From positions 1 to 37,614 of IMG/VR virus record IMGVR_UViG_3300010883_000136: DNA of 37,614 nucleotides, one strand, 5' to 3'. Below are positions 1 through 37,614 of this stretch, in pieces; the stretch's first letter is position 1, and the number at the start of each line of letters is the position of its first letter. This DNA comes from a virus. The position numbers and the translations under genes were made by a program. The notes under the pieces were generated by a model. It was not told the origin of the DNA and did not search any database. It was given only the letters and a program-made list of their open reading frames with translations.

Positions 1-1
1 A

Positions 2-2410
2 AAACAAATAATAAGTGAAAAAGAACTTTTTGCAGCATATAAGATATTATTTGACGGCACAAACGTCAGTGACTTTAAGAAAAAGAATCTTCTACCGATG
101 GGCTTTTATGTCAAAGATGACAAGAACGCGGAATTTGATGTTGTTCTGGAACAAAAAGACGATTCCAACACCATGTATTACTCCCCGAATTACCAAACAT
201 ATAAAATGATGCATGGCTTTGTCGCAGAAAAGTATTTTAAGACAGCAGTCCTTCAGTTTGCTGATGGAAACCCCACCCCTAAAACATATTCTAATGAATC
301 TTCATGGCCACAAAAATGGTGGGATTCTGGAGCAGGAGACGCATCATTACAACAACTTAAGTCGAACACAGACGTGTTGACTCAAACGCTCCTCGCATCG
401 TTGAAGGATCCGTTAGAAAACATCTTTGGCATAGCATTGACTCTACAAGGATATACTAGAGAGCAGGTTGTTAACAACATTAATAATCTAGTAACTCCAC
501 TAAACGATTACGCTTCTGTTTCTGATTTTAATAATATAGACAACATCGTTATATCGTCTTGGGAAAACAATATACAGAACATACAAGATATGGAAGATGA
601 TCAAGAAGGGAATGTAAGAAGTGTATTAAAGTTAGTTGACGAGGAATTCTTCCCAGGGGCAGCAAGTGACGAGGGTCTTCAATATGTTAAGAGACAAACG
701 CTAAAAGACGAGGACTGGGTTTTTGAAACCTCTGGGCCGTATAGGGACAAGTTTGAACAATACTATGGCGATTCTTTTTGGACATCAGCAGTTGATGGCA
801 CTGCCGGAGGAATCCAACCAAAAGATGATAAAATTAAAGACATGTTCTTTCCAAATTATTACAGAAAAGACGACGGAAATTTAGCAGTCTTCAACAGCAA
901 GAAATATTTTGACGACCCGGATCTTATTTTGCAAGGCTCTTTCCCAAGCGGCGAACAAGCAATGACAGCAAATCCGGTTTATGTTGAAGATTACACAAAT
1001 GAATATTTCTATGGAAACGGTGGCCTCGAAGGCACTTCCAACTATAGAGAGTCAAAACTTGCAACCAAAAAGACCTCTGCTGGTGTTTCTGGAAGAGTGA
1101 TAGGAAAATTTTATTTTAATGAACCAAATCCAGCAGCCATAAAGTATTTTGATGGCGAACAGGCAGAAACAAAACAATTATCACAAGGTGAGACTTTAAA
1201 GTTTAATTTATTAACAAGAGACACCTTCATAGAAAAGTTCAATAACTATCAATCTATTGTCAACCCCATTTATCAAGATTTACGACAGTCTGTCGATAGT
1301 TTGGCATCAACATATATTAATAAGCCAGAGGCAAATCTTAATGTACCGGACAATATTATACAATTAGAAAAAGTAGGGAACACAAATTATTTGAGAGCCG
1401 TCGACTCTAGTGGGGACGAAAAAAGCCTTTACTTTGAAGAGATTAATATTCGCGTTCCAATCAGAATGACGGTAGAGAAAGGAAAAGCAGACGGAGATAT
1501 CTTCTCTAGTGATGAGTACACCAAAACTAAAAATGGTATCACATATCAAGATGATGGCAACACATTAGGCTTTATTTACACAAAACCGATAACAGTGGTA
1601 AGGGTATATTATGTGGAGGAACTTGGTCAAGACTTTTTAAATGAAGACGAAGAATACTACACCGCATTTAATGGCCTCACAAGCACCAACGGACAAATAA
1701 CTGAAGAAACAAGAGTCTGTGAGATATTTGAAAACTTTAAATATGGAATGCGAGCATCTTTTAATATATACACTGAAACAGTATCCGCAGGATCCGCAGA
1801 ACATAAGATATTCCAATATTTGAGCAACCTGATAAGTTTTGGAGATATACCCCCTCTTTTATATTATTATCAGAAGCAATACCTAAGCAAGATCCGAAAA
1901 GGAGACTTCTCAGGTCTTGCGAATTTCGCAGATGCTTTCCAAAACCCGGAGATACTGGGGGGAAACATATTTGATAAAAACTTAGGCGGGGCAGTTGTAC
2001 TTCCATTAGTAAGTTCAGAATTAACATTTTCAGATATAAAAAATGATGAAGATGCACAATTTCCATTTAGTGGTGACAGACTAAAAGATGTTTTCAAAAA
2101 CTTCCCGTGCCATAAGGATCAGTCTTTAACGAGTCCAGCACATGAATACGTCAGCACAGAAAAACTGTATGGTGCAATCGCAGGCAACAACTTATTTTGC
2201 AACATCAACAGAGATAAAAAATTGAGAGATTTCTTTAGATGTGGAATGAAAATTCAAAACTTCCTTTCCTTTATTACCTTACAAACAAAGTCTAAAGTAC
2301 AAAAGAGTTATACCACATATGGTATCGACACTCAGTTTAAAACTACTAAAGATACAATACAAAAACTAACTGATACTATAATTAGGGATAGAGACGGAGA
2401 CGATATATAA
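2..2410 (+). CDS. Large virion protein of unknown function, 5' end cut by the window
   Basis: The frame is open from the first complete codon at base 2 and shows 802 residues before the TAA. Translation upstream of the first visible Met (base 98) is protein-like and has no stop, so that Met is probably internal and the real start lies outside the window. I do not recognise a family. The protein is acidic and rich in Asn, Asp and aromatic residues, with no signal peptide or obvious membrane segment, and has a few cysteines only near its C-terminus (for example FPCHKD, NNLFCN and FFRCGM within the last 120 residues). Its stop overlaps the start of the gp25 gene by one base, which implies translational coupling and a baseplate or tail role. 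That role is inferred from position only. Confidence 0.8.
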   Translation, partial: KQIISEKELFAAYKILFDGTNVSDFKKKNLLPMGFYVKDDKNAEFDVVLEQKDDSNTMYYSPNYQTYKMMHGFVAEKYFKTAVLQFADGNPTPKTYSNESSWPQKWWDSGAGDASLQQLKSNTDVLTQTLLASLKDPLENIFGIALTLQGYTREQVVNNINNLVTPLNDYASVSDFNNIDNIVISSWENNIQNIQDMEDDQEGNVRSVLKLVDEEFFPGAASDEGLQYVKRQTLKDEDWVFETSGPYRDKFEQYYGDSFWTSAVDGTAGGIQPKDDKIKDMFFPNYYRKDDGNLAVFNSKKYFDDPDLILQGSFPSGEQAMTANPVYVEDYTNEYFYGNGGLEGTSNYRESKLATKKTSAGVSGRVIGKFYFNEPNPAAIKYFDGEQAETKQLSQGETLKFNLLTRDTFIEKFNNYQSIVNPIYQDLRQSVDSLASTYINKPEANLNVPDNIIQLEKVGNTNYLRAVDSSGDEKSLYFEEINIRVPIRMTVEKGKADGDIFSSDEYTKTKNGITYQDDGNTLGFIYTKPITVVRVYYVEELGQDFLNEDEEYYTAFNGLTSTNGQITEETRVCEIFENFKYGMRASFNIYTETVSAGSAEHKIFQYLSNLISFGDIPPLLYYYQKQYLSKIRKGDFSGLANFADAFQNPEILGGNIFDKNLGGAVVLPLVSSELTFSDIKNDEDAQFPFSGDRLKDVFKNFPCHKDQSLTSPAHEYVSTEKLYGAIAGNNLFCNINRDKKLRDFFRCGMKIQNFLSFITLQTKSKVQKSYTTYGIDTQFKTTKDTIQKLTDTIIRDRDGDDI

Positions 2411-2805
2411 TGGCTTCTGGAATATCAGTAAAACTACCTTTGACGCTTGATGTTAATGATGGCGCGTATACAATGAACAAAACAGTTGTTGAAAGTGTTA
2501 AACAAAATTTAAAGAACTTGCTCTTGACTGCACCTGGGGAACGAATTATGGACCCAGAGTTTGGAGCAGGATTAAGAAACTTGTTTTTTGAAATGAACGA
2601 TGGTCTGACAGCAGACGTAGTTCGTTCTAAGATATACGAGCAGGTTTCTGTTTATTTACCATTTATAACAATACTAGAGATCAACATAATAAGTGCAGAA
2701 AACGCTGGCGTGCTATCCGATATAAGTCCAAACACAATGTCAGTTAAGATTGTATACCACATTCAGCAGATCAGCGCGTCTGATACATTAGACATAAAAT
2801 TTTGA
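2410..2805 (+). CDS. 25: Baseplate wedge protein, gp25/GPW family
   Basis: A 131-residue protein of the usual size for the gp25 family, which is shared by contractile phage tails and type VI secretion (TssE). In T4, gp25 sits at the core of each baseplate wedge and is thought to seed sheath polymerisation. The family signature is visible at residues 41-55, APGERIMDPEFGAGL, followed by the typical LFFE stretch; the Glu-Arg pair and the Pro-x-Phe-Gly turn are the conserved positions. The start ATG overlaps the previous TAA (TAATG), with a GGAG about 10 nt upstream. The gp6 gene follows after 38 nt, the order expected in marine T4-like phages. The identification is firm at family level. Confidence 0.93.
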   Translation: MASGISVKLPLTLDVNDGAYTMNKTVVESVKQNLKNLLLTAPGERIMDPEFGAGLRNLFFEMNDGLTADVVRSKIYEQVSVYLPFITILEINIISAENAGVLSDISPNTMSVKIVYHIQQISASDTLDIKF

Positions 2806-2843
2806 TTTAACTAATTAATTTGTATTTGGAGAAATAAATCCCT

Positions 2844-4688
2844 ATGGCCAGAAAAGACATTCCGATAAGATATACTAGTCGTGATTTTGAAAGCATCAGA
2901 AACGATTTAATCGATCATGTAAAGCGATATTACCCAGACAGTTATAAAGACTTTAATGAGGCTACCTTCGGGGCTATGATGCTCGATGCAGTCGCTTATA
3001 TTGGCGACATCTTATCTTTTTATACAGATTATCAAGCAAATGAATCGTTTTTTGAAACAGCGATTGAGTATGATAACGTATTAAAACAAGCAAGACAGTT
3101 GGGGTACAAATTCAACTATAGTTCCTCCTCAACCGGAAAAGTCGACATATTCTTGACGATTCCAGCAAACGATAATGGTATCGGTGTAGACACGACTTAC
3201 CTGCCACTATTGAAGAGGGGTACAACAATGTCCGCTGGCTCTAGCACATTCACACTGATGGAGGACGTAGACTTTACTGACCTAGATGCTATCGATATAG
3301 CAGTAGCAAGTGTTAATTCTTCCACTGGAACACCCGAATATTATGCTGTTCGCGCAACCGGACGAGTTATTTCTGGGCAAATGGCTTCCATGCAGAGAGA
3401 AGTCGGTGATTTTAAAAAGTTTTTTAGAATAGAGATCGACGAACCCAATGTTACAGAGATCGTTTCGGTAATGGACTCCGAAGGTCATGAGTATATGGAA
3501 GTTGAGAACTTGTCTCAAAACGTTGTATACAAGGCTATAAAAAGCAAGAGAAGTGACAATAACTTGGCACCGTACCTCTTGAAGCCTTTCATCGCGTCTA
3601 GAAGGTATGCCGTCGAAAGGTCCCGTTTTACCACAACAATCCAGTTTGGCCACGGCACAGACAGTGAGATTAAAAATCCATCTGTTGCAGACCCAAGTGA
3701 TGTTGTATTACAAGTTCACGGTAGAGACTATGTTTCGGATGCATCCTTTGATCCTGCTAAATTAAATCAAACCGATAAGTTTGGCATCGCTCCTTCAAAC
3801 ACTACATTATCTATTTCATATAGAATAAACAGTTCGGATAACGTAAATGCAGCAGCAGGGGCTGTTTCCCAGGTTGATAATGCAATATTACAGTTTGATG
3901 AGAATCAGAGTCTTGCATCGGATAAGGTACAAACAATTATAGGCAGCATTGAGGTCACTAATGAAGACCAAATTGTAGGCGACGTGTCCGTACCAACAAT
4001 CCAGGAATTAAAAATACTCGCCAAAAACCATTTTGCAACTCAGAACAGAGCAGTGACTAAACAAGACTACACAAGCCTTGCTTATGCAATGCCTAGTAAG
4101 TTTGGTTCAATCAAGAGAGTCAGCGTTTCACAAGACGTGGACTCCTTTAAAAGAAACTTAAATCTATATGTTTTGGCGGAAGATATCAATGGTAATTTGA
4201 CTTTAGCCACCGATACTATAAAAGAAAACTTAAAAACTTGGTTAAATGATTATAAAATGGTAAATGACACTGTTGACTTGCTGGATGCGAATATTGTTAA
4301 CATCGGTATTAACTTCTCTGTAATCGGGGAGCGCAACACAAATACAGTTGACTTATTATTATTATGTAAGAATAGATTGTCTGAACTTTATACACAAAAA
4401 TACAACATTGGAGAACCTTTTAACATCTCTGAGATATATCAGGTGCTCAATAGAGTAGAAGGTGTTGTAGATACAACGGATGTCTCAATAACACAAAGGA
4501 CAGGCACAGGCTATTCTAACATATTTTATGATACAGAAGAGAATCTATCAGTTGACGGAAGAATGTTACTGGTACCTAACGACACAGTATTAGAAATAAA
4601 ATACATCTCATCTGATATCACAGGGCAGATTGTAGGAACACTAAATCAGGATCCTTCTTCAAGCTCAACAGGAACAGGCACTTTCTAA
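2844..4688 (+). CDS. 6: Baseplate wedge protein gp6-like (baseplate J family)
   Basis: A 614-residue protein, close to the size of T4 gp6. In T4, gp6 dimers join the wedges into the ring around the hub. Recognition rests on the strongly conserved N-terminus of this family in T4-like marine phages: DIPIRYTSRDFESIR at residues 5-19, FNEATFGAMMLDAVAYIGD at 37-55 and LSFYTDYQANESF at 57-69, then a YDNVLKQARQLGYKF segment. The middle part is less conserved. The C-terminal third has alternating helices and strands as expected for the J-like domain (NRAVTKQDYTSLAYAMPSKFG is a typical J-type turn region). A GGAG lies 12 nt before the ATG. It follows gp25 directly, supporting a wedge operon. Confidence 0.93.
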   Translation: MARKDIPIRYTSRDFESIRNDLIDHVKRYYPDSYKDFNEATFGAMMLDAVAYIGDILSFYTDYQANESFFETAIEYDNVLKQARQLGYKFNYSSSSTGKVDIFLTIPANDNGIGVDTTYLPLLKRGTTMSAGSSTFTLMEDVDFTDLDAIDIAVASVNSSTGTPEYYAVRATGRVISGQMASMQREVGDFKKFFRIEIDEPNVTEIVSVMDSEGHEYMEVENLSQNVVYKAIKSKRSDNNLAPYLLKPFIASRRYAVERSRFTTTIQFGHGTDSEIKNPSVADPSDVVLQVHGRDYVSDASFDPAKLNQTDKFGIAPSNTTLSISYRINSSDNVNAAAGAVSQVDNAILQFDENQSLASDKVQTIIGSIEVTNEDQIVGDVSVPTIQELKILAKNHFATQNRAVTKQDYTSLAYAMPSKFGSIKRVSVSQDVDSFKRNLNLYVLAEDINGNLTLATDTIKENLKTWLNDYKMVNDTVDLLDANIVNIGINFSVIGERNTNTVDLLLLCKNRLSELYTQKYNIGEPFNISEIYQVLNRVEGVVDTTDVSITQRTGTGYSNIFYDTEENLSVDGRMLLVPNDTVLEIKYISSDITGQIVGTLNQDPSSSSTGTGTF

Positions 4689-4691
4689 ACA

Positions 4692-6335
4692 ATGACTATT
4701 AAAAGATACATAGCAGACGCTGACAACACTATCACTAATTCGTTTAAAGCGAATTTATCCACCCGAGCAACCGGTTCTAATATGGGCCTGTCGGACTCCG
4801 TAGAAGTCTTTTCTATTTTCGGCCAAGCCTCGGGAAGTACTGCGGGATACTCCCAGGAACTCTCCAGGATCTTGATGCAGTTCCCGATTAGCGATATTTC
4901 TACAGACAGAACAAATGGCATAATTCCAGAAAGCGGAAGTGTTTCTTTTTTCTTAAGAATGCATAACGCCAAACACCCATTTACAACTCCAACAAACTTT
5001 AATTTAGTTGTACACCCAGTTCGTGAATTGTGGGAAGAGGGTTATGGATTAGATATGGATGAGTACAAGGACCTCACCTATGATGGTTCCGGCTCAAACT
5101 GGCTACGCAGAGCAACAAGTTCCGCTGGCGTATTAAGTTGGTTAAAACCGGGCGGTACGCATTATGGCCATGAAAACCCTCCAACAACCTATACTGTAAA
5201 CTTTGCGAAGGGCACAGAAGACATGGAGGTTGATATCTCTGAATTGGTAGAGCAATGGATAAAAGGCTCTGGCGGTGGCGGTAAAACAAATTATGGAGTT
5301 TTGGTAAAACTTACCGGCTCTCAAGAAGGTTACTCAGCAGTCACAGGTGACTCAGAGATCGTGACAAATACAACTGGTTCAAAGACATCTTTCTATACAA
5401 AGAAATTCTTTGCCAGAGATAGTGAATACTTCTTTAAAAGACCATGCATTGAAGCAAGATTCGATGAGTCGACTAAGGATGACAGAGGAAACTTCTATTA
5501 TAGTAGTTCTTTAGCAACTGCTGACGCGAACACAAACACGTTGTATCTATACAACTATGTTAGAGGCAAATTGACCAACATACCTGGAGTTGCAACAGAC
5601 TATTCGGGAGAAGTATATGTTTCCTTTTTCTCGGGCAATGTAGATAACACTGCGATTTCGACCACTCACGGCCCAATACAACTAGTAAATACCACTGATT
5701 TTGTACAGTCAGGGAACCCACACTGTGTAACTGGTGGTTATGTGTCAACTGGTATTTATTCAGCCTCTATTGTGCTAACAGGTGCCGCAACGCCACTAAC
5801 AAGAATATACGATGTGTGGTTCACCGGAAGTTTGGATACAAGATCATCTGAAAAAAATGATGCGGTTCGTTTCCACACAGGTTCATATGATCCGAACACT
5901 CTTGATAGTTCTCCAATTTATAAAACGCCAACGTACTCAAGTAAGATAACAAACTTGAAGACAAACTATGGCCCGAATGAAAACACGAGGTTCAGACTTT
6001 TCGTCCGCGAAGTGGGAGAAGACTATAACATATATACCAAGGCCACGAATGAGATAGAAAACCTCATTGTAGAAGATGCGTACTACAGAATTTATAGAGT
6101 AACAGACGATCTAGAAATTATAAATTTTGGAACAGGTTCTCTAACCCCTGGCGCAGAAGAGGCAAAAACCGACTATACTAGATTGTCATTTGATGTCTCA
6201 GGAAATTACTTTGATTTCGATACTTCTCTTCTAGAGAGCGGATATTCTTACGGTATTAAGTTTGCATATTATGACGGAGAAGGATACTTAGAACAACCAG
6301 ATGTTTTCAAGTTTAGGATTGTAGATAAGACATGA
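4692..6335 (+). CDS. Structural protein with DNRLRE/CBM96-like beta-sandwich
   Basis: A 547-residue protein beginning 3 nt after the gp6 stop, without a strong Shine-Dalgarno of its own, so probably coupled to gp6. The first ~215 residues look like a DNRLRE-type carbohydrate-binding sandwich: ILMQFPISDI (a strand like the usual L-x-R-F-D-hydrophobic), then ELWEEGYG near residue 112, DMEVDISELVEQWIKG near 177-192, and NYGVLVKLTG near 198-207. The pattern tryptophan + acidic + G, then V-D-hydrophobic-S/T-x-L-V-x-x-W, then N-Y/W-G-hydrophobic, is the mark of that family. The remainder is beta-rich, Ser/Thr/Gly-rich and ends in an Ig-like stretch. A role as baseplate or fibre-base protein is inferred from position; surface-sugar binding is possible but not shown. 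Confidence 0.72.
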   Translation: MTIKRYIADADNTITNSFKANLSTRATGSNMGLSDSVEVFSIFGQASGSTAGYSQELSRILMQFPISDISTDRTNGIIPESGSVSFFLRMHNAKHPFTTPTNFNLVVHPVRELWEEGYGLDMDEYKDLTYDGSGSNWLRRATSSAGVLSWLKPGGTHYGHENPPTTYTVNFAKGTEDMEVDISELVEQWIKGSGGGGKTNYGVLVKLTGSQEGYSAVTGDSEIVTNTTGSKTSFYTKKFFARDSEYFFKRPCIEARFDESTKDDRGNFYYSSSLATADANTNTLYLYNYVRGKLTNIPGVATDYSGEVYVSFFSGNVDNTAISTTHGPIQLVNTTDFVQSGNPHCVTGGYVSTGIYSASIVLTGAATPLTRIYDVWFTGSLDTRSSEKNDAVRFHTGSYDPNTLDSSPIYKTPTYSSKITNLKTNYGPNENTRFRLFVREVGEDYNIYTKATNEIENLIVEDAYYRIYRVTDDLEIINFGTGSLTPGAEEAKTDYTRLSFDVSGNYFDFDTSLLESGYSYGIKFAYYDGEGYLEQPDVFKFRIVDKT

Positions 6336-9300
6336 GTTTAAAAGATCTATTCAAGCAAGGGAAGTCAAAAGTTCTTGTTGCGAAAAGCATTGAAGAAATC
6401 GGCACCGAAGCCGAGTCGGAAAGATATGTTTACGAAAGGTCAGAAGAAAGAAAAAGAACTATTCCACATATAGATTTTTCTAATCCAAAAAACTTTGCTA
6501 AATTTGGTTCAGCAGAAGAATATTATGCTCAGTCAATATCTAGAATCTACAACACTTATCCCTATGATGGGTCTCGTTACGAGAAACAAGCCTGGGAGAA
6601 TAGTTCTTCATACCTTGATCTCTATATCTTAGAAGAGTTGTATCCTAGAACAAACGGGTACGCCATCTTCTCCCCAGACAGTTCAGGAAACGGTTGGGGT
6701 AATAAATCTGCTACAATCGGCGCTTATGACAAATCTTCAGATTTAGAATATATTTTTCTAAAAGGTGGTCCAAACCCAAATCACGATGACACATCGGTTC
6801 AGAAAGCCTTTCCGAACATAGAAACTAGACGATCCGGTAATGTCGGCGCAAACCTACTTGACCTCTCGGTTAACAGGGAATCCAACTTAAAGTTTGACGG
6901 TGCTGAAGGTAACACAGTAGAGTTCTGGTTGAAGAAATCACAATTTTTGTCTGATATTAACGCTGGTGGTTATGAGGTAGTATTTGACTCTTATACAACA
7001 AGTAGTGTCTCTTCTTCTGTTAATTATGCACGTTTGAGAGTCGAGTTAACAGGAAACACATCTGCCTCACCATTCCGTGTCACATTCATGTCCGGTACAA
7101 ACGGCCTCCACAGAGAGACCATCGGTGATGTGACTACATCTTCTGTTGGAGACAACAACTGGCACCACTATGCGTTTGTTCTCAAAAATACTGGTTCTTT
7201 AGGCCCAGTTTCCAGCAATAAACCACCTGTTTCCCAGAACAACAGAAAAGATATCCAAATTGATTTTTATGTCGATGGTACCTATAACGCCACCGTCGTC
7301 ACAGGCTCTTCTATTGGCTATGTAAGCGGCGGAATGGTGGCTACCGTAGGTGCACTCGCTGCATCCCCTTCCGGAGCAGCAGGCGGCACTATAGAAGCAA
7401 ATATACCTACTTTTTCAAGCACTTCCGACATGCAGAAGATGAGAGGGTATGGTAAACTTTCAGGATCCCTAGACGAAGTAAGATTCTGGAAGGAAGAAAG
7501 AACAGCCAGACAAATTGGACTGAACTGGAAGAGCGCACTTGGAGCGGGGACAAACTTAGATGAAGCAAATACACAACTTGGAGTGTATTACAAATTTAAT
7601 GAAGGTATAACACAGACAGCAAGCGTAGACTCGAATGTTTTAGATTATGCCGGTAGAGTTACAAATGGTGATTGGGTAGGTTACGAAGCCGCCGCAAGAT
7701 CCACAAACTCAGCAATCGTTGAATCGAGTGCTTCTGCGGAAGAATTTAAAGATCCGATTGTATACTCTTTTCACCCTGATGTAAAAAGTCTTAAAGAAAG
7801 CAAGGAGTTAGAGGGTCGAGTATATGACTTTGAGAACCCCGGTGGCTTCTATCGAACATTCCCAGATTGGATGTTAGCAGAAGATTCTGAGACAGAAGAG
7901 GGACTTTTAAAACTAACCCAAATCATGTCAAGTTATTTTGACACCCTGTATCTTCAATTAAAACAATTACCGTCATTAAAAGACGTGCAATACGTAAGTT
8001 CCAGTATTGGAGCCACAGGAAGTTATAAACCTCTTCCTTTTTCAGAGAGAGTGTTAGAATCTAAAGGATTCTTGACATCCGAGATTTTTGCTGATGCAAC
8101 TATATTAGAGCAGTTCTTAGACAAGGACGATCATAAGTTGTTTACAGAAAAACTGTCAGATGTTAAAAATCTTATTTATCAGAATGTTCATAACAACTTG
8201 GTAAATATTTACAAAACAAAGGGTACTGAAAACGCATTTAGAAACTTTATTAGATGTTTTGGTGTTGATGATGAAGTAATTCAACTCAACGCTTATGCTA
8301 ACAATCAGGTATTTGAACTTAAAGACAATTATCGTTACCGTTCGGAAAGAAAGAATTACATCGATTTTAACACTTATGGCGATTCCGATGCTGTTGTGTA
8401 TCAGTTTAAGTCAGGTTCAAACAGTTCAGGGTTCATATCTGCATCGCAAGCATTGTTTTATGAGCACGGTACAGCCCAGACTTTTGAGTGTGAGGTAATT
8501 ACACCTAAGCCGACAGACCCCAGAGTTAAAAACGCTGCTTTTTATAACAGCCTAAACTCTTCTGTATTTGGAGTTCAACAAGTAAACTACAGTGCAAACG
8601 GTACTGTAAATGAGGCGGATACAAGTTTCGAATTGGTTGCTGCTGATGACTATGCGAACTTTCAAGTCTTTCTTGAGAGAGAAAATATTGGTTCAACAAC
8701 AGCAAAATTTGTTTTAACTGGCTCAAACGCTAGTGGTTTCACAAGTTTGACGAGTTCTCTCTATAGGGAAATGTACGACAACAGAAAGTGGAATTTGGCT
8801 GTAAGGGTTGTTCCAAATGGCCACCCATTTGTCAACACAGTTTCAGGCTCTACAGACAATAAAGGATACAAAGTTGAATTTTACGGCGTAAACTATGATG
8901 CGAACACTATTCGAGATAGTTTCTACTTAACCGCTTCTCTTGCCACGAAAACAGGAGATTCTGCACCACTCGACACAAGAGGGGATAATTTCTTAAAGAA
9001 CGGCAAAAGAATGTACGTCGGTGCTCTTAGGACAAACTTTACAGGTACACTGGTAAGCGGATCTGATTTAAAAGTGTCATCGACAAGAGCCTGGATGGAC
9101 TACATAACTAATGATGAGGTGAACGCACATGCGATTGACGCATCAAATATTGGTACACTCCACCCTTACCGTTCTGCCTATCTCTTTGAGAACTCTTCCT
9201 CCGCGCCACCGATATCAAAGGCATATCAAGGGAACAACCAATACGTTCCAGCAATGAAAACGCTTGCGCTTAATTGGGACTTTAAAACACTTACAGGTTC

Positions 9301-12300
9301 TTCTCCTGCTGGTACCTTCTCTGTGGTGGACTTTGCGTCTGGTTCAGCAGAAGACTTTGATAACTATCGCTGGTTAGGCAACATTGTTAATATGCAACAC
9401 CCCGGACAGGGAAAATATTTCAGAGCCAGTGAATCAAATGTTGTTGACACAAATTATGTGAATTCAGCAAAGCAACAAGAACCAGAATCCATCACTGGCC
9501 TTGACATGATTAACTCCTTGTCTCGTGATGATGTGCAGTTTACTAGAGAATCTCGCCCAATAAGTTACTATTTCATGCTTGAGAAAAGCATGTACAAGGC
9601 TATTACCGAGCAAATGCTTAATTTCTTTGCGACAGTAAAGGATTTCAATGATTTAATCGGAAGTCCAGTTAATCGTTACAGACAAGAATATAAATCTATG
9701 GAGAAGATCAGACAACTTTTCTTCGAAAGAGTAGACAACACTCCAGATTTAGATAAGTATATTGAGTATTATCGATGGCTTGACTCATCGATTGGTGAGA
9801 TGGCGGAACAATTGTACCCAGCATCAGCCGGTCATGCTCAAGGTTTGAAGACTATAATTGAGAGTCACGTATTAGAAAGAAACAAATATAGACATCAACT
9901 TCCATCAGTGGAACAGGCTAGAAATTATGACAGACTATTAACAGAAGAAGATCAGAGACTCCTGCAAATTCAACAGATGCAGGATGCTGCTTCTGGCGAG
10001 TACGGAACCCAACTTCAGCCACAAACTGCAAGCCCACTTAATATTAATAAATCTTTTAATTGGTGGAGCCTAAAGGCAGACCGTACAAACACTGCTGAGA
10101 TCACTTCAGGTGATGCCACAGTAGATAAGAATAGAGAACAAATACGAAGAGTTATAGCAAACGGGGAAACCCTTGCTCTAGGTGCCGCCTTCTATAGAAG
10201 AGGTACAAAACAAAGTTTAAACGATGAATATAACTCACCCTCGATTAAGGGAGCACCAGTTGTAAAGGTCACCACTGCTATAGCAGGAGGCTCGAACTCT
10301 TCCAGAGAAAGCAGTAATCAACTTATAAAGCCGGGTGTTGTTATAGAAGCAGGTTCGATAACATACCTCAGATCAGACCAAGTGCCAGACACTGATGATA
10401 TTACCGCAAACTCAACAAGATTCCCAAAGATTAAAGTACAACCTAAAATTAACGCTTTCGATGAATCGGAAGCAGAGAGTAGGCAAGTAAAGACGAGAGG
10501 TGGTCTTCCTTCTGTCTACAGTGGTAGTGCTGGACTGGTTTTCTCTAACGTACACCAATATGTTGCTCATGGCACGGAACAACCTATGCAAAGTCCTTTT
10601 GTAAAGAAATACGTTGGTGGCTATGGCGATAGAAGTGTTCCAATTAGTTCTGGATCACAAAACGAAAACTCAAGACTAGAAAGATTTAGAATATCCGCGC
10701 CCGCTAGTGATCTAGTTGCTTCAACTGCCGCTTCTTTGGCTGATATTTTAACATTAGCTGGCTTCAGCGATAATGATAAATTTACAGTTAACATACCCTC
10801 CGCCATGGGAGGCACCGGCACAGATATAACTATCAAAATGGTGGGTGGAACCCCATCAGACGCCACCTCGAACCAAGTAGAAATTAGCACAGCGGGAACC
10901 GCCGCCGCAATTCTTGCCCGATTTGTTATTGCTATTGCTGGAGGCACTCCGTCGCCCTCCACCTCTGTCGCATATGGAGCGGGATCCGGCGATGTAACTA
11001 ATGGTGTGGCAGGCATTACCGCCGCCCTCGGGACCAGCCCGACGCTAACTGTAACTGCAACTAATACGGGACGAGCAGGAAATGACATTATTTTCACAGA
11101 TGTTGTGGGAACAATGGTCGCTGGTGGATCCCACGGATCATCCCCGGCCTATCTGATCGGCGGCACCGGCGGCGATGTTTATATTTACCCCCCAACCAAG
11201 ACAAACGCCGGCGTTGAGAACTTACACTTGCCTCGTGCTGATATTAATCGAGGAACTCGACGACCTTACAATATTCGTAATATTCAACAATTAACAGCTT
11301 CCGCCTTACAAACATCGACGGTGCTCGGAAATTATGATGCAAATTATCAAGTTGTACAAACTTCCGGCAGAAGCGAGAACAACCTGTGGTTTTCTAAAAA
11401 CTCAGGTAGTGTTACCAGCACAACACCAGAGATATCATTTTTAAACAGTAACCTAGATTATGAATTACCAACTAGAACGGTTCATAAGTCGGTATTTGTA
11501 GAACGATTCTCTTCTCCTGGTGGGTTTGAAGCAAGTTCTCTGGGATATCTAGACCCACAAGCAGCTGAAAAGTCTGTTTATAATGCTTTGCCATTTAGAA
11601 ATTTAAGTGTTTTAAATGGTTCTGGAAGCTCGGATGGAAGCACAGTACCAGCAGAAAATGATACCAACGGTGCACACCTTAACATTTATAATAATATCCA
11701 TCCCGGTCTAGGTGATGGGTATAACGAATTATCCCGCCGTCACGCTGGCCAGTTTGGTATCGATAGTGTTTATGGCACCTTAGATGCAGATGGTTATGAA
11801 ACAACTGCTTCATACCAGAAACAACACAGAAACGTGAAAAGAATGATTAAGTATGCTGATGCAGCATTCGATGTACATGGAGACGATAGTTACCACACAA
11901 GTCGATATCTGACAGCCTCAGTTTACAACAATTTATTTTATAATGCGGCTATACCTCAAAGTGAATTGCAGTATGCATGGATTAGTGCCTCTTTAAGTAG
12001 CCCCGCAACACACCCTTTGATTGGTCACACCTCAGTTCAGAAAGGTTATGATGGTCAAGTGTCCGGAGCAAACGGGTACGAGGACGCTATTAACTTTATC
12101 GATGGGCAATTCCCACAGTACTCTGGCCTTCAGTCAGACCTTGCGGGAATGAATACTTTGGTATTAAATGTTCTGACTACAGGCAGCAACCTTTTGACAA
12201 CGGACACAGAGTATAGAAACACAGAACTCGCGACCGTTACAGACGGAGAGCAATTCAACGCTCTGATGAAACACCGTAATTCTAGGCAAGGTGCAAGTTG

Positions 12301-15300
12301 GAGATTGAATATGAAATCCGATCACCCTCTTGTACGCAACCAGAGAAATAATAACATCATTGATGTTGTCGAAATTAAGAGCGCGGCCAAGACAAATAGA
12401 GATGATGTTTCCAGTTTTGACAAAAATCAGAGTTTAAAGAAAGTTATAAAGACAGTTAAGAAGTTTACTGTCCCGCCCGTAACAAGTAAATTCAAACCAC
12501 TTACTCATGTGCTGAATGATCAGGGTGACGAAATATTATCAATCAAAGATACTTATTCCAACAATTTTGACTTTATGACAAACCCAGAACTTGATTCTAG
12601 GTTAGGAGTCAAACAAGAACAAAAACAAATTCATGATGTTATAATTAATGATGCTTCGGAAGACGGTGTAATTGTTGAAAGACTAGACTACAAAGAGACG
12701 GTGTATCCGAGAGAAGAAAATGCATATCTTGGAAAAGTAAGAGGTCGCATTACATTTACAGAAGGTAGCGGTAGTACAGACTTTAATAGAATCTTAGGAG
12801 AACAGGCGACTTTCTGGAGAGACAACCCGCATGATAGAAGAAGGCAGGATAACACAGCACGTAACTCACAAGGTATGTTGTTAGATCAATTTGCTGGCTC
12901 CTCCTCTGCAAACCCCAACACCACCTACCCTGCTGGTGATTACAACCAATCGCAGTTCTTCGCACCAGGCTTCTCATGCTGGCCCCTAGATGCACATTAC
13001 TTATCGAACTCCCATGGCGAAGGTTTAAAAAACTACTGGTATGACCCTGATGTCGCAACCGGTGGTGGAGACGCAACAATTCAAGCAAACGAGCCCCCAC
13101 AAGGCAATATTGCAAAAGCTCCTCAAGGAGAACTTCTTACTCTCAACATTGGAGAATTAATATACTCAATAAGCACTTCCGCATTCCCTGAAGGTGCACC
13201 CGCTTTCTATGGCTGGAGAGGCCCAGCAACGGCTTCTCAGAACTTCATTTACCCGAACACATTTAGTTATTATTCCGCCTCTGTTATTGCAGACCCAGAG
13301 TCGAGCGCCGCTAGTGCTAGGAAGAGTGGAACTAGCAGGCTTCTAACATACAACTTTTATAGAGCAGACAAAGATTCAGGTAATAAACCATTTCATGACT
13401 CGTATGAAGAGTATTCTTCCGACATCAGGGCACTTGCAAAAAACAGTACAGTGGTACCAGAATTCCGAGTGTCGGAGCACATAGATCATTACATCGATAA
13501 TAATTTTGGATTCAATAATCGATTTTTGACCCTTCAAGGGGCAAATAGCGACATTTCTGCCAGTGCAGAAACAGCGACAAGCGTTTATGAAGAGGACTTC
13601 TTTAAAGTATATTCCCATTCAGACTTTATGCAACAATTTGCAAAGTTTGATAAAGACGATAACGATATAACAAAAATAAAATTAAGTTGCCATGGCGTGA
13701 AAAAGTTACTACCATATAACGGTTTTTACCCAGCATTGCGAGCGGTACAACTTGGTAGTTTATTCTCTTCATCTTATGCACCATATATTTCAGGTTCTAA
13801 CTTTGCCCAAACCGGCTCAAACGAGGCCGAAAGACTTTCTACCTTGTTGCAGTCTTTCTTCGCACCAGGAATCATGTATAACACAATCAAATCCGGTATT
13901 GCCGTCGACTTCCCGGTTGTAACGGGATCAGCAGCATTTAGTGCTATCGATGGTTATGTAAACCCAGGATTAAAAGCAAACGCCAATAATACGATTAATC
14001 AAGCGGTGTATAACTACAGAATGCCATTCGAAGCACTAGTAGAGCCAGATAGGTATCTCCCGGTAAGAGCACCAGGAAGCACGACAAATGCCTTCGGTGA
14101 CGAGGGCACGGTTTCTTTTCTCTATCCTTTCTCTAGTGTGTTCACAAAAACACCTTTCTTTACTTGGAGCGGAGAGAGAAAACTAAACTATAATTTAGCC
14201 ATGAGCAACTTCTTATCCGAAGTGCCTAATTTCTTCTTATCAAATCAAAATTTTAAATCTTTTACTTCAAAACCTGAAAAACAATTTAAAACTATGAAGT
14301 CGGGATCAACCTATTATATGGATATTTCTCTTGCTAAAACTGATAATTTAATTATGGCACAGGGTCTTGAAGGCGTCCAGTTTAATGAAGTTACATCTAG
14401 TACTGATTCACGCTTACGTTTAAGAAACATGCATGGGCAGATATTTGGACCAGCCAGCGCATGGATGAATCAATATGGCGCTTGGCAACATCCAGATCTA
14501 GCCGACCCGACGTCGCTCTATCAGACCAAAGTTAATCAGACAGACCCTGCCTATGCACCCCACACTCCACCATACTATTATGCGGACTCTATCGCTAGAA
14601 TAGCATTCACACCACATGACCACACTGAATTAATTGAAGGAGAGAGTAAGTTTTTCACATTAGACGAAATTATAGCAGGGTGTAAAATAGAAACAGTTTA
14701 TACTTCTAGTGTTACACCACACTCAGAAACCTTGTTTGCGGCAGCACACTCAGGAAGTTACCTAGGTCAAACTGCTGCGAATCAGCAACTTCGAGGTCCA
14801 GCTGGCCTCGCTCAAATGAGACTTTCTTCGTCATTGAATTTGTTTGGAAAATCTAGTATAAAAACAGTAACTTATGATGTTGAAAGCCAGGATATTGAGG
14901 GATTTGTGGCAAGTAGTGCCCAGGATCCCCAAGATTCTTCAAACGACATCTGGACAATTAGTCCTAAATTTGAATGCCCCGTGGTAAACGTATCATCATC
15001 AACAGCCTTGGGTGAAGATTATTCATCTCTCAAAGAGGCTTCATTTGCGTATGGTTACCAGGCTGTCTTTGCTGATTTCGGATCCGGTTCTTCAGGCTTC
15101 GGCAATACTTCTGCGGTTAAAAGTGTTTGGGGTCAATATGGAACAATCCCAACTGGATCAGAAGGAGTGTTCATGAACATAAAAGAAAGTTTCCCAGAGA
15201 TTTTATTGAATACTATATCTGGCTCCAGCTCAGACGCTACCGGCTCTCTTATTGACATCTGCGGGTTTGAACAATCACAGAAAAGAATTGGAGAAATCGC

Positions 15301-15943
15301 TAGTACTAAAGAAATTTCAGAAGCGGTGGTGGCAATACCGTTTGTACAACGAAGAGGAAAAAGAAAGTTCTTTAAGTTGTTAAAATCTCAAATTGACTTC
15401 GCCCTAGGAAGAGCAACAAAGCAACAAACGATTTCTTTGGAAAAATCGGGCAAAACCCCCGGCTCTTCTATCTTGAATATGGTAGAAAGTCTTAAAAAAT
15501 ATGTCTTACCACCGCACATGGACTTTATGAAAAATAAGAAAGTCGATCCTTATGTCGCATATGTTTTTGAGTTCACTCACACATTAGATCAGGATGACTT
15601 GTCCAACATCTGGCAGAACCTGATGCCTAAAATTTCTCAAAAAGCAGAAGAGCAAGAAGTTTCCGTATCACACGGGCTAGGAAAAAATGAGTTCTTTGCA
15701 GGAAAGGAATTACCAGCGGAGACGCAATGGATGGTCTTCAAGATTAAAAGAAGAGCCGATTATAATTATTTTGCTAAAACAGCGGATTCAAGCGACGACA
15801 GCAGGTTCGCATTCCAGTTTGAAGCCGGAGGCGAAAAGAAAACTCCAGATTATAGTTATAACTGGCCATACGACTTTTTCTCTTTAGTCGAATTAGCATC
15901 GATTGACGCAGAAATAGAGTTTACAAAAAAGGAAAATTCATAG
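6332..15943 (+). CDS. Giant virion protein (3203 residues) with two LamG/ConA-like domains
   Basis: One uninterrupted frame of 3203 codons, starting in an ATGA overlap with the previous gene. Residues ~171-455 form a LamG-like fold (FDGAEGNTVEFWLKK, NNWHHYAFVLKN, IDFYVDGTYN, SGSLDEVRFW). Residues ~640-665 carry IYKTKGTENAFRNFIRCFG, a pattern seen in tail/baseplate proteins of the 'KGT...RCFG' kind. Residues ~710-955 look like a second, divergent ConA-like fold (KMYDNRKW-type strand, GKRMYVGALRTNF, TRAWMDYIT). A compositionally distinct block lies at ~1455-1615 (separate entry). Beyond it are YELPTRTVHKSVFVERFSS and YNALPFRNLSV, motifs I associate with giant structural proteins of marine phages. 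No enzyme motif or membrane segment is seen. It is probably a baseplate-periphery or fibre-network scaffold; the function is inferred. Confidence 0.85.
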   Translation: MSLKDLFKQGKSKVLVAKSIEEIGTEAESERYVYERSEERKRTIPHIDFSNPKNFAKFGSAEEYYAQSISRIYNTYPYDGSRYEKQAWENSSSYLDLYILEELYPRTNGYAIFSPDSSGNGWGNKSATIGAYDKSSDLEYIFLKGGPNPNHDDTSVQKAFPNIETRRSGNVGANLLDLSVNRESNLKFDGAEGNTVEFWLKKSQFLSDINAGGYEVVFDSYTTSSVSSSVNYARLRVELTGNTSASPFRVTFMSGTNGLHRETIGDVTTSSVGDNNWHHYAFVLKNTGSLGPVSSNKPPVSQNNRKDIQIDFYVDGTYNATVVTGSSIGYVSGGMVATVGALAASPSGAAGGTIEANIPTFSSTSDMQKMRGYGKLSGSLDEVRFWKEERTARQIGLNWKSALGAGTNLDEANTQLGVYYKFNEGITQTASVDSNVLDYAGRVTNGDWVGYEAAARSTNSAIVESSASAEEFKDPIVYSFHPDVKSLKESKELEGRVYDFENPGGFYRTFPDWMLAEDSETEEGLLKLTQIMSSYFDTLYLQLKQLPSLKDVQYVSSSIGATGSYKPLPFSERVLESKGFLTSEIFADATILEQFLDKDDHKLFTEKLSDVKNLIYQNVHNNLVNIYKTKGTENAFRNFIRCFGVDDEVIQLNAYANNQVFELKDNYRYRSERKNYIDFNTYGDSDAVVYQFKSGSNSSGFISASQALFYEHGTAQTFECEVITPKPTDPRVKNAAFYNSLNSSVFGVQQVNYSANGTVNEADTSFELVAADDYANFQVFLERENIGSTTAKFVLTGSNASGFTSLTSSLYREMYDNRKWNLAVRVVPNGHPFVNTVSGSTDNKGYKVEFYGVNYDANTIRDSFYLTASLATKTGDSAPLDTRGDNFLKNGKRMYVGALRTNFTGTLVSGSDLKVSSTRAWMDYITNDEVNAHAIDASNIGTLHPYRSAYLFENSSSAPPISKAYQGNNQYVPAMKTLALNWDFKTLTGSSPAGTFSVVDFASGSAEDFDNYRWLGNIVNMQHPGQGKYFRASESNVVDTNYVNSAKQQEPESITGLDMINSLSRDDVQFTRESRPISYYFMLEKSMYKAITEQMLNFFATVKDFNDLIGSPVNRYRQEYKSMEKIRQLFFERVDNTPDLDKYIEYYRWLDSSIGEMAEQLYPASAGHAQGLKTIIESHVLERNKYRHQLPSVEQARNYDRLLTEEDQRLLQIQQMQDAASGEYGTQLQPQTASPLNINKSFNWWSLKADRTNTAEITSGDATVDKNREQIRRVIANGETLALGAAFYRRGTKQSLNDEYNSPSIKGAPVVKVTTAIAGGSNSSRESSNQLIKPGVVIEAGSITYLRSDQVPDTDDITANSTRFPKIKVQPKINAFDESEAESRQVKTRGGLPSVYSGSAGLVFSNVHQYVAHGTEQPMQSPFVKKYVGGYGDRSVPISSGSQNENSRLERFRISAPASDLVASTAASLADILTLAGFSDNDKFTVNIPSAMGGTGTDITIKMVGGTPSDATSNQVEISTAGTAAAILARFVIAIAGGTPSPSTSVAYGAGSGDVTNGVAGITAALGTSPTLTVTATNTGRAGNDIIFTDVVGTMVAGGSHGSSPAYLIGGTGGDVYIYPPTKTNAGVENLHLPRADINRGTRRPYNIRNIQQLTASALQTSTVLGNYDANYQVVQTSGRSENNLWFSKNSGSVTSTTPEISFLNSNLDYELPTRTVHKSVFVERFSSPGGFEASSLGYLDPQAAEKSVYNALPFRNLSVLNGSGSSDGSTVPAENDTNGAHLNIYNNIHPGLGDGYNELSRRHAGQFGIDSVYGTLDADGYETTASYQKQHRNVKRMIKYADAAFDVHGDDSYHTSRYLTASVYNNLFYNAAIPQSELQYAWISASLSSPATHPLIGHTSVQKGYDGQVSGANGYEDAINFIDGQFPQYSGLQSDLAGMNTLVLNVLTTGSNLLTTDTEYRNTELATVTDGEQFNALMKHRNSRQGASWRLNMKSDHPLVRNQRNNNIIDVVEIKSAAKTNRDDVSSFDKNQSLKKVIKTVKKFTVPPVTSKFKPLTHVLNDQGDEILSIKDTYSNNFDFMTNPELDSRLGVKQEQKQIHDVIINDASEDGVIVERLDYKETVYPREENAYLGKVRGRITFTEGSGSTDFNRILGEQATFWRDNPHDRRRQDNTARNSQGMLLDQFAGSSSANPNTTYPAGDYNQSQFFAPGFSCWPLDAHYLSNSHGEGLKNYWYDPDVATGGGDATIQANEPPQGNIAKAPQGELLTLNIGELIYSISTSAFPEGAPAFYGWRGPATASQNFIYPNTFSYYSASVIADPESSAASARKSGTSRLLTYNFYRADKDSGNKPFHDSYEEYSSDIRALAKNSTVVPEFRVSEHIDHYIDNNFGFNNRFLTLQGANSDISASAETATSVYEEDFFKVYSHSDFMQQFAKFDKDDNDITKIKLSCHGVKKLLPYNGFYPALRAVQLGSLFSSSYAPYISGSNFAQTGSNEAERLSTLLQSFFAPGIMYNTIKSGIAVDFPVVTGSAAFSAIDGYVNPGLKANANNTINQAVYNYRMPFEALVEPDRYLPVRAPGSTTNAFGDEGTVSFLYPFSSVFTKTPFFTWSGERKLNYNLAMSNFLSEVPNFFLSNQNFKSFTSKPEKQFKTMKSGSTYYMDISLAKTDNLIMAQGLEGVQFNEVTSSTDSRLRLRNMHGQIFGPASAWMNQYGAWQHPDLADPTSLYQTKVNQTDPAYAPHTPPYYYADSIARIAFTPHDHTELIEGESKFFTLDEIIAGCKIETVYTSSVTPHSETLFAAAHSGSYLGQTAANQQLRGPAGLAQMRLSSSLNLFGKSSIKTVTYDVESQDIEGFVASSAQDPQDSSNDIWTISPKFECPVVNVSSSTALGEDYSSLKEASFAYGYQAVFADFGSGSSGFGNTSAVKSVWGQYGTIPTGSEGVFMNIKESFPEILLNTISGSSSDATGSLIDICGFEQSQKRIGEIASTKEISEAVVAIPFVQRRGKRKFFKLLKSQIDFALGRATKQQTISLEKSGKTPGSSILNMVESLKKYVLPPHMDFMKNKKVDPYVAYVFEFTHTLDQDDLSNIWQNLMPKISQKAEEQEVSVSHGLGKNEFFAGKELPAETQWMVFKIKRRADYNYFAKTADSSDDSRFAFQFEAGGEKKTPDYSYNWPYDFFSLVELASIDAEIEFTKKENS
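10690..11180 (+). other. GC-richer inserted domain inside the giant protein gene
   Basis: Within the 3203-codon frame this stretch (about residues 1455-1615; boundaries estimated by eye) changes character. Ala, Gly, Thr and Val dominate and codons become GC-ending (many gcc, ggc, acc), whereas the flanks are AT-rich with Asn, Lys, Ser and Tyr. The encoded pattern, FTVNIPSAMGGTGTDITIK, then a helix with AAAILARFVIAIAG, then LTVTATNTGRAGNDIIFTD, resembles a small repeat-type module (strand, A-rich helix, T-V-T-A-T-N-T-x-G-x-A-G-N) that I recall from assorted marine phage virion proteins. The frame is preserved on both sides. Best read as a horizontally acquired domain; the function is unknown. 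Confidence 0.6.
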
Positions 15944-15959
15944 TAATTACTGATACAAG

Positions 15960-16952
15960 ATGAAGTTTTTTGATCCAAAAGAAGAAGTCCTAGACATTCA
16001 ACTAACTCAGTATGGTAAGAGATTGCTATCAAAAGGTAAATTGAAGCCGATGTACTATGCTTTTTTTGATGATGATATCCTATACGACGGTAAAGCAGCA
16101 GGTGTTATAGAGGACCAGAATTCTATTCAGGAGAGGATCAAAGAAGACACCCCCAGAATGCACACACAACATGTTTATGAGGGGATTCAAACTAATATAA
16201 ACCAAAACACAGACCAGCTGGACGCTACATATCAATACCAATCCTTAAAAGAAAGTGAGAAAATTTTGGGCCTCCCCCTAGGAGAATCTTCTCTATCGGG
16301 AAATCTCGCCCCGGCTTGGGACGTTAAATTCTATCATAATGAATTGTTGACTGCGGACTCTTACATAACGAGTTCTGGTGGTACATTGAGAATTCCACAA
16401 ATTAACGCAAGAATAGAGCCAGAAACCTTTATATCTTACGACGCTGTAGAACTCGAAGACCGGCAAAAGGAGTATGTAGGAGATTCTTTTCCAAACAATA
16501 TGGACCCAGACAACTTTGGTGACGACCCTGTTTCAGAAGAGAGCGACGAACTTATTAACTACTTTGACGATGACTCTATAATAATGATAAGGAAAGACGG
16601 ATTATTTTTAGACGTGAAAGAAAACAATACGGATTATCTAAGAGATAACTTTGATATTGAAGTTTATATTATGGATGTTGTAAGTGGCGAAGAGAAGTCA
16701 ACTAAAAAACTTTACTTCCAGGAGAGAGACGCAGACACACCTGTAAACCCAGACAATGTAGAGTACTGGCTTGATATCGGTGTTGACGGAGAGATAATGG
16801 AAAACGTATATTGCGATTTGAAAGTGCCTAGAACGAAGAAAGAGGTTATGGGCGAATCAGTGCATGGATGCAAAGATGGTTCTGATAGTGAAGATGTGCA
16901 ACTACGTGATTTCTATACAAAAGACGATAATGACGGAGGGGATATCTGCTAA
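15960..16952 (+). CDS. Virion protein of unknown function with 'LTxxGxxxLxxG' N-terminus
   Basis: A 330-residue, very acidic protein starting 16 nt after the giant gene. Its N-terminal ~45 residues, VLDIQLTQYGKRLLSKGK then YAFFDDDILYD, match in outline the start of the 320-residue protein at 23546 (ILDAVLTDTGRMRMARGD then KFALGDDEINY). I regard this as a shared module found at the start of many phage structural proteins. The rest is not recognised; it contains long Asp/Glu-rich stretches (for example GDDPVSEESDELINYFDDD) that could bind divalent cations. Three cysteines occur in the last ~55 residues. The stop overlaps the next start by one base (TAATG), with a strong GGAGGGG just upstream serving the next gene. 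Baseplate or tail-fibre connector by context. Confidence 0.72.
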   Translation: MKFFDPKEEVLDIQLTQYGKRLLSKGKLKPMYYAFFDDDILYDGKAAGVIEDQNSIQERIKEDTPRMHTQHVYEGIQTNINQNTDQLDATYQYQSLKESEKILGLPLGESSLSGNLAPAWDVKFYHNELLTADSYITSSGGTLRIPQINARIEPETFISYDAVELEDRQKEYVGDSFPNNMDPDNFGDDPVSEESDELINYFDDDSIIMIRKDGLFLDVKENNTDYLRDNFDIEVYIMDVVSGEEKSTKKLYFQERDADTPVNPDNVEYWLDIGVDGEIMENVYCDLKVPRTKKEVMGESVHGCKDGSDSEDVQLRDFYTKDDNDGGDIC

Positions 16953-19864
16953 TGTTATTAAATGATTCAAAAAATGATATATTAACATTAAGAGATATCC
17001 GTGTTTTTTTAGGAGAGGACGATACACAGCAGACTGTGGATATTGACTTTTTCGGTGAAATGAGACTTCTTAAGGACAACCGAAAAAAACTAGAGTCAGG
17101 CTGGATGTTTGATAAAGATTTTCGTAAAGCATTGAATGTATATGTCTTCCAAGTTGATGATACTGAAATGTATAATTTGCTAAAGAAACTTGATACAAGT
17201 GAGATAGCAGAATTTCTTTATAAAAACCGTGGGAACCTTACTTATGATATTGTAACTGCCCCTAATTTAAACAGAACACAAATACTGAAGTTGAACAAGT
17301 ATTCAAACCCAGAAGGCGACTATATTTATAAAGTTCCTTTTAAACTCGATAGGGCAATTAAAATACCTAAGCGAGATAATGCAGGCACATTAGTGTATTT
17401 CTTTTTGCCAGTAATAGACAACGGCAATGATAATGTTTTCTATAAAAATGTTTCTAAAAAAGAAGTGTTGGTTGACGGTAGAACTCCTGAAACCACGAAG
17501 ACCTTTAATGTTGCAACCAACTCACCAGAAGCGTACACCTCTGTACAACAGAATCACAAACATACATATTACATTGACGAGTTTGGAAATGGTTGGGCAT
17601 CTTCCGCATTTTCAGAATCTGGAGAATACAACGCTTATGCTCAACACAGACATAAGATTCTTGATGGAAAAATACAACCAGCAAAGTCTGTCGTTACTGG
17701 TAAAGTACATATCCACGGGATAGAGGGACTAAGCACCAACCAATTGAGTAATCGTGGTGTTATCAATACCAAGAACATATTAAAGTCGGTTAAAGAGTCT
17801 GAAACAGCAACAAACATAGAATTAACAGCACAACAGCCTAAAATTACTACTAAATCAGGGGCTGTTCCCAAGGGTGTAATTGCACCCTCCGCAAGAAATA
17901 AAACTAACCCTCTTTCAGACAAGAAGAAAGACCTGTTTTCTGATCTCCTTTTGACGAAGGACTCCAATAACAATAACAACATGATATTTGGATTGAACTT
18001 TAATAATTTAGTTAAAGAGAGCAGCATATTGTCTAGAATTCCTAACAACAAAGCATTGAAACAATTGTTTGTTTCTAATTCGGAGACACTTTCTTTGAAA
18101 GTTTACAGGACCAGGGTTGACGCAACAGACAACGCAAAAACTGACAACGATGAAGTTTCTAAACTTTTCCTTGTTGCAGAATCAAGCGATGATCCAGAAA
18201 CAAAAAGCCTGATATCAAAGAAAATATACATAGATTTTGAGAACAATGTTTATGTTCCTAAAAGCGCAGAAGACGCTGCTAAAAACGGACAACTAGTTGG
18301 TAGCATAGCACAAATACAATTAAATAACGTTTCCTCTGGGATACGACAGTATGCTGCTGTGGACAACGATGCCTCTAGATTGGTTGACGGCAAGTTTAAA
18401 TACTATATTGAAGCAGAGGTTACAGACCCGTTACCTGAAACCTTAGAGGGCTTTGTAAAAACTCTCAAAGATAATATGACCTCAGTAGAAAAGTATTTAG
18501 CCACTGCTAATGCAAAAAATGAAAATGCAGCACTTAACTATGATATAATGGGAAACAGGTTTAGCCCATCTTTTATAAATCTATTCTACCAACAAGGGTT
18601 GGACAAAGACATTTCTTTAGCAGTCAAAAAATACGTAACAACGCTTTCTTATTTTCAAGAAACCGCAGATATTTCAGCAAGTTCAGTTGTTGCACTCCTC
18701 GACCCTAAAACTGCTACATTAGATACCATTCAACAAGTTATAAGCCTTCATCAAGAACTCATAACTAGAATAAACCAACTTCTTGGAAAAAACAATAGTG
18801 GTAGAAGTAAGAAAAGCGTTATGGGTGGCGCTCGTGGCTCTTATTCCGGAGACAATTCCAACAAGAGAAAGATAAAAGTAAACAAAAACTTTGTTGGCAG
18901 TCTCTTCTCTAGGGGTTTAATAGAGCAAAAGGGAGTGGGATATGAGTTCCTCGATAAAGACACAAGCCCAGAAGGTGGAATAAAAGTACTGTCCGTCTCG
19001 GAGATGAGAGACAGGTTTGATAGAGAAAAACTCAAAGCCAACATTAGCAGCACTCAAGAGGTTATAGAGGTTGCTGGTAAGGAATACAACATAAACAAGA
19101 TTGGCGAGTTAACACCATCAAAGATCCTCGTCGCGACGGAACAAAGTCTAGTATCAGATATAAAAGATGATGCACAAAATTTAAATGCCAACTTGATAAT
19201 CTCGCAAGTCAATGATAGAAAACAAACAAGAAAGGTGCTTTTAAAAGATAAGAAGTTACAAGCCAACCGTGAAGTTGTGAAATGGGCTAACAACAACAAC
19301 GTGGTTGTTACAAATCTACAATCGGAGATGCTAGATCAGTTGGAAGAAGTAGATGTTGTTGACAAGGCTACCGAGTTGACTAAGAAAGGCGAGGACACAA
19401 GAGAGTTAAGAAAACAAATTGAAAAAAGAGAAGCCCAACCAAGAGCAACTGGAATACTAACAAAGATATACAGTTCGTATTTTGACACCAATGTTACCAA
19501 CAAGGGTAATGACTTTGTTGAAAAAGTGACACAGGCTTCACGAGAGGAGTTACAGAAACTTCCATACCATACGGTTGCGTTGGCCAATGAAATTTCCGCC
19601 ACCGGACCAGTAGAATATTCCACCGCATACCAAAATTATATGAACATGTATAAGGTAGAGGTCTTCAACGGTTATGAAAATACTAGCAATGGCGAAAAAT
19701 CAATTTTATCCCCTAAATATGAAGAGTTAAAGGACATGTCTCAAGTTGAAGGAGACACTTTGTGCCGATTAGTTCCTTATGAAAACTCAGAATTGAATGT
19801 AAGGCAAGAAGAGTCTCTCCAACTTCCAGTTCTGGACGAACACTTTATATTAAGGAAAGACTAA
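16952..19864 (+). CDS. Large virion protein with three His-x-His pairs (likely metal-binding)
   Basis: 970 residues, coupled to the previous gene and served by GGAGGGG at 16935-16941. No catalytic family is recognised. A segment with three HxH pairs stands out: H202-K-H204 in NHKHTYYIDEFGNGWAS, H232-R-H234 in AQHRHKILDGKIQPAKS and H253-I-H255 in KVHIHGIEG. Regularly spaced HxH pairs in phage spikes and fibres (T4 gp12, P2 gpV) hold iron or zinc along a trimer axis, so a metal-stabilised trimeric tip or collar is plausible here; that is inference. Residues ~630-650 are Gly/Ser/Arg-rich. The stretch ~780-860 is highly charged and probably helical/coiled. No signal peptide or membrane segment is visible. 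Confidence 0.75.
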   Translation: MLLNDSKNDILTLRDIRVFLGEDDTQQTVDIDFFGEMRLLKDNRKKLESGWMFDKDFRKALNVYVFQVDDTEMYNLLKKLDTSEIAEFLYKNRGNLTYDIVTAPNLNRTQILKLNKYSNPEGDYIYKVPFKLDRAIKIPKRDNAGTLVYFFLPVIDNGNDNVFYKNVSKKEVLVDGRTPETTKTFNVATNSPEAYTSVQQNHKHTYYIDEFGNGWASSAFSESGEYNAYAQHRHKILDGKIQPAKSVVTGKVHIHGIEGLSTNQLSNRGVINTKNILKSVKESETATNIELTAQQPKITTKSGAVPKGVIAPSARNKTNPLSDKKKDLFSDLLLTKDSNNNNNMIFGLNFNNLVKESSILSRIPNNKALKQLFVSNSETLSLKVYRTRVDATDNAKTDNDEVSKLFLVAESSDDPETKSLISKKIYIDFENNVYVPKSAEDAAKNGQLVGSIAQIQLNNVSSGIRQYAAVDNDASRLVDGKFKYYIEAEVTDPLPETLEGFVKTLKDNMTSVEKYLATANAKNENAALNYDIMGNRFSPSFINLFYQQGLDKDISLAVKKYVTTLSYFQETADISASSVVALLDPKTATLDTIQQVISLHQELITRINQLLGKNNSGRSKKSVMGGARGSYSGDNSNKRKIKVNKNFVGSLFSRGLIEQKGVGYEFLDKDTSPEGGIKVLSVSEMRDRFDREKLKANISSTQEVIEVAGKEYNINKIGELTPSKILVATEQSLVSDIKDDAQNLNANLIISQVNDRKQTRKVLLKDKKLQANREVVKWANNNNVVVTNLQSEMLDQLEEVDVVDKATELTKKGEDTRELRKQIEKREAQPRATGILTKIYSSYFDTNVTNKGNDFVEKVTQASREELQKLPYHTVALANEISATGPVEYSTAYQNYMNMYKVEVFNGYENTSNGEKSILSPKYEELKDMSQVEGDTLCRLVPYENSELNVRQEESLQLPVLDEHFILRKD

Positions 19865-19865
19865 A

Positions 19866-22800
19866 ATGAACTTTTATAAACCAAAAAATTTAGATCCAAT
19901 AAAAAAAGCAACTGAAAAGTTAAAAAAAACTATTGAAACGATTTATGGAGAGGAATATACAGAGTCTTCCGAACAAGAACAACAAGAGAACCCTGCTCCC
20001 GATCAAACTCCACCCGGACCCGCTCCCGAGTTAGACTTTGGCAACAAAGTGTCGGATATGGCAAAAACAGATTACAGTAGCAAAAGCGGAGTTGCAGGTG
20101 TTGCCGGTAAAGAGAATTTGCTCCCGGTAACTGAAGAAGAACTTTTAGTTGATAAAGACACGGCAACCCCATTCTTTTCTATAACTGATGTAATTGATGA
20201 CCCGGTTGGTAGCGGATACTTACCACAACCATTTAATGCTATTTTGTGCAATGATGGTACGTTAGTTGACAGCAATACCAACCCTGGAGTCTGGTATAAC
20301 TTATCAAATCTTTTAACAAACCCAAAAGAGGGTGCAGAATCTTACCTAAACTCTGCTACAAATGAAAAAAAGTTTAATTCTGGGTTCCCTACAAACGACT
20401 TTACCCGCATTTTAGCCGGTTGTATTTGGACTTCTTATAATTCTAAAAATACAAATGACAATATGGGCGTGAAGTTCAGCCTTGTAAAAAAGACAATCCC
20501 ACAATCTGAAGTCGAAAAAAATCTTATATCGATTAACAAAGTAAAAAATGCAAAATTTGATGGGATTGAGAATATAAAATTAACTAAAGACTTTGATAAA
20601 CTTTATAGCACCCACCTTGCAACTCAAAATTCACTTTTCAAAAACATACGCCATATCTCTGCAACTGGGCAGAACTGGATAAAACCAGAAGGTGAAGAGA
20701 TCTCAATAAACAATATAGATCCTTTTGATAACGAAGATAAGAATACTGGTGTTCGAGAGAAAATTATTATTACAACACCTGAGAGATCTTTTAATCAAAA
20801 TGAGTTGCTTGATAGCGATAAACAAATTTTGGAAAATCTTAGGAACTATATTAAACCAACGTCGTCAGCGACAGCAACTATTCCAAAAGTATTTTATGAC
20901 TATGTGTGCACGTACGACACACCAAAGTTTACATCATTTTTAGACTCAACTTTTTCTAAAAATCCAAATAAAAACCTGACAGTGGAGACAGAATCAGTTT
21001 ACCAATACTATGAGCCAACTTATGAGACGTATATCGCAGATCCAGAAGTTAGTTTGAATTCGTTACCAGATTATAATATCGGCGCGATGTATAAAAACTG
21101 GAGCCCGTCAGCAAAAGAAATTATGCTAAATATAGAGGCTAACGAATCTACAGTAAACAGTGCTGAGTTTGACGATTATTACAATTATGTTAATCTTAAT
21201 GGGTATATTGACCCATCTTCAATACAAGGTATGGTATTGCAGAGTTTTGAAAATGGCCCAATTAAATATGGAAGTCAGAATTACTTGAGAGAATGGACTA
21301 AAGGCATAAGCACGTTTAACTTAAAAACGTTGCCAATTTTTAATAGGGCGGACGATTTAATATTTCCAGCCAAATCTGCTATAGTTGATACACTTGATAA
21401 AGAAGGTGGTGCAGGTCACTACCCAATGTATAACCACATTAAGATAAAATTGCCAAACGAACAAGTTACAGATATAGCAGACCCAGAGAGATTCCGTCTC
21501 GGCGCTCTTACAGGTTTCCTTCGTCTTGGGAAAGCGCCAGTTACGCCTCTAGACCACGCCTATTTAACAAGAATATTAAAGCATAATGAAGCCGCCAAGT
21601 TTGATGACGAGAAAATAGCATACCCCAATATACAAACACAGAACATGGTTCTTACAAAAAAGAGTTATTGGGAAGACTACGAGTCCAACAAATGGTGGAT
21701 AGCATCACCAGAAAAAGCAGAAAACGGAACTGGATATAACTTTTCTGTAAACTCTTCAGAACAAAATTCGTTACAATTTTTAGAATTTGTAACAAACCTT
21801 ATGAGGTATGACTATCGTATGTTTGGTTATAATCCAGGTAAGGAAGAGGACAAAACATACCTCAGTTTGTTAAAATCCAATAACTTGAACACAGAGCCTG
21901 CTTTGCAGGTAATCGATAATACAAACAATCAGTTTCCTCTTGCAAATATCTTTACAGGCTTAATCCCGAATCTACAGAAAACAAGAACGTATAGCGAGGT
22001 GTTATCCGGAAAACTAGCACCATCCCAAACAGTAGGTTTCAGAATTTTGAAGTATAAGACGGATGCTGACGGCAACAAAACAGGTAGCCCGGTATCTACG
22101 TACTTTATATCAAACACAAATGGTGTCGAAGATCTCGAAGATCAGGTGTTTGAATTCTTTGATACTCGCGTAAAGTATGATGAAAAATATGTTTATGATA
22201 TCAATGCATTACACTTTATTATTGGTACAAAATACATTTATCGTGAGGTGAAACCCGTACAAAAGAGAGCAACTAACTTTAGAGGGCCAATTGGAGCCAT
22301 GGGTAACTTAGGACTGCCGGAGATGAACAACTACGCAATAGAGGCAACAGTCGATTCTTTCCCTCATATCAAAATAGCCGAAGTTCCTTACGAGACCGGT
22401 ATTAATATGAGAGTCTTAGACAAACCACCTCTTTCACCAGAAGTAGAGCCTGTTCCTTATAAGAACGTAGATAACCGGTTATTATGGTTGTTGCGCCCTC
22501 AACTTGGAGAAGTTGAAGAAGTTCCTGTTCTAATACTGCCTGGAGACGAAGAATTCTTTAGAAAACAATATGAATCTCAATATGGTGGCGTCGTCAAAGG
22601 TGCAGGAATGCAGGATTTTACTGGAATAGGTGCCGTTTATAAGGGTGATGAAATTGCCAAACAAGAGCAACAGGACCTAGGTTATGGAACGATTGGCGTT
22701 GATCCGATAACATTTAGAGGTGATGATTTAACAAATAGATACCAACTCTTTAGATTGTCAACACCCCCAACCACCCACCAGGATTTTGCAAACGCAGAGT

Positions 22801-23462
22801 TGATTACTGAAATAACAAGCGATCACTCGACATCAACAAGTTTTAGAGATAACGTTAAGCCAAATCAGAAATACTATTATATTTTTAGAGCAATTGATGT
22901 TCACGGAAACCTTTCCAACCCTACTCCGATTTATGAAGTTGAGTTAATTAATGATTCCGGGACAGTATACGTTGTTACTAAGATTTATGAATTCCCGAAA
23001 CCAGAAAAAATCTCTTCGAAAGAAATGAAAAGGTTTATCTCGATTGAACCGGCTTTAGGCCAGAGAGTTTTCAACGGCGCATTGTCGGGAATCTCTACGC
23101 CTTTCGATTCCGACTCTGGCGAGTGGGTAACTACTGAAGGAAAAAGTAAACAAATAAAACTTGGAGTTGAGAAAGAGTCTATTTTTGGAGGAAACAAAAG
23201 AATTAAAGTTCGACTCACCTCTAAAAGAACAAATAGAAAACTAGACTTTAATATTGACTTCAGTGTTAAGAACACAGAAACAGAAGAAAGTAAGAATCCG
23301 GACAAGTGGTCGACTAAGCCACAGGTAGGAATAGTGTCGCAAGACGGCAAGTCCGAAGTCATTTATAACGTGTGTCCAGATGGATACACATTCAACAGCA
23401 CTACAGGTGAGTGCGAACCAAACATAACCACTAAGCCACCCGGCGAAGATGAGTGTAGTTAG
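19866..23462 (+). CDS. Large virion protein with FN3-like domain and C-terminal cysteine motif
   Basis: 1198 residues, starting one base after the preceding TAA, with AGGAA upstream. The N-terminus is Lys-rich and helical, then a Pro/Gln/Glu-rich linker (residues ~35-58). The long middle is not recognised. Residues ~959-1032 look like a fibronectin type III domain: YQLFRLSTPPTTHQDF, then the conserved KYYYIFRAIDVHGNLSNP tail strand (Y-x-Y-x-F-R-A-x-D-x-x-G-N-x-S). The C-terminus carries C1170-PDGYTFNSTTGE-C1183, a 'CPxGYxFNxxTGxC' knot-like motif, and ends in DEC1197S. FN3 and short Cys loops are common in exposed parts of tails. Probably a peripheral baseplate protein contacting fibres or host surface; this is inferred. 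Confidence 0.78.
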   Translation: MNFYKPKNLDPIKKATEKLKKTIETIYGEEYTESSEQEQQENPAPDQTPPGPAPELDFGNKVSDMAKTDYSSKSGVAGVAGKENLLPVTEEELLVDKDTATPFFSITDVIDDPVGSGYLPQPFNAILCNDGTLVDSNTNPGVWYNLSNLLTNPKEGAESYLNSATNEKKFNSGFPTNDFTRILAGCIWTSYNSKNTNDNMGVKFSLVKKTIPQSEVEKNLISINKVKNAKFDGIENIKLTKDFDKLYSTHLATQNSLFKNIRHISATGQNWIKPEGEEISINNIDPFDNEDKNTGVREKIIITTPERSFNQNELLDSDKQILENLRNYIKPTSSATATIPKVFYDYVCTYDTPKFTSFLDSTFSKNPNKNLTVETESVYQYYEPTYETYIADPEVSLNSLPDYNIGAMYKNWSPSAKEIMLNIEANESTVNSAEFDDYYNYVNLNGYIDPSSIQGMVLQSFENGPIKYGSQNYLREWTKGISTFNLKTLPIFNRADDLIFPAKSAIVDTLDKEGGAGHYPMYNHIKIKLPNEQVTDIADPERFRLGALTGFLRLGKAPVTPLDHAYLTRILKHNEAAKFDDEKIAYPNIQTQNMVLTKKSYWEDYESNKWWIASPEKAENGTGYNFSVNSSEQNSLQFLEFVTNLMRYDYRMFGYNPGKEEDKTYLSLLKSNNLNTEPALQVIDNTNNQFPLANIFTGLIPNLQKTRTYSEVLSGKLAPSQTVGFRILKYKTDADGNKTGSPVSTYFISNTNGVEDLEDQVFEFFDTRVKYDEKYVYDINALHFIIGTKYIYREVKPVQKRATNFRGPIGAMGNLGLPEMNNYAIEATVDSFPHIKIAEVPYETGINMRVLDKPPLSPEVEPVPYKNVDNRLLWLLRPQLGEVEEVPVLILPGDEEFFRKQYESQYGGVVKGAGMQDFTGIGAVYKGDEIAKQEQQDLGYGTIGVDPITFRGDDLTNRYQLFRLSTPPTTHQDFANAELITEITSDHSTSTSFRDNVKPNQKYYYIFRAIDVHGNLSNPTPIYEVELINDSGTVYVVTKIYEFPKPEKISSKEMKRFISIEPALGQRVFNGALSGISTPFDSDSGEWVTTEGKSKQIKLGVEKESIFGGNKRIKVRLTSKRTNRKLDFNIDFSVKNTETEESKNPDKWSTKPQVGIVSQDGKSEVIYNVCPDGYTFNSTTGECEPNITTKPPGEDECS

Positions 23463-23545
23463 ATAAATGGTCATTTTTAGTCAAAGAGTGCTATTTAGAA
23501 ATACGAAACTATTTACGTTGAAAAAGAAAAAACAGGAGTAATAAT
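23463..23545 (+). promoter_or_regulatory. Longest spacer of the structural block, with a clear RBS
   Basis: An 83-nt AT-rich gap, the only one above 40 nt between 1 and 34766. AGGAG at 23534-23538 sits 7 nt before the ATG at 23546 and fixes that start. The spacer contains GATAAATGG at its left end and two CTATTTA words (near 23491 and 23509). I see no exact T4-type late promoter (TATAAATA) and no convincing hairpin terminator. A late-type promoter here is possible but unproven; the gap suggests the three following genes could be transcribed separately from the wedge genes. Confidence 0.35.
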
Positions 23546-24508
23546 ATGGGGTTTCTCGACAATTCAGGTGATATTATTTTAGATGCTGTCTTAACAGACA
23601 CCGGACGCATGCGTATGGCAAGAGGAGACGGCACATTTAAGATCGCTAAGTTCGCTCTAGGCGACGACGAAATTAACTATACATTATATAGAAACGCAAA
23701 CAATTCAAAAGGTGCCCACCCAAGCGGTAGTGCATACTATGATTTGGACATCTTGCAGACACCGGTACTTGAGGCTTTTACGAACAATACCTCGTTCTTG
23801 AAGTCAAAACTCATCACCCTTTCGAACACAAACTTGTTATACCTCCCTGTTTTACAACTCAATGAGACTGCTTCAAAGTTCGCACGAAATAGTGGAACGG
23901 CACAGGCTCTAGACAAATTTGTTGTCACTGTTGATGAAACAACCTCTAAATTTGTTCCCGATGGTCTTAGAGAGTCCGGTGATCCTGTTGGTGTTATCAA
24001 TGGTCTTACCGGAGACGGCGTGAACATTCGAGTCGATCAGGGCCTAGATACACAAGACATAGACCCTTCGCAAACTTTGGATAAGGAACTTTACGAGCCT
24101 CAATATTTAATTGAAATGGACAATCGATTCGGAAGAATCACATCGATGAGTAACAACGCCGGTATAACGCCTTCGTTTATTGACGATGATAACATCGCTG
24201 CTTATTATGTAACAGATGCTACAGATGGCGATTTTGTAAGAAACAACGCCAACACTCTGACAACAGCAGATGCAAACCAGACAATTGCTGGACCACGCGG
24301 TTCAATCTTAGAGTTTAAAATCTTATCCTCGATAGAATTGCAAAGAAGTAACACTATGTTTACAAAAGTAGGTGTAAACGACGCGACCTGGACAGACTCA
24401 AAGTCAGTCTCTAATAATGTTCGTTATATCGATAGCACGGTTAGAGTAACAGGCTTGACAACAGGCTACAGACTGGACATTCCAGTAAGATTCATAAAAT
24501 TAAGGTAA
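23546..24508 (+). CDS. Virion structural protein, 'ILDAVLTxxGRxxxARG' family
   Basis: 320 residues. The N-terminus reads GFLDNSGDIILDAVLTDTGR, then MARGDGTFKIAKFALGDDEINY, a conserved opening I associate with virion proteins of marine T4-like phages; its biochemical role is unknown. The same outline (LT-x-x-G-x-x-x-L/M-x-x-G, then a DD-E/D-I-x-Y turn) begins the protein at 15960. The central part is rich in Asn, Asp and Thr; a beta-rich C-terminus ends in a run of short strands (VRVTGLTTGYRLDIPVRFIK). No membrane segment, cysteine or catalytic motif is evident. It follows the largest spacer in the structural block and has the strongest ribosome-binding site there, so it may be a more abundant component. 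Two further virion-type genes follow at 18-26 nt spacing. Confidence 0.75.
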   Translation: MGFLDNSGDIILDAVLTDTGRMRMARGDGTFKIAKFALGDDEINYTLYRNANNSKGAHPSGSAYYDLDILQTPVLEAFTNNTSFLKSKLITLSNTNLLYLPVLQLNETASKFARNSGTAQALDKFVVTVDETTSKFVPDGLRESGDPVGVINGLTGDGVNIRVDQGLDTQDIDPSQTLDKELYEPQYLIEMDNRFGRITSMSNNAGITPSFIDDDNIAAYYVTDATDGDFVRNNANTLTTADANQTIAGPRGSILEFKILSSIELQRSNTMFTKVGVNDATWTDSKSVSNNVRYIDSTVRVTGLTTGYRLDIPVRFIKLR

Positions 24509-24526
24509 TAACATAAGGTAAAAAAC

Positions 24527-25600
24527 ATGGCTAATGCATTTAAAAATTTGAAAGATGGAGACATCACAGTAACAAGAACGCCCCTCCATGAGGCGATCCC
24601 TTTGACTGGTACAATAGTATCAGGGACATATCAAACAGTCCCAGGAACCGAATTGGGAATCAAAAATTTCTCACACGGGATATTCCAATCTGTTTTCGAT
24701 TATCCTCACTTGAGTTCTTCTGCGAATCATATTTTAGACCTCAGTCTTGGCTATAGTGCGAATTCCACACTCTCCCAGAGTATTGGTACGACAGGTTTTG
24801 CTGGCTTCCAACAAGACAAGAAGATTAATATTTATAACGAGATGGCACAAGTTCTTATGGGTCACGATGCCACTGGTTCTATTAAGGAGTTCAAGATTCC
24901 TGGTGGAGACTTCATCCGCGAAGCATACTTTATGAGTTACACTCGTCTCCTCACGAAAGATGAGGTTTCTAAGAATAATTTTTCTTTGAAACTCAATAAG
25001 AAGATTAGCTACGCACCCAGTGATGCAAGGAAAACTATGATTCTTGATGAGATTACGTTGCCTTCCTCCGACAATGAAACAACTTTTTACACAGATTCTC
25101 CAGCAGGAGAATACTCTGTGTTGTCCAGTTCCATGTCAGGAAACATCGGCCTGCTCTTTTATCAAGCAGGTATCGCAGTAATCGGTACTAGTTCCATGTC
25201 AGAACTAACCGCTTCGGTGTCACTAGGTGGTAAAACATCTACAACTACAAAAGGTGGTCATATTCCAGAGGGAATCGTAAGTGCATCTATTTCCGGAAAT
25301 TGCAACGATTTCAGATTCCACTTTGCAAACAACGATTTCAATAATACAACGGAATTGAATTCTACAATTTATTTTTGTAGAGCAAATCATAACGAATACA
25401 ACTACAGTGCAAACCCAACATATCTCACAGCAAGTAAGATCCGCGTCAAGGAAAGCACTTTAGACGAACCAGTATCATATATCACGACCGTTGGTCTGTA
25501 TTCTCCTGCTAACGAGTTGCTGGCTACTGCTAAGTTGTCAGAACCTCTTAAGAAAACACCAAACACGGAATTGACTTTAAGAGTTCGGTTGGACTATTAG
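24527..25600 (+). CDS. Virion structural protein, paralogous C-terminus with next gene
   Basis: 357 residues with AAGG about 8 nt before the ATG. No enzyme family is recognised; the protein is Ser/Thr/Asn-rich and beta-type. Near the C-terminus HNEYNYSANPTYLT is followed by YITTVGLYSPANELLATAKL and then PLKKTPNTELTLRVRLD. The final 42 residues align without gaps to the last 42 of the next protein (16 identities counted by eye), and the upstream YSANPTYLT matches its YSNNPTFTT. I associate this 'TTVGLYN-x(3)-ELLAxAKLS-x-P' ending with structural proteins of marine phages. The two genes are therefore likely diverged duplicates occupying neighbouring sites in the virion. The exact place is unknown. 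Confidence 0.75.
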   Translation: MANAFKNLKDGDITVTRTPLHEAIPLTGTIVSGTYQTVPGTELGIKNFSHGIFQSVFDYPHLSSSANHILDLSLGYSANSTLSQSIGTTGFAGFQQDKKINIYNEMAQVLMGHDATGSIKEFKIPGGDFIREAYFMSYTRLLTKDEVSKNNFSLKLNKKISYAPSDARKTMILDEITLPSSDNETTFYTDSPAGEYSVLSSSMSGNIGLLFYQAGIAVIGTSSMSELTASVSLGGKTSTTTKGGHIPEGIVSASISGNCNDFRFHFANNDFNNTTELNSTIYFCRANHNEYNYSANPTYLTASKIRVKESTLDEPVSYITTVGLYSPANELLATAKLSEPLKKTPNTELTLRVRLDY

Positions 25601-25626
25601 GCCAGTTCCAAAGGAATAGGCGATAA

Positions 25627-27111
25627 TTGTCTTACTATAGATTTAAAGATACTGATATTTTCACTAATGTTTTGAGGACAAACCCCTCAAACAACTTCTT
25701 AATTTATAGCGGAAGTGTGTTCTACAGGAATACCCCATATGAGAGTGGGAGTGTGTTCTTCGGTAACGTTACTCACGTACCAGTCGGTTCCATAAGTTTA
25801 TATGAACTCAATGTTGATCGTGCGGAAGGTGATCATGACTATGATTACGATAGCGACACTGGTACAAAGACAATGATACATCCATGGATTGTCAAGAGCG
25901 GCAACGGTGTAAAATTTAAATCAATCTCAACTGGCTCTTACAATCAAGAAGATTACGGGACAAGCATGACATCTAGTTTTAACTATCCGTTGTCAGCGAG
26001 TCTTTCAAGAGAATTATATCCCGCTAATCATTTAGCGTCCGCTTTAAACTACAGTGCGCGAAAGAATGTACAACTGTCACCTCAAACTTATAAAGCATTT
26101 AATTATGGAACTAGCGAGTTCGATAAAGGCATTGTCACGGTATCAAGTTCTTACATTGAGGCATTAAAGAATACCTTGAACCACTACACACCCTTAAGTG
26201 ACCACTACGCTTTCACTTCTTCAGCGAAGGCCAATAGCACACCATTGTGGGATAAGGGTATACAGTCTATCAATATGATTAATATCCCTTCGATTTATTA
26301 TGGTAAATCGATAAAGAAGGGAACTGTTAACTTAAAGTTTTATATTAGTGGTTCCATTGCTGGCGAATGTGCTGACATTTATGAAAATGGAGAGTTAGTA
26401 GAAGTATCTGGAGCCTATGACCGGTTCTCATCAGGAAGCGTAGCGGGAGTAGTACTATATAACGAGGGAATTGTCCTTTTAACGGGAAGTTGGGACTTAA
26501 GTGCAGATAGTCATACAGAACCTTATTCCGGCGCTTCTGCGAGCCCTGTGGCCCCTTCCTGGCTATACTGGGGTGTTGGGATTACTTCTAGTCTAAATGT
26601 ACCCGGAACATCACAACTTGGCTCGATAGCCAAGCCTAGTGGAGATACAAACTATAATCAATCATTACAGTACAATATAGTATCTTCTAGTTTCTCATTT
26701 GACTTCGAAGGCATCGAAGATGTGCCTGTTAAAACAATGCTGGCTCATGCCCCAAGAGGAGAGTTATATTATTCTAACAATCCAACGTTTACTACGTCAA
26801 ACTCTACTGGTTCAACCACAACAGGTATAGTTTCTCGCCCTGGTTTAGGAACAGAGAACAGGATATCTGGATCTGTGCAGAATGTCATTACCGGCTCTAC
26901 CTTCTATATTGAGGATGATTCTTTAGAGATTAAAAACATTAATAGCAGTTCTTTCCCAAACCACACAGCCAGTTTTGAAAAAATAACTTATATTTCTAAG
27001 ATTGGGTTATATGACGACCAGAAGAACTTAATTGGTATAGCAAAAGTCGCGAGACCAGTTAAAAAGACTGTCGATAGAGATTTAACATTTAAATTAAAGC
27101 TCGACATCTGA
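25627..27111 (+). CDS. Virion structural protein, 'MSYYRF' type, TTG start
   Basis: 494 residues beginning at TTG (25627-25629). The TTG is preferred because AGGAATAGG lies just upstream and because SYYRFKDTDIFTNVLRTNP is the expected conserved N-terminus; the next in-frame Met is ~80 codons downstream inside conserved sequence. The protein has many Ser/Gly/Tyr strands (YSGSVFYRN, ESGSVFFGN), a GVVLYNEGIVLLTGSW segment, and the C-terminal module shared with the upstream gene: YISKIGLYDDQKNLIGIAKV then PVKKTVDRDLTFKLKLDI. It is the last structural gene before the DNA-processing block, with 14 nt to the resolvase gene. Role in the tail or baseplate is inferred from context. Confidence 0.75.
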   Translation: MSYYRFKDTDIFTNVLRTNPSNNFLIYSGSVFYRNTPYESGSVFFGNVTHVPVGSISLYELNVDRAEGDHDYDYDSDTGTKTMIHPWIVKSGNGVKFKSISTGSYNQEDYGTSMTSSFNYPLSASLSRELYPANHLASALNYSARKNVQLSPQTYKAFNYGTSEFDKGIVTVSSSYIEALKNTLNHYTPLSDHYAFTSSAKANSTPLWDKGIQSINMINIPSIYYGKSIKKGTVNLKFYISGSIAGECADIYENGELVEVSGAYDRFSSGSVAGVVLYNEGIVLLTGSWDLSADSHTEPYSGASASPVAPSWLYWGVGITSSLNVPGTSQLGSIAKPSGDTNYNQSLQYNIVSSSFSFDFEGIEDVPVKTMLAHAPRGELYYSNNPTFTTSNSTGSTTTGIVSRPGLGTENRISGSVQNVITGSTFYIEDDSLEIKNINSSSFPNHTASFEKITYISKIGLYDDQKNLIGIAKVARPVKKTVDRDLTFKLKLDI

Positions 27112-27125
27112 TATAATATAAACAT

Positions 27126-27647
27126 ATGATATTGGGATTAGATATTTCAACTTCTATTGTGGGCGCAACGGTTCTTGACACAGATGGAGAAGTGGTTTAT
27201 TGTGAAGCATGGGATCTTCGCAACAAAAACAAATTTCCAAGTCTATATTCTAAAGCCGTATTTGTTAAAACGAAACTGTGGGAAGTTGATGACAATTTTG
27301 GTATAGATAAGATTTTTATTGAGCAATCATTAATGGCTTTTCGTTCTGGTTTTTCATCTGCAAAAACAATATTGACATTAGGTAAGTTTAATGGTATAGT
27401 GTCTTATATATGCGAGGACAATTTCGCATCACCAGAGTTCATCGGCGCTTCAACCGCAAGAAAGGCTTGTGGTATAAAAGTTGAAAAGGGAAAGAAGGCC
27501 AAAGAAACTGTTTTGAATTTTTTACTTGACAAAGAGGAATCTTTTAGTATAGAATATACAAAGCACGGCAATCCCAAACCCGGATCGTATGACCGTGCAG
27601 ACTCTTATATTATTGCGAAAGCAGGATGGAAAAGCACACAATCTTAA
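27126..27647 (+). CDS. ruvC: RuvC-like Holliday-junction resolvase
   Basis: 173 residues, the usual RuvC length. The RNase H-fold acidic set is visible: D6 in ILGLDISTS, E66 in IFIEQSLMAF, and D156/D159 in the C-terminal YDRADSYIIAKAGW, matching the D-E-D-D arrangement of RuvC (the last pair is D-x-x-D). The first strand with GLDxSTxxxGxxVLD is also typical. It would cleave four-way junctions made during recombination-dependent replication, so that branched DNA can be packaged. T4 itself uses the unrelated endonuclease VII (gp49), so this would be a functional replacement. The gene overlaps the primase gene by 22 nt. Specificity for junctions versus other branched DNA cannot be told from sequence. 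Confidence 0.88.
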   Translation: MILGLDISTSIVGATVLDTDGEVVYCEAWDLRNKNKFPSLYSKAVFVKTKLWEVDDNFGIDKIFIEQSLMAFRSGFSSAKTILTLGKFNGIVSYICEDNFASPEFIGASTARKACGIKVEKGKKAKETVLNFLLDKEESFSIEYTKHGNPKPGSYDRADSYIIAKAGWKSTQS

Positions 27648-28567
27648 AAGATATCCTTGGTAGACCGTTTATCACAAACGAAGAGCACCAATATTATTGC
27701 CCTTATTGTAAACATCATAAAAGAAAGATGTCAGTCAATATCGATAAGGACGTCTATAAATGTTGGATCTGCGATGTACATGGTCGGAAGATCCGAAGAA
27801 TCATAAAAAGGTTCGGAGACTATGAACAATTAAAAGAATGGGATCGACTCTCCGGAAAAGAAAACATTTTAGACTTTGATAAACTGTTTGAAAAGGTTAC
27901 ACAAGAAAGATCAAAAAAATACTTGACATTGCCAGAAGAATTTGTTACACTAACAGGTGACAATAAAAATCTATCTTCCATAAAAGTACTAAATTACTTA
28001 GAAAACAGAGATATTACAACAAAAGAAATCATAAAGTGGAAAATGGGCTATTGTTTACGCGGACAATATGAGGGAAGAGTCGTTGTACCCTCCTTTGGCC
28101 TTGATGGAAGAATCAACTACTTTGTCGCTCGAACCTTTACAGAAAACTGGAAAAAATATCTAAACCCATCAGTCGCAACTAGCGACATAATATTTAATCA
28201 TTTGTTTATAGACTGGAATGAAGACGTTGTTCTCGTAGAGGGAATCTTTGATGCTATCCGTGCAGGCGATAATGCTATCCCACTGCTAGGTTCGACGCTG
28301 CGTACCAACAGCGCGTTGTTTCAAGAGATAATCAAGAAAGACGCATCCGTTTTCGTTGCCCTAGACGAAGATGCAAAAAAGAAATCAACCAAGATCATTC
28401 ACACGCTTTTGTCTTACGGGGCAGAGGTTTTTTCAATCGACACATCCGGTCACGAGGATATCGGAAGTATGTCACAAAAAGAGTACAATTATAGAAAAAA
28501 GCACGCAACTCTTATCAATCAAGATACCTTTATGATAGAGAATGCTTTAAAATCTATAAAAATTTAG
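27626..28567 (+). CDS. Small DnaG-type DNA primase (zinc ribbon + TOPRIM)
   Basis: 313 residues. A four-cysteine zinc ribbon opens the protein: C25-P-Y-C28 and C46-W-I-C49, comparable to the CHC2 domain that reads template in DnaG-like primases. A TOPRIM core follows: E205 in VVLVEGIFDAIRAG and D247-E-D249 in VFVALDEDAKKK, the metal-binding glutamate and DxD pair. The middle (residues ~95-190) contains YLENRDITTKEIIKWKMGY and GRVVVPSFGLDGRINYFVAR, the usual primase core N-terminal features. There is no helicase domain, so it would work with a separate helicase as T4 gp61 does with gp41. The ATG lies inside the ruvC-like gene and the reading frames overlap by 22 nt. Its TAG is 8 nt before the next TTG start. 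Confidence 0.88.
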   Translation: MEKHTILKDILGRPFITNEEHQYYCPYCKHHKRKMSVNIDKDVYKCWICDVHGRKIRRIIKRFGDYEQLKEWDRLSGKENILDFDKLFEKVTQERSKKYLTLPEEFVTLTGDNKNLSSIKVLNYLENRDITTKEIIKWKMGYCLRGQYEGRVVVPSFGLDGRINYFVARTFTENWKKYLNPSVATSDIIFNHLFIDWNEDVVLVEGIFDAIRAGDNAIPLLGSTLRTNSALFQEIIKKDASVFVALDEDAKKKSTKIIHTLLSYGAEVFSIDTSGHEDIGSMSQKEYNYRKKHATLINQDTFMIENALKSIKI

Positions 28568-28575
28568 GAGAAGTT

Positions 28576-31500
28576 TTGAAATTTGCCCACATAGCCGATA
28601 CCCACATTAGGAATCTAAAGTATCACCCAGAGTACAGAGAGATATTTAGCAAGATTTTTAGTATTTTGAGAGAACAACAGGTGGACTGTATTGTTCACTG
28701 CGGTGACTTGGCTCACACAAAGACCCAGTTGAGCCCAGAATACTTCGATATGGCCCAGTGGTTCTTAAAAAACCTTGCGGACATCGCACCAACCTATGTT
28801 ATTCCAGGAAACCATGATGGAAACCTGAAGAATAGTAGCCGCCAAGACGCAATTACCCCAATTGCTGAGGCTTTGGCACACCCAAACTTGCATTTGTTGA
28901 AGGCGTCCGGCGAAACGAAGCTCAATGATCAGATATGTTTGAATGTTCTGTCTGTGTTTGATGAAGACAACTGGCATGAGCCAACAGATCTAGATATTAT
29001 TAACATCGCACTCCACCATGGATCGATTAGTGGTTGTAAAACCGACCAAAATTGGGTTATGGAGTATGGAGAACACGATATTTCTATATTTAAGGATTAT
29101 GATTACGTATTTTTGGGAGATATCCATAAAACAAATCAAATCTTGGACGATGACGGAAGAGTTAGATACCCAGGATCGACAGTTCAGCAGAATCATGGGG
29201 AAACTAACGACAAGGGCTTTCTTGTTTGGGACATTCAGGACAAAACTACGTTTTCATGCGAGCATTTTGCGATTCCCAACCCCCGACCGTTTATTACTGT
29301 ACAGTTGACGCCGAAAGGTAAGCTCCCTCGGAATGCAAAGGTACCGGAAAACGCACGTCTTCGTGTTGTTTCGCGTAATAATCTACCTTTAAACGTATTA
29401 AAGAAGGCCGTAGAAGTAGCAAAGACAAAGTTCCACCCGGAGTCAGTTACTTTTGTTAACAAGGCCACCGGCAATCGAGGAAATGTTGAGAATTTAACAA
29501 GTAACTTACAAAAAGAGGACCTTCGAGACATAGGAATCCAGGAAAAGTTCATTTGTCAGTATCTTAAAGACTATGAACCAACAGAAGAAGCCTTAGAGAA
29601 GGTTTTAGATTTAAATAAACGCTACAACAGTATTGTTGAAGAGGGCGAAGACGTAATTCGTAACGTTAACTGGAAAATTGAGTCAGTTGAATGGGATAAC
29701 CTGTTCAATTATGGAGAAAACAACAAAATAAACTTTGAAAACTTGGAAGGCATCGTTGGTGTCTTCGGAAAGAATTATTCTGGTAAAAGTTCGGTCATTG
29801 ATTCAATATTATACACGATGTTCGATAAAACTTCGAAGAATAATCGTAAAAACCTTGATGTTATCAACCAAAACAAGGATTTTTGCAAAGGAGTGGTCAA
29901 AATTTCGATTGACAACAACTTGTACACTGTTGAGAGGAGATCGGAGAAGTATCTTCGTACTCTTCACGGCAAGACGACGGAAGAAGCAAAGACGAATGTT
30001 GAATTTAGCAAAAAAAATACTGTTACGGGAGTTGAAGAAGAACTAAACGGTCTTACAAGACAGGATACAGATAAAAACATCCGAAAAGTGTTTGGTACAT
30101 TCGAAGATTTCCTTTTAACATCAATGGCATCTCAGATTGACTCCCTTTCTTATATTAAAGAGGGGTCCGTCAAGAGAAAGGAGATTCTAGCGAAGTTTCT
30201 TGACTTAGAAATCTTTGATAAGAAATATAAGTTAGCGAAAGAAGAAGGGCAAGAGTTAAGATCTGCAATCAAGCGTCTCGAAGAGAAAGAGTTCGACACA
30301 GAGATCACAGAAGCCAAAGAAAACCTAGAAGAGAATCATGATCTGACTAAGCAAAAGAAAAAAGAGTGTAATAGCACAAAGAAGAAGATTGAGAAGTGCA
30401 ACACAAAGTTGATAGAGATTGACAAAAAGATTGATTCTATCCCCGCTCAGATTATTAATTGTGATGAGGTAAGAGAACAACTTGAGTCGAAACAAGAGCA
30501 GGTTAAAAATATTAACAAAACCAGCAGTGCCTTGGAAGAGAAGATTGCAAAGCATAAAGAGTTTTTGGAAAAAGTCGATACGCTTAAGAACGTGTTTAAC
30601 ATCGATGAGTGTATAGAAAAAAGACAAATTATTGTCGAACACAAAAAAGAACTCGAAAGGATCCATGGAGAGATCTCTTACAAAAACAAAGAGCAAGATG
30701 ATCTTAATCAGAGGATTAATTTGCTGGAAGAGGTACCATGCGGAAGCGAGTTCTCACACTGCAAGTTTATTAAGAACGCCTATGATGCATCAGAGCAAGT
30801 GGATATCGTTGCACAAGTAATTAAACAACTGGAGACTGAATCAGACAAAATTAATAACGATATTCTAGACTTAGACCCAGAAACAGTGGATGACTATATT
30901 GAAAAGTATAAGGACGTTACTGAGAAGGAACAAGGAATTAAGCAAGAAGTTTCAGACTTATTCTTGACGATTGAAAAGAACAAGAGTGTAATCGTACAGG
31001 TCCAGACAGAGATTGAGATTCTCACTGCACAGTTGGCAGAGTATGAGAAAAACCGAGAGGCCATCGAAAACCTGGAAAAACTCATTAAAGAAAAGAGAGA
31101 GTTAAATACTAAGATTAAAGACAGCAATTTGATTCTCGGAGGCAGCGAGAAAGAGCTACTGCAACTTCACAAGACCCACGGATCACTAGAGCAACAACTA
31201 CAGAATCTCCAGGACCAACAGGAAGAGTTGGACTCCTTGCGTCAAGATTACGCAGCATATGACCTCTATGAGAAGTGCATGAGATCGAAGGACGGAATCC
31301 CATATGATATCATTAAAAACAAGTTACCAGTCATTAATGAAGAGATTTCCAAGATTCTATCTAACATTGTTGAATTTGACATCTTCTTTGAGACGAGCGA
31401 CAAGAAACTGGAAATCTATATTAAGCACTCTAAGTATGGTCCACGGCCCATTGAGCTTGGTTCTGGTGCTGAAAAGACTATTGCTGCCATGGCTATTAGG

Positions 31501-31734
31501 CTTTCGTTACTTAGCGTATCAAACCTCCCCAAGGCAGATCTATTTGTACTTGATGAACCAGGAACATCCCTCGACGAAGACAACATGGAAGGATTTATCA
31601 GAATCTTAACAGACATGATAAAAACACAATTTAAAGCGGTACTTCTTATTTCACATCTTGATAGTTTAAAAGACTGTGTTGATACAACTATTGAGATTGA
31701 TAAGAGAGACGGATTAGCGCACATCAGCCAATAA
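28576..31734 (+). CDS. sbcDC: Fused SbcD-SbcC (Mre11-Rad50, T4 gp47-gp46) recombination nuclease
   Basis: 1052 residues from a TTG start preceded by TTTAGGAG. The N-terminal ~370 residues are an SbcD/Mre11 phosphoesterase: D8-T-H10, G43-D-L-A-H47, G78-NHD81, L-H147-H148-G-S and G181-D-I-H184 are the metal-ligand motifs. The remainder is an SbcC/Rad50 ATPase: Walker A G398-KNYSGKSS, a long coiled coil, a hook with C722-x6-C729, signature ELGSGAEK (960-967), Walker B LFVLDEP (989-995) and H-loop LLISH1027. In T4 the two are separate genes that resect ends for recombination; here both halves lie in one frame with no stop between. The junction, around residues 340-380, contains the helical Rad50-binding tail of the nuclease. 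All catalytic residues appear intact. Confidence 0.95.
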   Translation: MKFAHIADTHIRNLKYHPEYREIFSKIFSILREQQVDCIVHCGDLAHTKTQLSPEYFDMAQWFLKNLADIAPTYVIPGNHDGNLKNSSRQDAITPIAEALAHPNLHLLKASGETKLNDQICLNVLSVFDEDNWHEPTDLDIINIALHHGSISGCKTDQNWVMEYGEHDISIFKDYDYVFLGDIHKTNQILDDDGRVRYPGSTVQQNHGETNDKGFLVWDIQDKTTFSCEHFAIPNPRPFITVQLTPKGKLPRNAKVPENARLRVVSRNNLPLNVLKKAVEVAKTKFHPESVTFVNKATGNRGNVENLTSNLQKEDLRDIGIQEKFICQYLKDYEPTEEALEKVLDLNKRYNSIVEEGEDVIRNVNWKIESVEWDNLFNYGENNKINFENLEGIVGVFGKNYSGKSSVIDSILYTMFDKTSKNNRKNLDVINQNKDFCKGVVKISIDNNLYTVERRSEKYLRTLHGKTTEEAKTNVEFSKKNTVTGVEEELNGLTRQDTDKNIRKVFGTFEDFLLTSMASQIDSLSYIKEGSVKRKEILAKFLDLEIFDKKYKLAKEEGQELRSAIKRLEEKEFDTEITEAKENLEENHDLTKQKKKECNSTKKKIEKCNTKLIEIDKKIDSIPAQIINCDEVREQLESKQEQVKNINKTSSALEEKIAKHKEFLEKVDTLKNVFNIDECIEKRQIIVEHKKELERIHGEISYKNKEQDDLNQRINLLEEVPCGSEFSHCKFIKNAYDASEQVDIVAQVIKQLETESDKINNDILDLDPETVDDYIEKYKDVTEKEQGIKQEVSDLFLTIEKNKSVIVQVQTEIEILTAQLAEYEKNREAIENLEKLIKEKRELNTKIKDSNLILGGSEKELLQLHKTHGSLEQQLQNLQDQQEELDSLRQDYAAYDLYEKCMRSKDGIPYDIIKNKLPVINEEISKILSNIVEFDIFFETSDKKLEIYIKHSKYGPRPIELGSGAEKTIAAMAIRLSLLSVSNLPKADLFVLDEPGTSLDEDNMEGFIRILTDMIKTQFKAVLLISHLDSLKDCVDTTIEIDKRDGLAHISQ

Positions 31735-31743
31735 GGAGAAAAT

Positions 31744-31965
31744 ATGAGCATAGCACAACTTAAGACTAACGAAAACGAACTAGAAGAAATTTATAGAAAG
31801 ATTGAAAGATTGGAGAGACTCAGAGAAGAGGTTGACCAATATAGAGAAGTGGTGAACGACAGCGATTGTTCTTTCGGTGAGAAGATTACAGCATTAAAAA
31901 ACTTGAATGAAGCATGTGAAGAGTATGAGTTCTTTTTAGAAAATGAGCCCTATTTATCTCATTAG
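31744..31965 (+). CDS. Small coiled-coil protein of unknown function
   Basis: 73 residues, start supported by TAAGGAG that begins in the stop codon of the preceding gene and lies 6 nt before the ATG. The protein is highly charged; residues ~10-40 (Leu/Ile at heptad-like spacing among Glu, Lys and Arg) predict a coiled coil, followed by a second helix with NLNEACEEYEFFLENE. One cysteine lies in the turn and one in helix 2. I do not recognise it. The tight spacing between the SbcDC gene and the membrane cassette leaves its partner open: it could belong with either. Confidence 0.7.
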   Translation: MSIAQLKTNENELEEIYRKIERLERLREEVDQYREVVNDSDCSFGEKITALKNLNEACEEYEFFLENEPYLSH

Positions 31966-31977
31966 GAGAGTGTTTTT

Positions 31978-32181
31978 ATGAGCGAAGCAGTAAAAGAAAG
32001 AATAGACAAATTTATGGAACGTTGGGCATCCCGCAAACTTATTGTTTGGGCAACTGCCACAGCCTTCCTAGCCTTTGATAAACTAGGTCCCGATGAATGG
32101 GTCGCAGTTGCACTGACATACATCGGGATTGAAGGACTAGCAGATATTGCCACACGATGGAAGCACGGCGATAACAGATAA
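31978..32181 (+). CDS. Small membrane protein, possible holin
   Basis: 67 residues with two hydrophobic segments, about residues 21-34 (KLIVWATATAFLAF) and 41-57 (EWVAVALTYIGIEGLADI), separated by a short DKLGPDE turn, with a charged N-terminus (KERIDKFMERW) and a basic C-terminus (RWKHGDNR). This two-segment hairpin of under 70 residues is typical of small phage holins. GGAGAG lies about 10 nt upstream of the ATG. The stop overlaps the next start by one base (TAATG), tying it to a spanin-like gene. Holin function is inferred from size, topology and neighbours; no family motif decides it, and the segments are short for membrane-spanning helices. Confidence 0.65.
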   Translation: MSEAVKERIDKFMERWASRKLIVWATATAFLAFDKLGPDEWVAVALTYIGIEGLADIATRWKHGDNR

Positions 32182-32588
32182 TGACATGGTTAGCAACAAA
32201 GACGGCTATCACAAAAGTATGGGTGTGGTGTAAGCACAATTGGAAGATTGTGGCACTTTTAATCTATACTGTGTTGTTGTATTTATTATTCAGTAAAAAT
32301 GCAAGAAATGCTAAGAAGATGCTTGACGATGCAAGGGCTGCTCACAAAGCGGAACTGCAAGCCATAGAAGAAGCACACGAAGAACAACTGAGGCAGAGAG
32401 ATGAAAATCTAAAGAAATACAATGAAACTATGGCTGCTTTGGAGAAAAAACTGAAAGAAAAAAGTGCTCAGATTACAAAAGATCGAGAACGTAAAGTGAA
32501 AAAGATTATCGAAGAAGCAAAAGGAAACCCAGACAAGTTAGCGGAAATGCTAAAACAAGAGTTTGGTTTTGAGGTGTGGGATGACTAA
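32181..32588 (+). CDS. Membrane-anchored coiled-coil protein, i-spanin (Rz)-like
   Basis: 135 residues. One N-terminal membrane helix (about 21-37, WKIVALLIYTVLLYLLF) is followed by a long charged helix (about 40-118, rich in Ala, Glu, Lys and Arg) predicted as coiled coil, then a short tail EFGFEVWDD. This is the layout of inner-membrane spanins, which span the periplasm and fuse inner and outer membranes at the end of lysis in Gram-negative hosts. The gene overlaps the following gene in another frame, as Rz/Rz1 pairs do. However, the downstream partner is not an obvious lipoprotein, so the spanin call is by topology only. Confidence 0.65.
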   Translation: MTWLATKTAITKVWVWCKHNWKIVALLIYTVLLYLLFSKNARNAKKMLDDARAAHKAELQAIEEAHEEQLRQRDENLKKYNETMAALEKKLKEKSAQITKDRERKVKKIIEEAKGNPDKLAEMLKQEFGFEVWDD

Positions 32589-33000
32589 AATAATTGCAAT
32601 AGTTTTATTACTAGTCTTCCCAGTACAGGCTTATGCAGATATGCCTCAGATTGCTCCTTTGGGTCAGGGACAGCCTGCCCCATTTAGCGGTGTTCTTTAT
32701 AATCCTACCGCTGTAGCCGAGACAATTGCCCAAAGAGAGGCTCTAATCGCACAACACAGCCTTAATTTAGAGATATTAGAAGAAAGGCTGAGAGCAGAGT
32801 TGGGGCTCACAATAGACAACTTGCAGGCAGATTTAGACAGTTATGAAAAAAAATATAATTCTATGGTTGAAATAAAAGACGAACAAATCAGAAACTTACA
32901 AGAGGTTGCTTTAGACAAGGGTAACTCTTCGTGGTGGTTCGTTGGCGGTATTGGCTCCGGCATACTACTTACTATAGGGGTTGTTTATGCCCTTAAGTAG
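32581..33000 (+). CDS. Secreted coiled-coil protein with C-terminal membrane anchor
   Basis: The frame is open from an upstream ATG at 32563, but the start at 32581 is preferred: it gives a textbook signal peptide (MTKIIAIVLLLVFPVQAYAD, likely cut after AYA) and has GAGG 6 nt upstream. The mature part has a Pro/Gly-rich opening (PLGQGQPAPFSGVLYNPTAV), a coiled-coil stretch from about residue 45 to 105, and a C-terminal membrane helix WWFVGGIGSGILLTIGVVYA. There is no lipobox cysteine, so it is not a classical o-spanin. The 8-nt overlap with the i-spanin-like gene suggests a working pair in the envelope. It could be a lysis component or an envelope protein with another role. Confidence 0.65.
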   Translation: MTKIIAIVLLLVFPVQAYADMPQIAPLGQGQPAPFSGVLYNPTAVAETIAQREALIAQHSLNLEILEERLRAELGLTIDNLQADLDSYEKKYNSMVEIKDEQIRNLQEVALDKGNSSWWFVGGIGSGILLTIGVVYALK

Positions 33001-33014
33001 GAGACTGCAAAGCA

Positions 33015-34766
33015 ATGGGCAAATCATTTAGACCAGGAGTTGGCAATATTGCTGACTTTACAGAAGGTAAACTTAGAAAGAAGATAATTCAGTATTCCCT
33101 AGAATCTGATGCCACAACTGCCACAAATGTGGGTGATGTTGGTGCAACTGGTATATTCAAAGCAGCAGTTGGAGTAACACAACTTCAGTTTAAGAGTTTG
33201 GCGACTGGCTCGAATATGGTCATCACAGATGACGACGCAGGTACAGTTACAGTCAACCTTAAAGACGATGTAACAATTGCCGATTCTCTTACAGTCACAG
33301 GTCAACTTGATGCCAATGGTCATGTTAATTTAGGAAACGCAACGGCAGACACAGTTACTGTTACTGGCCGTTTTGATTCAGATCTGGTACCAAGCACAGA
33401 CAGTGCTCGCGACTTGGGAACTTCCGCCCTTCAGTGGGCAGAGTTACATGTTGACACTGGGAACATCGATCAACTTGGATCAGCACTTGATGCTAATAAC
33501 CAAAATATTACAAATGTTAACACATTTGAAGTGGATGGTGCAGCCACGTTTAACGGCAACGTAACAGCCGGTAATGCTGCTAGTGATGTTACTACTGTAA
33601 CTGGTCGTTTAACAGCCTCTATCGGCGCTCTGATAAACGGACGATTAGGAATTGGACACAATGCCGCAGAGGAAGAACTCGATGTTGTCGGAGACGCTAG
33701 AGTTATAAAAAATTCTAACAGTGCTGGCGCAAGAGCAAAAGTTACAATTGCTAAATCAAGAGGAACATTTGGTTCCGAAGCAGTTGTACAAAATGGAGAT
33801 ACTATTGGTGAATTGCAGTTTGACGGCTATGACGGCAATTCATACGAAGAGTTTGCCTCTATCTACGCAAAAGCCGACGCTGCTGTAGGCGATGGCGACA
33901 CCCCTGGTGCATTATACTTTGCCACAACGGCAGATGGCGCATCATCGGCTACACAAAGAGCCGTTATCACTTCAACTGGTGAGACACAACTAAGTGGTAA
34001 CTTGTGGATGTCGGATGACAAGAAACTTTATTTTGGTAATAACGCTGATGCTTATGTAGAATACAACGAGAACCGAGACAACTTTTTGGTCATATCGGGT
34101 TCCGCTGATGGAATTGTACTTTCGGGTAGTACAGTGCAGATAGCGGGAACACTTGAAGGTGCTTCTCCTTTGAAAATTGCTGGTGGAATTCAAATTGTTG
34201 AATCATCGAACGGAGACAGCACATCGATGAAGTTCGGAGACAATATAAGAACTACATGGGGCGATACGGACGACGTACATATTCAGTTTAGAGCCGGTAC
34301 AAAGGAATATATGGAAATATCTGGCTCCGCGAAAGGTATAGTAATATCGGGCTCTTCCATTTCTATTGACGGCTACTTGGGAGTAGGGGTTGGTTTGGAA
34401 AACAACGGAGTTACTCACGGCATTACGCTTCCAAATGCAGGCGATAATTCAGGAAAGATAAGAGCAACAGCATATGTTACTTATTCCGATGAGAGAATTA
34501 AAAAGAATATTAAACCAATTGAGAGAGCAATGGAAAAAGTTAACTCTATGCATGGCGTGACCTACGAACTAAAGGCAGGTGGCACTCAAGAAATAGGACT
34601 AATTGCCCAGGAAATCGAGAAGATCGCACCTGAAGTTGTCGACACTGCTTCAGATTTATTAGGTATTGACTACTCAAGAATAACTCCAATTTTAATTGAA
34701 GCGATAAAAGATCAACAAAAACAAATAGATCAATTACAGAAAGAAATTGATAATATAAAAAAATAA
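33015..34766 (+). CDS. Tail fibre protein with C-terminal S74 intramolecular chaperone
   Basis: 583 residues; AGGAG lies 11 nt before the ATG. The N-terminal part and shaft are short-strand beta repeats (VTIADSLTVTGQLDANGHV, then RFDSDLVPSTDSARDLG and LQWAELHVDTGNID) typical of trimeric fibres. Residues ~485-583 are a peptidase S74 / intramolecular chaperone domain: YSDERIKKNIKPIE with the catalytic Ser491, EIGLIAQEIEKIAPEVV, and a C-terminal helix ending in a coiled coil (QQKQIDQLQKEIDNIKK). Such domains drive trimerisation and then cleave themselves off near the serine (here around S491-D492), leaving a mature fibre of about 490 residues. The shaft modules recur in the next gene. It likely binds the host receptor. 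Confidence 0.9.
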   Translation: MGKSFRPGVGNIADFTEGKLRKKIIQYSLESDATTATNVGDVGATGIFKAAVGVTQLQFKSLATGSNMVITDDDAGTVTVNLKDDVTIADSLTVTGQLDANGHVNLGNATADTVTVTGRFDSDLVPSTDSARDLGTSALQWAELHVDTGNIDQLGSALDANNQNITNVNTFEVDGAATFNGNVTAGNAASDVTTVTGRLTASIGALINGRLGIGHNAAEEELDVVGDARVIKNSNSAGARAKVTIAKSRGTFGSEAVVQNGDTIGELQFDGYDGNSYEEFASIYAKADAAVGDGDTPGALYFATTADGASSATQRAVITSTGETQLSGNLWMSDDKKLYFGNNADAYVEYNENRDNFLVISGSADGIVLSGSTVQIAGTLEGASPLKIAGGIQIVESSNGDSTSMKFGDNIRTTWGDTDDVHIQFRAGTKEYMEISGSAKGIVISGSSISIDGYLGVGVGLENNGVTHGITLPNAGDNSGKIRATAYVTYSDERIKKNIKPIERAMEKVNSMHGVTYELKAGGTQEIGLIAQEIEKIAPEVVDTASDLLGIDYSRITPILIEAIKDQQKQIDQLQKEIDNIKK

Positions 34767-34818
34767 AAAAAACATCGTATATATCCATCTTAATCGCATG
34801 CAGTAGCCTACTTAGTAA

Positions 34819-34884
34819 TGGTGAAGGGGTCATGGTTTGTTTGCTGTTCGCAGCAGACGGATTGGTACATCTTCACCAAACCAT
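34819..34884 (+). ncRNA. Candidate pseudoknot or switch fold in the leader
   Basis: Arms are ordered A-B-A'-B': TGGTGAAG (34819-34826), ATGGTTTG (34832-34839), CTTCACCA (34871-34878), CAAACCAT (34877-34884). Both pairs are perfect 8-bp matches. A' and B' share two bases, so the two helices can form an H-type pseudoknot after losing a pair or act as alternatives. A hairpin with stem GTTTGCTG / CAGCAGAC (one G-T pair) and TTCG loop lies between B and A' at 34839-34858. B' also overlaps the first two bases of the ribosome-site hairpin. This is seen directly in the sequence; function is inference. Confidence 0.4.
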
Positions 34885-34912
34885 AAAAAACAATAAATGG
34901 AGGGTTTTTTAT
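34883..34912 (+). promoter_or_regulatory. Hairpin presenting the Shine-Dalgarno sequence in its loop
   Basis: ATAAAAAAC (34883-34891) and GTTTTTTAT (34904-34912) are perfect 9-bp inverted copies around a 12-nt loop, AATAAATGGAGG. The Shine-Dalgarno GGAGGG (34899-34904) sits at the end of the loop, and the ATG follows one base after the stem (34914). The stem is mostly A-U and should be weak. Folding would expose the ribosome site while drawing it next to the start, or could slow initiation; either way it decides the start at 34914. Confidence 0.55.
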
Positions 34913-34913
34913 A

Positions 34914-37614
34914 ATGGCTACAACTTATACAGAGTACGCTGAGTTTAACTACGTACACGCTGCGACAGGTGGTGCAGGAAATGCACAACCACGTCTCTTC
35001 GCGTCGGGTTCCTCAGAGAGTGCTCCTAAACTTTATCTTTCCGCTTCCGCAGCGGGAATTGTTGACCTTGCAGGTGCTAACTCGTTAGCGTTCGCAGGCG
35101 ATTCAGGTTCGGACACAGGCTTCAAGCTTGACTCCGACACACTTACTTTCGCTGGTACTGCCAACGAAATTACAACTGCTGTTTCTGATAACACAGTTAC
35201 AATCAGTCTTCCAGACTCCGTAACCATCGGTGATGCTCTTACGGTAACTGGTGTACTTACCGCCAACGGAAACGTTGACCTCGGTAATGCTACAAGTGAT
35301 ACAGTCTCGGTGACTGGTCGCTTTGACACCGATCTTCTTCCAAGTAGCGACTCTGCTCGCGACCTTGGTTCTTCTGCTCTTCAATGGGCAGAGGTCCACG
35401 CAGACGCTGGACATATTGATGCGTTGACCGTTACAGGTACATCGACTCTTACAACTGTTGATATCAACGGTGGTGCAATCGATGGAACAGCCATCGGTGC
35501 TTCTTCTGTTGCAGCAGGTTCTTTCGCTGCTATTGTTGGTACAACTGCTACTTTGAGTAGTACACTTACTGCCAACGGAGACGTTGACCTCGGTAACGCA
35601 ACAAGCGACACAGTTACAGTAACTGGTCGTTTTGATTCTGACCTTGTTCCAAGTAGCGACTCCGCTCGTGACCTTGGATCATCTGACCTTCAATGGGCAG
35701 AACTTCACGTCGACGCTGGTCACATCGACACACTTGGTTCAGCACTTGACGCTAACGCCCAGAATATCACTAATGTTGGTACTTTTGAGGTTGACGGTGG
35801 TGCTACATTTAATGGTACAATGCAGGTTGGTAACGCCAACACTGACGTTCTTACACTCACTTCACAGTTGACTGCTTCGACATCAGCATTATTCAGTGAG
35901 ACTGTTAAATTTAATTCCAAGCTTCTCCCAGTAACCGATGACACATCTGACCTCGGTGCTTCTGGAAAGCAATGGAAAGACCTTTACATTGATGGTGTTG
36001 CTTACATCGATAGTCTTCAGGCTGACGCACTTGGTGCGGCTCTTGATGCTAACAACCAAGCAATCACAAACATCAACGTAGACAGTGGTGCAATTGATGG
36101 TACTCCAATCGGTGCTAATAGCGCCGCTGCTGGTACATTCGCAGCACTCGTTGGTACAAGCCTCAACTGTTCTGATGGTAACATCACAAACGTAGGCGAT
36201 ATCGCTGTTGATACTATTTCCGCTGATGATGGTTCAAGCTTCGCAATGGGAAGCAACTGGACAAATGCAAGCCGCACAGTGGCTGACATGGGTACAGTTA
36301 CAACTATGGACCTTAATGGTGGTTCGATTGACGGTGCAACACTTGGTGGTGCTTCCGCAGTTACTATCACAAACGCTGACATGAACGGTGGTTCGATTGA
36401 CGGCGTTGCAATTGGTGCTGCATCCCGTGCCGCAGGTAGTTTCACAACGCTTGCTGCTAATGGTGACATGACAATGGGTGATACCCGTGCTGACGTTATG
36501 ACTTGTGCTGCACAAATGACTGCTTCGGCAGGTGCATCTTTCGGTACCGTAGTATACGGAACTGAATTCTCTGGTTCCGGTAACGGATTATTTGGTGGTA
36601 TCCTTAAGGTTGCTACTAAGATTCTTCCTGATGACGACGACCTTGTAGACCTCGGTGCTTCTAGCAAGCAATTCAAGGATCTTTACCTTGACGGTGTTGC
36701 TTACATTGACTCGCTTCAGGCAGATCAACTTGGTGCTGCTCTTGACGCTAATAGTCAAGCAATCACTAACATTAATGTAGACTCCGGCGCAATTGACGGC
36801 ACAATAATTGGTGCTAACTCGGCTGCTGCTGGTACATTCGCAGCAGTTGTTGCAACAAGCCTCAACTGCTCTGAAGGTAGTATCACAAATGTTAATGACA
36901 TTGCTCTTGACACTATCTCTGCCGACGACGGTTCAAGCTTCGCAATGGGAAGTAACTGGACAAACGCAGGCCGTACTGTTGCTGATGCTGGTACTCTTAC
37001 AACTGTTGATATCAACGGTGGTTCGATTGACGGTGCAACACTTGGTGGTGCTTCCGCAGTTACTATCACAAATGCCGACATGAACGGTGGTTCGATTGAT
37101 GGTGTTATAGTTGGTGCTGCTTCCGCTGCTGCTGGCTCTTTCACTACTTTAATCTGTTCATCGATGGGTGCTAACTGGACTAACGCCAGCCGCACTGTTG
37201 CTGACATGGGTGTAGTAACAACAATGGACCTCAACGGTGGTACTGTTGACGGTGCTACAATTGGTGCTTCTAGTCCTTCGACTGGTGTCTTCACAACACT
37301 TACGTGTAACAGTTCGTTCCTTCCGGACGCTTCTGGTGGTGCTGACCTCGGTTCTGTATCTGCTGAATGGGGTGACCTCTTCATTGCTGATGACAAGAAG
37401 ATCCAACTTGGTTCTGGTCAAGACTTCACAATGGAGTATGACGAGGATGGTGACGACGTAGCTCAGTTCGCTGGTGCTAACATGCGTCTTGGACACGGTG
37501 CAGCCACAGAACTTCAGTTCCGTGACGCTGCTCTTAAGATCTACTCTTCGGCTAACGGTCAACTTGACGTGGCTGCTGACGCAGAGCTTCAACTTGAGGC
37601 TCCAATCGTAGACA
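34914..37614 (+). CDS. Long repetitive tail fibre / adhesin, 3' end cut by the window
   Basis: The frame runs open from ATG 34914 to the right edge: 900 codons with no stop, so the C-terminus is missing. It opens with TTYTEYAEFNYVHAATGG and continues in short beta repeats rich in Gly, Ala, Thr, Asp and Ser, without cysteine clusters or membrane segments. A module, RFDSDLVPSSDSARDLGSS then LQWAELHVDAGHID, is shared with the S74 fibre upstream, and a 233-codon period repeats internally (separate entries). Composition and repeats fit a trimeric fibre shaft. Codon choice is unusual: Leu mostly CTT, Asp GAC, Asn AAC and Gly GGT, with few TTA or ATA codons, unlike the AT-leaning neighbours, suggesting strong expression. 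It may end in its own chaperone or tip domain beyond the window. Confidence 0.85.
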   Translation, partial: MATTYTEYAEFNYVHAATGGAGNAQPRLFASGSSESAPKLYLSASAAGIVDLAGANSLAFAGDSGSDTGFKLDSDTLTFAGTANEITTAVSDNTVTISLPDSVTIGDALTVTGVLTANGNVDLGNATSDTVSVTGRFDTDLLPSSDSARDLGSSALQWAEVHADAGHIDALTVTGTSTLTTVDINGGAIDGTAIGASSVAAGSFAAIVGTTATLSSTLTANGDVDLGNATSDTVTVTGRFDSDLVPSSDSARDLGSSDLQWAELHVDAGHIDTLGSALDANAQNITNVGTFEVDGGATFNGTMQVGNANTDVLTLTSQLTASTSALFSETVKFNSKLLPVTDDTSDLGASGKQWKDLYIDGVAYIDSLQADALGAALDANNQAITNINVDSGAIDGTPIGANSAAAGTFAALVGTSLNCSDGNITNVGDIAVDTISADDGSSFAMGSNWTNASRTVADMGTVTTMDLNGGSIDGATLGGASAVTITNADMNGGSIDGVAIGAASRAAGSFTTLAANGDMTMGDTRADVMTCAAQMTASAGASFGTVVYGTEFSGSGNGLFGGILKVATKILPDDDDLVDLGASSKQFKDLYLDGVAYIDSLQADQLGAALDANSQAITNINVDSGAIDGTIIGANSAAAGTFAAVVATSLNCSEGSITNVNDIALDTISADDGSSFAMGSNWTNAGRTVADAGTLTTVDINGGSIDGATLGGASAVTITNADMNGGSIDGVIVGAASAAAGSFTTLICSSMGANWTNASRTVADMGVVTTMDLNGGTVDGATIGASSPSTGVFTTLTCNSSFLPDASGGADLGSVSAEWGDLFIADDKKIQLGSGQDFTMEYDEDGDDVAQFAGANMRLGHGAATELQFRDAALKIYSSANGQLDVAADAELQLEAPIVD
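35889..36452 (+). repeat. Internal fibre repeat, copy 1 (period 699 bp)
   Basis: Aligns without gaps, in frame, to 36588-37151 at a constant offset of 699 bp (233 codons). From DLGAS (35949) on, 168 residues differ at about 20 positions by eye; landmarks are DGVAYIDSLQAD, NINVDSGAIDG, ISADDGSSFAMGSNWTNA and GASAVTITNADMNGGSIDG. DNA identity is also high over parts of the unit, for example around 36329-36400. Confidence 0.85.
36588..37151 (+). repeat. Internal fibre repeat, copy 2, followed by a short third copy
   Basis: This is the second copy of the 233-codon period. A short third piece follows at about 37164-37260 (MGANWTNASRTVADMG then MDLNGGTVDGATIG), which corresponds to copy-1 sequence starting at 36246 and copy-2 sequence starting at 36945. 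The order suggests growth by unequal recombination with later erosion. Confidence 0.8.

Follow-up and report, generated by a model that had tools for sequence, protein, structure and literature searches.

The open reading frame at positions 28576..31734 of the window (the whole stretch of DNA analysed, a 37.6 kb IMG/VR virus record) raises the question of whether an SbcD/Mre11-type nuclease and an SbcC/Rad50-type ATPase are truly made as one polypeptide here, and whether such an arrangement is as rare as a sequence-only reading of this DNA had implied. The gene lies on the plus strand, as do its parts and the two conserved neighbours described below; it starts with TTG, 5 nt behind a Shine-Dalgarno-like AGGAG (28566..28570), and runs without interruption through 1052 codons. 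In the 1052-aa protein, Pfam finds Metallophos at residues 1–185 (E 1e-13) and AAA_23 at residues 374–607 (E 1e-10), and PHROG finds an SbcD-like match at residues 1–281 (E 4e-36) and an SbcC-like match (E 1e-54). Both families are thus matched significantly within one open frame, nuclease first, bearing out the proposal that the two enzymes share a single chain. The window also bears baseplate wedge and tail-fibre-like genes, which point to a myovirus as its source; amid the tail genes, as a separate observation, lies a 3203-aa protein (6332..15943) without a PHROG match. It is very likely that the product of 28576..31734 is a single-chain Mre11–Rad50 (SbcDC) of a marine myovirus, of the same kind as Mimivirus R555.

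The predicted model of the protein (mean pLDDT 77.8, pTM 0.45) places the nuclease and capping domains up to about residue 296, coiled-coil helices at 545–715 and 730–902 with a tip at 722–729 between them, and a C-lobe at 908–1052. The nuclease and capping domains (aa 1–296, 28576..29463), assigned by Pfam, PHROG and structural match, resemble S. aureus SbcD in the predicted structure (7dog_B; Z 24.4, rmsd 3.8, 276 aligned). The ATPase half follows the Rad50/SbcC plan: a coiled coil divides the head, which bears the Walker A, Walker B, signature and H-loop motifs. Its predicted structure matches M. jannaschii Rad50 (3av0_B; Z 30.1, rmsd 5.1, 352 aligned) and E. coli SbcC (7yzo_D; Z 29.9, rmsd 3.4, 352 aligned). 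The N-lobe of the head (aa 366–545, 29671..30210; Pfam, predicted structure and structural match) contains Walker A, GKNYSGKS (aa 398–405, 29767..29790), located in an alignment of 48 sequences, and is followed by the predicted helices of the ascending arm (aa 545–715, 30208..30720) and the descending arm (aa 730–902, 30763..31281). The C-lobe (aa 908–1052, 31297..31731; alignment and structural match) carries the signature LGSGAEK (961–967), the Walker B residues DE (993–994) and the H-loop histidine H1027. All the Rad50 motifs that had been claimed are therefore present, and they are invariant in the 48 aligned homologues.

The tip of the arms departs from the canonical form. A CXXC zinc hook is absent from the arm tip of the 1052-aa protein, where the two cysteines are spaced CX6C (C722 and C729, 30739..30762). 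Cysteine spacing varies inside this one family: among 107 homologues it is mostly CX6C, but 11 have CX7C and about 15 have CXXC. CXXC is the spacing in the other phages examined, Mel-JY01 and T4 among them. With such unusual spacing, zinc-dependent dimerisation through the hook is not assured. A search of the literature by title and abstract, which gives weak evidence of absence, found no paper on phage CX6C hooks.

The most immediate doubt about the single frame, that an assembly or sequencing error merged adjacent gp47-like and gp46-like genes, draws on the fact that T4 and cyanophages have both genes close together and in the same order. A scan of viral contigs, however, returned 57 loci, and a second scan using the alignment returned at least 578 relatives. 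Of 107 distinct full-length sequences from many metagenomes (the window's own counted), most are 49–60% identical to the window protein and the closest up to 80%, and every one of the 107 is fused and open throughout. Isolated or annotated phages also carry the fusion as a single gene. Given these independent contigs, we reject an assembly error, the probability of which is practically nil: the fusion is real, not a product of chance, and common to a large group of ocean phages. The junction itself is equally uniform. In the nuclease half, a putative Rad50-binding domain (aa 319–357, 29530..29646), recognised as a helix-loop-helix from DSSP of the predicted model and the alignment, has helices at 319–333 and 337–357; it precedes a linker of 8 residues (aa 358–365, 29647..29670), whose length is constant in the aligned homologues, and the first Rad50 strand begins at residue 366. 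The expectation of a Rad50-binding helix at the junction agrees with this arrangement. A stop or frameshift there, named in the sequence-only reading as an outcome that would speak against fusion, was not found: the junction has zero stops, frameshifts and indels in the 48 aligned homologues, and the spacing from RNxxW to WDNLFNY is identical in 100 of the 100 sequences in which the pattern was found. A fused frame might still yield separate subunits if translation also began internally, or if a protease cut the chain at the junction, given that the linker connects domains that are distinct proteins elsewhere. Against internal initiation, the homologues share no start codon at the junction that is preceded by a ribosome-binding site, and the sole start codon in the window between residues 325 and 400 is a TTG at residue 390, which lies inside the ATPase fold and has no evident ribosome site. 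We accordingly reject an internal start yielding a free Rad50 half, for which there is no conserved candidate, and regard the production of separate subunits by either route as very improbable. From these junction sequences, only the fused product would be expected, and a stoichiometry of the two halves fixed at 1:1 is plausible; the tether may also constrain how the head opens, as the sequence-only reading proposed.

A further question, with the fused chain taken as the product, is whether its nuclease half is still a nuclease. The sequence-only reading had credited the protein with all five Mre11-type motifs; the residues that it named (D8, H10, D44, N79–H80–D81, H148 and H184) do stand at their positions, but motif V is GDxH and the ligand set is incomplete. 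Motif V reads GDIH (aa 181–184, 29116..29127) and aligns with GHIH of P. furiosus Mre11 (1ii7), so that Asp182 replaces the first His of GHxH at the position of P. furiosus H206; T4 gp47 likewise has His there. Six of the seven canonical ligands (P. furiosus D8, H10, D49, N84, H173, H206 and H208) are hence present. The named catalytic residues of both halves are invariant across the 48 aligned homologues, except for H147, which is Tyr in 92% of them; Asp182 is likewise invariant, and LGDIH occurs in 106 of the 107 full-length homologues. Because motif V is without one canonical metal ligand, catalysis may differ or be weaker, and it could be argued from Asp182 that the His-to-Asp change cost strong nuclease activity, leaving the nuclease half chiefly to bind DNA or to act as a scaffold for the ATPase. 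Asp, however, is able to bind metal, all the other ligands are retained in the alignment, and the change is fixed rather than drifting, which suggests retained function; we thus hold such a loss to be highly unlikely. Nor is the substitution strictly tied to fusion. Motif V is GHxH in 7 of 7 split phage proteins examined, and the fused proteins of XacN1, PAU and Carin-5 carry GHxH as well, so that the tie is loose and a strict one is rejected.

The fusion sits in a conserved module consisting of a RuvC-like nuclease, a DnaG-like primase and the fusion itself. Directly upstream lie the primase (27626..28567; PHROG 47, E 2e-36), found at 100 of 103 homologous loci, and the RuvC-like resolvase (27126..27647; PHROG 159, E 7e-8), found at 99 of 103; both neighbours occur together in 99 of the 103 loci. 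The window primase matches primases of Staphylococcus, Enterococcus, Listeria and Bacillus phages. Across 14 contigs of 119–204 kb, no SbcC/SbcD match except the fusion is substantial, and weak additional ones occur in 2 of the 14 contigs and in Mel-JY01; we reject the idea that the phage has another SbcC/SbcD pair, encoded by separate genes, at a different place, as these extra matches are weak and confined to few records. We also reject a bacterial fusion in the genome collection, where the strong matches are no good evidence of a cellular gene; they comprise a contig also present among the viral contigs, as judged by equal length and match, a short contig and a phage stretch in a WOR-3 MAG. 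In the last of these, the chromosome CP070664.1, runs of N join a piece of phage sequence that carries the gene in truncated form, probably a scaffolding artefact.

By homology with SbcCD and with T4 gp46/47, the role of the latter being taken from PMC3175470, the fusion is most likely an ATP-gated enzyme that resects DNA ends in support of recombination-dependent replication of the phage. A dimer would probably be joined at three places: at the Rad50 heads, which would engage in an ATP-dependent manner, at the Mre11 dimer interface and, by the cysteine hook, at the tips of the arms. The head would be closed by ATP binding; with a DNA end bound and ATP hydrolysed, the nuclease could then trim ends. 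The resulting 3' single strands would serve recombination-dependent replication and repair, and the enzyme would perhaps also process hairpins or branched DNA jointly with the adjoining RuvC-like nuclease. The linker, short and constant in length, may set the helix-loop-helix beside the coiled-coil root of the same chain, and on this ground every nuclease probably works in cis with the ATPase of its own chain. For the T. maritima complex, 9–12 residues were calculated to be needed for the roughly 28 Å from the Mre11 end to the Rad50 start (PMC3175470); the linker at 358–365 comes near this estimate, which makes cis docking the simplest reading. Such docking is not visible in the predicted model, whose cross-domain confidence is low. 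It is possible, although rather doubtful, that the marine clade as a whole represents a natural single-chain Mre11–Rad50 with a GDxH site and a CX6C/CX7C hook (CXXC in some members), acting strictly in cis and with a hook that may not be a classical zinc hook.

The implied rarity of the fusion does not hold. Essentially all close relatives are fused, and such fusions were published in 2011 by Yoshida, Claverie and Ogata (PMC3175470), who reported them in Mimivirus R555, a Bacillus phage, plasmids, bacteria and eukaryotes; a fusion nearly universal among relatives and already described is what the sequence-only reading had named as telling against it. The same study made the same structural argument about the junction helix, noted that R555 has Asp where P. 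furiosus has His206, and described abundant homologues of the fusion in marine metagenomes, probably of phage origin and with Herelleviridae-type primases nearby. No further description of such fusions was found in the literature of open-licence papers. The fusion is therefore already described in kind, and the differences at the metal site and the hook are the sole fresh points, modest ones, that at the metal site having been noted for R555. In 2011 the ocean fusions were confirmed just from a few metagenome sequences, none of which spanned the whole protein (PMC3175470); full-length phage-encoded examples are now available, and they support the suggestion in that study that many marine fusion genes belong to phages. 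A single-chain 1:1 enzyme could be a convenient model for structural work on Mre11–Rad50, and the changes in the hook and metal site offer simple testable hypotheses.

Among annotated phages, a single fused gene is found in Mel-JY01, pT24, PTm1, PAU, MA9V-1, phiLo, Carin-5, phiXF1 and XacN1. In a tree of 24 proteins, the window protein groups with Mel-JY01, LR756501, an interrupted copy in LR756508 and the Tenacibaculum-type phages, and XacN1 falls among the T4-type split proteins. The tree requires three changes between the fused and split states, one of them being the LR756508 interruption; the number of fusion origins is uncertain because several placements are on long branches, and the result is in line with the 2011 proposal that fusion recurred (PMC3175470). 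Phage LR756508 is rejected as a split relative, its nuclease half being interrupted. The interruption (L003:5665-6582) is a 305-aa ORF that breaks the nuclease half after motif V and may encode a homing endonuclease; Rfam shows no intron there.

It is worth comparing the window protein with the known systems at increasing distance. The phages of Microcystis (Mel-JY01), Tenacibaculum (pT24 and PTm1), Sphingomonas (PAU) and Chryseobacterium (MA9V-1) have a single two-domain gene and lie on the window's side of the tree; Mel-JY01 is about 30% identical to the window protein, pT24 is 29% identical over the first 210 residues, both have a CXXC hook, and PAU differs by GHxH in motif V. Mimivirus R555, by its published description, resembles the window protein in several respects: the nuclease precedes the ATPase, a helix-loop-helix and a short linker lie between them, motif V has Asp for His, and the distribution is viral and aquatic. 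GOS scaffolds with R555 homologues carry Herelleviridae-like primase genes, as does the window; R555 is longer (1351 aa versus 1052 aa), and the window hook is CX6C. A specific kinship with R555 is possible: the motif V change is common to both proteins, and giant viruses supply the leading hits in the search of predicted viral structures, whose best matches are long proteins labelled 'DNA repair exonuclease' from giant viruses and Tenacibaculum phages. The split proteins, T4 gp47/gp46 and SbcD/SbcC of Kyanoviridae and Herelleviridae, belong to the same two enzyme families with the nuclease gene first, but they are encoded by two genes, have GHxH and a CXXC hook, and are distant from the window protein on the tree. 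The cellular SbcCD/Mre11–Rad50 enzymes (E. coli, T. maritima and M. jannaschii) share both folds and the ATPase motifs, and their coiled-coil arms are generally longer; unlike the fusion of the window, they consist of two polypeptides and retain the canonical GHxH.
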